A DNA stretch of 64,000 nucleotides, from NCBI RefSeq assembly GCF_024807615.1, contig NZ_JANUCJ010000003.1, positions 682,001 to 746,000 on the forward strand. Reading direction: 5' to 3'. The position numbers and the translations under genes were made by a program. The notes beneath the pieces are model-generated. The model was not told the DNA's origin. It searched no databases and was given only the letters and a program-made list of their open reading frames with translations. Origin of the DNA: Tsukamurella ocularis. Its GTDB lineage: Bacteria > Actinomycetota > Actinomycetes > Mycobacteriales > Mycobacteriaceae. Below, one piece after another: positions 1 through 64,000 of this stretch. Within the stretch, counting starts at the first letter, position 1. The number at the start of each line of letters is the position of its first letter.

Positions 1-462
1 GAAGCCGACCCACTTCACGTCGACCTCCACGCGCACCGCGTCGGGCTTGCGCAGCAGGGTGACGACCTCGAGCGAGTTGGGCTGGCGGGTCGCGAGGTTG
101 CGCAGCAGCCAGCTCAGGGTGAGGCCGGAGTCGATGATGTCTTCGACGATGAGCACGTCGCGGCCGGCGATGTCGCGGTCGAGGTCCTTGAGGATCCGCA
201 CCACGCCGGAGCTCGACGTCGACGAGCCGTAGCTGGACACCGCCATGAACTCGAGCTGGGTGGGCACGGGCAGCGCCCTGGCCAGGTCGGTCACGAACAT
301 GACCGCGCCCTTGAGCACGGTGATCAGCAGAAGATCGGTCTCCCGATCGCCGTACTCCTCCGCGATCTGCGCCGCGAGCTCCGCGGTCCGCTGCTTGATC
401 TGCTCCTCGGAGAGGACCACCGAGGCGATGTCTCCCGCGTACAACTCACCAGTGCCGTTCAC
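1..462 (-). CDS. hpt: Hypoxanthine phosphoribosyltransferase, C-terminus cut by window
   Basis: This enzyme transfers phosphoribose from PRPP to hypoxanthine or guanine in cytosolic purine salvage. The 154 visible codons show the PRPP-binding loop [13 protein letters not shown] and the upstream [11 protein letters not shown] strand typical of the family; about the last 30 residues lie outside the window. The start is a GTG that overlaps the tilS stop codon, and a second in-frame GTG lies one codon upstream. Overlap with tilS indicates translational coupling. The order tilS-hpt is the same as in mycobacteria (Rv3625c-Rv3624c). Confidence 0.93.
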
Positions 463-1397
463 CACGCCCTCAGAATGCCACCTGCCCGCTGCACCTGCAG
501 CCGCCGCCCCGCACTTCCGCCCGGGATCGCCGTCGGGCCCTGCCCGCGCCAGTCGGTGACGAGGGCGTCGACGGCCGCGAGGTGGGCTCCCGTGAGCGCC
601 CGTGCACCGCATCCAGCGAGCCAGGTCCGCAGCGCCCGGACCCTCAGGGCTGCAGGCAGTCCCGCGATGTCGGCCACCACCAGCTCGGGGCCCGACGGTG
701 CCGGCGCCAGCGCGTCGAGCGCATCGTTGTCTGCGCGCAGCGAGGCGGCGGTGCGCGCGAGGGAGTCGGCCACTCCCCCGCCGAGCACGTCCTCAAGGAG
801 CGGCAGCACCTCGGTCCGTACCCGCACGCGCGTGTACCTCGGGTCGAGGTTGTGCGGGTCCTCCCACGGGGTGAGCCCGAGCTCCCTGCACGCGGCCCGG
901 GTGTCGGCGCGGCGCACGCCGAGCAGCGGACGGCCGTACGGGGCAGACCAGGCCGCCATCCCGGCGAGCGAGCGCGCCCCGCTGCCCCGGCCGAGGCCGA
1001 GCAGCACCGTCTCCGCCTGATCGTCGAGGGTGTGCCCGAGCAGCACCGGGGCACCGTCGCGGGCGCTATCGAGCGCCGCGTACCGGGCGGCGCGGGCGGC
1101 GGCCTCGGGCCCGCCCGCACCGTCGACCACGACGGGCAGGACATCGACCCGGCGCGCCCCGAGGTCGCGGGCTGTCGCCGCGGCGGTCGCGGCCACGGCA
1201 GCGGAGCCCTCCTGCAGTCCGTGGTCGACGACGAGCGCGGCGACCTCGAGGCCCTCCGCGAGCGCGCCGGTGAGCAGGGCGAGGGAATCGGCGCCGCCCG
1301 AGAGGGCCACGGCCACCGTCGGGCCCGATCCGTGGGCGGCGTGCCAGGCCCGGACCGCGTGCCGCACGCGCAGCGCCGCAGTCCCCGGGCGGCTCAC
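459..1397 (-). CDS. tilS: tRNA(Ile)-lysidine synthase
   Basis: TilS adds lysine to C34 of tRNA-Ile(CAU), converting its decoding from AUG to AUA. The PP-loop ATP pyrophosphatase motif SGGADS is at residues 33-38, followed by the HTLDDQAET and GLGRGSG segments of the N-type ATP-binding fold. The length of 312 residues matches actinobacterial TilS. I chose the GTG whose bases overlap the stop of the upstream metalloprotease gene, because the same GTGA junction occurs at hpt, the MFS gene and the PIN toxin here; an ATG six codons upstream is the alternative. It sits in one operon with the metalloprotease and hpt. Confidence 0.92.
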
Positions 1398-2425
1398 AGG
1401 ACCCGGGCGATCCATCGCTGCGGCTCGTCGAGTTCCTCGGGCAGCGGCAGCGTCTCGGGGCCAGCCCACACGCGGTTGAACCGCTCCATGCCCACCTCTG
1501 CCACCACGGCGTCGACGAACGTCTTGCCGCGCACGTACTGCGCGATCTTCGCGTCCATGCCCATCAAGGCCCGCAGGAGCCGCTGGAACGGGTTCGACGG
1601 TGCCGCGCGCCGCCGGTCGAAGGCGGCGCGGATGGTCGCGACGGTAGGGATCACGCCGGGCCCGGCGGCGTCCATGACGTGGTCGGCGTGGCCCTCGAGG
1701 AGGGTGCCGAGCATGAGCAGCCGCTCGACTGCGGCGAACTGCTCTGGCGGGGCAGCGACCTCGAGCACGCCGATGATGCCGTCGTGCCGCGCGTCGCCGG
1801 ACAAGGCCCGCCGAACGCGGGCCAGGAGGTCACCGAGGGAGCCGGCGCCGGCGGTCCCGGCGAGCGCGGCGACGTTCTCCCGCATGTACTCCCGCAGCCA
1901 CGGATTGGCGGCGAACTGCACGCGGTGGGTCACCTCGTGCAGGCACACCCACATGCGAAAGTCCTCGGGCCGCAGCCGCAGCGCCCGCTCGACGGCGAGC
2001 ACGTTCGGGACGACGAGCAGCAACTCGCCACCCCGGACGCCGAACGGATCGTACTGGCCCAGAACGGAACCGGAGACCATGCCGAGCATGGCGCCGGCCT
2101 GCACTCCCGCGAGGCGGGCACCCAGGCCGGGGTGTCCCGCGTCGTCCGACTCGATCAGCGCCTCCATCGACCGGGCGGCCGCGGAGACCCATTCCTGCCG
2201 GTCCACGGTGCGCGCCGGCGGCGCGGTCCCGGGGGTGACGAGTCCGGTCACGCGCAGGACGTGCTCCTCGGCGGCGGCCGCGTCCTCGAGCAGCTGGGCG
2301 GCGGCGCGGTCGCGGGTGTAGGCGGTGGCGGCGGGGCCGTCGCCGAGGACGCGGGCCACGCGACGTCCGGACGCCGCGGCGAGCGCCCAGTCCACCTGCG
2401 CGCGCACCGACTTCGAATCCGCCAT
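1394..2425 (-). CDS. Zinc-dependent metalloprotease, actinobacterial coenzyme F420-type zincin family
   Basis: The 343-residue protein carries a zincin motif HEVTH near residues 162-166 inside WVCLHEVTHRVQF, followed by a helix-rich C-terminal half. It resembles the uncharacterised actinobacterial zincin family represented by Rv3626c; its substrate is unknown. No signal peptide is visible, although Ala/Gly-rich stretches near the HExxH motif could be amphipathic. It starts with ATG 5 nt after the dacB stop and overlaps tilS, so dacB, this gene, tilS and hpt probably form one transcript. The function call rests on the motif and on gene order. Confidence 0.85.
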   Translation of the reverse strand: MADSKSVRAQVDWALAAASGRRVARVLGDGPAATAYTRDRAAAQLLEDAAAAEEHVLRVTGLVTPGTAPPARTVDRQEWVSAAARSMEALIESDDAGHPGLGARLAGVQAGAMLGMVSGSVLGQYDPFGVRGGELLLVVPNVLAVERALRLRPEDFRMWVCLHEVTHRVQFAANPWLREYMRENVAALAGTAGAGSLGDLLARVRRALSGDARHDGIIGVLEVAAPPEQFAAVERLLMLGTLLEGHADHVMDAAGPGVIPTVATIRAAFDRRRAAPSNPFQRLLRALMGMDAKIAQYVRGKTFVDAVVAEVGMERFNRVWAGPETLPLPEELDEPQRWIARVL

Positions 2426-2430
2426 GGCGA

Positions 2431-3801
2431 TCAGCGGCACCCGCAACCGCGGAGCGCGGCCGTCACGGCGTCCATCGCGGGCCGGGCCACGTCGACCGGC
2501 GTACCGGAGGACATGAGCGTGAAGGTGAGCACGGCACCGTCGCGCCCGGGGACGTAGCCGGCGAGCGTGGAGACGCCCGACAGGCTCCCCGTCTTGGCGC
2601 GGACGTAGCCGGCGCCGGGCCGGTTGACGGTGGTGTACCGGTCGGCGAGCGTTCCGGTGGCGGCGGCCACGGGCAGCAGGTCCAGCAGGGGGCGCAGCTG
2701 CGGCTTGCCCGTGCCGGCCGCCGCGGTGACGATGCCGTCGAGCACCGTCGCGGGAATGCGGTTGGCGTTCGACAGGCCGCTGGTATCGGAGAGTTCGACG
2801 CCGGTGAGGTCGAAGCCGGCGTTCCGAAGCGCCCCGGTGACCGCGCGGGTGGCACCGTCGAACGAGGCCGGCTGGTTCGTGGCGAGCGCGACCTCGCGGC
2901 CGATGGCCTCGGCGAGCACGTTGTCGGAGTGCACCAGCGCGTCGTGCAGCCGGGTGCTGAGCGGGGCGCTCCGGACGGCGGCGAGTTGCGCCGCGCCCTG
3001 GGGCGCGGTGCCCTCGGCGACGGCGGTCGACGGCAGGCCGAGCGCTGCGGCGAGGGCACGGCCGGCGGTCAGCGCGGGGTCGGCGACGCGGGGCGAGTAG
3101 TCCTCGGCGGGCCGGATGCGGCCGGAGTCGGCGATGAGCGACTGCAGCGGGGTGATGTCGCCGCCCGCGATGTCGGCGCGCTCCCAGCCGCGGGCGAAGT
3201 CGGTGCCGGTGAACAGGGAGGTGTCGACGACGACCTTGGTGACCGTCGTGCCGGCGCGGCGGATCTGCGCGGCGAGGTCGGCGATCTTCGGCGCGTCCGT
3301 GAACAGCGACGGTCCGCCCGCGCGCAGCGTCGGATCGCCCGCGCCGACGAGGACGACCTCGCCGGGGACCGCGCCCGCGACCACGGTGGTGGTGATCCGC
3401 TTGTCGGCGGGCAGGGTGAGCAGCGCGGCGGCGGCGGTGAGCACCTTGGTGGTCGACGCCGGGGTGCGGGGGCGCGCGGCGTCCCGCTGCCACAGCACCT
3501 GGCCGGTGCCCGCGTCGGCGATGACGCCGGTGAAGTCGCCCAGGTCAGGACTGCGCAGGGCCGCCTCGATCTGGGTGGTGATCCCGGCGGCAGTGGGGGC
3601 GACAGTGCCCGCCACCTGCGTGATAGCGGGACTGTAGGACGCCTCGGCAGGGCGCGGCGGCACGGTGTCCGCCACGGCCTGCCGGTCGCGGTAGACGCCG
3701 TATCCCAGGGTGGCCGCGACGGCGCCGCCGACGACCAGCGCCAGCACGACCACGGTGATCGCGAGGCGCAGGAGGGTCCGTCGAATCCGCGAGCGTCGCA
3801 C
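2431..3801 (-). CDS. dacB: D-alanyl-D-alanine carboxypeptidase / penicillin-binding protein 4 family
   Basis: This is an S13-type serine peptidase that trims peptidoglycan stem peptides outside the membrane. Residues 10-35 form a signal anchor after an Arg-rich N-terminus. The three penicillin-binding motifs are present: SxxK as Ser116-Thr-Thr-Lys119, SDN near residue 292, and KTG near residue 402. The length of 456 residues fits Rv3627c-like proteins. The start is a GTG placed six bases after a TAGGGT -10 element, so the transcript is probably leaderless. It is divergent from ppa, as in M. tuberculosis. Confidence 0.9.
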   Translation of the reverse strand: MRRSRIRRTLLRLAITVVVLALVVGGAVAATLGYGVYRDRQAVADTVPPRPAEASYSPAITQVAGTVAPTAAGITTQIEAALRSPDLGDFTGVIADAGTGQVLWQRDAARPRTPASTTKVLTAAAALLTLPADKRITTTVVAGAVPGEVVLVGAGDPTLRAGGPSLFTDAPKIADLAAQIRRAGTTVTKVVVDTSLFTGTDFARGWERADIAGGDITPLQSLIADSGRIRPAEDYSPRVADPALTAGRALAAALGLPSTAVAEGTAPQGAAQLAAVRSAPLSTRLHDALVHSDNVLAEAIGREVALATNQPASFDGATRAVTGALRNAGFDLTGVELSDTSGLSNANRIPATVLDGIVTAAAGTGKPQLRPLLDLLPVAAATGTLADRYTTVNRPGAGYVRAKTGSLSGVSTLAGYVPGRDGAVLTFTLMSSGTPVDVARPAMDAVTAALRGCGCR

Positions 3802-3807
3802 CGCACC

Positions 3808-3813
3808 ACCCTA
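3808..3813 (-). promoter_or_regulatory. -10 element of leaderless dacB promoter
   Basis: TAGGGT on the minus strand is followed by six bases and then the dacB GTG. This spacing puts the expected transcription start at or next to the start codon. No Shine-Dalgarno sequence is present. Confidence 0.6.
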
Positions 3814-3868
3814 ACGGCAGCCCGAGGCTGGGAGCGGAGTGAGCGGGTCGGACCAGGTTCGCAAAGGG

Positions 3869-3874
3869 TATCCT
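3869..3874 (+). promoter_or_regulatory. -10 element before the ppa leader ORF
   Basis: TATCCT lies eight bases before the ATG of a nine-codon leader ORF and 34 bases before ppa. By the spacing seen at other genes here, the transcript would begin at the leader ORF and not at ppa. Confidence 0.5.
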
Positions 3875-3882
3875 CGTCGTGC

Positions 3883-3912
3883 ATGGTTGACGCGAGCGAA
3901 GGGAAACAATGA
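3883..3912 (+). CDS. Nine-residue upstream ORF overlapping the ppa start
   Basis: The ORF reads MVDASEGKQ and its TGA stop shares bases with the ppa start codon (ATGA). Its ATG lies eight bases after a TATCCT -10 box, the layout of leaderless genes in this window. Ribosomes ending here would be positioned to reinitiate at ppa, which also has its own GAAGGGA ribosome-binding site inside the leader ORF. Whether the peptide is made is inference from promoter spacing and the exact overlap; the ORF is short enough to arise by chance. Confidence 0.4.
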
Positions 3913-4412
3913 GCGTCGAATTCGAGGTCACCGTCGAGATCGCCAAGGGCTCGCGGAACAAGTACGAGGTGGATCACAAGACGGGCCGGCTCAAGCTGGA
4001 CCGGTATCTGTACACCGCCTTCGGCTACCCCACCGACTACGGCTACATCGAGGACACCCTGGGTGAGGACGGCGATCCGCTGGACGCGCTCGTGCTGCTG
4101 CAGGAGTCGGTGATCCCCGGATCGCTGGTCGACTGCCGCGCCGTCGCCATGTTCAAGATGGAGGACGAGAAGGGCGGCGACGACAAGGTGCTCGTCGTTC
4201 CCGCCGGCGATCCCCGCTGGGACTCGGTCCAGGACATCGGCGACATCGACAAGTTCGAGCTCGACGCCATCGAACACTTCTTCGTCCACTACAAGGACCT
4301 CGAGCCCGGCAAGTTCGTCAAGGGCTCGACGTGGGTGGGCAAGAAGGAGGCCGAGGAGGAGATCGCCCGGTCGATCGCCCGCGCCGAGACCGCCGGGTCC
4401 GACGCGCACTGA
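3909..4412 (+). CDS. ppa: Inorganic pyrophosphatase
   Basis: This soluble family I pyrophosphatase hydrolyses PPi to two phosphates and so pulls biosynthetic reactions forward. The 167-residue length and the metal-binding signature DGDPLDALV (residues 57-65) are diagnostic, as are the active-site tyrosines in [17 protein letters not shown]. The ATG has a GAAGGGA Shine-Dalgarno sequence and overlaps the stop of a short leader ORF. The gene is divergent from dacB and ends at a strong hairpin shared with the convergent lipoprotein gene. Confidence 0.97.
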
Positions 4413-4425
4413 CACCGTGAGACGC

Positions 4426-4459
4426 GAAGCGGCGGCGAGGATCTCCTCGCCGCCGCTTC
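4426..4459. terminator. Bidirectional hairpin between ppa and lipoprotein gene
   Basis: A perfect 15-bp stem (left arm GAAGCGGCGGCGAGG) closes on the four-base loop ATCT between two convergent genes. No T-run follows, as is usual for actinobacterial terminators. Confidence 0.75.
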
Positions 4460-4473
4460 CGTACGTCCTAGCG

Positions 4474-5154
4474 CTACAGCCTTCCGGCCACGCGCCTGAC
4501 CAGGTCGTCGAACGTCGCGGTGTCGTACGTTCCGTTGGCACTCGGGTTCGCGTTGACCATCGCGAACACGCCGTTCTTCGAGAAGTACGCCGACGCCGAG
4601 CGCGCCGTCTTCTCGTTCGCGGTGCGTGCGAACTCAAAGACGAAGCCCTGCGCCCCTGCGGCACCGGCGGGCAGGTCCTTGCGGGTGGTCGCCTGCTTGA
4701 GCGCGCCGCCACCGTACTCGATCACTGCACACTCGCCGGTTCCTGCGGCCTCGAACACCGAGAGCCGCGCTGAGCCGGGTAGCAGGGTCACCCCGAAGCT
4801 CAACGACGTGTCCTTGGACAACGTCTGCTGGACGCCGTACTTGATCGTCTCCAGCACCTCCTGCTGCGCGGCGACGTTCTTGTCCTTGCAGGCCGCAGGC
4901 GTGATCTGTGCCGCCTGCACCTGGCCGACGGAGTTCATGGCGCCCTGGAAGGCGTCGTCGCTCGGCACCTTGGACAGGGCCAGCCCTGCGGGCAGGTCGG
5001 CCTGGACGAGGGCCTTCGACGGCACGTCGACGTCCGGGACGGCGGACGACGATGCCGCCTCGTCGCCGCTCCCGCCGCAGCCGGCGAGCAGGAGGCCCGA
5101 CGCGGCGACCGCCGCGAGGATGCCGAGGGAACGGGTCGGGTCACTGCGGCGCAA
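4474..5154 (-). CDS. Predicted lipoprotein of unknown function
   Basis: The 226-residue product starts with a short charged segment, a hydrophobic stretch and the lipobox LLAGC with Cys26 as the lipidated residue, so it is predicted to be anchored outside the cytoplasmic membrane. The mature part opens with a Gly/Ser/Ala linker and then a domain of about 170 residues with several Cys and alternating beta segments, resembling mycobacterial LpqN/LppA-like lipoproteins only in a general way. I do not recognise the family. The start is TTG, chosen because AGGAGA lies seven bases upstream and it places the lipobox correctly. Confidence 0.75.
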   Translation of the reverse strand: MRRSDPTRSLGILAAVAASGLLLAGCGGSGDEAASSSAVPDVDVPSKALVQADLPAGLALSKVPSDDAFQGAMNSVGQVQAAQITPAACKDKNVAAQQEVLETIKYGVQQTLSKDTSLSFGVTLLPGSARLSVFEAAGTGECAVIEYGGGALKQATTRKDLPAGAAGAQGFVFEFARTANEKTARSASAYFSKNGVFAMVNANPSANGTYDTATFDDLVRRVAGRL

Positions 5155-5189
5155 CGGCTTTCTCCTGCCGATCGGGATTGCGGATCGGG

Positions 5190-8100
5190 CTAGACCTTAC
5201 CGAACCGCCGCAGGAAAGACACAGCGAAGGCCGGGTAACCCCCGTCGCGGATCGCGCGCCGCGCGGCCGCGGCGAGGGATACGAAGAAATGCTCGTTGTG
5301 CAGGGTGCACAGCGTCACGGCAAGCCCCTCGTTCGCGGCGAACAGGTGGTGCACGTAGGCGCGGGTGAAGGCGTCGGTCCGATTGGTCCCGCCGGGCCGC
5401 CCCTCGGCGGGGTCGAGCGGCCGGAAGTCCGCGCGCAGCGCGGGATCGGTGACGTCGAGGACGCCCGTCGAGGTGTAGACGCGGCCCTCGGCGCCGGCCC
5501 GCGCGGGCTCGGTGCCGTCGAGCAGGTCCACGCCCGCCTCGATCGCGGCCAGCAGGTCCGCCGGGCCGGCGATGCCGCCGAGGTAGCGCGGCCGGTCCGT
5601 CTCGAGCTCGCCGATGGCGGTACGCAGCAGCGCGGTCTCGTGGGCGGGGGCTCCGACGCCCTCGATCCGGTAGCCGCCGAAGCCCAGTCCGCCGGCCCGC
5701 CGGTCCTCGTCCGCGAGCCTGCGCAGTGCGCGGGCCGCGGACCGTCGACGCTCGGGATCCGCTCCGCCGGTCACCACGGCCCAGAGCGACAGGGCGTCGT
5801 GCCGGTCCGCGGTCTGCCAGGCGTGCTCGGCGAGGGCCCGCCGGGCCCAGCGCTCCGTACGCGCGGGATCGGCCGCGTCCGCGAGGGCGAAGGCGACGTC
5901 GAAGCCCATGCGGTGCGCGAGGCGCACCGCCTCCTCGGGGTCCCAGCGGTGCGGCGACCCGTCCAGGCGGCCGCGGAAGGCGATGCCCTCGTCGGTGATC
6001 CGCGTCTTGCGCTGCTCCGCGACGGCGGCGACCCCGGTGTCGGCGATCGTCGGCGCCGACCAGGCCATCGCGGCGCCGATACCACCCGCGCCCTCGATGA
6101 CGTCGACGCCGGGCTGCAGATACAGCTCGTGCAGATCGACGGTCAGCGCCGCGGCGCCGAGGTCGGTCAGCTCACGCGGGGTGAGGCCGGCGATCGCGCC
6201 GCGGCTCGCCACCGGCACGTAGGCGGGCGTGGCGATCTCGCCGCGGGGCAGCATTATCCGGCCCGACCGGGCCCCGTCGGGACCAGTGGCCTCGACGGCG
6301 AATCGCACGGAGTCGGTGGTGCCGGAGGCGCGCAGCCGGGTGTTACCGGCGATCGCCCGATAGCCGGTGCGGAGGTCGGCGAGTTCGGCTGCGAGCGAGG
6401 CGTTCTGGGCCCGGAGCTCGTCGATCTCGGAACGGGAGGCCGCGGCCTGCGCGGGCGTAGGCGGTGTGGGGACGGGGCCGGTGGGCGGTTCGGTCACAGT
6501 CTCCTCCGTCGCTGCTGTGCCCGCCACGGAAGCCGCGGCGGCGCTGATCTCCGCAGTCTCGATGCTGTCAGGCGTCGCGGCGGCGCCGGCCTCCGGGGTA
6601 GTCGCCTCGACGGCCGGAGCGGTGCGCAGCGGCACCGCCTTCCAGAACAGTACGAGGACCAGGCCGATCGCCGCCAGCACGGTGACGGCGAGGAAGACCA
6701 CGTCCATGGAGTCGGCGAATCCTGCCTTGAGCGGGTGCACCAGGGTGTCGGGTAGCTTCTGCAGCGCGGAGGTGTCGGACATGACGTCGCTGACGGCGCT
6801 GGAATCGCCGTGCGCGAGCTTGGCGGCGAAGTCCTGCGCGGCCGGGCCGTCGTGGCCGGCGGCGGCGCGCTGCACGGCGGCCATGTACTCGGGGTCCGCG
6901 GCCGCGTCGCTCATCCGGCCGCTCATCTTGTGCGGCATTTGCGAGAACAGCACGGAGAGGAAGACCGCGACGCCGAGCGTGCCGCCGATCTGGCGGAAGA
7001 ACGTCGCGGCAGCGGTGGAGACACCCATGTCCCGCGGCGGGAGGATGTTCTGCAGCGCCAGGGTGAGCGGCTGCATCAGGTTGCCGAGGCCGAAGCCGAT
7101 CACGGCCGCACCCGCCATGACGTAGCCGATCTCCACGTCGGCGCTGAGGTAGTGCATGCCGAACATGCCCGCGGTGAGGAGCACCGCGCCGATGATCGGG
7201 AAGACGCGGTAGCGGCCGGTGCGGGAGATCATCTGGCCGGCCAATATCGAGCCGAGCATCAAGCCCGCGACCATCGGCAGCATGAGGAAGCCCGCCTTCG
7301 TCGGGCTGGCGCCGCGGACCACCTGGAAGTACTGAGGCAGCAACGAGATGCCGCCGAACATCGCGGCGCCCACGACCATCGAGATGAGCACGCCCTGCGC
7401 GAAGATCACGTTCCTGAAGATGCGCAGCGGGATGATCGCGTCCTCGCCCATGCGCTTCTCGATGGCGATGAACGCGAGGATGCCGGCGGCGCCGATGCCG
7501 TAACAGATCAGCGCCTTGCTGGAGCTCCAGCCCCATTCCTGGCCCTGCTCGGCGACGATGAGCAGCGGGACCAGGCCGACGGACAGCGCCACCGCGCCGA
7601 ACCAGTCGATGCGGACTCCCTCGCGGCGGGTGTGCGGCAGGCGCAGCACGCGGGAGACGACGGCGAGCGCGACGATGCCGATCGGCACGTTCACCAGGAA
7701 GACCCAGCGCCAGCCGGAGATGCCGAGGATGTTGTCGGCGCCCGAGAACAGGCCGCCGAGCACGGGGCCGAGCACCGAGCTGGTGCCGAAGACGGCGAGG
7801 AAGTAGCCCTGGTACTTGGCGCGCTCGCGGGGCGGCACGATGTCGCCGATGATGGTGAGCGCCAGCGACATCAGGCCGCCGGCGCCGAGGCCCTGCACCG
7901 CACGGAAGGCCGCCAGCTCGTACATCGACGTGGCCGTGCTGCACAGCAGCGAGCCGATGACGAAGACGGTGATGGCGAACATGAAGAAGGGCTTGCGCCC
8001 GTAGATGTCCGACAGCTTGCCGTACAGCGGGGTGACGATCGTCGAGGTGATGAGGTACGCCGTGGTGACCCACGCCTGCAGCTTGTAGCCGTTGAGATCG

Positions 8101-8267
8101 TCCGCGATGGTCCGGATCGCCGTGGAGACGATCGTCTGGTCGAGCGCGGCCAGGAACATGCCGGTCATGAGCCCCGACAGGATGTAGAGGATCTGCTTGT
8201 GCGTGAGCCCGGCGCCCGCGGTCTCCACAACGGCGGCGGCGTCACGGTTCGCGGTCGCGGCGGTCAC
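5190..8267 (-). CDS. DHA2-type MFS exporter fused to a degenerate tRNA-guanine transglycosylase-like domain
   Basis: One uninterrupted frame of 1025 residues encodes two unrelated domains. Residues 1 to about 545 are a 14-helix EmrB/QacA-type major facilitator (LDQTIVSTAIRTIADDL, GKLSDIYGRK, and WRWVFLVNVPIG at the end of the first half). A linker of about 110 residues is rich in Ala, Thr and Glu and contains a short coiled coil near residues 610-632. Residues from about 655 resemble tRNA-guanine transglycosylase: GEIATPAYVPVASRGAI, ELYLQPGVDVIEGAGG, RPRYLGGIAGPADLL and RPLDP. The DSGGFQ motif is replaced by DTGVAA, and the CxCxxC zinc ligands are missing, although the DLLD aspartate and TLHN histidine remain. 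The GTG start overlaps the marR stop. The exporter half is certain; base-exchange activity of the second half is doubtful. Confidence 0.85.
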   Translation of the reverse strand: MTAATANRDAAAVVETAGAGLTHKQILYILSGLMTGMFLAALDQTIVSTAIRTIADDLNGYKLQAWVTTAYLITSTIVTPLYGKLSDIYGRKPFFMFAITVFVIGSLLCSTATSMYELAAFRAVQGLGAGGLMSLALTIIGDIVPPRERAKYQGYFLAVFGTSSVLGPVLGGLFSGADNILGISGWRWVFLVNVPIGIVALAVVSRVLRLPHTRREGVRIDWFGAVALSVGLVPLLIVAEQGQEWGWSSSKALICYGIGAAGILAFIAIEKRMGEDAIIPLRIFRNVIFAQGVLISMVVGAAMFGGISLLPQYFQVVRGASPTKAGFLMLPMVAGLMLGSILAGQMISRTGRYRVFPIIGAVLLTAGMFGMHYLSADVEIGYVMAGAAVIGFGLGNLMQPLTLALQNILPPRDMGVSTAAATFFRQIGGTLGVAVFLSVLFSQMPHKMSGRMSDAAADPEYMAAVQRAAAGHDGPAAQDFAAKLAHGDSSAVSDVMSDTSALQKLPDTLVHPLKAGFADSMDVVFLAVTVLAAIGLVLVLFWKAVPLRTAPAVEATTPEAGAAATPDSIETAEISAAAASVAGTAATEETVTEPPTGPVPTPPTPAQAAASRSEIDELRAQNASLAAELADLRTGYRAIAGNTRLRASGTTDSVRFAVEATGPDGARSGRIMLPRGEIATPAYVPVASRGAIAGLTPRELTDLGAAALTVDLHELYLQPGVDVIEGAGGIGAAMAWSAPTIADTGVAAVAEQRKTRITDEGIAFRGRLDGSPHRWDPEEAVRLAHRMGFDVAFALADAADPARTERWARRALAEHAWQTADRHDALSLWAVVTGGADPERRRSAARALRRLADEDRRAGGLGFGGYRIEGVGAPAHETALLRTAIGELETDRPRYLGGIAGPADLLAAIEAGVDLLDGTEPARAGAEGRVYTSTGVLDVTDPALRADFRPLDPAEGRPGGTNRTDAFTRAYVHHLFAANEGLAVTLCTLHNEHFFVSLAAAARRAIRDGGYPAFAVSFLRRFGKV

Positions 8268-8740
8268 TCGCCGTCCCGCATCAACTTGAGTGCCTGTTCG
8301 AACTGCACCAGCGCCCGGTTCCCGAGCGTCACGAACTGGTCGATCTCCTCGTCGGTCCACTCCTCCATGAGGGGCCGGAGCTTCTCGTTGCGCTGCTGCC
8401 GGATGAACTCGACCTTGGCCTCCCCCGCCTCCGTGGCGGAGACGAGCGCCGCCCGGCGGTCCGAGGGATCGGCGGTGCGCTCGGCGTAGCCCAGGTTGGT
8501 CAGGGTGGTCACGTACCGGCTCGCGGTGGACGGGTCGGTGTGGATCTGGTCCGCGAGCACCGACGAGCGCAGGGGCCCGCCTTTGACGAGCGCGAAGAGC
8601 GCGGTGTACGCCGCCAGTTCGACGCCGTCCGGCGCGACCGCATGCCGCGTCATCACCGCATGCCGCTCCTTGAGCCGAGTGAGCTCGGCGATCACGCCGA
8701 CGATCCCCTCGATCCGGTCCGCCCGTTCCTCGTCCGTCAT
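8264..8740 (-). CDS. MarR-family transcriptional regulator
   Basis: This winged-helix repressor has the MarR layout: an N-terminal dimerisation helix, a recognition region LADQIHTDPSTASRYVTTLTNLGYAERTADPSDRRA, and C-terminal helices. It overlaps the MFS-TGT gene by four bases (GTGA), so it very probably controls that exporter and itself in response to a small molecule. I chose ATG at the 3' side of a GTGATG pair because a GGAGG sequence lies just upstream; GTG one codon earlier is possible. Confidence 0.9.
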   Translation of the reverse strand: MTDEERADRIEGIVGVIAELTRLKERHAVMTRHAVAPDGVELAAYTALFALVKGGPLRSSVLADQIHTDPSTASRYVTTLTNLGYAERTADPSDRRAALVSATEAGEAKVEFIRQQRNEKLRPLMEEWTDEEIDQFVTLGNRALVQFEQALKLMRDGE

Positions 8741-8784
8741 CACGCCTCCGCAGGTTCCGTCCGCCCACGCCGCCGTGGCCGGAC

Positions 8785-8824
8785 ATGCAAAACTACGTGC
8801 AGCTTACAACTATTAGGAGAACTA
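8785..8824 (-). promoter_or_regulatory. Putative MarR operator and promoter region
   Basis: This AT-rich patch in otherwise GC-rich DNA lies about 45 bases before marR. On the minus strand it carries three TAGTT repeats (spacing 12 and 17 bases) and the palindrome ACTAGT. It is the only obvious place for autoregulation of the marR-exporter pair. The operator assignment is inference. Confidence 0.4.
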
Positions 8825-8844
8825 GTCGACTCGGGCGAACCGGC

Positions 8845-9327
8845 CTATGCCGCCGATGTCGTGACGATTCTGGCACCTGTGAGCGCCACGAGCGCGGCGA
8901 AGTCGGTGCGGAAGATCGTGTCGTGCGTCCCGGCCGCCGCGTACAGGTCCGGGTAACCGGCGAGCGACTCGTCGATCACGGTGACCACCGGCCGCGGATG
9001 CCCGACGGGCGAAACGCCGCCGATGACCTGGCCGGTCGCGGCGGTCACGTCATCGGGCTTCGCACGAGTGATCGCGCCGTAACCGAGCCGCTGCGCGAGG
9101 CAATCGGTGTCCACTCGGTGCCGTCCACTCGACAGGACGAGCAAGGGCGCACCGTCGGCCAGGAAGACGAGGCTGTTGGCGATCGCGCCCACCTCGCACC
9201 CCAACGCCGCCGCGGCTTCCGCGGCGGTCTTGGCACCGTCCGGCACCAAGCGGACGGTGTCCGGGTGGCCCGCGGCGGCCAACGCCGCGCGGACGGTCTC
9301 GGTGCGGACGGAGTACTGCTCGGTCAC
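8845..9327 (-). CDS. YbaK/EbsC-family aminoacyl-tRNA deacylase
   Basis: Members of this family hydrolyse mischarged tRNA, classically Cys-tRNA-Pro, in trans. The 160-residue protein shows the family core AAAALGCEVGAIANSLVFLAD, then HRVDTDCLAQRLG and the GGVSPVGHPRPVVTVIDESL segment with the conserved GxxxP(V/F)G loop. It ends the run downstream of the SAM-IV riboswitch, 24 bases after the luciferase-like fragment, so it may be co-transcribed; a cysteine-related editing role would suit the sulfur-responsive control, but that link is inference. Confidence 0.88.
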   Translation of the reverse strand: MTEQYSVRTETVRAALAAAGHPDTVRLVPDGAKTAAEAAAALGCEVGAIANSLVFLADGAPLLVLSSGRHRVDTDCLAQRLGYGAITRAKPDDVTAATGQVIGGVSPVGHPRPVVTVIDESLAGYPDLYAAAGTHDTIFRTDFAALVALTGARIVTTSAA

Positions 9328-9351
9328 GCCGACCAGTATGCCCGCTCCGCG

Positions 9352-9735
9352 CTACGCGGCGAGCAGGGTGGCGATGAGGTCCTTGGTGCGCGCTCCGCCG
9401 ACGGGACGCAACACGACGGCGTCGGCAACCTCAGCGGCGTAGACATCCTCGATCAGGGATTTCAGGCCCGACGGGGTGCCGATGTACGTGATCCCCTGCG
9501 GCGCAGAGCTGCTCGGGGCGTAACTGGCACGGGCATCGGCGGCGCGCTCGTCGATCACCACGTCGACCTCGAGCGCGACGGCACCCGGCTCCCGCCCGGC
9601 GCGCTCGGCCTCGGCGCGCAGGTAGCCGCGCTCCCGCTGTGCGAGGCGCAGGTCGGCGGCACGGACGCGGGTCAGGTGCGAGGCTTCGGGCTCACCGTCG
9701 ACGGTGATCACCAGTGCGGGGCGGGAGACGGTCAT
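9352..9735 (-). CDS. Free-standing C-terminal piece of a luciferase-like monooxygenase
   Basis: The 127-residue product resembles only the C-terminal third of bacterial luciferase-like (LLM) flavin monooxygenases: an AAR/EAGR(E/D)P helix, a VDVVIDERAADARASY segment, then YIGTPSGLKSLIEDVYAAEVADAVVLRPVG, which matches the family's (F/Y)VGTP...D(G/A)FxLxP end. Full LLM proteins are about 350-450 residues, and there is no room for the TIM-barrel start because the aminotransferase ends 15 bases upstream. The ATG has a GGAGGA site. It is either a truncated remnant or a reduced domain kept in this operon. Catalysis alone is unlikely. Confidence 0.7.
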   Translation of the reverse strand: MTVSRPALVITVDGEPEASHLTRVRAADLRLAQRERGYLRAEAERAGREPGAVALEVDVVIDERAADARASYAPSSSAPQGITYIGTPSGLKSLIEDVYAAEVADAVVLRPVGGARTKDLIATLLAA

Positions 9736-9749
9736 GGATTCCTCCGGGT

Positions 9750-11033
9750 TCAATTCGCTCGTGCGGACAAGTCTTCGAGGGCGCGCGCCAGGCGGCGCAC
9801 GTCGTTCTCGCTCGTGCCGAGGCCGATGCTCGCGCGGACGGCGCCGTCGTAGCATCCCAATCGGTTAACGACGGGGTGGGCGCAGAACTTCCCGTCGCGC
9901 ACGCCGATCCCGTGCTCCGACGAGAGGAACTCGGCGACCTCGCGGGGCGTGCGACCGTCCACGGTGAAGGCGACGATGCCCACCCGCTCGGTCGAGTCGG
10001 CCCAGATCTTCAGCGTGCGGACCCCGTCGACGCCCTTGAGCGAGCGGAGCAGCAGGTCGGTGAGGAAACGCTCGTGACGGGCGATGGCGTCCTCGCCGAG
10101 GCGCTCGATGGCTTCGCAGGCGGCAGCGATGGCGACGGCGCCGAGGACGTTGGGCGAGCCGGCCTCGTGCCGCGCGGGCCCGGTGTGCCAGGCCACCTCG
10201 ACAGACTTCGAGACGGGCGTGCCGATCACCTCGTAGCTGGCGCCGCCGCCGCAGCGGACGGGCTCGGCCTCGTCGAACCAGTCGGCGCGACCGACGAGCA
10301 CGCCCGAGCCGAAGGGCGCGTACAGCTTGTGGCCGGAGAAGGCGAGGTAGTCGACGCCGCTCTCCCGCAACGAGATCCGACGGTGCGGGACCAGCTGGGC
10401 ACCGTCGACCGCGATCCGCGCGCCGTGCCGGTGGGCGAGTGCGGCGAGCCGGCGGATCGGCAACACCTCGCCCGTGACGTTGGACGCGCCGGTGACGCTG
10501 ACGAGGGCGGCGGGGCGGCTGCGCAGCTCCTTCTCCAGCACCTCGAGCGTGCCCTCGATCGACAGCGGCGCCGAGATCACACGCGCGCCGATCCGCTTCC
10601 ACGGCAGGAGGTTCGCGTGATGCTCGCAGTCGAGGACCACGACCTCGCCGGGCACGCAGCCCGCGAGCAGGTTGAGCGAGTCGGTGGTGTTGCCGGTGAA
10701 GATGACGTGGTCGTCGGCGCGGGCGCCCACGAACTCGGCGACGATCTCGCGGGCCCGCTCGTAGCGGGAGGTGGAGCGCTGCGAGAGGTAGCCGGCGCCG
10801 CGGTGCACGCTCGCGTACTCGCCCAGCGCGGCCTGGACCGCCTCCTGCACCTCGACCAGGGCGGGAGCGCTCGCGGCGTAGTCGAAGTTGGCGTAGCGGA
10901 CCGTCGCGCCGTCCGTGAGCGGGGCGTACTCGTCGGCGCCGGTCACGGCGGCGAGGGGGCCCAGCGACAGCGGCGTGCTGCGGACGGTCGGGGTGAGGCA
11001 GACGGCGGTGCGCTCGGTGGTGGCGATGCTCAT
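9750..11033 (-). CDS. Class V aminotransferase, cysteine-desulfurase-like
   Basis: This PLP enzyme of 427 residues has the fold type I features of the Csd/SufS/NifS group: RYANFDYAASAP near the N-terminus, SVHRGAGYLSQ, DCEHHANLLPW, VDGAQLVPHR for the cofactor aspartate, and the PLP lysine in SGHKLYAPFGSG (about residue 235). The catalytic-cysteine loop of SufS is not obvious, so it could be a desulfurase relative with a different substrate. The gene follows a SAM-IV riboswitch, which links it to sulfur amino-acid metabolism. The ATG lies about 50 bases after the aptamer with GAAGGA upstream. Confidence 0.87.
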   Translation of the reverse strand: MSIATTERTAVCLTPTVRSTPLSLGPLAAVTGADEYAPLTDGATVRYANFDYAASAPALVEVQEAVQAALGEYASVHRGAGYLSQRSTSRYERAREIVAEFVGARADDHVIFTGNTTDSLNLLAGCVPGEVVVLDCEHHANLLPWKRIGARVISAPLSIEGTLEVLEKELRSRPAALVSVTGASNVTGEVLPIRRLAALAHRHGARIAVDGAQLVPHRRISLRESGVDYLAFSGHKLYAPFGSGVLVGRADWFDEAEPVRCGGGASYEVIGTPVSKSVEVAWHTGPARHEAGSPNVLGAVAIAAACEAIERLGEDAIARHERFLTDLLLRSLKGVDGVRTLKIWADSTERVGIVAFTVDGRTPREVAEFLSSEHGIGVRDGKFCAHPVVNRLGCYDGAVRASIGLGTSENDVRRLARALEDLSARAN

Positions 11034-11085
11034 GAGAGATGTCCTTCGGTATGAGGACGCGCAGCACCCGTTTCCGACGTGCCGC

Positions 11086-11200
11086 GAATCCGCGCTTGCC
11101 GCACTCGTTCGGTGCGACCAGGTCGTCACCCGGAGCACCCCACCGCGGAGGAGGGTTGCCGACCAGCGAGCCGGGGCTTGTCGCTGGCACTCATGACCTG
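11086..11200 (-). promoter_or_regulatory. SAM-IV riboswitch
   Basis: The minus strand between the HAD and aminotransferase genes matches the actinobacterial SAM-IV aptamer from memory of that class: a GGTCATGAGTGCCAGCG start, the AAGCCCCGGCT loop, GGCAACCCTCC, GCGGTGGGGTGCTCCGGGTGA, a P1 partner ending in GACC, and a 3' pseudoknot element GCGGCAAGCGCGGA. The aptamer binds S-adenosylmethionine and normally lowers expression of sulfur-metabolism genes. Here it heads the aminotransferase, luciferase-like fragment and ybaK genes. No intrinsic terminator is evident between aptamer and start codon, so control may be at translation initiation. Confidence 0.85.
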
Positions 11201-11269
11201 CGTCGAGAATGCCCTGTCGCGCGGCCCGTCGTCAAGGTTCGAATCACAGCGACGCGAAACCGCCGGGAG

Positions 11270-11275
11270 TAGATT
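11270..11275 (+). promoter_or_regulatory. -10 element of leaderless HAD-gene promoter
   Basis: TAGATT is followed by seven bases and the ATG of the HAD phosphatase. The start codon lacks a Shine-Dalgarno sequence. Confidence 0.55.
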
Positions 11276-11282
11276 CGCGGGC

Positions 11283-12068
11283 ATGAGCGAGTGGACGTAC
11301 CTGATGGACATGGACGGGGTCCTCGTCCACGAGGAGCACCTCATCCCCGGCGCCGACGCGTTCATCGCGGAGCTGACGGCCGCCGGTACGCCGTTCATGG
11401 TGCTCACCAACAACTCAACGCGCACCCCTCGTGACCTGCGCGCACGCCTGGTCGCCACCGGGCTCGACATACCCGAATCGCGGATCTGGACCTCCGCGCT
11501 CGCCACCGCGAAGTTCCTGCAGGACCAGCGGCCGAACGGCACCGCCTACGTCGTCGGCGAGTCGGGCCTGACCACCGCGCTGCACGACGCGGGCTACGTG
11601 CTCACCGACAACGATCCCGACTACGTGGTGCTCGGCGAGACCCGAACGTACTCCTTCGAAGCGATCACCACGGCGATCCGGCTCATCGACCGCGGCTCGC
11701 GCTTCATCGCGACGAACCCGGACCCGACGGGGCCGTCGCGCGACGGCCTGCTGCCCGCGACCGGTGCCGTGGCCGCCCTGATCCGCGAGGCCACGGGCCG
11801 CTCCCCCTACTACGTGGGCAAGCCGAACTCGCTGATGATGCGGTCGGCGCTGCGCGCCCTCGGGGCGCACTCCGCGGACACCCTGATGATCGGCGACCGG
11901 ATGGACACCGACATCGTGTGCGGCCTGGAGGCGGGGCTGCGGACCATCCTGGTGCTCACCGGCATCTCCACCCGCGAGTCGGTGACCGCCTACCCGTACC
12001 GCCCCACCCGCACAATCGATTCCGTCGCCGACCTCGTCGGGCATACGGAGGAACCGTTCCCCGGCTGA
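11283..12068 (+). CDS. HAD-IIA family phosphatase (NagD-like)
   Basis: The 261-residue hydrolase has the HAD motif [10 protein letters not shown] (residues 9-17) with the DxDG nucleophile pair, motif II in LTNNSTRTP, a C2-type cap, the VGKPNS lysine motif III and GDRMDTDI as motif IV. NagD relatives dephosphorylate sugar or nucleotide monophosphates; the substrate cannot be told from sequence. It is transcribed away from the SAM-IV operon from its own leaderless promoter, and ends in a 14-bp hairpin shared with the convergent rtcB gene. Confidence 0.88.
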
Positions 12069-12089
12069 GAGAGCCCAGCCGGGGAACGG
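12054..12089. terminator. Bidirectional hairpin between HAD gene and rtcB
   Basis: A perfect 14-bp inverted repeat (left arm CCGTTCCCCGGCTG) with an eight-base loop sits between two convergent genes. The left arm includes the HAD stop codon. Confidence 0.75.
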
Positions 12090-12090
12090 A

Positions 12091-13257
12091 TCACTGCCCC
12101 TTCACGTTGACGATCTGGCGCAGGACGGCGCGGACCGTCACCAACTGCTCCGCGTCGGCCATCACCCGGTCGATCGGCTTGTAGGCCTGCGGGATCTCAT
12201 CGATGAAGTCTGGGCTATCGCGGAACTCGATGCCCGTCATGGCCTCCCGCAGCTGCTCGTGCGTGAATGCCTTGCGCGCCGCGGACCGGGAGTACTCCCT
12301 CCCCGCGCCGTGCGGCGAGCTGTTCAGCGACGGGGCGAAGCCCTTGCCCTCGACGATGTACGACGCGGTGCCCATCGAGCCCGGGATCAGGCCGAGCTTG
12401 CCCTCGGTGGCCTCGATCGCACCCTTCCTCGACACCCACACCTCCTTACCGAAGTGCTTCTCGCGCTTGGTGAAGTTGTGGTGGCAGTTGATCCGCTCCG
12501 CCTCCACGACGGGCGTCCCCACCCACTCGCCGAGCTGGCGGATCACCCGGTCCATCATCTCCTCGCGGTTGAGCAGCGCGAAGTGCTGCGCCCACGTCAG
12601 CTCGGCGATGTACCGGCGGAACTCGGGCGTTCCCTCCACGAGGTAGGCCAGGTCCGGATCCGGCAGCTCGATCCACCACTGCTTGCACAGGCGGGTCGCC
12701 ACGGCGATGTGGTGCTGGGCGATCTTGTTGCCCACGCCGCGGGAGCCGGAGTGCAGGAACGCCCAGACGGTGTCGTCCTCATCGAGGCTGATCTCGATGA
12801 AGTGATTCCCGCCGCCGAGGGTGCCCAGCTGCAGCGCCCAGTTCCCGGCGTACTTCGCGGGGTCGAAATCCGCCCGCTCGGCGAGCTCGGTCAGCTCCGC
12901 GATCCGGGGCGCCGCCGTGGCCACAACCTTCTTGTTGTACCGGCCGGGCGACAGCGGGACCGCCCGCTCGATGGCCTCACGGATCGTCGCGCGGTCGTCG
13001 GGCAGGTCGGCCAGCGTGAACTGGGTGCGGACCGCGATCATGCCGCAGCCGATATCGACGCCGACGGCCGCGGGGATCACGGCGCCGAGGCTCGGGATGA
13101 CCGAACCGACGGTGGCACCCTTGCCCAAGTGGGCGTCCGGCATCAACGCGATGTGCGGGTAGATGAACGGCAGCTTCGCCGTGGTGATCGCCTGCTCGCG
13201 GGTCTTGTCGTCCAGGATGGACGCCCACGAGACCAAGGACTTACTGATCTTCTCCAT
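12091..13257 (-). CDS. rtcB: RtcB-family RNA ligase
   Basis: RtcB joins 2',3'-cyclic phosphate or 3'-phosphate RNA ends to 5'-hydroxyl ends with GTP and Mn2+, for tRNA repair. The 388-residue protein has the metal and guanylylation motifs: PDAHLGKG, AVGVDIGCGM, LGGGNHFIE, the HN pair in NCHHNF, and the guanylylated histidine in SSPHGAGREYSR. It is the shorter type common in actinobacteria. The ATG is preceded by weak purine-rich sequence. A leader of about 170 bases with a short ORF and a hairpin lies upstream, suggesting regulated expression. Confidence 0.92.
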   Translation of the reverse strand: MEKISKSLVSWASILDDKTREQAITTAKLPFIYPHIALMPDAHLGKGATVGSVIPSLGAVIPAAVGVDIGCGMIAVRTQFTLADLPDDRATIREAIERAVPLSPGRYNKKVVATAAPRIAELTELAERADFDPAKYAGNWALQLGTLGGGNHFIEISLDEDDTVWAFLHSGSRGVGNKIAQHHIAVATRLCKQWWIELPDPDLAYLVEGTPEFRRYIAELTWAQHFALLNREEMMDRVIRQLGEWVGTPVVEAERINCHHNFTKREKHFGKEVWVSRKGAIEATEGKLGLIPGSMGTASYIVEGKGFAPSLNSSPHGAGREYSRSAARKAFTHEQLREAMTGIEFRDSPDFIDEIPQAYKPIDRVMADAEQLVTVRAVLRQIVNVKGQ

Positions 13258-13298
13258 GTCTTTCTCGTCTCGGTGTGATGGTCACCGGTCCGAGTGGC

Positions 13299-13317
13299 CA
13301 TGCGTGTGACGCATGGC
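13299..13317 (-). repeat. Short perfect hairpin in the rtcB leader
   Basis: The arms CCATGCGT and ACGCATGG pair around a three-base loop, 42 bases before the rtcB start and 42 bases after the stop of the leader ORF. The position suits an attenuator or a structure that affects ribosome entry. Confidence 0.5.
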
Positions 13318-13358
13318 TCCCGAGCCGGCGGTGGAGCGACGGCCCGGGTTGCCGCAGG

Positions 13359-13427
13359 TTATGCGGGCACGCCGAACCGACGGCAGTAGCACTGCCGCAG
13401 CGATTCGGGGAGCTTGCGCATATCCAT
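13359..13427 (-). CDS. Putative 22-residue leader peptide upstream of rtcB
   Basis: A 22-codon ORF begins MDMRKLPES, contains Cys13-Tyr14-Cys15 followed by two arginines, and ends in VPA with a TAA stop. Its ATG lies seven bases after a TAGCGT -10 box with a TTGGCA -35 box, so translation would be leaderless. Cysteine-bearing leaderless leader peptides are known to control downstream genes in mycobacteria (cysteine-responsive attenuation), which makes a regulatory role for rtcB plausible. The coding call is inference from promoter spacing and position. Confidence 0.45.
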   Translation of the reverse strand: MDMRKLPESLRQCYCRRFGVPA

Positions 13428-13434
13428 GGATGAC

Positions 13435-13464
13435 ACGCTATTGGACTGCAATCAGCGGTGCCAA
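13435..13464 (-). promoter_or_regulatory. Promoter for the rtcB leader
   Basis: TTGGCA and TAGCGT are separated by 18 bases on the minus strand, a good SigA-type arrangement. The -10 box ends seven bases before the leader-peptide ATG. Confidence 0.55.
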
Positions 13465-13516
13465 TTCTTTTCTACCAACGGTTCCGGCGCGATCTTCCAC
13501 AGCTTGCGGCGGCTGA

Positions 13517-14184
13517 TCATTTGCGTATCGCCGCCGCAACCCGCAATTGTTCCGGCGATGGCAGACGTGCGCCTGGGAATCCCGGGGCGGGAAGCCAGTC
13601 GATGAACGTCCCGGCGATGCCGTCGCGCTCAGCTGTCGTCCGCAGGATCAGGTCGGCGCCGCCGTCGTACGGGTGATGCACCCACGTGGCGGCGGGCACG
13701 GTGATCATGACGCCGCTGACCAGCTCATCGGCGACGAGCCGGAGAAGTCGGGGCAGCCCACCCCCGTCGCGGTGCACTACCGAGAGGTAATGGTGCGTCC
13801 AGATCCGATACTCCTCGTCCTCGTCGTCTTCGGTGAAGCTGCGCCACAGGCGCGCCCGCGGGAGCAGACCGACGAGGGCGGCGGACCGTCGAACCGGCCG
13901 GGCGGCGGAGGAGTACGAGCACGTGACTACCCACAGGTCATCCGCACCTGCCCGCAGTTCGTCGAGTTCGGCCAGGTAGCGGGTGAGCAACACGCCGTAC
14001 TCGGCCTCGGTGTCCGGGTACCGCTTGCTCTCGGCAGGCTGTGCAGCCGCACCCACCGCTCGTAGCACGTCGCCCGAAGCCAGTGGGCGTACGGCAGTTC
14101 GGTGCCCATGTTCCGAGTCCAGGCCGCGTCGAACGCGGCGACCTCCGACGGAGTGGGACGTCGGACGGCCTCGGGGTCACTCAC
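13517..14184 (-). pseudogene. DUF3885-like gene interrupted by a frameshift
   Basis: Two overlapping frames together give one DUF3885-type protein. The first, from a GTG overlapping the upstream gene, runs through DAAWTRNMGTELPYAHWLR to WVRLHSLP. The sequel ESKRYPDTEAEYGVLL and LWVVTCSYSS continues one frame away and ends at IRK. The break falls near 14031-14036, where a single missing base would explain it. It is either a real disruption or an assembly error. The function of DUF3885 is not known to me. The gene follows the small gene at 14177-14560. Confidence 0.7.
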
Positions 14185-14560
14185 CGGGTCCGCTCCAGGC
14201 GATGGCGTCGATCGGTGGCAGCTGGAGCGGACCGCTGCCGTAGGAGTAGACCTCGAGGCTCGCGAGGTAGCCATCGAGCAGGAACACGATCATTCCGCCC
14301 AACGGTATGTCTCCGTCGCCGGGGATCTCTGCGCCCACCGGGAGCGGACTCGGCGCAGCGGCCTGCGCCAACGCACGATCCGCCACAAGATCGACCGTGC
14401 CGCAGCCGCATGGACAGGACCGGTCCGGGTTCACGCGAAGGGTAGGAACCTGGGCGCGGAGTTCCTCGACGCCGGGGAAGTCGAAGGACAGGAAGCCGTC
14501 GACGATCGCCCGCTCCCGGTCGGTGAGCGAGCGCAGACTCGTCGGCTCAGGCAGCTCCAT
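14177..14560 (-). CDS. Small protein of unknown function with CPCGCG motif
   Basis: The 127-residue product has an N-terminal helix (LTDRERAIVDGFLSFDFPGVEELRAQ), a cysteine cluster SCPCGCGTVDL near residue 55, and a C-terminal beta segment LASLEVYSYGSGPLQLPP. Such small acidic proteins beside DUF3885 and DUF4279 genes resemble immunity or accessory proteins of polymorphic toxin loci, but no toxin is seen here. The chosen ATG begins MELPEPTS. It overlaps the frameshifted DUF3885 gene by eight bases, so the two were probably one operon. Confidence 0.65.
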   Translation of the reverse strand: MELPEPTSLRSLTDRERAIVDGFLSFDFPGVEELRAQVPTLRVNPDRSCPCGCGTVDLVADRALAQAAAPSPLPVGAEIPGDGDIPLGGMIVFLLDGYLASLEVYSYGSGPLQLPPIDAIAWSGPGE

Positions 14561-14645
14561 GAGCTGCACCGTAGTTCGTCGCCGGACTGCGGCGCCACGT
14601 GGTTTCACCGGCGAATACTCCGTTGATCTCGCGCGCGCTGCGACC

Positions 14646-14651
14646 TAGCGT
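14646..14651 (+). promoter_or_regulatory. -10 element of leaderless DUF4279-gene promoter
   Basis: TAGCGT is followed by seven bases and the ATG. No Shine-Dalgarno sequence is present. Confidence 0.55.
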
Positions 14652-14658
14652 CGACAAC

Positions 14659-15084
14659 ATGCCGCCCGTACACCGCGCCATCGCGTCTCTGCAGCTCAGC
14701 GGTGTTGCTCTCGACCCGTCGGTCATCACCCGGATACTCGGCACCCTGCCGACTCTGTCCTACGCGCGGGGCGACCTCGTACCAGCCGGGAGCGGCACCC
14801 GGACCGCCCGGTTCGGGCTGTGGTCCCTCGCAGCCGAGGACACCGAGCCCGCCGACATCGATACGCAGGTGACGCACCTGCTGAGCGGACTCCCCGCCGA
14901 TCTCGGCGTCTGGCGCGAGCTGTCCGATCGATACGCCCTTCGCCTGTTCTGCGGGTGGTTCCTGCAGGGCGGGAACGAGGGCGTGGTCCTCTCCGCGACC
15001 ACGCTCGCCGCGCTCGGCGAACGAGGCATCGCCCTCGATCTGGACATCTACAGTGCCCCGCTTCGATTCGACGACTCCGTGTGA
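14659..15084 (+). CDS. DUF4279 domain protein
   Basis: The 141-residue protein follows the DUF4279 pattern: ASLQLSGVALDPSVITRILG at the start, a W(S/G)L element in RFGLWSLAAED, a central helix, and RLFCGWFLQGGNEGVVLSATTLAALGERGIALDLDIY at the end. The biochemical role of the domain is unknown. It is divergent from the DUF3885 pair and has its own leaderless promoter, which sets the start at the second in-frame ATG. Confidence 0.8.
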   Translation: MPPVHRAIASLQLSGVALDPSVITRILGTLPTLSYARGDLVPAGSGTRTARFGLWSLAAEDTEPADIDTQVTHLLSGLPADLGVWRELSDRYALRLFCGWFLQGGNEGVVLSATTLAALGERGIALDLDIYSAPLRFDDSV

Positions 15085-15122
15085 CTCCTCAGCAGCGCCG
15101 ATCGGCTCGCGCCGAGCACGTC

Positions 15123-15128
15123 TAGGGT
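15123..15128 (+). promoter_or_regulatory. -10 element of leaderless cutC promoter
   Basis: TAGGGT is followed by six bases and the ATG of cutC. Confidence 0.55.
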
Positions 15129-15134
15129 GGGCGA

Positions 15135-15806
15135 ATGGCATTGCTGGAGGTGATCGCCCTGGACGCGCGGGACGCGGTCGCCGCGCACAAGGGCGGGGCG
15201 GACCGGGTGGAGCTCGTCGTCGACATGGGGGCGGACGGGCTGAGCCCCTCCCCCGCCACCGTCGCCGACGTCCGTGCCGCCGTGGACATCCCCGTGCGCG
15301 TGATGCTCCGGCTCACCGGCGGATTCGCGCCCGGGGACCTCGGCGAGCTGGTGCGGTGCACCGTCGAGCTGAGAAGCGCAGGGGCGCAAGAGTTCGTGCT
15401 GGGATTCCTCACCGCCGACGGCGCCGTGGATCTGCCGGCCGTGACGCGGGTCGTCGAAGCGATCGACGGCGCGCCGTGGACCTTCCACCGGGCGATCGAC
15501 CACTGCGCGGACCGGGCGGCACTGCGAAGCACGGTGGCGGAGCTGCCGGGGCTCGACGGCTTCCTCACCGCGGGCGCGGCCGCCGGGCTCGATGACGGCA
15601 TCGCCACGCTGATCGCGGAAGCATCAGGACCGCAACGGATCCTGGCCGGCGGCGGCCTGCGCCTCGATCACCTGCCGCGACTCGAAGGAGCGGGGATCGA
15701 CGCCTTCCACATCGGCAGCGCCGCGCGGCCACAGGGCTGGGAGTCGCCGGTGTCAGCAGAGGCCGTGCGGACGTGGCGCGCCGCCGTCGACGATCAAAGG
15801 CCCTGA
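15135..15806 (+). CDS. cutC: CutC-family protein (copper homeostasis annotation)
   Basis: CutC proteins are small TIM barrels once linked to copper tolerance; their chemistry is unsettled. The 223 residues show the family signatures GGADRVELV(V) near residue 25, GLSPSPATV, VRVMLR, TFHRAIDH and ILAGGGLR. The predicted protein is cytosolic with no signal peptide. The gene has its own leaderless promoter and ends six bases before the convergent metZ stop. Confidence 0.88.
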   Translation: MALLEVIALDARDAVAAHKGGADRVELVVDMGADGLSPSPATVADVRAAVDIPVRVMLRLTGGFAPGDLGELVRCTVELRSAGAQEFVLGFLTADGAVDLPAVTRVVEAIDGAPWTFHRAIDHCADRAALRSTVAELPGLDGFLTAGAAAGLDDGIATLIAEASGPQRILAGGGLRLDHLPRLEGAGIDAFHIGSAARPQGWESPVSAEAVRTWRAAVDDQRP

Positions 15807-15811
15807 GAGGC

Positions 15812-17017
15812 TCAGCCCAGAGCCTGATCCAGATCGGCGATGAGGTCGTCGACGTTCTCCAGCCCGACGGACAGGCGCAGCATCGAATCGGTGAGCCCGA
15901 TCTTCGCGCGACCCTCCGGCCCCGTCGCGCGATGGGTCGTGGTGGCGGGGTGCGTGATCAGCGACTTGGCGTCGCCGAAGTTGTTGGAGATGTCGATGAC
16001 CTGCAGCCGATTGAGAAACTCGAAGGCCCGCGCCTTGCCCGCGGCCGACGCCGAATCGGCCAGTTCGAGGGTGATCACTGTGCCACCGGCCTTCATCTGC
16101 CGCTTCGCCAGCTCGTGCTGCGGGTGCGAGGGCAGGAAGGGGAAGAGCACCTTCGACACCCGCGGGTCGGCGTCGAGGAACTCGGCGACCTTCTGCGCGT
16201 TCGCGCTCACCCGCTCGGCCCGCAGGTCCAGCGTCTCGAGCGCCTTGAGCAGCACCCATGCGTTGAACGGCGCCATCGCGGGGCCGGTGTGCCGCATCAG
16301 CTGCTTCACCGGACCGTCGATGTAGTCGAACCGGCCGAGGATGGCTCCGCCCATGACGCGGCCCTGGCCGTCCATGGTCTTGGTGGAGGAGTGCACGATC
16401 ACGTCGGCGCCCATCCCGAGCGAATCCTGATAGCCGACCGGCGTGAAGCCGGCGTCGAGCACGACCTGCGCGCCCGCGGCATGGGCCAGCGAAGCCACGG
16501 CGCTCACGTCGACGAGGCCCTGCATCGGGTTCGCGGGGGTCTCGAAGAAGACGGCCTGGGTGGGGGCGCTGAGCGCCTCCTCCCACTGGGCGAGGTCCTC
16601 GCCGTCGACGAAGACGGTCTCGATGCCCCAGCGCGGCAGGATCTCGTTGCAGACGACGTAGCAGGAGCCGAACAGCGAGCGGGCTGCGACGAGCCGGTCG
16701 CCGGCCTTGAGCAGCGCGCCGAGCGCGGTGAAGACTGCGGACATGCCGGAGGCGGTCGCGAAGCAGGCCTCGGCGCCCTCCAGGAGGCGCAAGCGCTCCT
16801 GGAACATCGCCACCGTCGGGTTGCCGTAGCGCGAATAGACGAACCGGTCGATGTCGCCGTTGAAGGCAGCTTCGGCGGCCTCCGCACTCTCGTAGGTGTA
16901 ACCCGAGTTCAGGAAGAGCGCCTCGGAGGTCTCCTCGTAGTTCGTGCGCAGGACGCCACCGCGCACCGCGTACGTCTCGGGCCGCAGGCCGTCGGGCAGG
17001 GGGCTGAACTCCGTCAT
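15812..17017 (-). CDS. metZ: O-succinylhomoserine sulfhydrylase
   Basis: MetZ makes homocysteine from O-succinylhomoserine and sulfide in methionine synthesis. The 401-residue PLP enzyme of the Cys/Met metabolism family has YSRYGNPTV, ATASGMSAV, the PLP lysine in SSTKTMDGQGR (about residue 213) and SLGGxE-type end sequences (ITHPATTTH, RLSVGLENVDDL). Although it follows the rhodanese gene by ten bases, a TAGGCT box inside that gene's end lies six bases before its ATG, so it may also have an internal leaderless promoter. Gene order rhodanese-metZ matches Rv0390-Rv0391. Confidence 0.95.
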   Translation of the reverse strand: MTEFSPLPDGLRPETYAVRGGVLRTNYEETSEALFLNSGYTYESAEAAEAAFNGDIDRFVYSRYGNPTVAMFQERLRLLEGAEACFATASGMSAVFTALGALLKAGDRLVAARSLFGSCYVVCNEILPRWGIETVFVDGEDLAQWEEALSAPTQAVFFETPANPMQGLVDVSAVASLAHAAGAQVVLDAGFTPVGYQDSLGMGADVIVHSSTKTMDGQGRVMGGAILGRFDYIDGPVKQLMRHTGPAMAPFNAWVLLKALETLDLRAERVSANAQKVAEFLDADPRVSKVLFPFLPSHPQHELAKRQMKAGGTVITLELADSASAAGKARAFEFLNRLQVIDISNNFGDAKSLITHPATTTHRATGPEGRAKIGLTDSMLRLSVGLENVDDLIADLDQALG

Positions 17018-17023
17018 GGCTTC

Positions 17024-17029
17024 AGCCTA
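17024..17029 (-). promoter_or_regulatory. Possible internal -10 element for metZ
   Basis: TAGGCT overlaps the rhodanese stop codon and is six bases from the metZ ATG, fitting the leaderless pattern seen elsewhere. Confidence 0.45.
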
Positions 17030-17455
17030 GAACTGCCGCCAGGGCAGGCCGTCGGCGCGCCAGCCCGCGACGCCTCGATGTCCGAGTGCGTCGATGGGGC
17101 CCTCGAAGCCCTCGAGGACGTTGTAGGCGCGCTGCACGCCGGCAGCAGTGGCGGTCTCGGCGGCGCCGATCGAGCGGTGTCCGGAGCGGCAGAGGAAGAC
17201 GACGGGCGCGTCGTCGGTGATGCCCTTGGCGCGGAGCTCGTCGACGAACGTGGGGTTGAGCGCACCGTCGGGGTAGCGCTGCCACTCCACGAGCACGGGG
17301 TTGCGCCCGACCTGCGAGAGCTCGGGGATGCCGACGTAGTTCCATTCGGCCTCGGTGCGGCAGTCGACGAGGATGGCCGCGGGGTCCTGTTCCAGCAGCT
17401 CCCAGGCCTCGCGCGGCGTCAGGTTTCCGGCGTAGTTCACGAGCACTTCTTCCAC
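17027..17455 (-). CDS. Rhodanese-like sulfurtransferase
   Basis: This 142-residue single rhodanese domain has the active-site loop VVFLCRSGHRS with the catalytic cysteine, and VDCRTEAEWNYVGIPELSQV in the N-terminal half. It probably carries persulfide sulfur, with neighbouring metZ as a plausible user. It overlaps the end of the upstream membrane protein by 19 bases. The pair is syntenic with Rv0390-Rv0391. Confidence 0.9.
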   Translation of the reverse strand: MEEVLVNYAGNLTPREAWELLEQDPAAILVDCRTEAEWNYVGIPELSQVGRNPVLVEWQRYPDGALNPTFVDELRAKGITDDAPVVFLCRSGHRSIGAAETATAAGVQRAYNVLEGFEGPIDALGHRGVAGWRADGLPWRQF

Positions 17456-17904
17456 TTGCCGTCTTCGCGGACGAACGTCGCCTGTGCGGTGCGCTCGCCC
17501 GCCTTCTCGTAGGTCACCGTGAGATCGGCGGACGCGGAGTCACCGTTCACGGTGAGATTCTTGACGCCCTTCTCGTCCAGCTTCGCCTCGCCCTCGCGCT
17601 CGACAGCGGTCTTGCGGGCGTCGGGAAAGCCCGCCTCCTTCGGGAAGTCGGCGGCGGCGCGGTCCTTGGCACAGGTGTTGGCGACGAGGTCGGCGTACCG
17701 GCCCTTGTTCAACGCGCCGTAGTACTGGCCGATCGTGACCTGGACCTGCGCGGAGTCGCTGAGCCGCTCGTCGGAGGGGCGGATCGCGTTCCAGGTGAGG
17801 ACGCCGCCGATGAGCACGACGGCGACCACGAGAGCGATGATGAACGGGGTCGCCGTGGTGCGGCGTTCGGGGGGCGGTCCGGCGGGGGCCTTGTCTGCAC
17901 TCAC
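17437..17904 (-). CDS. Membrane-anchored protein with NTF2/DUF4878-like extracellular domain
   Basis: A short Pro/Arg-rich cytoplasmic tail is followed by one transmembrane helix (residues 20-42) and an outside domain of about 110 residues that ends in GKWKKCS. The fold pattern (a helix with QYYGALNKGRYADLVANTC, then beta strands with a final TFVREDGKWK) is the same as in the C-terminal domain of the acidic protein encoded at 27517-29505. Function unknown. GTG start; it leads the rhodanese-metZ run. Confidence 0.7.
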   Translation of the reverse strand: MSADKAPAGPPPERRTTATPFIIALVVAVVLIGGVLTWNAIRPSDERLSDSAQVQVTIGQYYGALNKGRYADLVANTCAKDRAAADFPKEAGFPDARKTAVEREGEAKLDEKGVKNLTVNGDSASADLTVTYEKAGERTAQATFVREDGKWKKCS

Positions 17905-18049
17905 TGAAGTCTCTACCCTCTGCTACTAGAACACGTTCCAGTTCCTCGGCGGGGTGGAATGGACCACCCGCACTAGGAACAGTTGATAAGTCCGCACTAA
18001 CCTGGTGGGGAACTTCAACCGCGTATGCAGACAAGGTAGCCGACTTCAC

Positions 18050-19438
18050 ATGACCGAACAGAACCGCCCGTTGCGCGTCGCGATCGTGGGCGCAGGCCCC
18101 GCTGGTATCTACGCGGCGGACGCCCTCATGAAGTCCGACGAGGCGAAGGACCCCGGCGTCAGCATCGATCTCTTCGAGAAGATGCCGGCCCCGTTCGGCC
18201 TGATCCGGTACGGCGTCGCACCCGATCACCCGCGGATCAAGGGCATCATCACCGCGCTGCACAAGGTGCTCGACAAGCCGCAGGTCCGCCTGCTGGGCAA
18301 CCTCGATTTCGGCAAGGACTTCACCCTCGAGGACGTGCGCCGCCACTACGACGCGGTGATCTTCTCCACCGGCGCCGTCGCCGACCGCAACCTGGAGATC
18401 CCCGGCATCGACCTGGACGGCAGCTACGGCGCCGCCGAGTTCGTGGCCTGGTACGACGGGCACCCGGACTTCTCGCGCGAGTGGCCGCTCACCGAGGAGA
18501 AGGTGGCCGTCCTGGGCGTCGGCAACGTGGGCCTCGACGTCGCCCGCGTGCTCGCCAAGACCGCCGACGAGCTGCTCCCCACCGAGATCCCGCCGAACGT
18601 CTACGAGGGCCTCAAGCTCAACAAGGCCAAGGAGGTGCACGTCTTCGGCCGCCGCGGACCGGCGCAGGTGAAGTTCACCCCGCTCGAGCTCAAGGAGCTC
18701 GACCACTCGCAGACCATCGAGGTCGTCGTGAACCCCGAGGACATCGAGTACGACGAGGGCTCCGCGAAGGCGCGCCGCGAGTCGAAGATCACCGACCAGG
18801 TCGCCACGATCCTCGAGAACTACGCGATCCGCGAGCCGAACAACCGCCCGCACAAGCTGTTCATCCACCTCTTCGAGTCGCCCGTCGAGATCCTGGGCGA
18901 GAACGGCAAGGTCACGGGCCTGCGCACCGAGCGCACCGAGCTCGACGGCACCGGCAACGTGCGGGGCACCGGCAGGTTCACCGACTGGGAGCTCGGCGCC
19001 GTCTACCGCGCTGTCGGCTACCTCTCGAACGACCTGCCGGAGATCCCCTTCGACGACCAGGCCGGCGTCATCCCGAACGAGGCCGGACGCGTCATCGACG
19101 CAGGTCAGCACATCACGGGCGTCTACACCACCGGCTGGATCAAGCGCGGCCCCGTCGGCCTCATCGGCCACACCAAGGGCGACGCCAACGAGACCATCGC
19201 GTGCCTGCTGGAGGACTTCCACGCCGGCAAGCTGAACGCCCCGTCGGACCCGTCGACCACCGGCGTCACCGACTGGCTGGACGACCACGACACCCCGTAC
19301 ACCACCTGGGACGGCTGGTACCGCCTCGACGAGCACGAGCGCAGCCTGGGCGAGGCCGAGGGCCGCGAGCGCGTGAAGGTCGTCGAGCGCGGCGACATGC
19401 TGGCCGCCTCGGAGCCGAGCAAGGTCCAGCAGGACTAA
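18050..19438 (+). CDS. fprA: NADPH-ferredoxin reductase FprA
   Basis: FprA passes electrons from NADPH through FAD to ferredoxin, for example to cytochromes P450. The 462 residues show the FAD site VAIVGAGPAGIYAAD (10-24), RYGVAPDHPRIKGI, the NADP site VLGVGNVGLDVARVLA and GWIKRGPVGLIGHTKGDANET. The length equals Rv3106. The ATG was chosen because the family begins RPLRVAIVG a few residues later. It stands alone, divergent from the rhodanese operon, and ends in a clear terminator. A second FNR of the FprB type lies at 45530-46993. Confidence 0.95.
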   Translation: MTEQNRPLRVAIVGAGPAGIYAADALMKSDEAKDPGVSIDLFEKMPAPFGLIRYGVAPDHPRIKGIITALHKVLDKPQVRLLGNLDFGKDFTLEDVRRHYDAVIFSTGAVADRNLEIPGIDLDGSYGAAEFVAWYDGHPDFSREWPLTEEKVAVLGVGNVGLDVARVLAKTADELLPTEIPPNVYEGLKLNKAKEVHVFGRRGPAQVKFTPLELKELDHSQTIEVVVNPEDIEYDEGSAKARRESKITDQVATILENYAIREPNNRPHKLFIHLFESPVEILGENGKVTGLRTERTELDGTGNVRGTGRFTDWELGAVYRAVGYLSNDLPEIPFDDQAGVIPNEAGRVIDAGQHITGVYTTGWIKRGPVGLIGHTKGDANETIACLLEDFHAGKLNAPSDPSTTGVTDWLDDHDTPYTTWDGWYRLDEHERSLGEAEGRERVKVVERGDMLAASEPSKVQQD

Positions 19439-19460
19439 CCCTCCGAGCGTACGTACGACG

Positions 19461-19497
19461 GTGCCGCCGTCCCGATTTCTCGGGGCGGCGGCACTTT
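19461..19497 (+). terminator. Intrinsic terminator of fprA
   Basis: A 15-bp stem (left arm GTGCCGCCGTCCCGA, one G-U pair) with loop TTTC is followed by TTTT. Confidence 0.85.
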
Positions 19498-19652
19498 TCG
19501 CTCACGATGATTCTAATTCGGTCGCGCCGACTCCTCGCCGCAGATGGTGAGCTCGCACTGGACCTGCAATTCCCCATGCGCCTGCGCGATTCGGAGAAGG
19601 CCGAGCGAGCCCGGCTCGAGCACGCACCGCGTCAGTAGGCGAGGGAGGCTAT

Positions 19653-19671
19653 TTAGGGTAGCCTCAGTTTC
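19653..19671 (+). promoter_or_regulatory. IdeR/DtxR-like iron box overlapping a leaderless promoter
   Basis: The 19 bases match 12 positions of the mycobacterial iron box TTAGGTTAGGCTAACCTAA, and nothing separates them from the ATG. The embedded TAGCCT lies seven bases before the start codon, so a bound repressor would cover the -10 region. Control by iron through IdeR is therefore likely. Confidence 0.65.
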
Positions 19672-20394
19672 ATGGGTAGAGGAGTGACCGGCCTGATCCT
19701 CAAGGCGATGCGGGCGGACGACTACGTTTTCACGGTGCTGTCGACGGAGGCCGTCAGCGAGCACTATCACCGCATCCGCTTCGACGGCGGCGACTTCCTG
19801 CAGGACAACCCCTGGTTCCCGACCATGTGGGTGCGACTGTGGGTGCCGAAGAGCGGCGCCGCGACGACCGACGCGGACGAGGGAACGCTCGTGCAGCGCG
19901 GCTACACGATAGTCGCGCCCGAGGGTTCGGAGTTCAGCATCGAGTTCGCGATGCACGAGGGGCCCGCACCGCGCTGGGCCCTGGACGCCGAGCCCGGCGA
20001 CCGGATCGCCGCCACGATGATGGGCGCCGACCTCACGGTCCCGGAGGAGCCGGCACCGTCGGAGTACGTACTCGTGGGCGACGCCGCCTCAATCCCCGCG
20101 ATCAACAGCATCCTCGGGACCGCGCAGGCCCCGTGCCGCGTGTACCTGGAGTACCAGCACGACGCCGAGCGGGACCTCCCCGTGCAGAGCGAGGCCGTCA
20201 CCTGGGTGCCGCGCGAGAACCGCGGCGCCACACTGGTGTCCACGGTCGTCGGCGCCGGAATCGGTGCTGACGCCTTCCTGTTCGTCGCCGCCGAGACGAA
20301 GGCGACGCGCGAGATCACCAAGGCCGCCAAGCGCGACTTCGGCCTACCCAAGGACCGCATCAAGTCCCAGGCCTACTGGCTGCAGCGCGGATAG
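19672..20394 (+). CDS. Siderophore-interacting protein, FAD/NAD(P)H ferric-siderophore reductase
   Basis: The 240-residue flavoprotein belongs to the SIP/ViuB group that releases iron from imported ferric siderophores. It has the FAD-binding RGYTIV element, the FAMHEG-PAPRWAL segment, a GDAASIPAINSIL nucleotide loop and a C-terminal FVAAETKATREITK helix. In IrtA of M. tuberculosis a comparable domain is fused to the ABC transporter; the ABC pair at 47646-51259 lacks it, so this protein could serve that pair. An IdeR-like box abuts the start. Confidence 0.88.
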   Translation: MGRGVTGLILKAMRADDYVFTVLSTEAVSEHYHRIRFDGGDFLQDNPWFPTMWVRLWVPKSGAATTDADEGTLVQRGYTIVAPEGSEFSIEFAMHEGPAPRWALDAEPGDRIAATMMGADLTVPEEPAPSEYVLVGDAASIPAINSILGTAQAPCRVYLEYQHDAERDLPVQSEAVTWVPRENRGATLVSTVVGAGIGADAFLFVAAETKATREITKAAKRDFGLPKDRIKSQAYWLQRG

Positions 20395-20443
20395 ATACGC
20401 GGCCGGCCGGTGCGGCGCCTGAGGCCCGTCGACGCTCCGCTGC

Positions 20444-22189
20444 CTAGTCCTGCGGACGCTGGGGCGGCAGGCCCATCGAGGTGGGCGGGTTGTGGTCGTA
20501 CTCCTCGATCTCCGGAACCGTGGGCGGCTTCGGGCGCGTCGCGGTCTCGCCCGTGGGCGGGCGCGGGGCGGGCTGGATCGGGCGGGGCGGCGCGGGGCGC
20601 CGGGCGGCGACGGGGTGCATGCTCGTCGGCGCGATCGGTTCGGCGGGCCCGGCCTGCGGCGGGGCCACGCGCGACGAGGGCTGCTGCGGTGGCACGACCG
20701 GGGAGGCGGCAGTCGGCGGGGCGGGCGGCACGACGGGCGATGCCGCCGTCGGCGGGGCCGGTGGCGGGGTGGGCTGCTGCGGCGCCTTCTGGACTGGGAT
20801 CTGCTGGGCCGGTGGTTGCTGAGTCGGAGCAGGATGAACGGGGCGCTGCACCGGCATCGCGCGGGTCGACGGGTCGTCGAGCGGCGGCTGCGGCCGCTGG
20901 ATCGGCACGGCCGTGGTCTCCGGCGCGCCCTGCTGGAACGGGTCAGTGCTGTCCACGACGACGACCCGGCCCGCCGCCTCCGCGGCGTTGGCGCGCGCCA
21001 CCTCGACGGTGTCGGCGGTAGCGACCGCGACGCCGAGGCGCCGCTTGGCGTAGCCCTCCGGCTTGCCGAACAGGCGCAGGTCGCTCTCGGGCACGTCGAG
21101 CGCGCGGGAGACGCTGTCGAAGGCGACGGAGCTGCTGTCCTTCGTCCCGTAGATCACGGCCGACGCGGCGGGCGACATGAGCGAGGTGTCCACGGGCAGG
21201 CCGAGGATCGCGCGGGCGTGCAGTTCGAACTCGGAGAGCCGCTGCGAGCCCAGGGTCACCAGGCCGGTGTCGTGCGGGCGGGGCGAGACCTCGGAGAAGT
21301 AGACGTCGTCGCCCTTGACGAAGAGCTCGACGCCGAAGACGCCGCGGCCGCCGGTGCCGCCGTCGCCGAGGGCGGTGGTGATGCGGCCCGCGACGGAGGT
21401 CGCCGCGTCGTAGGCGGCCTGACTCATCGCCTGCGGCTGCCAGGACTCGACGTAGTCACCGTCGGACTGCCGGTGCCCGATGGGCTCGCAGAAGCGGGTG
21501 ACCACCTTGCCGCGCTCGGCGTCGTAGACGCGCACCGTGAGCAGCGTGATCTCGTAGTCGAAGTCGACGAAGCCCTCGACGATCACCCGCTCGTTCCGGA
21601 CGCGACCGCCCTCGACGGCGTACGTCCAGGCACCGTCGAGCTCCTCGACCGAACGGACCACCGACTGGCCCTTGCCCGAGCTCGACATCACCGGCTTGAT
21701 CACGCAGGGGAAGCCGACTTCCCGCGAGGCCGCACGTACCTCGTCGAGCGACGAGGCGAAGGCGTACGGCGAGCACGGCAGGCCGAGCTCCTCGGCGGCG
21801 AGCTTGCGGATCCCCTCGCGGTTCATCGTCAGCGCGACGGCCCGCGCCGTCGGAATGACCTCGGCGAGCCCCTCCTCGTCCACGGCGACGAGCGCCTCGG
21901 TGGCGAGTGCCTCGATCTCGGGGACCACGAAGTCGGGCTTCTCCGCCTCGATGACCCGGCGGACCTCGGCGGCGTCGGTCATGTCGATGACGTGGCTGCG
22001 GTGCGCCACCTGCATCGCGGGCGCGTTCGCGTAGCGGTCGACGGCGATCGTCTCCACGCCGAGGCGCTGGAAGGCGATCACCACCTCCTTGCCCAGCTCG
22101 CCCGAACCCAGCATCAGCGCCTTCGTGGCACCGGGGGTGAGCGCCGTGCCGATCCGGGGGTTGCCACCGGTCTCGCTGAGGTTCGTCAT
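20444..22189 (-). CDS. purT: Formate-dependent GAR transformylase PurT with a long proline-rich C-terminal tail
   Basis: PurT uses formate and ATP to formylate glycinamide ribonucleotide in purine synthesis. Residues to about 400 are a normal ATP-grasp Pur[59 protein letters not shown] and [10 protein letters not shown]. About 180 further residues form a tail very rich in Pro, Gln and Ala with [21 protein letters not shown] and repeated [12 protein letters not shown]. This tail is absent from ordinary PurT of about 390-420 residues. The ATG with GGAG upstream was preferred over one three codons earlier. Divergent from the pfkB gene. Confidence 0.9.
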
Positions 22190-22235
22190 GGACTCCATTC
22201 TGGCAAACCCTCGGGGCCATGGTGCACAGTGCGCT

Positions 22236-22241
22236 TAGGGT
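22236..22241 (+). promoter_or_regulatory. -10 element of leaderless pfkB-type kinase promoter
   Basis: TAGGGT is followed by seven bases and the ATG. Confidence 0.55.
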
Positions 22242-22248
22242 CGTCGTC

Positions 22249-23199
22249 ATGACCGACCGCACCCTCTGCCTCGGCGAGGCACTCGTCGACGTCGTACTGC
22301 GCGACGGCGCCGAACCGTCCGAGCACGTGGGCGGGAGCCTGTTCAACGTCGCGTGCGGGCTGGCGTCGCTGGGCGATCCGACGTCGATCCTGTCCTGGTG
22401 GGGGCGCGACGTCCGCGGGCATCGGATCGCTGAGACCGCCGCCCGGGCGGGCGTGGACATCGTCCCCGGGTCCGACGGTGCCGCCAACACCCCACTCGCG
22501 CACGCGCACGTCGACGCCGAGGGGCGCGCCACGTACGACTTCGACCTCACGTGGGAGGTGCCGCCGGTCGAGTCGCTGGAGCGGTACGGGCACCTGCACA
22601 CGGGCAGCTTCGCCGCGACGCTGGCGCCGGGGTCCGACGGCGTCGCCGACGTGGTGCGCCGGATCCGGGACCACGCCACCGTCTCCTACGACCCGAACAT
22701 CCGGCCCGCCCTGATGGGCACGCCCGCCGAGGTGCTGCCGCGGGTGCTGGAGATGATCGCGCAGTCCGACGTGGTGAAGGCCAGCGACGAGGACATCGCC
22801 TGGTTGCATCCCGATGAGGCCGTCGAGGACGTGATGCGCCGTTGGATCGCGGCCGGACCGGCACTGGTCGTGCTCACGCGGGGGCCGCACGGCGCGGACG
22901 CTCTGCTCGCCGGGGGACCGGGCGTGCTGCACATCGAGCCGCGGACCGTCGAAGTGGCGGACACCGTCGGCGCCGGGGACTCGTTCATGGCCGGCCTGGT
23001 CTCCGGGCTGCTCGACGCCGGCTACCTGGGTTCGCGGTCCGCCGCCCGGCGGCTCCGGGACGCGCAGTGGAGCGACGTACAGCCGGCGCTGCACCGCGCC
23101 GTCATCACCTCGGCGCTCACCGTGAGCCGGGCGGGCGCGTACGCACCGTCGATGGACGAGGTGCACGCGGTGCGCGCGCAGGACCCGCCGCTGCACTGA
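22249..23199 (+). CDS. PfkB-family carbohydrate kinase
   Basis: This 316-residue ribokinase-fold protein has GEALVDVV at the start, the substrate-side GGSLFNVACGLASLG motif, and the catalytic DTVGAGDSFMAGL (aspartate near residue 245). The closest named group is fructokinase-like sugar kinases; the exact sugar is unknown. The N-terminus and leaderless promoter fix the start. It stands alone between purT and a small membrane protein gene. Confidence 0.88.
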   Translation: MTDRTLCLGEALVDVVLRDGAEPSEHVGGSLFNVACGLASLGDPTSILSWWGRDVRGHRIAETAARAGVDIVPGSDGAANTPLAHAHVDAEGRATYDFDLTWEVPPVESLERYGHLHTGSFAATLAPGSDGVADVVRRIRDHATVSYDPNIRPALMGTPAEVLPRVLEMIAQSDVVKASDEDIAWLHPDEAVEDVMRRWIAAGPALVVLTRGPHGADALLAGGPGVLHIEPRTVEVADTVGAGDSFMAGLVSGLLDAGYLGSRSAARRLRDAQWSDVQPALHRAVITSALTVSRAGAYAPSMDEVHAVRAQDPPLH

Positions 23200-23327
23200 C
23201 GGGCAGGACCAGGCCGGGTCACGGGCGGGCCGAATTCGAAGGTGGCTGACAGCCGATCCCCAGGTAGCGGCCGCATCATCGGTTCCAAACGCGGTCGCGG
23301 TGACCGCACCGACCGAAGCGAGAACCC

Positions 23328-23690
23328 ATGACCGAGCCCACCGAACCGCAGCCCGCGCCCACCGCGCCGATTCCACCCGCGCAGGCGGCCGCCCCCGCAC
23401 CAGCCCCGGCCCCGCAGGAGGCCGCACCGTCGAAGACCGGCCCGTCGAGGAAGCTGCTCATCGCGGCGATCGTCTTCGGGCTCATCGGGATCAGCGGCGT
23501 CAGCTTCACCGCCGGCTACTGGGTCAACGAGGCGACCGGCAAACACAAGGGCCATTCGATGCAGCAGCGCGGGCCAGGCGGCCACGACACCCAGCGGCAC
23601 GGGCCCGGCCGCGGCGAGGGTCCGCGGATGTACCGAGTGACCCCGACCGCTGCGCCCTCGGCGACGCCGACCCCTGCCCCTACGCCCTAG
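23328..23690 (+). CDS. Small proline-rich single-pass membrane protein
   Basis: The 120-residue product has a Pro/Ala/Gln-rich N-terminal part (1-40), one transmembrane helix KLLIAAIVFGLIGISGVSF (about 44-64), and an outside tail rich in His, Gly and Arg ending in a Thr/Pro/Ala repeat. The His/Gly/Gln stretch could bind metal, but that is inference. No family is recognised. It ends seven bases before the palindromic element at 23697. Confidence 0.65.
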   Translation: MTEPTEPQPAPTAPIPPAQAAAPAPAPAPQEAAPSKTGPSRKLLIAAIVFGLIGISGVSFTAGYWVNEATGKHKGHSMQQRGPGGHDTQRHGPGRGEGPRMYRVTPTAAPSATPTPAPTP

Positions 23691-23696
23691 GACGCG

Positions 23697-23767
23697 TCCG
23701 AAACCGGGCCTGGGCGGAGCGACGATGGAAATACTTCGCCGCGACCGCGGTCAAGCCCGGTTTCGGA
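23697..23767. repeat. Palindromic intergenic element, copy A
   Basis: Thirteen-base arms (left TCCGAAACCGGGC, right GCCCGGTTTCGGA) enclose 45 bases containing the core CGATGGAAATACTTCGCC and a GACCGCGGTC palindrome. The core and right arm are nearly identical to copy B at 43999-44063. The element fills the gap between a plus-strand gene and convergent purA, so it could act as a bidirectional terminator or a mobile repeat. Confidence 0.75.
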
Positions 23768-23771
23768 ACAG

Positions 23772-26985
<3,214 letters not shown>

Positions 26986-27516
26986 AGTCGTTCAACAGAT
27001 CCAGGCAACGGAGGTACTCGTCTTCCTCGCCGATCGACTGCGCGGCGCGGGCCAGCGCGGCCACCGCCCGCAGGAAACCGCGGTTGTTCTCGTGGCTGTA
27101 GGGCACGGGACCGAAGCCACGCCAACCCTGGCGGCGCAGCTGGTCGAGGCCACGGTGGTAGCCGGTGCGCGCGTAGGCGTAGGCGGTGACGGCCTGCCCC
27201 TCGTCGAGCGCGCCCTCCGCGAGCACGGCCCACGCCAGCGACGACGTGGGGGCATCCGCCGCGACCTCGACCGCCGGGCGGCCCTGGTTCAACTGCAGTT
27301 CCGGCTCTTCGTCGATGTCGAGCAGGACCGGGGGCGGGCCGAGGAGATCACCGAAGGACGTCATTGCTCCAGTCTTCCATGCTGCGCGCGGCGAACGGCG
27401 GACGACGTGCATGCCCGCACAACGCGCGGGTCGCGCCCGGTGCGCGCCCGCTAGGGTGTCAGGTGTTCCGCGTGCGGCGCGCCGCGGCGGAGGAGCAACG
27501 ATTCACGAACGAGGGG

Positions 27517-29505
27517 ATGGCGGAAGCGATGGCGCGGGATGACAACCGGGGACCCCTGTCGCGACTTCGTGACCTGCGTGGACGCCTCGCGGCGTGGCCC
27601 GCGGCGCCACTCCACGATCACCCGGAGACCGCCGGCACGCTCGGCAGCGCACCCGTCGACGCCGTGATCCCCTCGCAGTCCGACTCCCTCGCGCAGCTCG
27701 TTCAGGACGCCGCCCCCGCCCCGTCGCCCGGAGAGGCCGAGACCACCGTCATCCCCGTCGACGGTGCCGCCGCGTCCGCCGCGGAGGACTCCGGCAAGAC
27801 CAAGGACTCGAGCGAGGCCGGGGAAGCGCCGTCCGACGCCGAGACGCGGGTGCTGCCCGCCGCGGGGCGCGCGCTGGTCGACGACGAGGACGACGTCGCC
27901 GTCGCGGACGCCGCCGGCGACGCGAGCGAGAAGACCGCGGACAAGAGCACCCCGGACTCGCCGCTGCGGACCGTCGGGCCGGTGGTGACCACGTCGCCGG
28001 GCGCCGACGACACCGAGACCACCGTGCTGCCCGCCGTGCAGCGTCCGAGCTCCGCCGAGACCACCGCCATCCCCGTGCAGGCCCGCCCGGCCGAGGAGGC
28101 TCCCGCGGAGCCCGTCGAGGATGAGGCGAGCGCTGACGAGGCCGGCGTCGCCGACGAGGGGGCGCAGGAGACGGAGGAAGCTGCGGCGACGTCCGAGGCC
28201 GACGAGACCGCCGCCGACGACGACACGGACGAGGGCCAGGTCGCGGCCGACGGGGTCGCCACTGCGGACGCCACTGACGGCGAGGACAGCGCAGACGCAG
28301 CCGACAGTGCTGACGGCGCGGACAGTGCAGACGGATCCGACGACGCCGAGGCCGACGGTCCGTCGGTCGCCGCAGCGGCCGCCGGAGCTGCGGGTGCCGC
28401 TGCCGTCGTCGCGGGCGCTGCCGCGGTCGCCGGAGAGGATCAGGACGAAGACCAGGACACCTCCCCCGAGGCCGAGGCCGACGAAACGGCGGGCGATACC
28501 GCTGACGAAGACGGCAACACCGCAGAGGACGAGCCCACCGTCGACGACGGCGCGAGCACGACCGAGAGCGACGGCGAGCCGGACGCCACCGCAGAAGGCG
28601 AGGCGACGGCCGACAACGCGGAGGACGCCGGGGACGGAACACCCGTCGCCGAGGACACCGCGGGCGAGGAAACCTCCGCCGACGAGCAGGATCCCGCCGC
28701 GCAGGACGAGACGGCCCAGGACGAGGCGGCCCAGGACGAGGCGGACGAGGCCGCAGCCGACGAGGACGTCGCGTCCGACGAGGACAGCGCGGGCGACGAG
28801 GAAAGCGCGGGCGACGTCGACGACGTGGACGAGGCGGCGACGACGGCGATCCCGGCCGTTGCGCGACCGGACCAGGCGATCATCGACACCGAGCAGAACG
28901 AACTGCCGGACGCGACGCCGGCGACCGAGGCGATTCCGCTCGCGCCGCTGGCCGCGGCGACGGCCCCCGACCTCGCGAAGCCCGAGGCGCCGCTGGAGAA
29001 CACAGCGCGGCAGTCGCCCGAGTACTACGCGCCGTCCGGCGGTCAGGACGCCCCGTCGAAGGGCAAGCGCACGTTGTGGATCGTGGCGGCCGCGGTGGTC
29101 GCGATCGTGGTGATCGTCGCGGCGATTGCGCTGCTGGTGCCCAAGTCGGGCTCCGGCTCGTCGAGCGATCCGCGGCAGCAGGCGGCGAATGCGACGACGT
29201 CGTTCATCGATGCCGTGGGCCGCGGCGACCTCGCCACCCTGCGCGCGCAGACCTGCGGCAACGCCAAGGTGTACTACGACGGCCTGGACGACGGCCAGTG
29301 GCAGCGTGCCTACGGCAACGCCAAGGCCGACGGCCTGCTCCCCGAGCTCGACGGCCTGCAGGCCGTGGACGTACGCGGCGACAAGGCTGAAGTCCAGGTC
29401 GAGGTGCACTACGCCAACAACCCGAGCGCGAAGGTGCGCAACACCCTCACGCTGGAGAAGGACGCGGACACCTGGAAGGTGTGCACGCGCGTCGGGGCGC
29501 GATGA
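27517..29505 (+). CDS. Acidic repeat membrane protein, Rv0361-like, with C-terminal extracellular domain
   Basis: The 662-residue protein has a cytoplasmic region of about 520 residues that is extremely rich in Asp, Glu and Ala and probably disordered, one transmembrane helix (TLWIVAAAVVAIVVIVAAIAL) and an outside domain of about 115 residues ending in TWKVCTRVGAR. Six motifs of the form (E/A)T(T/R/E)x(I/L)P punctuate the acidic part: ETTVIPV, ETRVLPA, ETTVLPA, ETTAIPV, ATTAIPA and ATEAIPL. Each has Thr with Ile/Leu at +3, the FHA-domain preference if phosphorylated. An internal Ala-rich stretch ([17 protein letters not shown]) may insert into or touch the membrane. Start could be 12 bases later. 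It overlaps the next gene by ATGA. Confidence 0.75.
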   Translation: MAEAMARDDNRGPLSRLRDLRGRLAAWPAAPLHDHPETAGTLGSAPVDAVIPSQSDSLAQLVQDAAPAPSPGEAETTVIPVDGAAASAAEDSGKTKDSSEAGEAPSDAETRVLPAAGRALVDDEDDVAVADAAGDASEKTADKSTPDSPLRTVGPVVTTSPGADDTETTVLPAVQRPSSAETTAIPVQARPAEEAPAEPVEDEASADEAGVADEGAQETEEAAATSEADETAADDDTDEGQVAADGVATADATDGEDSADAADSADGADSADGSDDAEADGPSVAAAAAGAAGAAAVVAGAAAVAGEDQDEDQDTSPEAEADETAGDTADEDGNTAEDEPTVDDGASTTESDGEPDATAEGEATADNAEDAGDGTPVAEDTAGEETSADEQDPAAQDETAQDEAAQDEADEAAADEDVASDEDSAGDEESAGDVDDVDEAATTAIPAVARPDQAIIDTEQNELPDATPATEAIPLAPLAAATAPDLAKPEAPLENTARQSPEYYAPSGGQDAPSKGKRTLWIVAAAVVAIVVIVAAIALLVPKSGSGSSSDPRQQAANATTSFIDAVGRGDLATLRAQTCGNAKVYYDGLDDGQWQRAYGNAKADGLLPELDGLQAVDVRGDKAEVQVEVHYANNPSAKVRNTLTLEKDADTWKVCTRVGAR

Positions 29506-29975
29506 GCACGCCGTCGGAGGAACCCACGCTCCGCACTCCGAAGCAGAAGCGGGCGCCGGAGCCGCGGACGGCACCATCGGAGCCCAAGCTCGCGTACTCC
29601 GAAGTGCCGGACCGACCCTCCCCGCGGACCGACAGGATCGCGCGCGGCGCGGGCCGCGTCACGCCGCCCCGGCGCACCGCGACCCCGCCGATGGCTGCCC
29701 CGCACCGGATGGCGCCGCGCCCGCACGCGCCACACGGTGCGCAGCCGCACCGCCCGCACGCCGCACAGGACCGCGCGCAGCAGGCGCGGCCTCCGCAGGC
29801 TCCGAACCGGACCGCCGGGCCTCCGCAGGGCGCTCCGTCGAACCCGCCCGCCCCGCAAGCGCCGGATCGGGCCCCGAAACGCGCACGGCCGCTGCTCACC
29901 GGCCCGGAGTGGGCGGCGGCAGCGGCCATGATCGTGCTCGTGCTGGCGGTCCTCCTGGGACTGGCGCTGGCCTGA
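29502..29975 (+). CDS. Tail-anchored Pro/Arg-rich membrane protein
   Basis: The 157-residue protein has a long basic, Pro/Ala/Gln-rich cytoplasmic part with PHAPHGAQPHRPHAAQ repeats and one C-terminal helix (AAAAAMIVLVLAVLLGLALA) with nothing after it. It overlaps the acidic Rv0361-like gene by four bases, so the basic protein may pair with the acidic one electrostatically; that is inference. No family recognised. Confidence 0.65.
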   Translation: MSTPSEEPTLRTPKQKRAPEPRTAPSEPKLAYSEVPDRPSPRTDRIARGAGRVTPPRRTATPPMAAPHRMAPRPHAPHGAQPHRPHAAQDRAQQARPPQAPNRTAGPPQGAPSNPPAPQAPDRAPKRARPLLTGPEWAAAAAMIVLVLAVLLGLALA

Positions 29976-29976
29976 G

Positions 29977-31005
29977 CTACTTCGCGCTGATGGACTTGCC
30001 GGCGGAGTGCAGGTCGTTACACGCCTCGACGACACGCTCGGCCATCGACGTCTCCGCCTTCTTCAAATAGGACCGCGGGTCGTAAACCTTCTTGTTACCG
30101 ACCTCACCGTCGATCTTGAGCACCCCGTCGTAATTCGACAGCATGTGCCCGGCCACCGGACGGGTGAACGCGTACTGGGTATCGGTGTCGACGTTCATCT
30201 TCACCACGCCGTAGGACAGGGAGTCCTCGATCTCCGACTTCAGCGAGCCGGAGCCGCCGTGGAAGACGAAATCGAAGGGCTTGCTGCCCGCGGGCAGGCC
30301 CAGCTTCGCCGACGCCACCGCCTGACCATCACGCAGCACCTCCGGACGCAGCTTCACGTTCCCCGGCTTATACACACCGTGGACGTTGCCGAACGTCGCC
30401 GCCAGCAGATACCCCTCCGCACCCAGCGCATCGACAGTCCTCGCGAAATCCTCATCCGAGGTGAACAGCTTGTCGTTGATCTCGTTCTCGACGCCGTCCT
30501 CCTCACCACCGACCACACCGATCTCGATCTCCAAGATGATCTTCGCCGCCTTCGCCTTCGCGAGCAGCTCCTGCGCGATCTGCAGGTTCTCCTCCAACGG
30601 CACCGCCGACCCGTCCCACATATGCGACTGGAACAACGGATTGCGCCCGGCATCGACGCGCTCCTGCGAGATCGCCAGCAACGGCCGCACATACGTGTCG
30701 AGCTTGTCCTTCGGGCAATGATCGGTATGCAGAGCGACCGTCACCTCATACTGCGCCGCCACCACATGCGCGAACTCCGCCAACGCGACCGCACCGACCA
30801 CCATGTCCTTGACACCCAAACCGGAACCGAACTCCGCCCCGCCGGTCGAGAACTGGATGATCCCGTCACTGCCCGCATCGGCGAAACCCTTGATCGCCGC
30901 ATTGATCGACTCACTCGACGTGCAATTGATCGCCGGATAGGCGTAACCGCCCTCACGGGCGCGGTCCAACATCTCCCGGTAGGCCTCGGGGGTGGCGATG
31001 GGCAT
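29977..31005 (-). CDS. fba: Class II fructose-bisphosphate aldolase
   Basis: This zinc aldolase interconverts fructose 1,6-bisphosphate with the two triose phosphates. The 342 residues contain the catalytic and zinc motifs LHTDHCPKDKLD, EIEIGVVGGEEDG, ATFGNVHGVYKPGN and FVFHGGSGS. An AGGAGG site precedes the ATG. Position next to the Rv0361-like and DedA genes equals Rv0363c. It is convergent with the tail-anchored protein gene. Confidence 0.97.
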   Translation of the reverse strand: MPIATPEAYREMLDRAREGGYAYPAINCTSSESINAAIKGFADAGSDGIIQFSTGGAEFGSGLGVKDMVVGAVALAEFAHVVAAQYEVTVALHTDHCPKDKLDTYVRPLLAISQERVDAGRNPLFQSHMWDGSAVPLEENLQIAQELLAKAKAAKIILEIEIGVVGGEEDGVENEINDKLFTSDEDFARTVDALGAEGYLLAATFGNVHGVYKPGNVKLRPEVLRDGQAVASAKLGLPAGSKPFDFVFHGGSGSLKSEIEDSLSYGVVKMNVDTDTQYAFTRPVAGHMLSNYDGVLKIDGEVGNKKVYDPRSYLKKAETSMAERVVEACNDLHSAGKSISAK

Positions 31006-31052
31006 GTCTGTCCTCCTGAGCGGTTCGACGTTTCAATGAAAGACTATCGCCC

Positions 31053-32924
31053 ATGGAGCTCGCTGTTGGGCTGGTCGCCCTCGTCGCCACCGTTCTGGTG
31101 GTCAGTGCATTCTGTGACCGTCTCGGTCTCGCCGCGCCGTTGGTGCTGACGGTAGTCGGCATCGGAGTGTCATTCGTCCCCGCGGTACCCGAGGTGCCGC
31201 TCAACCCCGACGTGGTGCTGCTCGGCCTGTTGCCGCCGCTGTTGTACGCGGCGGCGTCGAAGGCCTCGCTCGTCGACTTCAAGGAGAACATTCGGCCGAT
31301 CGGGATGCTCTCGGTCGGGCTGGTGCTGTTCACGGCCGGGGCCGTGGGCGTCGTGACGTCCTATCTGCTGGACATCCCGTTCGCCGCCGGACTCGCGCTG
31401 GGCGCCATCGTCGGACCGCCCGATGCGGTCGCCGCGACCGCGGTGGGTCGGCGCATCGGCCTGCCCCGCCGGGTGACGACCCTGCTCGAGGGCGAGTCGC
31501 TGTTCAACGACGCCACGTCGATCGTGTTGCTGCGGACCGCGATCGCGGCGGTCGCCGGCACCGTCGGCTTCTGGCAGGTACTCGGCTCCTTCGCGCTGAG
31601 CGCGATCGGCGGCGTCGTGATCGGCGTCCTCGCCGCCCTGGCGATCCGGTTCGCGCTGCGCCGCCTGACCGATCCGGTGCTCACCACCGGCATCAGCCTG
31701 ATCAGCCCCTGGATCGCCTACCTGCCCGCCGAGCACATCCACGGCTCGGGCGTCGTGGCGACGGTCGTCGCCGGTCTCCTCGTCGCGTACCGGGCGCCCA
31801 CCGACCAGACGGCGATCGGCCGCATGTCGGCGCGCATCAACTGGAACACCATCCAGTTCCTGCTCGAGAACGCCGTCTTCCTGCTCATCGGCCTGCAGAT
31901 GCGGACCATCTTCGTGGGTGCCGACGAATCGTCGATCGGGTGGCCGCTGATCATGACGACGTGCATCGCGGTGATGATCACGGTGATCCTCGCGCGAATG
32001 GTGTGGTGCGCGCCGTCGGCCCTCATCGCGATCAAGGTGGACGATGCGAACGAGCGGCTCACCGCCGGCGAGACGACGGTGCTGTCGTGGGCGGGCATGC
32101 GCGGCGTGGTCACTCTCGCGGCCGCGTTCATCCTCCCGCTGGATTTCCCCGACCGCGAGGTACTCGTCTTCGCCGCCATGGTCGTGGTGGCCGGCAGCCT
32201 CCTGATCCAGGGCTCGACGCTCCCCGCGCTCGCCAAGCTGCTGCGCGTCCAGGGGCCGAACGCGCGGACCGACGCCCTGCAGCAGGCCGTGGTCATGCGG
32301 TCCGCACTCAACGCCGGCCTGACGCGCCTCGACGAGATCGCTGCGAGCCCGGAGAACACGATCCCCGCCACTGTCCTCGACGGGGTGCGCGAGCACACCA
32401 TCAGCCGCGAGCGCGCCTTCTGGGAAAGGCTCGGCCCGGACTCCGCGAACACCCCCGCCGCGCAGCTGCGCGCGGTCCGGCTGCAGATGATCGACGCCGA
32501 GCGCGCGGAGGTGCTGCGGATGCGCGACGCCGGCCAGGGCGATCACGAGGTGCTCGAGCAGGTGCTGTCGAACTTCGACGTCGAGGAGGCGATGCTGGAG
32601 GTCTCGGCGGTGCGCAGCGAGCGCATCGCGGTCGCCGAACTGCTCACGCCGCCGTGGGCGCAGGACGAATGTGACCATCTTCGCGTTTCGGACGATTTCG
32701 CCGACCCGGTGCCGCTCAGCGAGACCTGCCTCGAGTGCGTCGAGTCGGGGCAGAACCCCGTCGCCCTGCGACTGTGCCTGACCTGCGGACACGTCGGCTG
32801 TTGCGACTCCTCCGAGGGCAAGCACGCGACGGTTCACCACGAGCTCACCAATCACCCGGTGATCCGGAGCTTCCAGCCCGGGGAGTCGTGGCGCTGGTGC
32901 TACATCGACGAATTGCTGAAATAG
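31053..32924 (+). CDS. CPA1-type Na+/H+ antiporter with C-terminal UBP-type zinc finger
   Basis: The first 420 or so residues are a CPA1 antiporter of about 12 helices with the ion-binding region GPPDAVAATAVGRR and ESLFNDATSIVLL. A cytoplasmic helical linker follows, then a UBP-type zinc finger from about residue 540 with Cys/His ligands in CDHLRVSDD, CLECVESG, CLTCGHVGCCDSSEGKHATVHHELTNHPV and SWRWCYIDE. In eukaryotes this finger binds the free C-terminus of ubiquitin; in bacteria its ligand is unknown. It starts 48 bases from fba on the opposite strand. Confidence 0.88.
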   Translation: MELAVGLVALVATVLVVSAFCDRLGLAAPLVLTVVGIGVSFVPAVPEVPLNPDVVLLGLLPPLLYAAASKASLVDFKENIRPIGMLSVGLVLFTAGAVGVVTSYLLDIPFAAGLALGAIVGPPDAVAATAVGRRIGLPRRVTTLLEGESLFNDATSIVLLRTAIAAVAGTVGFWQVLGSFALSAIGGVVIGVLAALAIRFALRRLTDPVLTTGISLISPWIAYLPAEHIHGSGVVATVVAGLLVAYRAPTDQTAIGRMSARINWNTIQFLLENAVFLLIGLQMRTIFVGADESSIGWPLIMTTCIAVMITVILARMVWCAPSALIAIKVDDANERLTAGETTVLSWAGMRGVVTLAAAFILPLDFPDREVLVFAAMVVVAGSLLIQGSTLPALAKLLRVQGPNARTDALQQAVVMRSALNAGLTRLDEIAASPENTIPATVLDGVREHTISRERAFWERLGPDSANTPAAQLRAVRLQMIDAERAEVLRMRDAGQGDHEVLEQVLSNFDVEEAMLEVSAVRSERIAVAELLTPPWAQDECDHLRVSDDFADPVPLSETCLECVESGQNPVALRLCLTCGHVGCCDSSEGKHATVHHELTNHPVIRSFQPGESWRWCYIDELLK

Positions 32925-32930
32925 AGCCGG

Positions 32931-32936
32931 TATCCT
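32931..32936 (+). promoter_or_regulatory. -10 element of leaderless dedA promoter
   Basis: TATCCT is followed by seven bases and the GTG of the first DedA gene. Confidence 0.55.
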
Positions 32937-32943
32937 GGCAGGC

Positions 32944-33657
32944 GTGTATGTCAACGACCTGACTCTGGCCGCCTCGACCACCATGCAGGCGTTCGCCCTC
33001 AAGGACATCACCGATCCGGTGGCCGTCCTCAACGCCTTCGGCGGCATCGCCCTGGTGGGCCTGTTGCTCGTGGTGTTCATCGAATCCGGCGTGCTCTTCC
33101 CGGTGCTGCCGGGTGACTCGCTGCTGTTCGTCGCGGGCCTGCTGACCGCGGCCGGGACCGGCGCCGCCGTCGGTGAGGCCACCTACACGGGCTCGGCGAT
33201 GTCGCTGCCGGTGCTGTTGATCGCGACGCCCATCGCGGCGATCCTTGGTTCCCAGGTCGGCTACTTCATCGGGCGGTTCGGCGGCGAGAAGTTCTTCACG
33301 CCCGACGCGCGTTTCCTCAAGACGAAGTACCTCGACGAGTCGCACGAGTTCTTCGAGAAGTACGGCCCCGCCACGCTGATCCTGGCCCGCTTCGTCCCCT
33401 TCGTGCGCACGTTCGCGCCGATCGCCGCCGGCGCCGCGAAGATGAGCTACAGCAAGTTCGTCATCTGGAACGCGATCGGCGCGGTGATCTGGGCCGACGG
33501 CATCATCCTGCTCGGCGTGTGGCTCGGCAAGATCGCCTGGGTCCGCGAGAACATCGACATCATCTTCCTGGCCATCGTCGCCATCTCCGTACTGCCGATC
33601 GTGTGGGGCGTGGTCAAGAAGTTCCTCGCGGGTCGCCGCGCCGACGCGGCCGCCTAG
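32944..33657 (+). CDS. DedA-family membrane protein 1
   Basis: DedA proteins are lipid scramblase-like membrane proteins, including undecaprenyl-phosphate flippases. The 237 residues show the family marks ESGVLFPVLPGDSLLF, GSQVGYFIGRFGG and RFVPFVRTFAPIAAGAAKMSY. It is the Rv0364-type copy. GTG start, set by the leaderless promoter. A second DedA gene follows eight bases later. Confidence 0.92.
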   Translation: MYVNDLTLAASTTMQAFALKDITDPVAVLNAFGGIALVGLLLVVFIESGVLFPVLPGDSLLFVAGLLTAAGTGAAVGEATYTGSAMSLPVLLIATPIAAILGSQVGYFIGRFGGEKFFTPDARFLKTKYLDESHEFFEKYGPATLILARFVPFVRTFAPIAAGAAKMSYSKFVIWNAIGAVIWADGIILLGVWLGKIAWVRENIDIIFLAIVAISVLPIVWGVVKKFLAGRRADAAA

Positions 33658-33665
33658 GCCCCTCC

Positions 33666-34301
33666 GTGCTCGAATTCGTCCAAACCGCCGGGCCGGTGAT
33701 GATCTGGCTCGTTGTGGCCGGATTCGTCTTCTGCGAGTGCGCCTTCATCATCGGGCTGTTCCTGCCCGGCGACTCGCTGCTGCTCACCGCCGGCCTGGCC
33801 ATGGCCACCACCGGCCACTCCGCGATGTCGGTGTGGGGGCTCGCGCTGGCGGCCTTCCTCGCGGCCATCGCCGGTAACCACGTGGGCTACGGCATCGGCG
33901 TCACGATGGGCGATCACGTGCTCGCCAAGCAGGACGGCCGCTACCTCAACGCGCACAACCTGCACCGCGTCAAAGAACTGATGGACAAGCACGGCTTCTT
34001 CTCCGTGCTCATCGCCCGCTGGATCCCCTGGGTCCGCACGCTGTGCCCGCTGGTCGCCGGCGCGGTCGGCATGGACAGGCGGAAGTTCACCATCGCCTCG
34101 GTGCTGGGCTCGCTGATCTGGGCCCCCTTCCTGCTGCTGGTGGGCTACTACGCCTCGGCGGCGCTGCAGGACTACAAGTGGATCCTCGATTGGGCGCTGC
34201 GCGGCATGATCGTCATGCTCGTGGTCGGCACGATCGTCGGGATCGTGGGCTACCGGCGAGAGATGCGCAAGCCGAACGTCACCGTCGACCTCGAGGACTA
34301 A
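33666..34301 (+). CDS. DedA-family membrane protein 2
   Basis: This 211-residue paralogue repeats the DedA motifs: CAFIIGLFLPGDSLLLTAG, GNHVGYGIGVTMG and ARWIPWVRTLCPLVAGAVGMDRRKF. It begins with GTG eight bases after the first DedA gene and ends four bases before abc-F, so the three genes form one operon. The pair may transport different lipids or act as a hetero-oligomer; this cannot be told here. Confidence 0.9.
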   Translation: MLEFVQTAGPVMIWLVVAGFVFCECAFIIGLFLPGDSLLLTAGLAMATTGHSAMSVWGLALAAFLAAIAGNHVGYGIGVTMGDHVLAKQDGRYLNAHNLHRVKELMDKHGFFSVLIARWIPWVRTLCPLVAGAVGMDRRKFTIASVLGSLIWAPFLLLVGYYASAALQDYKWILDWALRGMIVMLVVGTIVGIVGYRREMRKPNVTVDLED

Positions 34302-34305
34302 CTGC

Positions 34306-35952
<1,647 letters not shown>

Positions 35953-35993
35953 CGCCAGCCCGGCGCCCCGGCGCGCCCTGTTCGTGCGGCGCG

Positions 35994-36048
35994 CTCTCGG
36001 ATTCTGTCCGTTGCGGACACGGTGTCCGTCGTGGACAGGATTCGAGAG
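35994..36048. terminator. 55-base near-perfect palindrome after abc-F
   Basis: Two 27-base arms centred on one G form a hairpin that pairs almost fully if G-U pairs are allowed, with one mismatch. The centre is the perfect palindrome CGGACACGGTGTCCG. It follows the abc-F stop by 41 bases and most likely ends that transcript. Confidence 0.65.
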
Positions 36049-36094
36049 TCGCGCCATCGCTCCCACTCCCGTTGTCGATCACCCGTGTGACCTC

Positions 36095-36123
36095 TTGCAC
36101 ATCTGTATAAGTCGACTTACAGT
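36095..36123 (+). promoter_or_regulatory. Promoter with palindromic operator for the MpaB-like gene
   Basis: TTGCAC and TACAGT are 17 bases apart. The 12-base palindrome TAAGTCGACTTA lies in the spacer and touches the -10 box, a position suited to a TetR-type repressor. The gene has its own GAGGAG ribosome-binding site, so it is not leaderless. Confidence 0.6.
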
Positions 36124-36148
36124 GAGGTCAGCCCACCGAGGAGACGTC

Positions 36149-37039
36149 ATGCAGAAGATCGACCGCAACCGCGGCCTGAACCCGGAGACCGATTTCGTCG
36201 AGATCTCGCGGAACCTCGGGACGTACGACTTCCCGTGGGACATCACCCAGGCTCTGAGCTTCGCGCTGTTCCGCACCTACGCCGTGCCCAGCATCGGCCG
36301 CCTCCTGGCGGACACGGGTGAGTTCACCGAGCGCGTGCAGAAGCGCTACGACGACACGGCCCTCCTCCTCGAGGTGCCGCTGCTCAAGGGCTTCGCCAGC
36401 CCGGAGGGCAAGGCCGCCGTCCGGCGCATCAACCAGATGCACAAGATGTACGACATCTCCGACGACGACATGCGGTACGTGCTGTGCACCTTCGTGGTGG
36501 TGCCGATCCGCTGGAACGCCGACTACGGCTGGCGCGCGCTGACCGAGGCGGAGAAGCTCGCGACGGTCCGCTACTACCAGACTCTCGGCAAGCACATGGC
36601 GATCCCGGACATCCCCGCCACCTACGACGAGTTCGCCGACTACATGGACCGCTACGAGGCCGAGCACTTCGCCTTCGACGAGGGCGCCCGCCGCGTCGCG
36701 GACTCCACCCTCGAACTGCTCAAGAGCTTCTACTTCGCGCCCGTGCGCCCCGCGATCGGCGTGTTCAGCCGCGCTCTCATGGACCCGCCGCTGCTCGCCG
36801 CCTTCCATTACGACGATCCGGGTCCCGTCGTGCGCCGGATCTCCGTCGGCGCGATGAAGCTCCGCGCCCGGCTCCTCGCGGTCCTGCCGTCCCGGCGCCG
36901 CCCCGCGCTGGTACAGAACAACCACCGGATCCGCAGCTACCCGAAGGGCTTCCGCACCGAGGGCCTCGGCACCTTCGCGCCGGGCTGCCCGGTGCACCGG
37001 GGCCCCGCTGCCGACGCCCCGAGCCTGGAAGCGCACTAG
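36149..37039 (+). CDS. Oxygenase MpaB-family protein (DUF2236)
   Basis: The 296-residue helical protein belongs to the DUF2236 group that includes rubber oxygenase Lcp and fungal MpaB, haem-dependent oxygenases. Family-like parts are FRTYAVPSIGRLLADTGEF, RRINQMHKMYDISDDDMRYVLCTFVVVPIRWNADYGWRALTEAE and GKHMAIPDIPATYDEFADYM. The usual axial haem ligands cannot be assigned safely. The substrate is unknown. The operator upstream suggests induction by a ligand. It is convergent with the alpha/beta hydrolase gene. Confidence 0.82.
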   Translation: MQKIDRNRGLNPETDFVEISRNLGTYDFPWDITQALSFALFRTYAVPSIGRLLADTGEFTERVQKRYDDTALLLEVPLLKGFASPEGKAAVRRINQMHKMYDISDDDMRYVLCTFVVVPIRWNADYGWRALTEAEKLATVRYYQTLGKHMAIPDIPATYDEFADYMDRYEAEHFAFDEGARRVADSTLELLKSFYFAPVRPAIGVFSRALMDPPLLAAFHYDDPGPVVRRISVGAMKLRARLLAVLPSRRRPALVQNNHRIRSYPKGFRTEGLGTFAPGCPVHRGPAADAPSLEAH

Positions 37040-37045
37040 CCGCGC

Positions 37046-37894
37046 TCAGGCCTCCCCGCCCAGGACGTGGCGGCGGAGCTCCGGGATCACGACGTCCCAC
37101 GTCGCGGGCGGCGGGATCTCGTGGCCGGGACCATGGAGGGTGAGCAGCCGCGCACCCGGGATCATCCGCACCAGGGCCTCGCCGTGCGGCAGCGGGAACA
37201 GCGGGTCGTCGGCGCTGTGGATCACCAGCGTCGGCGCGGCGATCGCCGCGGGGTCGACGGGCGGCGCCGGCTCGGCGAGGAAGTGGTTGTTCAGCGACGA
37301 CTCCATGCTCCGCGTGCGGTGCACCTCCCGCGTCGCGATGCCCCGCGTGCGCTCCTCCTCCAGGCCGCCGGGCCCCGCGTAGGGCCGCTCGACGTCGACG
37401 CGGTAGTCGATGACGGCCGCCTCATCGGACCAGTCGACCTCGGGCGGCGGCTCCGTGAAGGTCGCCGCCACCGCGGGCGTCGGGCCGGGCAGCGGGCCGG
37501 GATCGCCACCCGCGGGGCTGGACTCGATCAGGGTCAGCGACAGCACCCGCGCGGGCGCATCGACTGCCAGCGTCTGCCCGATCCCGGCACCCATCGACAT
37601 CCCGACGACGTGCGCGGCGTCGACGCCGAGGGAGTCGAGGATCCGCAGCGGGTCCGCTGCGAGGTCGGCGCCGGCGTACGTGGGCGAGCCGGGCGGCGAG
37701 GTCGACGACTCGCCGCTGTCGCGGTGGTCGTAGCGGATCACGCGCAGGTCGTCGCCCGCGAGCCGCGCGCAGAACTCGGGCGTCCACCAGTCCATGGACT
37801 GTCCGCCGCCGGCGACGAGCAACACCGTCGGCCCGCTGGCGTGCCCGATGACGTCCACCGCGAGCGCCGCCCTGTCGACCTCGATGACCTGCAT
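37046..37894 (-). CDS. Alpha/beta hydrolase
   Basis: This 282-residue hydrolase has a GGGQSMDWW oxyanion-side loop, RYDHRDSGES, the nucleophile elbow GMSMGA with its serine, LVIHSADDPLFP carrying the acid, and GPGHEIPP with the catalytic histidine. Such proteins act on esters or lactones; the substrate is unknown. An AGGAGG site marks the ATG. It follows the GH76 gene by 28 bases and may share its transcript. Confidence 0.87.
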   Translation of the reverse strand: MQVIEVDRAALAVDVIGHASGPTVLLVAGGGQSMDWWTPEFCARLAGDDLRVIRYDHRDSGESSTSPPGSPTYAGADLAADPLRILDSLGVDAAHVVGMSMGAGIGQTLAVDAPARVLSLTLIESSPAGGDPGPLPGPTPAVAATFTEPPPEVDWSDEAAVIDYRVDVERPYAGPGGLEEERTRGIATREVHRTRSMESSLNNHFLAEPAPPVDPAAIAAPTLVIHSADDPLFPLPHGEALVRMIPGARLLTLHGPGHEIPPPATWDVVIPELRRHVLGGEA

Positions 37895-37922
37895 AGCGAC
37901 CTCCTGGATCTCGGTGGCAGGC

Positions 37923-39038
37923 TCAGTGTCGCGCGAGCGCTGCCGCGGCCTCCATCGCCATCCAACCACCGACCTGCACGGACAGGTCGCGTTCGGGGGT
38001 CTCGCTGGAGCGGACCGTGCCGCCCGTGAAGTAGGCGGGCGCATCGGAACCGCCCGGGATCCGAGCGTCGCGGGTCCAGTCCGCGGAGAACAGCACGCGA
38101 CCGTCCAGCTCGCGCGTCCCGTGCCAGGCGGCCTCGGCGGAGGCGAAGACGATCTCCGACGCGAGAGCGCGCGCATCCTCGGCGTCGGGTCCACGCAGCG
38201 CGCGGGCCGCGACCGCGAGGTACCGGATGAGGATGCCGTTGAACAGGCCGCCGTCGCCTCCGTCCCCGCCGGTGATGACGGCACCGTCGGTCATGTGCTC
38301 TGCGACCGCAGCGATGAGGCCCGCGGCACGGATCGCATGCGTGGGCGCCAGGTCCGAGGAGAGCTCCGCGTCCAGGCCGATGGTGACGCCCTGGTTGTAG
38401 GAGTACTTCTCCGGGTAGATCTTCCCGACCTCGGGGCTGTCGTAGTCGCCGTCGACACCGTCGTTGATGAGACCCGTCTCCAGGTCCAGCAGGCGCCGGT
38501 ACAGCCAGTCGGACGTCTCCTCCGCACGCTCGAAGCGGCCCATCCGGGCGAGGAAGATGCCGGCCGGGCCGTTGGCGGGCGCGTTGAGGAACAGGCCCTT
38601 GGTGCGCCAGGTGATGCCGCCGCCGGCGTCGGGCACCCAGGCGTCGTAGAGGGTGTCCCGCAGCACCCGCAACCGTCTCGCCGAGTTCAGGCCCGCGTGC
38701 CGCTGCGCCCGCTCCAGCGCGAGCCCCATCCACGCCATGTCGTCGTTGTACGAGTTGGTGACGCGGAACAGGTTCCGCACGCGGTGGCCGCGGGCGATGC
38801 GCAGCACCAGCTTCCGGGTCGACGGTGCGCCGTCCCGGACGTACGCGTCCACCGCCACGTCGAGCAGGTGGGCCTGCCACCAGTAGTTCCAGCTGACGAA
38901 CAGCGAATCGCGCCGCGTGGCCGGGTAGGCGGGCGTGCCGAGCAGGGTGCCGGGGATGCCCCACACCGGTTTCAGGTGCCGCTCGACGACCGCGGCCTGC
39001 GCCGCGGCCGCGCGCTGATTCCACTCGACCGAACTCAT
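37923..39038 (-). CDS. Glycoside hydrolase family 76 protein, Rv0365c-like
   Basis: The 371-residue protein has the GH76 catalytic pair in NSYNDDMAWMGLALERA and the family patterns FVSWNYWWQAHLLDV and GGGITWRTKGLFLNAPANGPAGIFLAR. GH76 enzymes cut alpha-1,6-mannan, which fits the mannan backbones of lipomannan and lipoarabinomannan in these bacteria. No signal peptide is visible, so action may be intracellular or on imported chains. Its position downstream of the fba-dedA block is as in M. tuberculosis. Confidence 0.88.
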   Translation of the reverse strand: MSSVEWNQRAAAAQAAVVERHLKPVWGIPGTLLGTPAYPATRRDSLFVSWNYWWQAHLLDVAVDAYVRDGAPSTRKLVLRIARGHRVRNLFRVTNSYNDDMAWMGLALERAQRHAGLNSARRLRVLRDTLYDAWVPDAGGGITWRTKGLFLNAPANGPAGIFLARMGRFERAEETSDWLYRRLLDLETGLINDGVDGDYDSPEVGKIYPEKYSYNQGVTIGLDAELSSDLAPTHAIRAAGLIAAVAEHMTDGAVITGGDGGDGGLFNGILIRYLAVAARALRGPDAEDARALASEIVFASAEAAWHGTRELDGRVLFSADWTRDARIPGGSDAPAYFTGGTVRSSETPERDLSVQVGGWMAMEAAAALARH

Positions 39039-39126
39039 GCTGACATCACATCACGGGTCACCGACGAGTGCACGTCCTCGCAGGTCAGAGCGAGCCCCAG
39101 GAGCCAGGGCTCTGCGCGACGATCCC

Positions 39127-39155
39127 TGGTCAGACCTGACCAATCCAGGTATCCT
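39127..39155 (+). promoter_or_regulatory. Operator palindrome and -10 box of the toxin-antitoxin pair
   Basis: The palindrome TGGTCAG-AC-CTGACCA has perfect seven-base arms and lies where the -35 region would be. TATCCT follows eight bases later and is six bases from the antitoxin ATG. Binding of the antitoxin complex here would block transcription. Confidence 0.6.
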
Positions 39156-39161
39156 GACGAC

Positions 39162-39401
39162 ATGGGCAGCGCCGAGTTCAACATCTACGCCGCGAAGTCG
39201 CAGTTCTCGCGGTTGGTCGCGCGCGCCGAGCAAGGAGACCGGATGACCATCACCCGCAACGGCAAGCCGGTCGCCCGGCTCGTCCCGTACGTGCCCGACC
39301 GGCCGGTGCGCGCTCCGGGCGCCTGGGCCGGGCGGATCGAGATCGCCGATGACTTCGATGTGCTGACCGACACCGATCTCGAGGATTGGTACGGCGAGTG
39401 A
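39162..39401 (+). CDS. Type II antitoxin, Phd/YefM-like
   Basis: The 79-residue protein has the Phd/YefM fold signature NIYAAKSQFSRLVARAEQGDRMTITRNGKPVARLVPY, followed by a C-terminal acidic segment (DFDVLTDTDLEDWYGE) that would bind and block the toxin. It overlaps the PIN-domain toxin gene by four bases. Confidence 0.9.
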   Translation: MGSAEFNIYAAKSQFSRLVARAEQGDRMTITRNGKPVARLVPYVPDRPVRAPGAWAGRIEIADDFDVLTDTDLEDWYGE

Positions 39402-39769
39402 GGCTCCTCGCGGATACCCACGTCCTCCTGTGGTGGCTCGGGAGCGATCCCCGGCTCCGGCCCGACCACCGGTCGCTGATCGAGGACGATGAGAACACCG
39501 TGCTGGTGTCCGCGGCCACCGTCGCCGAGGTCTCGATCAAGGCCTCCCTCGGCAAGTTGGTCGCCCCTGAGATGAGCGAGGAGTTCCTCACCGCGCAGGG
39601 ATTCTCACTGCTCCCGCTGAGCGTCCGCCACGCGCAGGCGATCCGCGACCTTCCCTGGCACCACCGGGATCCGTTCGACCGCATGCTGGTCGCGCAGTGC
39701 GTCGTCGAGCAGGTGCCGATCCTCACGGTCGACGAGCGGATCCGCGCCTACGCGATCGAAGCCCGCTAA
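39398..39769 (+). CDS. PIN-domain toxin, VapC-like
   Basis: The 123-residue PIN RNase has the conserved acidic residues in LLADTHVLLWW (Asp6), AEVSIK, HRDPFDRMLVAQ and LTVDERI. VapC toxins cut tRNA or rRNA sites. The GTG start overlaps the antitoxin stop. The pair lies between the GH76 gene and spoU, where the mycobacterial order is broken, so the module may have been inserted there. Confidence 0.9.
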   Translation: MRLLADTHVLLWWLGSDPRLRPDHRSLIEDDENTVLVSAATVAEVSIKASLGKLVAPEMSEEFLTAQGFSLLPLSVRHAQAIRDLPWHHRDPFDRMLVAQCVVEQVPILTVDERIRAYAIEAR

Positions 39770-39771
39770 CG

Positions 39772-40488
39772 TCACCACGCGGCGTCGAGGTCGGCGTGCT
39801 CGCGGACCCAGGCGTGCATCGCGATGCCGGCCGCGACGCCCACGTTGATCGACCGCGTCGAGCCGAACTGGGCGATCGACACCGTCGTCCCGGCGACGTG
39901 CCGGGCGCCCCCGGAGACGCCCGGCCCCTCCTGTCCGAACAGGAGCAGGCACCGTCGGGGCAGGGCAGCCCGCTCGAGCGGCACAGAACCCGGCAGGTTG
40001 TCGACGGCGACGATCGGCAGGTCGCGCTCGGCGCACCACGCGGCGAGCGCGTCCGTGTCCTCGTGGTGGTGCAGGTGCTGGTAGCGATCGGTGACCATGG
40101 CACCGCGCCGGTTCCAGCGGCGCCGCCCGACGATGTGCACGGCCCGCGCGCCGAAGGCGTTCGCGGTGCGCACGACGGTGCCGATGTTGGCGTCGTGACC
40201 CAGGTTCTCGATGGCCACTTCGAAGGGATACCTGCGGGCGTCGAGGTCGGCGACGATCGCCTCACGCGTCCAGTACCGGTAGGCGTCCACAACGTTGCGG
40301 CGGTCGCCCTCCGCGAGCAGGTGACGGTCGTACCGCGGGTCGGCGGGGACCGGCTCGCCGGGATGCTCGTCGGCCCACGGCCCCAGTCCGACGGTGTGCG
40401 GTCCGGGCAGGCCCGTCACCCACTCGGTCGGCCCGAGCTGCTCGTCCGGGCCGATCGCGTCGTCCGGCCCGGGCTTGTCGCCGGTCAC
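39772..40488 (-). CDS. SpoU/TrmH-family RNA 2'-O-ribose methyltransferase
   Basis: This 238-residue SPOUT enzyme transfers methyl from SAM to ribose 2'-OH in tRNA or rRNA. The three motifs are NLGHDANIGTVVRTANAFGA, LLLFGQEGPGVS and GSTRSINVGVAAGIAMHAW. The acidic N-terminal extension is typical of Rv0380c-like proteins. GTG start, seven bases after the pyrE stop. Confidence 0.9.
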   Translation of the reverse strand: MTGDKPGPDDAIGPDEQLGPTEWVTGLPGPHTVGLGPWADEHPGEPVPADPRYDRHLLAEGDRRNVVDAYRYWTREAIVADLDARRYPFEVAIENLGHDANIGTVVRTANAFGARAVHIVGRRRWNRRGAMVTDRYQHLHHHEDTDALAAWCAERDLPIVAVDNLPGSVPLERAALPRRCLLLFGQEGPGVSGGARHVAGTTVSIAQFGSTRSINVGVAAGIAMHAWVREHADLDAAW

Positions 40489-40495
40489 CGGCCGG

Positions 40496-41044
40496 TCAGA
40501 GACCGAGGTCGGCGAGGCCGAGCACCGAGCGGTACTCGAGGCCCTCGGCGGCGATGACGTCGGCGGCGCCGGTCGCGCGGTCCACGACGGTCGCGACGCC
40601 GATGACCTCGGCGCCGATGTCGCGCAGCGCGCGGACGGCGGTGAGCGGCGAGTTGCCGGTGGTCGTGGTGTCCTCGACGACGAGCACGCGCTTGCCGACC
40701 ACGTCGGGGCCCTCGACCTGGCGCTGCATGCCGTGCGCCTTCGCGGCCTTGCGGACGACGAAGGCGTCGATCGGCCGGCCGGGGGCATGCATGACGGCCG
40801 TGGCGACCGGGTCGGCGCCGAGGGTGAGGCCGCCGACGGCGGTGTAGTCCCAGTCGGCGGTGAGCTCGCGCAGCAGCGCGCCGATCAGCGGGGAGGCCTC
40901 GTGGTGCAGCGTCGCGCGGCGCAGGTCGACGTAGTAGTCCGCCTCGCGGCCACTGGAGAGCGTGACCTTGCCGTGCACGACGGCGAGCGCACGGACGAGC
41001 TCGGCGAGCCGGGCCTTGGCGGCCGGGTCGAGAGGAGCGGTCAC
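40496..41044 (-). CDS. pyrE: Orotate phosphoribosyltransferase
   Basis: PyrE attaches phosphoribose from PRPP to orotate in pyrimidine synthesis. The 182-residue protein has DYYVDLRRATLHHEASPLIG, GGLTLGADPVATAVM, FVVRKAAKAHG and the PRPP motif VLVVEDTTTTGNS. The ATG overlaps the stop of the upstream membrane-protein gene by four bases. Order with spoU and the Rv0383c-like gene matches Rv0380c-Rv0383c. Confidence 0.96.
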   Translation of the reverse strand: MTAPLDPAAKARLAELVRALAVVHGKVTLSSGREADYYVDLRRATLHHEASPLIGALLRELTADWDYTAVGGLTLGADPVATAVMHAPGRPIDAFVVRKAAKAHGMQRQVEGPDVVGKRVLVVEDTTTTGNSPLTAVRALRDIGAEVIGVATVVDRATGAADVIAAEGLEYRSVLGLADLGL

Positions 41045-41736
41045 CGGCCGGACTCCTTACCCGAGCGGACGGGCACGGGCTGGCCGGGATCGCGGGGCCC
41101 GCCCGCGGTGACGACGCGGGCGTGGCCCTCCGGCGGGAGGACGCGCAGCAGGTCGCCGAAGCGGCGGACGGCCTCGAGCGCCTCGTCGAGGTCCTCCGGG
41201 TCGTCGGTCGCGGCCATGGAGGCCACGGTCCACTCGCCCTCGTTCCACAGGGACTCGATGTAGTCGGGCACCTGCTCGGCGAACGTGATCATGCGGCGAT
41301 CGGCGACGCGGCGCGCGACCTCGGCGTTGTTCGTGTACAGCACGCGCGGGCCCAGGGCGCCGAGCGGCTCCATGCCGGGCTCCCCGGGGGCGGGTCGGCC
41401 CTCGGCCCGCAGGTCCAGCAGCGCGCCCGACGCGGCGCCGCGGCTGACGGCCACGATCGTCGCGGCCTCCTGCAGGTCGAAGACGTAGGCGGCGGCCCCG
41501 AAGTAGGCGCCGTGGGCCACGTCGACGATCGCGGAGTCGCCGGGGACGGCCATGCCGCCGCGGTGGAACTCGTCGTGCAGCGACGGGTCGGCCGCGCTGT
41601 AGACGAACTCGCGCTGTGCGGCCCAGTCGGCGCGCTCGGAGTTCACGGCGGGTGAGTGGTTGCGCTCATACCAGATGAGCGCGGCGGCCAGCGCCGCGCA
41701 GACCACCGCGAGGATCAGGAACACTACGTACGACAT
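41041..41736 (-). CDS. Membrane-anchored conserved protein, Rv0383c-like
   Basis: One N-terminal helix (VVFLILAVVCAALAAALIWY) anchors a soluble domain of about 200 residues with YFGAAAYVFDLQEAATIVAVSRGAASGALLDL and a C-terminal acidic helix. Function unknown; it is conserved next to pyrE in mycobacteria. I chose ATG because TACTGT lies eight bases before it and a GTG two codons earlier would fall too close to the -10 box. Confidence 0.78.
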   Translation of the reverse strand: MSYVVFLILAVVCAALAAALIWYERNHSPAVNSERADWAAQREFVYSAADPSLHDEFHRGGMAVPGDSAIVDVAHGAYFGAAAYVFDLQEAATIVAVSRGAASGALLDLRAEGRPAPGEPGMEPLGALGPRVLYTNNAEVARRVADRRMITFAEQVPDYIESLWNEGEWTVASMAATDDPEDLDEALEAVRRFGDLLRVLPPEGHARVVTAGGPRDPGQPVPVRSGKESGR

Positions 41737-41768
41737 CGCCACCTACAGTAGCGCGTCGACCGGGGAGT

Positions 41769-42212
41769 TCACCCGACAGACGGGCTTCCGGCGACCGAGA
41801 TCTGACCGGCGTAGATCGCCAGCGCCGACTTACCGTCCGCGCTCACCTGGATCATGACCACGTCACCCACCTCGAGATCGGACAGCGTGCTGCCGTGTGT
41901 CGTGGTCACCTGGGTGGTGGGGCCGGTGCGCAAGACGACGGTGCCGCCGTCCGGCGCCGAGCGCACGGTGATCGCGGCGTCGCCGACGGAGGTGATCGCA
42001 CCGATGACCTCCCGGCCGGGCGTGATGGCGACGGACCGTTGGTCGCTCACGGAGACGCCAGCGGACTGCGCGGCGGGTAGGACGCGACGGGCGCTACCCA
42101 GGTCGGCGGACATGTGCAGCGCGTAGGCGATGCCCGCGCCGACGACGCCGATGCCCAGCAGGCACAGCACCACGGCGGGCCAGGGGCCGCGGGAGCGTGC
42201 GTCACCACCCAT
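41769..42212 (-). CDS. Single-pass membrane protein with small beta-rich outside domain
   Basis: The 147-residue protein has one N-terminal helix (PAVVLCLLGIGVVGAGIAYAL) and an exported part with beta repeats (EVIGAITSVGDAAITVRSAPDGGTVVLRTGPTTQVTTTHGSTLSDLEVGDVVMIQ), resembling DUF5666-type OB-like domains. Its role is unknown. A GGAGGTGG site precedes the ATG. It could be co-transcribed with the Rv0383c-like gene, but 26 bases and a leaderless promoter separate them. Confidence 0.68.
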   Translation of the reverse strand: MGGDARSRGPWPAVVLCLLGIGVVGAGIAYALHMSADLGSARRVLPAAQSAGVSVSDQRSVAITPGREVIGAITSVGDAAITVRSAPDGGTVVLRTGPTTQVTTTHGSTLSDLEVGDVVMIQVSADGKSALAIYAGQISVAGSPSVG

Positions 42213-42340
42213 CGGCGACCACCTCCTCGCATTCGTTCGTCATCTCATCGTGCGCCTCACCGAGCGCGCCCTGCGCGAAACTATTCGTCGTGTCTGAGAT
42301 GGGCCTGTGAATGTGGCGGGCCAATGTCTATGCACCCCGC

Positions 42341-42346
42341 TAACGT
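42341..42346 (+). promoter_or_regulatory. -10 element of leaderless DUF202-gene promoter
   Basis: TAACGT is followed by seven bases and a GTG start. Confidence 0.5.
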
Positions 42347-42353
42347 TGTCGGC

Positions 42354-42716
42354 GTGGGACGACTGTGGCCGCCGCGCGCCCTCACCGAGGGTCAGGCGCC
42401 GGACGCGCGGTTCACCCTCGCGAACGAGCGCACCTTCCTCGCGTGGATCCGCACGTCGCTGGGGCTCGTCGCCGCCGCCGTCGGCCTGGAGGCCTTCGCG
42501 CCGCACGTCGTGCCGGAGCCGGTCCGGACGCCGCTGGTCGTGGTGCTGCTCCTCGTCGCGGCCACGCTGGCCGGCTACGCGTTCCGACGGTGGCTGTCCG
42601 TCGAGGGCGCGATGCGCACCCGCCGCGAGCTGCGCGGCACACCCGCGACGCTGGTCCTCGCCGCGCTGATCGTCCTGGCCGGCGTCGTCCTCGCCGCCTC
42701 ACTCCTCGTGACGTGA
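42354..42716 (+). CDS. DUF202/YidH-family membrane protein
   Basis: The 120-residue protein has the DUF202 motif FTLANERTFLAWIRTSLGLVAAAVGL followed by three transmembrane helices, and matches YidH-like proteins in length when started at this GTG. Function unknown. A second small membrane protein gene follows 10 bases later, and the two together look like the common yidH-yidG pair. Confidence 0.88.
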   Translation: MGRLWPPRALTEGQAPDARFTLANERTFLAWIRTSLGLVAAAVGLEAFAPHVVPEPVRTPLVVVLLLVAATLAGYAFRRWLSVEGAMRTRRELRGTPATLVLAALIVLAGVVLAASLLVT

Positions 42717-42726
42717 GGGCCCTGAC

Positions 42727-42969
42727 GTGAGCGCACCGCCGACCCAGGCGGCCGAGCGAACCCTGCTGGCGCGCGTGCGCACCGCCGTCGCGCTTGTGCT
42801 GACCTGCGCGATCGTCGCGCGGGCGGTGTCCAGCGCGCCTGCGGCCATCACGTGCCTCGTCGTGGCCGTCGCCGCCGTGGTCACCCTGCGGACGCGGACG
42901 CCCGTTTCGCATCTGGTGCTCGCGGGATGTGTCATCGCGCTCGCGGTGGTCGGGCTCCTGGGCACCTGA
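42727..42969 (+). CDS. Small DUF202-like membrane protein
   Basis: The 80-residue product opens with QAAERTLLARVRTAVALVLTCAIVARAV, a shortened version of the DUF202 ER(T/N)xLxxxRT pattern, and has about three helices. It is the YidG-like partner of the preceding gene. GTG start. Confidence 0.75.
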   Translation: MSAPPTQAAERTLLARVRTAVALVLTCAIVARAVSSAPAAITCLVVAVAAVVTLRTRTPVSHLVLAGCVIALAVVGLLGT

Positions 42970-42975
42970 CATCTC

Positions 42976-43025
42976 TTGCAGGTTCCGGCGACGACACGCC
43001 GGACCCGCGCCGCCGCAACCTGCAA
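42976..43025 (+). repeat. Nested palindrome between DUF202-like gene and phosphotransferase
   Basis: Perfect nine-base outer arms (TTGCAGGTT and AACCTGCAA) enclose an inner perfect hairpin CCGGCG-ACGACA-CGCCGG. It starts seven bases after a stop codon and ends 42 bases before the next gene, so a terminator or operator role is possible. Confidence 0.55.
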
Positions 43026-43066
43026 ATCCTTCGACATGGCGCGGCGAATCGGACATCATTGCCCGC

Positions 43067-43996
43067 GTGAACGTCATGACCGACACCGAACGAGCTGCCC
43101 GCACGGCCGCCGCCGTCGACGCCGCGATCGGCGCCGCCTGCGAACTGGGCCTCGACGTCAGCGGCACGACGGTGCTGCACGACCTGTTCTCCGTGGTGGT
43201 GCGGCTGGAGCCGGCGCCCGTGGTGGTCCGCATCCCGACGGTGCTGCCGGCGACCGAGACGCCGGCGACCCTCGCCCGCCGTCAGGCCGACGAACTGGCG
43301 GTCACCGCGTGGCTCGCCGCGCACGGCGTCCCGGTGCTGGTTCCGTCGCCGCTGGTCCCCGCGCGGCCGGTGCAGCGCGACGGCTTCTCGATGACCTTCT
43401 GGGAGTACGTCGAGGAGGACGTGGCCGCCGAGCCCGACTACGTGGCCAACGCCGAGAGCACCGCGCGCCTGCACGCCGCGCTGCTCGACTACCCCGGCGA
43501 GCTGGGCTTCCTCGCCACTGCCGACCCGGGCGGCGTCGCCGCCGGCCTGGATCTCCTCGCGGGCCGCCCCGACCTGCTGCCCGCCGAGGACGTGGCGCGC
43601 GCCCGCGCCGAGTGGGCCGCGCTCGAGCCGGCGGTCCGCTCCCGCGCCGCCTTCGAGGCGCGGTTCCCCGGCGTGGAGCTGCAGCCGGTGCACGGCGACT
43701 GCCCACCGGCCAACATGTTCGCCGGCGTCGACGGCCTGAGGTACGCGGACTTCGAGCTGGTCACGCTAGGCCCCGTGGAGTGGGATCTCGCGACGCTGGG
43801 CCCCGAACTGGGGGCCGCGTACGACCGCGGCGCGGCGGCCGCCGGCATCCGCGGCCTGCGCGCCGACGTGCTGGAGTTCGTCACGGCCGTCGGTGTGCTG
43901 CGCGCGATCACCGCGCTGGCGCTGGTCCCGCAGCTGCCGGAGCTCGCGCAGTACCTGCAGCCCGTCGTCGAGCAGTGGCGCGCCCCGTCACGCTGA
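43067..43996 (+). CDS. APH-family phosphotransferase
   Basis: The 309-residue protein has the aminoglycoside/choline kinase-like fold. The catalytic loop is HGDCPPANMF and the metal-binding aspartate is in RYADFELVTLGPVEWDLA. The lysine-bearing N-lobe is less clear, though VVRIP is suggestive. The substrate is unknown and resistance should not be assumed. The GTG lies seven bases after CATCAT, a weak leaderless -10. Confidence 0.85.
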   Translation: MNVMTDTERAARTAAAVDAAIGAACELGLDVSGTTVLHDLFSVVVRLEPAPVVVRIPTVLPATETPATLARRQADELAVTAWLAAHGVPVLVPSPLVPARPVQRDGFSMTFWEYVEEDVAAEPDYVANAESTARLHAALLDYPGELGFLATADPGGVAAGLDLLAGRPDLLPAEDVARARAEWAALEPAVRSRAAFEARFPGVELQPVHGDCPPANMFAGVDGLRYADFELVTLGPVEWDLATLGPELGAAYDRGAAAAGIRGLRADVLEFVTAVGVLRAITALALVPQLPELAQYLQPVVEQWRAPSR

Positions 43997-43998
43997 CA

Positions 43999-44063
43999 GA
44001 AACCGCGCTCGAACTCGGCCACGATGGAAATACTTCGCCCTGACCGCGCTCGAGCCCGGTTTC
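43999..44063. repeat. Palindromic intergenic element, copy B
   Basis: Fourteen-base arms (left GAAACCGCGCTCGA, right TCGAGCCCGGTTTC, one mismatch) enclose the same core CGATGGAAATACTTCGCC as copy A at 23697-23767. As with copy A it lies exactly between two convergent genes. Confidence 0.75.
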
Positions 44064-44067
44064 AGAA

Positions 44068-44442
44068 TCACCCGGCGTCGTGGACGCGGATCCCGACGGT
44101 GCCGCCCGCACCCCGGCGGAGCTTGGACCCGGCGACGGTGAGCCAGCCCAGCACGCCGTACTTCTTCGCGATCTTCGACCCGGCCTCGCCGCCGTCGATG
44201 ACCTCGCCGGTCCCGGCGACCTCGGGGCCGGTGGTCTTCTTGCCGCGGGCGTCGCAGGCCTGGACCAGCACCGACGGGTTGCGCCGGAGCCGCTTGACCT
44301 TCCAGGAGTCGGCGACGGTCCACACCACGAGGTCGGCGCCGTCGCGCACCGCCCAGATGGGGGTCGCGACGGGGGTGCCGTCCTTGCGGAAGGTGGTCAG
44401 CAGGACGTACTTGGCATCGGCGACGTCAGCGACGGTGGTCAT
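44068..44442 (-). CDS. PPOX-class, probably F420-dependent, oxidoreductase
   Basis: The 124-residue split-barrel protein has YVLLTTFRKDGTPVATPIWAVRDGADLVVWTVADSWKVKRLRRNPSVLVQACDARGK, typical of mycobacterial F420/flavin-binding PPOX-class proteins. Likely a homodimer that reduces small substrates. It overlaps the epoxide-hydrolase-like gene by four bases and is last in that short operon. Confidence 0.85.
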   Translation of the reverse strand: MTTVADVADAKYVLLTTFRKDGTPVATPIWAVRDGADLVVWTVADSWKVKRLRRNPSVLVQACDARGKKTTGPEVAGTGEVIDGGEAGSKIAKKYGVLGWLTVAGSKLRRGAGGTVGIRVHDAG

Positions 44443-45464
44443 GCGCCCAGCGTAACCGGGCAGGACGCGGGCACGCTGCGGGCGATCCAGCCCGCGATCG
44501 CGGCGCTGACCTCGGCGGGCTTCTCCTCCCCCATCCAGTGCCCGGAGTCGACGACGACCTCGGTGAGGTCGGTGCACGCCGCGCGCATCGGATCGGCGAG
44601 CCGCGTCCCGACGGTGTCGAGGATCGCGTCGTACCGGCCGTGCAGGAACAACGCGGGCTTGTCGATCCGGCCGCCGTCCAGTTCGGTCGCGGCGTACGCC
44701 ATGTCCGCCGGGGTGTTGACGTACCAGGAGTTGGGGCCGGCCATGCCGTTCCGCTCGAAGGCCGCGACGTAGACGGCGTGGTCCTCGGGGGTGAGCACCG
44801 CGGGGTCGAGCGGCAGCTGCGGCACGGATCCACCGCCGAACCAGCCGCCGTTGCGGGTGATCACGGCGGTGGGGGCGGGACCGTCGAGGTGGCGCGGGTC
44901 GCCGCTGCGGAACAGCGCCGCGACGAGACCCGGCAGGTCGCTCTCGAACTGGGCCGTCGCCTCGTCGAAGGACTTGAGGTAGTGCACCTGGTAGTCCCAC
45001 TGGCCGTACGGGTACTCGTCGGCGGGGTACTTCGCGCGGTCGATGAGGTCGAAGGGCGAGGGCCCGCTCGACGGGAAGTGCGGCACGTTGAGCGAGGCCA
45101 CCGCGTCGACGACCTCGGGATGGTGGGTGGCGATGTTCCACACCACGGGCCCGCCCCAGTCGTGCCCGATCCAGATCGCGGAGTCGCGGCCGAGCGCCGC
45201 GAGCAGCTCCAGCATGTCGGTGACCGCCTCCTCGCGGCGGTACGCCGTCTTCTCGGCGTACACCGTCGACGAGCCGTAGCCGCGCATGTCGGGCGCAACG
45301 CACCGGAAGCCGAGCGCGCCAAGGGCGCGCAGCTGGTGCCGCCAGGTGTAGCCGAGCTCGGGCCAGCCGTGCACGAAGACGAGCAGCGGACCGTCGACGG
45401 GGCCCGAGGCGAGGTAGGCGGTGGTGTGGCGCTCGGTCGCGGCGATGTGCGGCGTCAGGGTCAT
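44439..45464 (-). CDS. Epoxide-hydrolase-like alpha/beta hydrolase
   Basis: The 341-residue protein has the epoxide hydrolase oxyanion motif HGWPE, the aspartate nucleophile elbow GHDWGG, cap-domain tyrosines and the C-terminal SGHWMGEEKP with the catalytic histidine. These features favour hydrolysis of epoxides through an ester intermediate; fluoroacetate or haloalkane dehalogenase-like activity is a lesser option. It overlaps the PPOX gene. Confidence 0.87.
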   Translation of the reverse strand: MTLTPHIAATERHTTAYLASGPVDGPLLVFVHGWPELGYTWRHQLRALGALGFRCVAPDMRGYGSSTVYAEKTAYRREEAVTDMLELLAALGRDSAIWIGHDWGGPVVWNIATHHPEVVDAVASLNVPHFPSSGPSPFDLIDRAKYPADEYPYGQWDYQVHYLKSFDEATAQFESDLPGLVAALFRSGDPRHLDGPAPTAVITRNGGWFGGGSVPQLPLDPAVLTPEDHAVYVAAFERNGMAGPNSWYVNTPADMAYAATELDGGRIDKPALFLHGRYDAILDTVGTRLADPMRAACTDLTEVVVDSGHWMGEEKPAEVSAAIAGWIARSVPASCPVTLGA

Positions 45465-45529
45465 GCCTCCACCCTGACACGCGGCGCGATCCCTTGCCCG
45501 CGCGCCGCCCACGGCCCACTATCGAAGAC

Positions 45530-46993
45530 ATGCCCCACGTGATCGTCCAGAACTGCTGCAACGACGCGTCGTGCGTCCCCGAGTGCCCCGTCGACTGCAT
45601 CCACCCCACGCCCGACGAGCCCGAGTACGCCACGGCGGAGATGCTCTACATCGACCCGGACGTGTGCATCGACTGCGGCGCCTGCATCGATGCCTGCCCC
45701 GTCTCGGCGATCACCACCGATTACGAGCTGACCACGGAGATGGCCCCGTTCGAGGCGATGAACGCGGACTACTACGAGGCCGTGGGCTCGTCCGCGGACC
45801 GCGACCATCCGTTCACCGACCCGCGGATCGGCCGCAAGCGCCCCGCCTCGGACGCCGAGACGCTGAGCGTCGCCGTCGTGGGTGCGGGCGCGGCGGGGCA
45901 CTACGTGGTGAGCGAGCTGCAGCACCGCATCGACGTCCGCGCGACGATCGACGTCTACGAGCGGCTCCCCGAGACCGGCGGGCTGGTGCGCTTCGGGGTC
46001 GCCCCCGACCATGGCGACACCAAGAAGGTGCAGGAGCAGTTCGCGAAATCGCGCAAGGCCGCAGGCGTCACGACGCACCTGGGCGTGCGGATCGGCGAGG
46101 ACGTCACGCACGAGGACCTGGCGCGTGCGCATCACGCGGTGGTGTACGCGGTGGGCTCGCTGCACGGCCGTGACCTGGGCCTGCCGGGCGCGGACCTGCC
46201 CGGCGTCACGGCCGCCGCCGACTTCGTGGCCTGGTACAACGGCCACCCCGACTTCGCCGGGCTCGCCCCCGATCTCACGCACGAACGGGTCGTCGTGCTG
46301 GGCAACGGCAACGTCGCGCTGGACGTCGCGCGGATCCTCACCGCCGACCCCGAGACCTTCGTCGGCACCGACCTGACCGACGGGGCTCTCGCCGCACTCC
46401 GGGATTCGCAGGTCAGAGAGGTAGTGATCCTCGCCCGACGGGGCCCGGGGCACGCCGCCTTCACCGCGCCGGAGCTCGTCGGGCTGGCCCGCACGGTGAC
46501 GGTCGTCGTCGAACCACGCGACCTGGACGACGACGGTGACGAGCCCGCCGACGAGCAGGCCCGCTTCTACCGCGCACAGAAACTCGCCCTGCTGCAGGCG
46601 CTTCCGGCGGCGGACTCCGCCCCGGAGGGTCGACGGGTGGTCCTGCGCTTCGGCACGCCGCCCACCGCCATCACCGCCGCCGACGGCGGGCTCACCGTCG
46701 CCTTCGACGACCACGGCACACCGTCGGAGCTGGCGTGCGGCCTGGTCCTGCCGTCGATCGGACTGCGGGGCACGTCCGTACCGGGCGTGCCCTACGACGA
46801 GGCCACCGGCACCATCCCGAACGCCGACGGGCGCGTCCTCGGGTCGGACGGTGCCGCCCTCCCCGGCGTGTACGTGGCCGGGTGGTGCAAACGTGGCCCC
46901 ACGGGTGTGATCGGCACGAACCGGTTCGACGCCCGTGGCACCGTCGACGCCCTGGTCGCCGACTTCCACGCCGGAGCGCTCCGCGTCGAGTAG
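45530..46993 (+). CDS. fprB: Ferredoxin-fused NADPH-ferredoxin reductase FprB
   Basis: The 487-residue protein has an N-terminal bacterial ferredoxin domain with cluster motifs CCNDASCVPECPVDCIHP and CIDCGACIDACPVSAI, then an FprA-like reductase with VAVVGAGAAGHYVV, RFGVAPDHGDTKKV, VLGNGNVALDVARIL and GWCKRGPTGVIGTNRFDA. It resembles Rv0886. The residues after the ferredoxin are a short linker. Its own electron carrier means it can feed electrons without a free ferredoxin. It is convergent with the tetR gene. Confidence 0.93.
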   Translation: MPHVIVQNCCNDASCVPECPVDCIHPTPDEPEYATAEMLYIDPDVCIDCGACIDACPVSAITTDYELTTEMAPFEAMNADYYEAVGSSADRDHPFTDPRIGRKRPASDAETLSVAVVGAGAAGHYVVSELQHRIDVRATIDVYERLPETGGLVRFGVAPDHGDTKKVQEQFAKSRKAAGVTTHLGVRIGEDVTHEDLARAHHAVVYAVGSLHGRDLGLPGADLPGVTAAADFVAWYNGHPDFAGLAPDLTHERVVVLGNGNVALDVARILTADPETFVGTDLTDGALAALRDSQVREVVILARRGPGHAAFTAPELVGLARTVTVVVEPRDLDDDGDEPADEQARFYRAQKLALLQALPAADSAPEGRRVVLRFGTPPTAITAADGGLTVAFDDHGTPSELACGLVLPSIGLRGTSVPGVPYDEATGTIPNADGRVLGSDGAALPGVYVAGWCKRGPTGVIGTNRFDARGTVDALVADFHAGALRVE

Positions 46994-46997
46994 GGAG

Positions 46998-47636
46998 CTA
47001 CAGGCCGGGGCGGCGGTCCGCGAGGCCGGCGATGATGAAGTCGACCTTCGCGTCGAGCACGGTCCGGTCGATCCAGGCGGGCTCGGGCCGGAAGACGGCG
47101 TCGTCCGCCGCAGACCGACGTGCCCGGTCGTATCCGGACGCGCCGGAATCGTCCACCTCGCGCATGGCCTGGATACCGAGGTGCGAGGCGAAGACGGTGT
47201 CGCCGAGGAAGTCCAGGGCGAAGGCGGCCTGGTCGACGGTCCACCCGTCCGCGCCGAGCGCGCGGGCGTAAGCGGCGGCGACGTGCTCGATGTGGTTGAA
47301 CGCGATCGGGTTCGCGAACACCGCGCGGTTCAAACCGAGGTGGTCCTCACAGACCTTCCAGCACTCGTCGGCCCACATCCGCAGTACCGCGCGCCAATCG
47401 GATCCGGGAGCGGGGAGCGCGATGCTCGCGGCGGCCCGGTGCAGTGCAGCGGCCTCGATCTCGTCTCGCGATTTGAAGACGCGGTAGATCGCCGGGGTGA
47501 CCACGCCGAGCCGGTCCGCGACCGCGGCCATCGTGAACCGGTCGACGCCCTCGGCGAACGCCGCGTCGATCACGTCGTCGGCGTCGAAGGCCGGCTTCCG
47601 CCCGACCTTCCGTGTGATCCCATCGCCCCGTGCCAC
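46998..47636 (-). CDS. TetR-family regulator
   Basis: The 212-residue protein has an N-terminal helix-turn-helix (FDADDVIDAAFAEGVDRFTMAAVADRLGVVTPAIYRVFKSRDEIEAAAL) and a C-terminal ligand domain. It lies 10 bases after the ABC half-transporter genes and could regulate them, but it also has its own leaderless promoter, so its target is uncertain. GTG start. Confidence 0.88.
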   Translation of the reverse strand: MARGDGITRKVGRKPAFDADDVIDAAFAEGVDRFTMAAVADRLGVVTPAIYRVFKSRDEIEAAALHRAAASIALPAPGSDWRAVLRMWADECWKVCEDHLGLNRAVFANPIAFNHIEHVAAAYARALGADGWTVDQAAFALDFLGDTVFASHLGIQAMREVDDSGASGYDRARRSAADDAVFRPEPAWIDRTVLDAKVDFIIAGLADRRPGL

Positions 47637-47642
47637 ACCGGC

Positions 47643-47648
47643 ACTCTA
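47643..47648 (-). promoter_or_regulatory. -10 element of leaderless tetR promoter
   Basis: TAGAGT overlaps the stop codon of the ABC gene and is six bases from the tetR GTG. Confidence 0.5.
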
Positions 47649-49406
47649 ATTCGTCAGTTGCCATCCCTGTGCGGTCCGCAGGTGCTCCCAGTAGATGGCG
47701 TAGGTGCCGCCGGCAGCGAGGAGCTCGTCGTGCGTGCCGATCGCCTCGACCGATCCGTCTGCGTCGAGCGCCACGATGAGGTCGGCGTGGGCGATCGTGT
47801 CCAGCCGGTGCGCGATGATCAGAACGGTGGCCTCGCGCCGCAACTGCTCCACCGCCGCGACGATGTTCGCCTCGTTCTCCACGTCGAGCGCGGAGGTGGC
47901 TTCATCGAGCAGCACGATCGGGGCGCGCTTGAGCAGCGCGCGGGCGATGGCCACCCGCTGCCGCTCCCCGCCCGACAGTGCGCGGCCGCCCTCCCCGACC
48001 GGCGCGTCCCACCCCAGCGGCAGCCGACGGGCGATATCCGCAACGCCCGCGATCTCCCCCGCGCGCCGGATCTCCTCGTCGGTCGCATCCTCGCGCCCCA
48101 CCGCGATGTTCGCGCTAAGCGTGTCGTCGAAGAGGTAGACGTCCTGGAAGACCATCGACAGCTGCCCCATGAGCTGCTCGGTCGTCTGCACGCCGACGGG
48201 TGCCCCGCCCACGAGCACGCGGCCCTCGGTCGTGTCGTAGAACCGGCTGACGAGTTTCGCCACCGTCGTCTTGCCGCTGCCGGAGGGCCCGACCAGAGCG
48301 ACCATACTCCCCGGCGGCACGCGCAGGGACACGTCGCGCAGCGCCGGTGGACCGTCGGGCGTGTACCCGAAGGTGACTCCCTCCAGAGCGATCGCGCCCG
48401 GCTCAGGCAGGTCCGACGGTGCGCCGGGCTCCGGGAGCGGCACGGCCGTCAGCACCTCGTCGAGCTGATCGAGGAGGGGCCGCCGCGACTCGAGAGCCAT
48501 GGCACTGCTGGTGATCTCGGACAGGGTGGAGGTGAACCGGAGCGAGAGCCCGATGAAGGCGAGCGCGGGGATCGGTGCGAGTTCCCCTGAGACCGCGAGG
48601 GTCCCGGTGACCGTGATGAGTACGACGATCACGCCCTGCGAGACCATGCCGCTGGTGAGCAGACCGGCGGTCTCGAACCACAGCGCCCGCTTCTTCGCCG
48701 CCGTCGCGCCGTCCATCGCGTCGGTCAGCGGTCCGAAATCGTCACTGCGGCCGCAGGATCGCAGCGCGCCCTGGCACTGCGAGTACTCGACGATCCGGTG
48801 CGCGAGCACGGCTTCCTCGGGCTCGTGGATGGATCGCCCCTTGCGCAGGAGGGCCGTCGACACCAGGGTGATCGCGACGAACGCCGGCACCGCGATCGTG
48901 AGGACGAGCCCGAGCGCGGGGTTCCACAGCCACGCCGCCACGACCACGGCCGCCGCCGCGACCGAGCGCGCCACGATCGGGGAGAGCATGTGCGCCAGGA
49001 TCTCTCCGGCCATCATCAACTCGGTCGAGACCACCCGGGAGAGCGCGCCCGCCCGCGGGCGGGCGAACCACCCCAGGGGCTGCTTGGCCACCTGGTCGCC
49101 GACGAGGCGGTGGATGCTGGCGAGGAAGTCGAGGGCCGCGGCGTAGGAGCGGCGGCTGGAGAGGTAGTTGACGCCGAAGCTCGCCGCTGCGAGCGCGGCG
49201 AGCACCCACAGCCACCCGGCCAGCTCCATCCCCCACACGGGTCCTCCGCTCGCGAGCGCGGAGATGGCGGGGAGCAGCGCGGCCAGCGCCAGGCCTTCGA
49301 TGAGGCCCGCGAGCACCGCGAGCGCGACGACGAGGCCCAGCGCCTCGGGGCGCGAGAGCATGCGCCGCACCCGCGGAACGATATCGAGCAGAGGGAGATT
49401 CATCAT
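47646..49406 (-). CDS. ABC exporter-fold half-transporter, IrtB-like
   Basis: A six-helix transmembrane domain (about 1-320) is followed by an ATPase with Walker A GPSGSGKTT, signature LSGGERQ and Walker B IVLLDEATS. It forms a heterodimer with the overlapping upstream gene product. The pair matches the IrtAB-type siderophore importers, which have exporter folds. A toxin or peptide exporter would look similar; the IdeR-like box upstream favours siderophore transport. Confidence 0.82.
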   Translation of the reverse strand: MMNLPLLDIVPRVRRMLSRPEALGLVVALAVLAGLIEGLALAALLPAISALASGGPVWGMELAGWLWVLAALAAASFGVNYLSSRRSYAAALDFLASIHRLVGDQVAKQPLGWFARPRAGALSRVVSTELMMAGEILAHMLSPIVARSVAAAAVVVAAWLWNPALGLVLTIAVPAFVAITLVSTALLRKGRSIHEPEEAVLAHRIVEYSQCQGALRSCGRSDDFGPLTDAMDGATAAKKRALWFETAGLLTSGMVSQGVIVVLITVTGTLAVSGELAPIPALAFIGLSLRFTSTLSEITSSAMALESRRPLLDQLDEVLTAVPLPEPGAPSDLPEPGAIALEGVTFGYTPDGPPALRDVSLRVPPGSMVALVGPSGSGKTTVAKLVSRFYDTTEGRVLVGGAPVGVQTTEQLMGQLSMVFQDVYLFDDTLSANIAVGREDATDEEIRRAGEIAGVADIARRLPLGWDAPVGEGGRALSGGERQRVAIARALLKRAPIVLLDEATSALDVENEANIVAAVEQLRREATVLIIAHRLDTIAHADLIVALDADGSVEAIGTHDELLAAGGTYAIYWEHLRTAQGWQLTN

Positions 49407-51259
49407 CGCCGGGTTCCTTCGTTCGAGGTGGACGGGGTCGCGCCGCGGTGCCAGAGCCCGGCGTAGCGGGGCTCGGCGAGCAGGTCGTCGTGGGTGCCGG
49501 TGGCGACGACCCGGCCCTCGTCCACGAGGACGATCTGGTCGACGCCACTGATGGTCTCGCGGCGGTGCCCGATCACGAGCACGGTACGGCCTCGCGCGAG
49601 CGCCGAGAGCGCCTGCTGGATCTCGGCCTGCGCCTCGGGGTCCGCCAGCGCCGTCGCTTCGTCGAGGACGAGTACCGGCGCGTCGACGAGCAGCGCGCGG
49701 GCGATGGCGATGCGCTGCGCCTGTCCGCCGGAGAGTCCCGTGCCGGCGCCGTAGACCGTGGCGAAACCGTCGGGAAGCCGCTCGATCTCGTCAAGGACGC
49801 GGGCTGCGCGGGCCGCCGCACGCACTTGCTCGTCGTCGGCGTCGGGCCGACCGAGGGCGATGTTGTCGCGGATGCTGATCGACAGCAACTGCGGGTCCTG
49901 CAGCACGAAACCCACGTGCGCGTACAGGTCCGCGATCCGGTCGACCGGGACGCCGCCGATGCGGATCGCGCCAGAACGGGGATCGTCGAACCGGGCGAGC
50001 AGTGTCGCGATGGTCGACTTACCGGAGCCTGACGGGCCCACCAGCGCCGTGACGGTGCCCTGCCGCAGGGTGAAGCTCACGTCGTCGACGGCGAGCGCAC
50101 CGTCGTCGCCCCCATACGAGTAGGCGACGTTCTCGAAGACGACGTCGTGCCCCTGCGGCTGCGCGGTGTCGGCGACGCCCGGGAGGACCGGCGTCTCGAG
50201 CACGTCCTGCAGTCGCAGCGCGGCGGCCCCGGCGAGCTGCCGCGACCACGTCGAGTGCATGAGCACCTCCAGCGCGTAGGGGATCAGGAGCGCGATGAGA
50301 GACGTGGCGAGCACGTCGGCGGCGGTCACCGCTCCCCCGTGCACCAGGACAGCGCCGCCGCCGACGTTCACGAGGAGGATCAGCGGTACCGCGAGGAACG
50401 ACGAGCCCACGGCGGAGATCCGGACCAGCGGTCGCACCCAGTCCGCGTAGAAGGTGTGGAACTCGTCGGCCGCCTCCTGGTAGTTGCGGTGCGCCCGACC
50501 GACCCGGCCGAAGGCCTTGACCACGGCGATCCCGGTCACGAACTCGACGGTGCGCGCCGACACCGTCGACAGGCGACGGTCCATCTGTACGGTCATCTCG
50601 CCCATGCCGCGGGCCGAGAACGCCATCGCGAGGGCGTACAGCGGCAGGGTTCCGATCGACAGCAGGCCCAGGCGCCAGTCGATGACGAAGGCGTAGACCA
50701 TCAGCGCGAGCGGCATGACGACGGCGTTGGTGACGTCCACCGGCTGATGCGCGATCAGCTGGTGCACCGTCCCGATGTCGTCCTGCAGCGACTTGCGGAC
50801 GCGGCCCGAATTGGTGGCCGTGAACCAGGCGAGGGGCACGCGGGCGATCCGGTCCACCATCCGCTGCCGGACGTGGTGCCCGAACCGCAGGTCGGCGACG
50901 TGGGTGACGGCGAGCGCCGCCAGGTAGATCCCGAGGCGGGCCGCGAAGGTCGCGATGAGGATCTGCAGCCAGCGGTCGACCTCGGCCCGATCGACCGCGG
51001 CGCCGGTCGCCGCGGCGTCGAGGAGCAGCGCGCCGATGCGGACGAGCGCGATGTAGGGCACGACGGCAAGCACGGCGGAGACCACCGCCATCGCGCGCCC
51101 CAGCGCCAGCCCGCCGGCCACCGGTCGCGTCAGGCCCTTCAGCGCGGCGGCGCCCGCGCGTTGTTGCGCTTTCGCCGAGGACACCTCCCCGTGTGGCGGC
51201 GTCGTGGGTGACGCCGACGGCGGGGCGTCGAGAGCGGTCGTGGGCAGGTCGGTCGCCAT
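49403..51259 (-). CDS. ABC exporter-fold half-transporter, IrtA-like without reductase domain
   Basis: The 618-residue protein has a short Pro-rich N-terminus, six helices, and an ATPase with GPSGSGKST, LSGGQAQ, VLVLDEATA and GHRRE. M. tuberculosis IrtA has an N-terminal siderophore-interacting domain, which is missing here. The ATG has AGGAG five bases upstream. The ATG of the second half-transporter overlaps its stop (ATGA). Regulation by iron is likely from the box at 51272-51290. Confidence 0.82.
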   Translation of the reverse strand: MATDLPTTALDAPPSASPTTPPHGEVSSAKAQQRAGAAALKGLTRPVAGGLALGRAMAVVSAVLAVVPYIALVRIGALLLDAAATGAAVDRAEVDRWLQILIATFAARLGIYLAALAVTHVADLRFGHHVRQRMVDRIARVPLAWFTATNSGRVRKSLQDDIGTVHQLIAHQPVDVTNAVVMPLALMVYAFVIDWRLGLLSIGTLPLYALAMAFSARGMGEMTVQMDRRLSTVSARTVEFVTGIAVVKAFGRVGRAHRNYQEAADEFHTFYADWVRPLVRISAVGSSFLAVPLILLVNVGGGAVLVHGGAVTAADVLATSLIALLIPYALEVLMHSTWSRQLAGAAALRLQDVLETPVLPGVADTAQPQGHDVVFENVAYSYGGDDGALAVDDVSFTLRQGTVTALVGPSGSGKSTIATLLARFDDPRSGAIRIGGVPVDRIADLYAHVGFVLQDPQLLSISIRDNIALGRPDADDEQVRAAARAARVLDEIERLPDGFATVYGAGTGLSGGQAQRIAIARALLVDAPVLVLDEATALADPEAQAEIQQALSALARGRTVLVIGHRRETISGVDQIVLVDEGRVVATGTHDDLLAEPRYAGLWHRGATPSTSNEGTRR

Positions 51260-51271
51260 AAGCACTCCTAC

Positions 51272-51290
51272 TTAGGTGAGCCATAACTAT
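51272..51290 (-). promoter_or_regulatory. IdeR/DtxR-like iron box before the ABC pair
   Basis: Read on the plus strand the site begins TTAGGTGAGCC and matches about 12 of 19 positions of the iron box. It lies 13 bases before the first ABC gene and would cover its promoter. Confidence 0.6.
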
Positions 51291-51360
51291 TTATGAATGC
51301 CATTCACATTAGGTGCCGCCCCCTCCCTTGGCAAGACCGAATCCGCCCCGAGACAGCGAA

Positions 51361-51392
51361 AGGTCCCGCCCTCCGGAAGGAGGACGGGACCT
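51361..51392 (-). terminator. Terminator of clpB
   Basis: A 14-bp stem (plus-strand left arm AGGTCCCGCCCTCC, one wobble pair) with loop GGAA is followed on the minus strand by TTTCG. Confidence 0.75.
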
Positions 51393-51427
51393 GTCGGACC
51401 GATCGCGATCGCGCGGATCGCGCAGCG

Positions 51428-53980
51428 TCAGCCGACGATGAGCCGGTCGCCGTCGTCGCTGACGGTGACCTTCACCGTGTCGCCGTCGCGGACATCGCCC
51501 GCGAGCAACGCCTTGGCGAGCTGGTCGCCGATCGCGTGCTGCACCAGGCGGCGCAGCGGACGGGCGCCGTAGAGCGGGTCGAAACCGCGCTCCGCGAGCC
51601 AGCCCTTGGCCTCGTCGGAGACCTCGAGCCCCAGCCTGCGCTGCGACAGGCGCGTGCGCAGCTGGTCCAGCTGGATGTCGACGATGCCGGTCAACTGGTC
51701 CGAGCTCAGAGCGTCGAAGATGAGCACGTCGTCGAGCCGGTTGATGAACTCCGGCTTGAACTTCGCTCGCACCGCGGCCATCACCTGCTCGGGCGTGCCG
51801 CCCGCGCCGAGGTTCGACGTGAGGATCAGGATCGTGTTGCGGAAGTCCACCGTGCGGCCCTGGCCGTCGGTGAGCCGGCCCTCGTCGAGCACCTGCAGGA
51901 GCACGTCGAAGACGTCCGGGTGCGCCTTCTCGACCTCGTCGAACAGCACCACCGTGTAGGGACGGCGCCGCACGGCCTCGGTCAGCTGGCCGCCGGCCTC
52001 GTAGCCGACGTACCCGGGAGGCGCGCCGACGAGCCGTGCGACGGAGTGCTTCTCGCCGTACTCGGACATGTCGATGCGGACCATGGCGCGCTCGTCGTCG
52101 AAGAGGAACTCCGCGAGGCCCTTCGCCAGCTCGGTCTTGCCCACGCCCGTCGGGCCGAGGAACAGGAACGAGCCGGTGGGCCGGTTCGGGTCCGCGACGC
52201 CGGCGCGGGTGCGGCGCACCGCGTCCGAGACCGCGGTGACCGCGGCCTCCTGACCGATCACGCGCTTGCCGATCTCCGACTCCATGCGCAGCAGCTTCGC
52301 CGTCTCACCCTCGAGCATGCGGCCGGCGGGGACGCCGGTCCAGGCGGAGACCACATCGGCCACGTCGTCGGGGCCGACCTCCTCCTTGAGCATGACCTCG
52401 CCGTCGGAGGCGGCACCCGACAAGGCGACCGCCTCGTCGAGCTGCTTCTCCAGCGCGGGGATCTGGCCGTAGCGCAGCTCCGCCGCGCGACCGAGGTCGC
52501 CGTCGCGCTCAGCGCGCTCCGACTCGCCCTTCAGCGTCTCGAGCTGCTCCTTGAGCGAGCGCACCGAATCGATGGCACCCTTCTCGTTCTGCCAGCGGGA
52601 GGTGAGCTGGGCCAGCTTCTCCTTGTGATCGGCGAGCTCGCCGCGCAGCTTCTCCAGGCGGTCCTTCGACGCGTCGTCGGACTCCTTCGACAGCGCCATC
52701 TCCTCGATCTCGAGGCGGCGGACCAGCCGCTCCTCGGCGTCGATCTCCTCGGGGCGCGAGTCGATCTCCATCCGCAGGCGCGATGCGGCCTCGTCGACGA
52801 GGTCGATCGCCTTGTCGGGCAGGAACCTGCTCGTGATGTAGCGGTCGGAGAGGGACGCGGCGGCGACCAGCGCGGAGTCGGTGATGCGCACGCCGTGGTG
52901 CACCTCGTACCGCTCCTTGAGGCCACGCAGGATGCCGACGGTGTCCTCCACCGACGGCTCGCCGACCAGCACCTGCTGGAACCGGCGCTCGAGCGCGGCG
53001 TCCTTCTCGATGTACTGGCGGTACTCATCGAGCGTGGTCGCGCCGACGAGCCGCAACTCGCCGCGGGCCAGCATCGGCTTGATCATGTTGCCCGCGTCCA
53101 TGGCGGAGTCGCCGGTGGCGCCGGCGCCCACGATGGTGTGCAGCTCGTCGATGAAGGTGATGATCTGGCCGGAGCTGGCCTTGATCTCGTCGAGGACGGC
53201 CTTGAGCCGCTCCTCGAACTCGCCGCGGTACTTGGCGCCCGCGACCATCGAGCCGAGGTCCAGCGAGACCACGGTCTTGTCGCGCAGCGACTCCGGCACG
53301 TCGCCCGTCACCACGCGCTGGGCCAGGCCCTCGACGATGGCCGTCTTGCCGACGCCGGGCTCGCCGATGAGCACCGGATTGTTCTTGGTGCGCCGGCTCA
53401 GGACCTGGACCACACGACGGATCTCGTTGTCGCGCCCGATGACCGGGTCGAGCTTGCCCTCGCGGGCCCGCGCGGTGAGGTCGGTCGAGTACTTCTCCAG
53501 AGCCTGGTACTGGCCCTCCGGATCCTGCGACGTGACCTTCGCGCTGCCGCGGACGGCCGTGAAGGCCTCGCGGATCTCCTGCGGGGTCGCGCCGGCGGAG
53601 GTGAGGACCTGCGCGGCCTCACCGCCCGCCTCCGCGAGCCCGTAGAGCACGTGCTCGGTGGAGACGAACTGATCGCCCATCTCGGTCGCGAGTTTCTGCG
53701 CCGCACTGATCGACGCGATCGACTCGCGGCTGAGCTGCGGCGTGGCGGTGGAGCCGCTGGCCTTCGGCTTGCGGTCCACGAGGTCCTGCGCGCGGTTGCG
53801 CACGGTGACGGGATCCACACCCACCGCCTTGAGCAGCGGCGCGGCGATCCCGTCGGTCTGGTCGAGCAGCGCCACCAGCAGGTGCGCCGGAGAGATCTCC
53901 GGGTTCCCCGCGGCGGACGCCGCCTGCAGAGCCGAGGTCAGCGCGGCCTGCGTCTTGGTGGTGGGCTGGAACGAATCCAC
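51428..53980 (-). CDS. clpB: ATP-dependent disaggregase ClpB
   Basis: ClpB is a hexameric AAA+ chaperone that threads aggregated proteins with DnaK. The 850 residues contain the N-terminal domain, two Walker A motifs (GEPGVGKTA and GPTGVGKTE), the middle coiled coil (REAL-rich [20 protein letters not shown]) and the pore loops. GTG start with AGGAGG nine bases before it. The upstream region carries a HspR HAIR site and a SigH-like promoter. Confidence 0.97.
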
Positions 53981-54061
53981 TTCTGGTGACCTCCTGGGTC
54001 GTCTCGAACACGGTCATGCACCCTGAGCCTTCTCCACTCAAGTATGCCTTCTGTGTTCCTC

Positions 54062-54094
54062 AACGCGCAGAACCTTGAGTCTGTTCCGCTCAAG
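54062..54094 (-). promoter_or_regulatory. SigH-like promoter overlapping a HAIR (HspR) site before clpB
   Basis: On the minus strand GGAAC and GTT are separated by 18 bases, the SigH/SigE consensus. The HAIR repeat CTTGAGT-N7-GCTCAAG (plus strand 54074-54094) covers the -35 element. HspR binding would block the stress promoter. An extra ACTCAAG half site lies near 54037. Confidence 0.75.
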
Positions 54095-54173
54095 CTGGGG
54101 ATTCGGAGTGACCCATCCCACAGACCCGACAGGCGCGTTGAAACATCACCGCGAGAATCCGGAGATCGGCAGG

Positions 54174-54189
54174 GTTTCGCACGCGAAAC
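54174..54189. repeat. Short perfect palindrome before SGNH hydrolase 1 end
   Basis: GTTTCGC-AC-GCGAAAC has seven-base arms and lies between the clpB promoter region and the end of the first SGNH gene. It could end that gene's transcript. Confidence 0.5.
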
Positions 54190-54214
54190 GGCGCGATGCG
54201 CGGAGATCTTTCGA

Positions 54215-54856
54215 CTACGCCAGCGCCGCGACGCGCTCCGCGAGCTTCTGGTGCGCGGCGGCGTCGGGGTGACCGTCACTACTGGTCCCGTACACCCAGC
54301 CCTCGCTGAGCGGGGAGATGACGGACACCGACGGCTCGACCGCTCGGGCGGCGCCGACGATCGCCGCCTCGGTGGCGCGGGCGTTCGGGCCGCTGCCGCG
54401 GACGGACGGGAAGACCGTGATCAGCGCGACCCTGGCCCTCGGAGCCTGCGAGCGCACCATGGCGATCACCTGCCGCACCTGACTGTCGATCGCGGCGGTC
54501 GAGGCGCCCACGTCGTTGGAACCGGCCTGCACCACGACGAGCGCCGGGTCGCGCTCCGGAAGGTTCGCGGCCCGGGTCAGCCCGGCGATCGCGCCGTCGT
54601 TGTAGCCGGCGCCACTGCGGGCGCTGAGGTACACGGACCGACCGGCGATGGCGCTGATCATCCGCGGATAGGCCACGACGCCCTCGACCTCGTAGCCGGT
54701 CGAGATCGACGCGCCGATCACGACGATGGGCCGGGAATCCGCGGTGCGCGAGACGGCACCCGGGTCAGCGGCGACGGTGCCGGCGGACGCCCCGCCCACC
54801 GACGCGATCACCGCGGCTCCGATTCCGACCATTACCCCGAAACGCGACACGCTCAT
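54215..54856 (-). CDS. Exported SGNH/GDSL hydrolase 1
   Basis: The 213-residue protein has a signal peptide (to about residue 30, ending in ASAGTVAA) and the SGNH blocks: the nucleophile loop VVIGASIS, SGAGYNDG, the oxyanion asparagine in VVQAGSNDVGA, and DGHPDAAAH with the catalytic Asp and His. The substrate is unknown; acyl or polysaccharide esters outside the membrane are likely. A close paralogue follows at 55155-55952. Confidence 0.85.
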   Translation of the reverse strand: MSVSRFGVMVGIGAAVIASVGGASAGTVAADPGAVSRTADSRPIVVIGASISTGYEVEGVVAYPRMISAIAGRSVYLSARSGAGYNDGAIAGLTRAANLPERDPALVVVQAGSNDVGASTAAIDSQVRQVIAMVRSQAPRARVALITVFPSVRGSGPNARATEAAIVGAARAVEPSVSVISPLSEGWVYGTSSDGHPDAAAHQKLAERVAALA

Positions 54857-54973
54857 GCCGACATCGTGACACAACAGGAGTCACATACGTAACTCTCCCG
54901 ACTTTCTTCACACTTGTCTCGCGAGCACCACTCCGTGGCGCCCCGACCGGCCAGCTGCCCGCCGCCACCGCGG

Positions 54974-55011
54974 GCGTTTCGGGTGTGGACGGCATATCGC
55001 ACCCGAAACGC
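54974..55011. repeat. Perfect 12-bp inverted repeat between the two SGNH genes
   Basis: GCGTTTCGGGTG and CACCCGAAACGC are separated by 14 bases in the 298-base gap between the paralogues. It could end transcription of SGNH gene 2 or regulate gene 1. Confidence 0.55.
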
Positions 55012-55154
55012 GCCGTCGCACCTGTCATGCCGGGTGCCACGGGGCGAAAGCGGTGCGGGAGCCCATCCGCACCCGATCCGCCCGCGACCGTGCGTGCAGC
55101 GGGTGCGGCTGACCGTCGTGCGCTGCCGTGCAGCCGGGGGGGCCGCCGCTCGGG

Positions 55155-55952
55155 TCAGACCAGCCCGGCGACGCGCTCGGCGATCCGCAGATGCGCAGCG
55201 GAACCGGGGTGGCCGTCCTCCGAGGAGGTGTAGTTCCAGCCCTCGCTCAGCGGGGAGATCACGACGACGCTCGGGTCGACGGATCGGGCCGCGCCGATGA
55301 TCGCAGCGTCGGTGGTGCGCGCCGCGTCGCCGCTGTGGATCGACGGGAACACCGTGACCACGGCGATCTTCGCGCCGGGCGCCTGCTGGCGCACCGTCGA
55401 GACGACCTGCCGTACCTGGCCCGCGACAAGGGCCGGCGGCGCGCCGACGTCGTTGGTGCCCGCCTGGAGCACGACCAGCGACGGATTCTGCGCGGGCAGG
55501 TTCGCGGCGCGGGTGAGCCGCGCGATGGAGCCGTCGGCGTAGCCGGCGCCCACGCGGGAGCTGACCTGGACCGGGCGGCCGGAGATCGCGGCGACGCGGT
55601 GCGGGTAGGCCTGGGCGGAGGAAACCTCCTTGCCCGACGACACGGAGGCGCCGATCACAACGACGGGGCGCCGATCCGCGGAGACGCCCCGGACCGCGGC
55701 GGGCTTCGCCGCAGCCTGCTTCCCGGAGAGGGGCTTGGCCACCGCCTTCGCGGCCGCAGGCTTCGCGGCAACCCTCGGCACGACGACCGGCTGCACACGC
55801 TGGACCGACGCCGTCGCGGGGGGAGCATCGGCGGCCGTCCCGGTGTCGGCGGAAGCGGCCCCTGCGGCGATCGGCGCGAGGGCGATGCCCGCTCCGAAAG
55901 CGATGCCGTATCCGATGCGGCGCACGCGGCGGCTGACTCGCACAGCGATCAT
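55155..55952 (-). CDS. Exported SGNH/GDSL hydrolase 2
   Basis: The 265-residue paralogue has a signal peptide (about 1-36), a linker of about 50 residues rich in Ala, Lys and Pro (VAAKPAAAKAVAKPLSGKQAAAK) and the same catalytic blocks: VVIGASVS, GAGYADG, LQAGTNDVGAP and DGHPGSAAH. The basic linker, absent from paralogue 1, could hold it at the negatively charged cell wall. The pair probably arose by tandem duplication. Confidence 0.85.
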   Translation of the reverse strand: MIAVRVSRRVRRIGYGIAFGAGIALAPIAAGAASADTGTAADAPPATASVQRVQPVVVPRVAAKPAAAKAVAKPLSGKQAAAKPAAVRGVSADRRPVVVIGASVSSGKEVSSAQAYPHRVAAISGRPVQVSSRVGAGYADGSIARLTRAANLPAQNPSLVVLQAGTNDVGAPPALVAGQVRQVVSTVRQQAPGAKIAVVTVFPSIHSGDAARTTDAAIIGAARSVDPSVVVISPLSEGWNYTSSEDGHPGSAAHLRIAERVAGLV

Positions 55953-56091
55953 GGCGGTGGAACCCTCTCTTCGAGCTCGTCGATCCCTCGGCACGATGTG
56001 CGCGCCCGGGAGAAAGATACTCGACGGCCCGGTTCGGCGCAGCACCGGGCGCGCCGTCCGCGCGGCGACGTGACGAACGCAAAGCCGCAGG

Positions 56092-56097
56092 TAGGAT
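56092..56097 (+). promoter_or_regulatory. -10 element of the flavohaemoglobin promoter
   Basis: TAGGAT lies 43 bases before the GTG. An ATG inside this box cannot be the start, which decides for the GTG with AGGAG upstream. Confidence 0.5.
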
Positions 56098-56140
56098 GGG
56101 GCCGTCAACGCAAAGATCGGCAGGCAGGAGCGGAGCGGCA

Positions 56141-57289
56141 GTGGGTGCGCATGCACGGCACGGTCTGGCGCAGATCGCAGCCGATCTCCAGCCGGTGGCG
56201 GACGACTTCACCAAGGGCCTCTTCGCCCGCCTCTTCGCCATGGATCCGTCCCTGCGCGACCTCTTCCCCGCCAACATGTCGGGGCATCGCGCGACCTTCC
56301 AGCGCGTGCTCGACCACGTCTTCACCTCGATCCCGAAGACCGACGGGCACGACGAGCTGATCGAGTTCCTCGCGCAGCTCGGGCGCGACCACCGCAAGTA
56401 CGGGCTGACCGAGGCCCACTACGAGACGATGTCGGCGGCGCTCATCGCGGAGGTGCATGCCGTCTACACGCCGCACGGCGGGCTCGACGAGGAGGACGCC
56501 GTGGTGCTCGAGCAGGGCGTGCAGCTGCTCACCGGCGTGATGCGTGGCGGCGCGCACTCCGATCCGACGCCCGCACGCCGCACGGCGCGCGTGGTGGAGG
56601 TGCTGCGCCCCCACCCCGGCCTGTCGGTGGTACGGCTCGTGGCCGACGAGCCGCTGCTCTTCCGGCCCGGCCAGTACGTCGAGACGCAGGTCCCTCAGGT
56701 GCCTCGGGTCTGGCGGCCCCTGTCGCTGGCGATGCCACCGAACACGCAGGGACAGTTGGAGTTCCATATCCGATCGGTGCCGGGCGGCTACCTCTCCAGC
56801 ACCGTCTTCGGCGAGACCCGCCCGGGCGACGTGTGGCAGTTCGGGCAGGTCCACGGGCTTCTGCGGCCCGACGGTGACCGCCCCGTCACGATGATCGCCG
56901 GCGGCACCGGCCTCGCGCCGATGAAGTCCATACTGCTCGCGATGGCCATGAATGCCGACAACCCCGACGCGCACCTCCTCGTGGGGGCGCGATCGCCGGG
57001 GTTGCTGTACGACTCGGATTCCCTGGCGCCGCTGGCGGCGACGAATCCGTGGCTCAGGGTGACGCAGGTGACGGACGCGCGACAAGATCCGTGGTGGCTC
57101 AGGCACCCCGCCACCGCACACCGCGCGCTGCCGCTGCGGCACGGCTCGCTGGTCGATGCGATGGACGGCCTGGATCTCACCGGGCACCGCGTGCTGATCG
57201 CCGGCCCGCGGGGCCTGCTGCGCGCCGCGAGCGAGAAGGCCGTGGCGCGGGGCGCGGCAGCCGAGGACGTGGTGCACGATCCGCTGTGA
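56141..57289 (+). CDS. Flavohaemoglobin, Rv0385-like (type II)
   Basis: The 382-residue protein has a globin domain (about 1-135) with the proximal histidine region EFLAQLGRDHRKYGLTEAHYE, followed by an FAD domain with FRPGQYVETQVPQVPRVWRPLSLAM and an NAD domain beginning MIAGGTGLAPMKSI. Flavohaemoglobins oxidise nitric oxide to nitrate; Rv0385-type proteins differ in active-site residues and may use D-lactate. It lies between the SGNH genes and the convergent hspR operon, as in mycobacteria near clpB. Confidence 0.88.
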   Translation: MGAHARHGLAQIAADLQPVADDFTKGLFARLFAMDPSLRDLFPANMSGHRATFQRVLDHVFTSIPKTDGHDELIEFLAQLGRDHRKYGLTEAHYETMSAALIAEVHAVYTPHGGLDEEDAVVLEQGVQLLTGVMRGGAHSDPTPARRTARVVEVLRPHPGLSVVRLVADEPLLFRPGQYVETQVPQVPRVWRPLSLAMPPNTQGQLEFHIRSVPGGYLSSTVFGETRPGDVWQFGQVHGLLRPDGDRPVTMIAGGTGLAPMKSILLAMAMNADNPDAHLLVGARSPGLLYDSDSLAPLAATNPWLRVTQVTDARQDPWWLRHPATAHRALPLRHGSLVDAMDGLDLTGHRVLIAGPRGLLRAASEKAVARGAAAEDVVHDPL

Positions 57290-57323
57290 GCGGACCGAGC
57301 GGCACGGCCGCGTTGGACGTGCG

Positions 57324-57356
57324 ACGGCCCCGGGGTCGTCGGACTCCCGGGGCCGT
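57324..57356. terminator. Bidirectional hairpin between flavohaemoglobin gene and hspR
   Basis: ACGGCCCCGGG and CCCGGGGCCGT pair perfectly around an 11-base loop between two convergent genes. Confidence 0.7.
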
Positions 57357-57429
57357 GGCTGGACATCTGATCAGGGCTTACGGCGACTCCGCGGCTGCCG
57401 GACTCCCGGGGCAGAGGAGAGGACCGCCC

Positions 57430-57825
57430 TCAGCTGCCGCGGCGACTTCGCGGTTGCCACACCACCAACGCCGATGATTTCGGCACGTGCACGAGTTCGC
57501 CTCCGCGGCGGACGTTGTCGACCTGCGCGGCGAGCTCCTCGACTCTCCGCTGCAGGGCGTCGACCTGATTGGTCAGGTCGATGATCCGCTTGATCCCGGC
57601 GAGGTTCACGCCCTCGTCCTGCGAGAGCCGCTGAACCTCGCGGAGCAGGTCGACGTCGCGCGAGGAGTAGCGCCGACCTCCGCCCGCCGACCGCTCGGGC
57701 GTCACGAGCCCGAGCCGGTCGTACGTGCGGAGGGTCTGCGCGTGCATCCCCGCGAGTTGCGCAGCCACCGAGATCATGAACACGTGCGCGTCCGGGTCCT
57801 CGGGGAACCGCTGGTCGACATTCAT
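57430..57825 (-). CDS. hspR: Heat-shock repressor HspR
   Basis: HspR is a MerR-type repressor that binds HAIR repeats and uses DnaK as corepressor. The 131 residues have the MerR helix-turn-helix (MISVAAQLAGMHAQTLRTYDRLGLVTPERSAGGGRRYSSRDVDLLREVQRL) and a C-terminal coiled coil. It is the last gene of the dnaK operon, two bases after dnaJ. Confidence 0.95.
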   Translation of the reverse strand: MNVDQRFPEDPDAHVFMISVAAQLAGMHAQTLRTYDRLGLVTPERSAGGGRRYSSRDVDLLREVQRLSQDEGVNLAGIKRIIDLTNQVDALQRRVEELAAQVDNVRRGGELVHVPKSSALVVWQPRSRRGS

Positions 57826-57827
57826 CG

Positions 57828-59069
57828 CTACGCCCCCGCGGTGCTTCCGGCGCCGGCCCAGCCGCCGCGCGGGTCGAAGCCCGCGGCGCGCTCGGCCTCC
57901 GCGTAGTCGCGGAGCGCCTGCTGTGCCCGCTCATCGAGCGACGGGGGCACCGCGACCTGCACCTTGACGAGCAGATCGCCGTGGCCGCCCGCCCGCTTCG
58001 GCACGCCGCGGCCACGCACCCGGAGGGTGCGGCCATCGGTGGTGCCCGCCGGGATCTTCACGCCCACCGGCTGTCCCAGCGTGGGGACGGTGACGGTGGC
58101 GCCCAGCGCCAGCTCCGCGAAGCTCACGGGCAGGGTGACGAGCAGGTCGTCGCCGTTGCGGGTGAAGACCTCGTCGGCGCTGACGTGAACGGTGACGAAC
58201 AGGTCGCCCGAGGGCGCCCCGCGCATCCCGGCCTGCCCCTGGCCGGCCAGGCGAATACGCTGGCCGTCCTTGACACCGGGCGGGATCTTCACGTTCACCG
58301 TGCGGGTGCGCACGGTGACGCCGGTGCCGCTGCAGTCCGAGCACGGGTCGTCGATCACCGAGCCGGTTCCGCGGCAGTCCGGGCACGGCTCGGAGAAGCT
58401 GAACGCCCCCTGGTTCCGGCTCACGAGTCCGGAACCGTTGCAGGACTGGCATACCCGCGGGCTGGTGCCCGGCTTGGCGCCGGACCCGTGGCAGGTGGTG
58501 CACGGCGAGGGCGAGGTCAGCGTGATGGGCGTGGTCACGCCCAGCGTCGCGTCGCGGAAGCCCAGTGTCAGCTCGGATTCCAGGTCGCTGCCGCGGCGCG
58601 GCCGCGTGGGCTGTGGGCCCGGGCCGGAGCCCTGTCCCGCGCCGCCTCGGTTGAACAGTCCCTCGAAGATGTCCCCGAAGCCGCCACTCCCGCCGCTGCC
58701 GGAGGCGGCACCGTCGAAGATGTCGGAGAAGGAGAACCCGCCGGAGCCGCCGCTGGTGTTGCCGAAACCGCCGGTGCCGAAACCGCCGCCACCGCCGTAG
58801 CCGCCCGCGCCGCCGGAGCCGAAGCGACCGCCGCCGAACAGGCGCCGCGTCTCGTCGTACTCCTTGCGCTTAGCCGGATCGGAGAGCACGGCGTGCGCCT
58901 CGGAGACCCGCTTGAACCGCTCCTCGGCCTGCGTGTTGCCCGGATTCGCGTCCGGGTGCAGCTCACGGGCCAGCTTGCGATAGGCCTTCTTGATCTCGTC
59001 GGCACTCGCACTGGAGCTGACGCCCAGCTCCTTGTAGAAGTCCTGCTCAACCCATTCCCTCTGTGCCAC
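57828..59069 (-). CDS. dnaJ: Chaperone DnaJ
   Basis: DnaJ stimulates the DnaK ATPase and delivers clients. The J-domain has HPD at residues 38-40, followed by a Gly/Phe-rich region (about 75-145), four CxxCxGxG zinc repeats ([32 protein letters not shown]) and the C-terminal substrate domains. The length is 413 residues. GTG start, 15 bases after grpE with AGGAGG upstream. Confidence 0.96.
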
Positions 59070-59084
59070 TGGGCATCACCTCCT

Positions 59085-59635
59085 TTATTGCTCGTCCTGG
59101 CTCGGGGCCTCCGCCGGACGGTCGACCACTGCCACCATCGCGTTACGGATCACCTTGCCATCGATCTGATATCCCTGGCGCAGCACCGCTCCCAGAACGG
59201 GATCGGCACCGTCACCCTCGTGCTGCACGGCCTCGTGGATCGCGGGGTCGAACTCGTCGCCCTCCGCGCCGAAGGACTCGAGACCGAGGGTCTTGAGCAC
59301 GCCGTCGAGCTTGTCGGACACGGACTTCAGTGGCCCGGCCTCGAGATCGCCGTGGTTGCGCGCGCGCTCCAGGTCGTCGAGAACGACGAGCAGCTCGCCG
59401 ACCACGAAGGCCTTGCCCGCAGCGCGGGCGTCCACCACGTCGCGCGCGGTGCGCTTGCGATAGTTGGCGTACTCGGCGGTCACGCGCTGCAGATCGGCGG
59501 TGAGTTCCGCCTCCTTATCGGGCGCGGCCTCCTCCACGATCTCGGCGCCGGCCGGGGCCGCGGCGGAATCCTCCGCCGCGACCTCCGCCTCCGCGGTCAC
59601 CTCATCCGGTTCCACCGGATTGCTGGGACTCGTCA

Positions 59636-59636
<1 letters not shown>
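59085..59636 (-). CDS. grpE: Nucleotide exchange factor GrpE
   Basis: GrpE releases ADP from DnaK. The 183-residue protein has an acidic N-terminal tail, a long coiled coil ([27 protein letters not shown]) and the C-terminal beta domain with GxxV(I/K) RNAMVAVVD. Its ATG overlaps the dnaK stop by one base. Confidence 0.96.
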
Positions 59637-61480
<1,844 letters not shown>

Positions 61481-61564
61481 ATTGATTTGCCTCCTGAGTA
61501 GTTCTGCTACAGATCCAGACTTCAGCGCCCCCGGCTCAAGGGGCGAACACTTCAGTTCTACCCC

Positions 61565-61585
61565 ATTGAGCGGATCACGCTCAAG
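61565..61585 (-). promoter_or_regulatory. HAIR (HspR) site before dnaK
   Basis: On the minus strand CTTGAGC-N7-GCTCAAT matches the HspR inverted repeat at six of seven bases per arm. It overlaps a possible TTGAGC -35 element. An extra CTTGAGCC half site lies near 61532. Confidence 0.8.
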
Positions 61586-61777
61586 TAGTACGTTCTGTTC
61601 AACGGACCATCGGACGGGAATGTTCCCGATTTCTCGAGAAAGTTGAGCGCGGGTCACTCAAGGCGCGTTCTCCCAGGTCGCGCGGTCCGACGGTGCCGGG
61701 CTCTCACGGGGAATCCCCGGGTTCGACTGGGTAGTTCCACGGATCCGCGGGGCGCCGGCATCGAGTGGACTGGATGC

Positions 61778-62092
61778 ATGACGAACACGGTCTGCACCGA
61801 ACACCGCGATGCACTGCGCACCCGTATCGGCCGCGCTGCGCTCGTCGCCTGCGGCGGGACGTACGCGTGTTTCCTTCTGCTCGTCGCCGCGATGCTCAGC
61901 GACAGCCTTGAGAACTTCGACGAGTTGTTGGGCGCTGCCGCCATCGCTGCGCTCACGACTCCGTTCCTCGCCGCGATCGGCAGCGCGTGGGGCCGCGGCC
62001 CGTGCCGGATCGCCTGCACCACCGTCCTCGCCATGACCGGCCCCGTCGTCGCGATCCTCCTCCTCACCGTGCTCGCAGCCGCGTCGAACTGA
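61778..62092 (+). CDS. Small integral membrane protein of unknown function
   Basis: The 104-residue protein has about three hydrophobic helices (AALVACGGTYACFLLLVAAML, LLGAAAIAALTTPFLAAIG, TVLAMTGPVVAILLLTVLAA) and four cysteines. No family recognised. It is divergent from the dnaK operon, 297 bases away, and ends before a hairpin and the TCCCCCACG repeats. Confidence 0.62.
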   Translation: MTNTVCTEHRDALRTRIGRAALVACGGTYACFLLLVAAMLSDSLENFDELLGAAAIAALTTPFLAAIGSAWGRGPCRIACTTVLAMTGPVVAILLLTVLAAASN

Positions 62093-62171
62093 CCGCGGCC
62101 GAGCACGCGCGGGCACGCCGGGCATGAGGCTCGTCCCCCGCGCCGCGCCGAATCCCCTCGGATCCGTTCAC

Positions 62172-62290
62172 TCCCCCACGAGAAGCCGCTCCCCTGATGA
62201 GGGAGCGGCCGTCCCCCACGCGGCGCCGATTCCCCCACGCAACGCCAAGCTCTCCCCCGCCCGACGCCGGCTCCCCCACGAAACGCCGAG
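62172..62290. repeat. Five degenerate TCCCCCACG-NN-ACGCC repeats
   Basis: Units start near 62172, 62212, 62231, 62253 and 62272, with spacing 40, 19, 22 and 19. The shared pattern is TCCCCC(A/G)C then (A/G)CGCC. They fill the gap between a small membrane-protein gene and the convergent lon gene. Confidence 0.6.
62185..62209 (+). terminator. Hairpin inside the repeat block
   Basis: GCCGCTCCC and GGGAGCGGC pair perfectly around a seven-base loop, 93 bases after the small membrane-protein stop. It may end that transcript. Confidence 0.5.
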
Positions 62291-62332
62291 CGGGCGGGCC
62301 GCCGAAGCGACCCGCCCGCACCGTCGAACCCG

Positions 62333-64000
<1,668 letters not shown>

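Follow-up and report, generated by a model that had tools for sequence, protein, structure and literature searches.

The pseudo-TGT tail of a Tsukamurella DHA2 exporter, a possible joining part rather than an enzyme

A drug exporter of the DHA2 MFS type is joined in one frame to a C-terminal TGT domain in the 64,000-nucleotide window of Tsukamurella ocularis analysed here (contig NZ_JANUCJ010000003.1, positions 682,001 to 746,000; coordinates below are window positions). The domain has kept the TGT fold and lost the residues that hold the base, is under purifying selection and shares a common origin, in a tree of TGT domains, with the tails of other transporters of the genus. That related tails occur on several transporters suggests that the pseudo-TGT serves to join proteins rather than as an enzyme. 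We tentatively read it as a catalytically retired TGT, a docking tail that would pair with the intact TGT of an MMPL-TGT protein.

The gene (5190..8267, minus strand) is one unbroken frame, encoding 1025 residues, that runs from a GTG at 8267 to the stop codon at 5190-5192. The start call holds, because 13 compared orthologous frames begin with ATG or GTG at a near-identical position. A Pfam profile search of the 1025-residue protein placed MFS_1 at residues 33-432 (173.7 bits) and TGT at residues 664-1022 (226.5 bits, cut-off 26.3), which bears out the single open frame joining exporter and TGT-like domain that a first-pass annotation had described from the sequence. The exporter part (residues 23-548; 6624..8201) scored 263.4 bits against the DHA2 profile TIGR00711 of the EmrB family, above the membership cut-off of 230.2, as expected from its earlier assignment to the DHA2 exporters. 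The tetracycline exporters OtrB and Tcr3 were the top NCBIfam profiles for the MFS part, each below its own cut-off; OtrB matched residues 5-565 with 447.6 bits and did not reach its exception cut-off of 999. The protein resembles these DHA2 exporters also in its MarR neighbour, but the closest exporter found outside the genus among 33 genomes searched (G020; 64%, 568 aa) has neither helix nor TGT. Downstream of the exporter part, likewise on the minus strand, lie a low-complexity linker (about residues 549-612; 6432..6623), a predicted single long helix of coiled-coil type (residues 615-648; 6324..6425) and the pseudo-TGT domain (residues 655-1025; 5193..6305). The only coiled-coil-related hint in the profile search was DivIC, which at 18.1 bits stayed below its cut-off of 28.9. 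The helix motif of the B type also precedes the A- and C-type tails defined below, so the linker with a coiled coil noted earlier corresponds to a helix that is conserved and accompanies the tail on its carriers. A full-length AlphaFold2 model was discarded as useless (pLDDT 43.5). The model of the pseudo-TGT matched the TGT fold over 357 residues at 1.7 Å, with about 30% identity to Z. mobilis TGT, which served as reference for residue numbering; by fold and by PF01702 the tail belongs to the TGT family.

The genome holds three TGT-domain genes, and each TGT is the C-terminal tail of a transporter, a point beyond the view of the first-pass annotation. Type A (contig C1) is an MMPL with a complete-looking TGT (TGT part at C1:747002-748174), type B is the DHA2 exporter with pseudo-TGT studied here, and type C (contig C4) is a second MMPL with the most decayed TGT. 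Type A forms a single frame with the MMPL in 14 of 16 genus genomes; in G014 MMPL and TGT lie in different frames, and in G006 a contig end coincides with the start of the TGT. For type B, too, 14 of 16 genomes have a single frame, here with the MFS part. The MFS part of G006 runs off the contig end with the tail unseen, and in G014 the MFS part is absent and the helix-pseudo-TGT stands alone after MarR. Type C tails were found in 8 of the 16 genomes, in one frame with the MMPL in 6; the tail of G003 starts at a contig end with its MMPL on another contig, and the MMPL of G005 is broken by a stretch with an ISL3-type transposase. G011 has a type C MMPL homologue lacking the tail (766-aa frame, 66% identical). 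Two further carriers are MFS proteins, LfrA-like in G013 (442.6 bits) and EmrB-like in G007 (312.8 bits). At least two TGT matches, a count to which one gene can contribute two pieces, were present in 15 of 16 genus genomes versus 3 of 335 other family genomes (351-genome sample). Among the best 80 of 183 confirmed loci in a scan of named genomes, 10 records, all from Tsukamurella, matched the tail over residues 1-412 or 1-409 of 412; the remaining 70 were 28-38% identical to it, and none covered residues 1-17, which correspond to the front half of the helix. The fusion is thus real, conserved and, as had been surmised, not accidental, and close relatives carry it in frame and not as two separate genes. 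An assembly or frame error joining two genes, in favour of which nothing was found, is practically negligible in view of the 14 in-frame assemblies and the 10 tail-long matches, and it was rejected.

To locate the decay, residues were counted over 15 aligned B tails and columns over 14 B rows, with L053 taken apart; L054 was left out of alignment A1, and L038 and L065, in which the helix pattern was unmatched, out of A3. By alignment, Asp743 (6039..6041) stands at the position of Asp102 of Z. mobilis TGT and Asp917 (5517..5519) at that of the nucleophile Asp280. The first is kept by 14 of the 15 B tails, the other having Glu, and the second by all 15. The replacement of DSGGFQ by DTGVAA, the DLLD aspartate and the TLHN histidine, all reported in the first-pass annotation, were recovered; since the Asp of DTG aligns with Asp102, both catalytic aspartates remain, and the TLHN histidine occupies the fourth zinc ligand position, His349. 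Base recognition (Tyr/Phe106, Asp156, Gln203, Met/Leu260) is not preserved in B. Position 106 is a gap in 14 of 15 tails, and residues 105-111, which shape the pocket, are missing. Asp156 is replaced by Ala (14/15), Gln203 by Thr, Ala or Gly (15/15) and the Leu at position 260 by Ala, Gly or Pro (14/15). Leu68 and His73 are each lost in 14 of 15 tails and Asn70 in all; the stretch 68-73 and positions 156, 203 and 260 carry small or unlike residues. The tail scored 197 bits against the NCBIfam Tgt equivalog (TIGR00430; cut-off 306.75), compared to 375.8 for the A type of the same genome. It thus shares with bacterial TGT the fold and both catalytic aspartates, but falls below the equivalog cut-off, has lost base-recognition residues and zinc cysteines and is borne by a transporter.

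Bacterial TGTs act as dimers. In the dimer of Z. mobilis TGT, Phe92 and the mate's Trp326, Tyr330 and His333 form the hot spot, according to the part of the source used here (PMC5395182). Tyr330, His333 and His349 are kept in 15 of 15 B tails, as is an aromatic residue at 326; in the studied protein positions 326, 330 and 333 lie within FTRAYVHH (residues 967-974; 5346..5369, minus strand). Phe92 has given way to Ala in 14 of 15, with further changes at positions 47, 49 and 52. The B tail has therefore kept one half of the interface and altered the other. The altered loop, at about positions 45-56, varies little among the B tails. B keeps 79 of the 152 columns that are conserved across free and A-type TGTs: all 14 in the region 326-357 versus 65 of 138 elsewhere (Fisher p 7e-5, for a region chosen post hoc). 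Within B, the blocks 325-339 (97%) and 340-354 (99%) are the most conserved of all. Conservation of 326-357 could instead serve folding or tRNA contact. Seven of the 8 C tails carry Glu at 280, and 7 of 8 have lost the aromatic at 326. A Lys52-Glu339 contact considered for the TGT dimer was not found in the literature searched and was not used.

The tail has remained under constraint. dN/dS was calculated by the Nei-Gojobori method for 9 B pairs, which are not independent (the studied gene is in 6 of them), with L054, L067 and L071 set aside from these and the full-length sets. Values were 0.10-0.19 for the tail, 0.07-0.19 for the MFS part, 0.03-0.13 for the helix and 0.09-0.70 for the linker, the highest among the parts; the tail region (370-393 sites) begins inside the helix end, and the linker of the pair L037-L062, where the end motif was not found, includes some MFS residues. 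The B tail is constrained about as much as the exporter and is under purifying selection. A tails gave 0.01-0.07 (7 pairs) and C tails 0.18-0.29 (4 pairs).

Three arguments of the first-pass annotation bear on function. The zinc ligands of CxCxxC are indeed absent: of the site Cys318, Cys320, Cys323 and His349, only His349 is kept in B. However, the three cysteines are also absent in A (all 16 rows) and in C. Of 11 free-standing TGTs of the order that were aligned, 6 lack them too, and these 6 have complete active-site motifs. The loss of the cysteines was therefore rejected as a mark of a pseudoenzyme and is probably, from these alignments, older than the fusion. A MarR-type regulator gene (8264..8743, minus strand), whose stop codon overlaps the exporter start codon, had been taken to support a ligand-linked system. 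At each of the 14 other B-type loci in the genus, and at the G006 fragment, a MarR match adjoins the exporter or the tail. Of 9 homologous loci without a tail in other genera (L182 and L185-L188 were outside this survey), 6 likewise have a MarR match, which ends 51-150 bases ahead of that of the exporter; the nearest tail-less locus, L174, has no such match. Because MarR also sits beside tail-less exporters, the pairing is not tied to the tail, and MarR was rejected as a sign of a TGT-linked ligand. A nucleobase-binding pseudoenzyme that senses or transports a deazapurine is not supported, given the loss of the base-holding positions 106, 156, 203 and 260. The earlier reading is thus partly supported, in its conserved fusion, its degenerate domain and its helix, and not in the deazapurine ligand, the MarR argument and the zinc mark.

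In a tree of 52 TGT domains (the partial L051 and L033, a distant TGT of G038 below the phmmer threshold, were outside the set), all tails form one clade (100/99), with type A short-branched. All pseudo-TGTs form one clade within the tree (100/100; stem 0.52). The tail of the LfrA-like carrier in G013 (L067) nests within the B tails (99/90). The earliest branch is the B-type tail of G007, which is about half as decayed as the other B tails: 36 of 152 conserved columns are changed, versus 73 of 152 that fewer than 12 of the remaining 14 B tails retain. The C tails join L054 weakly (88/54), and long branches meet there, so that B and C tails may have decayed independently. Among 31 genomes outside the genus listed with both an MMPL match (E up to 1e-130) and a tgt place, with coordinates read by eye, 20 had an MMPL homologue on the same contig as tgt and no more than 20 kb from it; the homologue was upstream on the same strand in 17 of these and less than 250 bases away in 4 (G017, G055, G080, G096). 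In the other 11 the two were far apart or on different contigs. Since MMPL homologues lie close to free tgt genes elsewhere, the simplest origin of type A is a fusion of two neighbours. At only 45-48% identity, the MMPL parts of A and C are old paralogues, which indicates that the tail moved between carriers. A whole-gene MMPL-TGT duplication giving type C is unlikely for the same reason, as a tail-less homologue from another genus is 54% identical to A. Inheritance of the coil from an MMPL C-terminus or a tgt N-terminus was rejected as well, since it was unseen in the tail-less MMPL and free TGT ends inspected. These data support a history in which an MMPL near tgt fused to a TGT already lacking the zinc cysteines and gained a coiled-coil-like helix. 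They further support that, in Tsukamurella, the base pocket of one helix-TGT copy decayed and this copy spread to further transporters, namely the DHA2 exporter under MarR, the MMPL of type C and at least two more exporters of the MFS type.

QueA had no match in any of the 16 genus genomes, and Tsukamurella therefore probably depends on salvage of queuosine precursors, as judged from gene content. A YhhQ-type importer (PF02592) is present in all 16. QueC (PF06508) yielded only pieces of 53-56 residues (20.7-22.4 bits) within frames of 656-695 aa in 12 of 13 genus genomes searched, and these are taken as belonging to another enzyme. Qng1 (PF10343) had no match, and the control was equally silent. 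The genus looks like a salvager with an ordinary importer, whose only complete-looking TGT is the MMPL-borne one. We take Tpau_0550 to be the likely orthologue of the exporter gene studied here. This MFS-TGT fusion (D5USC3) and the MMPL-TGT fusion Tpau_4044 (D5UNC0) were described by Quaiyum et al. 2024 (PMC11130926) from the same genus and with the same two architectures as here; in the portion of the article used, such fusions are called unique to Tsukamurella and candidate Q-precursor transporters. That portion reports no tests of the Tsukamurella fusions, names no tested Tsukamurella protein in its share of Table 1 and mentions neither the degeneracy of the MFS-fused domain nor a third type nor other carriers; an MMPL candidate from another genus did not complement. 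As far as the literature was seen, supplements aside, it is new that the domain is a pseudoenzyme, that the tails share one origin, that there are five carriers, that half of the interface is kept and that the zinc cysteines were probably lost earlier.

The combination of a dead TGT, a kept hot spot, a coil-type helix and a co-resident TGT resembles QTRT2 most, and pairing with the A type is proposed on this basis. The pseudo-TGT, keeping its fold and the aromatic hot-spot positions but neither Phe92 nor the base pocket, would pair, by way of the hot-spot region and its coil, with the A-type TGT, as the non-catalytic QTRT2 does with QTRT1. The exporter and the MMPL protein may thereby be brought together at the membrane; alternatively, the amount of active TGT dimer may be restricted. 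QTRT2 itself is not known to be fused to a transporter. In the part of PMC6165067 used, QTRT2 has a TGT fold, a degenerate queuine site and a catalytic partner in the same cell, all with counterparts here, the partner being a complete-looking TGT; it also has a zinc-binding domain, a Cys at the place of QTRT1's Asp105 and Glu at the nucleophile, whereas the B tail lacks the three zinc cysteines and keeps both aspartates, and its pairing is a proposal by analogy. In the tree, which contains no eukaryotic QTRT2, the B tails group with the A-type TGTs of Tsukamurella.

Several observations weigh against docking on the A-type TGT and keep it tentative. The structural models cover single chains, and the dimer itself is a proposal. 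One half of the interface is altered, the region 326-357 could be conserved for other reasons, C tails mostly lack the aromatic at 326, and a pure scaffold would need neither catalytic aspartate. In G014, unless the assembly is faulty, the link to the exporter is dispensable. The tail could instead make exporter homodimers or clusters of its own kind, with no special relation to the MMPL-TGT. Helix and region 326-357 are conserved within B, and the altered loop is largely invariant, as a co-adapted surface would be. We consider this self-pairing rather unlikely, because Phe92 to Ala would weaken both contacts of a symmetric pair, and an intact partner would face the half retained in TGT-like form.

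Readings that give the domain a base to handle fare less well. It is improbable that the protein is a Q-precursor transporter or a deazapurine sensor, in which the TGT-like domain receives or measures the base. The logic of the fusion, the probable salvage dependence and an MFS protein of Bartonella henselae that transports preQ0/preQ1 (PMC11130926, portion used) argue for it. Yet the pocket residues are lost in B, every genus genome already has a YhhQ-type importer, MarR pairing occurs without the tail, and the carriers of this one clade of tails, two MMPLs and DHA2 exporters from different subfamilies, would together be unlikely as Q importers. An enzyme of changed specificity, its pocket rebuilt for another base or nucleoside, would account for the kept aspartates and the strong purifying selection. 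This is quite improbable given the missing segment 105-111 and the small or unlike residues at 68-73, 156, 203 and 260, and C tails persist despite Glu at 280. Finally, the tail may be a passenger that does nothing specific and is kept folded since misfolding would harm the exporter. The faster evolution of C tails and the tail-less homologue in G011 fit such a passenger, but a dN/dS like that of the exporter, the acquisition of tails by several carriers and a tail that outlives its exporter in G014 make it very improbable.

Transporter-TGT fusion has been read in print as a hint of queuosine-precursor transport. This inference is weakened here, because tails of one clade sit on five carriers and are degenerate on four. 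The alternative offered is that the pseudoenzymes are dimerisation tags for transporters. The results also place the only complete-looking TGT of the genus on a membrane protein. In one genome from each of six sister genera, TGTs have intact catalytic motifs but lack the zinc cysteines, which bears on the role of the zinc site. A possible, if somewhat unlikely, extension of docking on the A-type TGT is that the catalytic TGT on the MMPL and the dead TGTs on exporters form mixed dimers as a shared assembly tag for transporters, a bacterial counterpart of QTRT1-QTRT2. If so, the only enzyme in the cell that inserts queuosine would be a gathering point for lipid and drug exporters, or would tune them.

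The exporter-pseudo-TGT fusion gene and its MarR gene are flanked on both sides by genes that recur at related loci. Directly downstream of the fusion, on the reverse strand, lies a gene for a variable predicted lipoprotein (4474-5154), in which a LAGC box was recognized by eye. The Pfam search returned no match for this protein. Counterparts were found in 14 of the 15 other loci compared (36-72% identity), the locus without a match being L067, where the tail is carried by an LfrA-like MFS protein. Directly upstream of the MarR gene, an aminoacyl-tRNA editing-domain gene (8845-9327, reverse strand; PF04073, 94 bits) was identified. It is matched in 13 of the 15 other loci with a B-type (fusion-gene type) or B-like tail, and no match was obtained at L067 and L073. 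It places a second tRNA-related gene near the fusion.

Two Tsukamurella loci depart from the usual arrangement. In Tsukamurella sp. PLM1 (G014), locus L071 (about 7982-9791) lacks the MFS part: immediately after the MarR gene come linker, helix and pseudo-TGT, which make up a separate short frame. Because this genome is rated only 83% complete, an assembly fault may possibly account for the missing exporter. In G005, the second MMPL gene, which carries the most decayed tail (type C, L050), is split by a segment of ~3.7 kb (about 2413-6111) containing an ISL3-type transposase (PF01610, 189.9 bits) and, as judged by eye, an AraC-like frame. The tail frame downstream of this segment is open.

The TGT zinc site is usually regarded as essential. 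Alignment of free-standing tgt products from six sister genera (L012, L013, L014, L015, L020 and L025) revealed that the three zinc cysteines are absent, while catalytic and base-pocket motifs are complete. L014 and L025, the two included in a profile scan, reached equivalog-level scores. Outside Tsukamurella, in G017, G055, G080 and G096, tgt is preceded by a same-strand MMPL gene less than 250 bases away. Among the matches listed for 31 genomes, 16 more have an MMPL gene within 20 kb of tgt. The MMPL-tgt neighbourhood recurs in this family.
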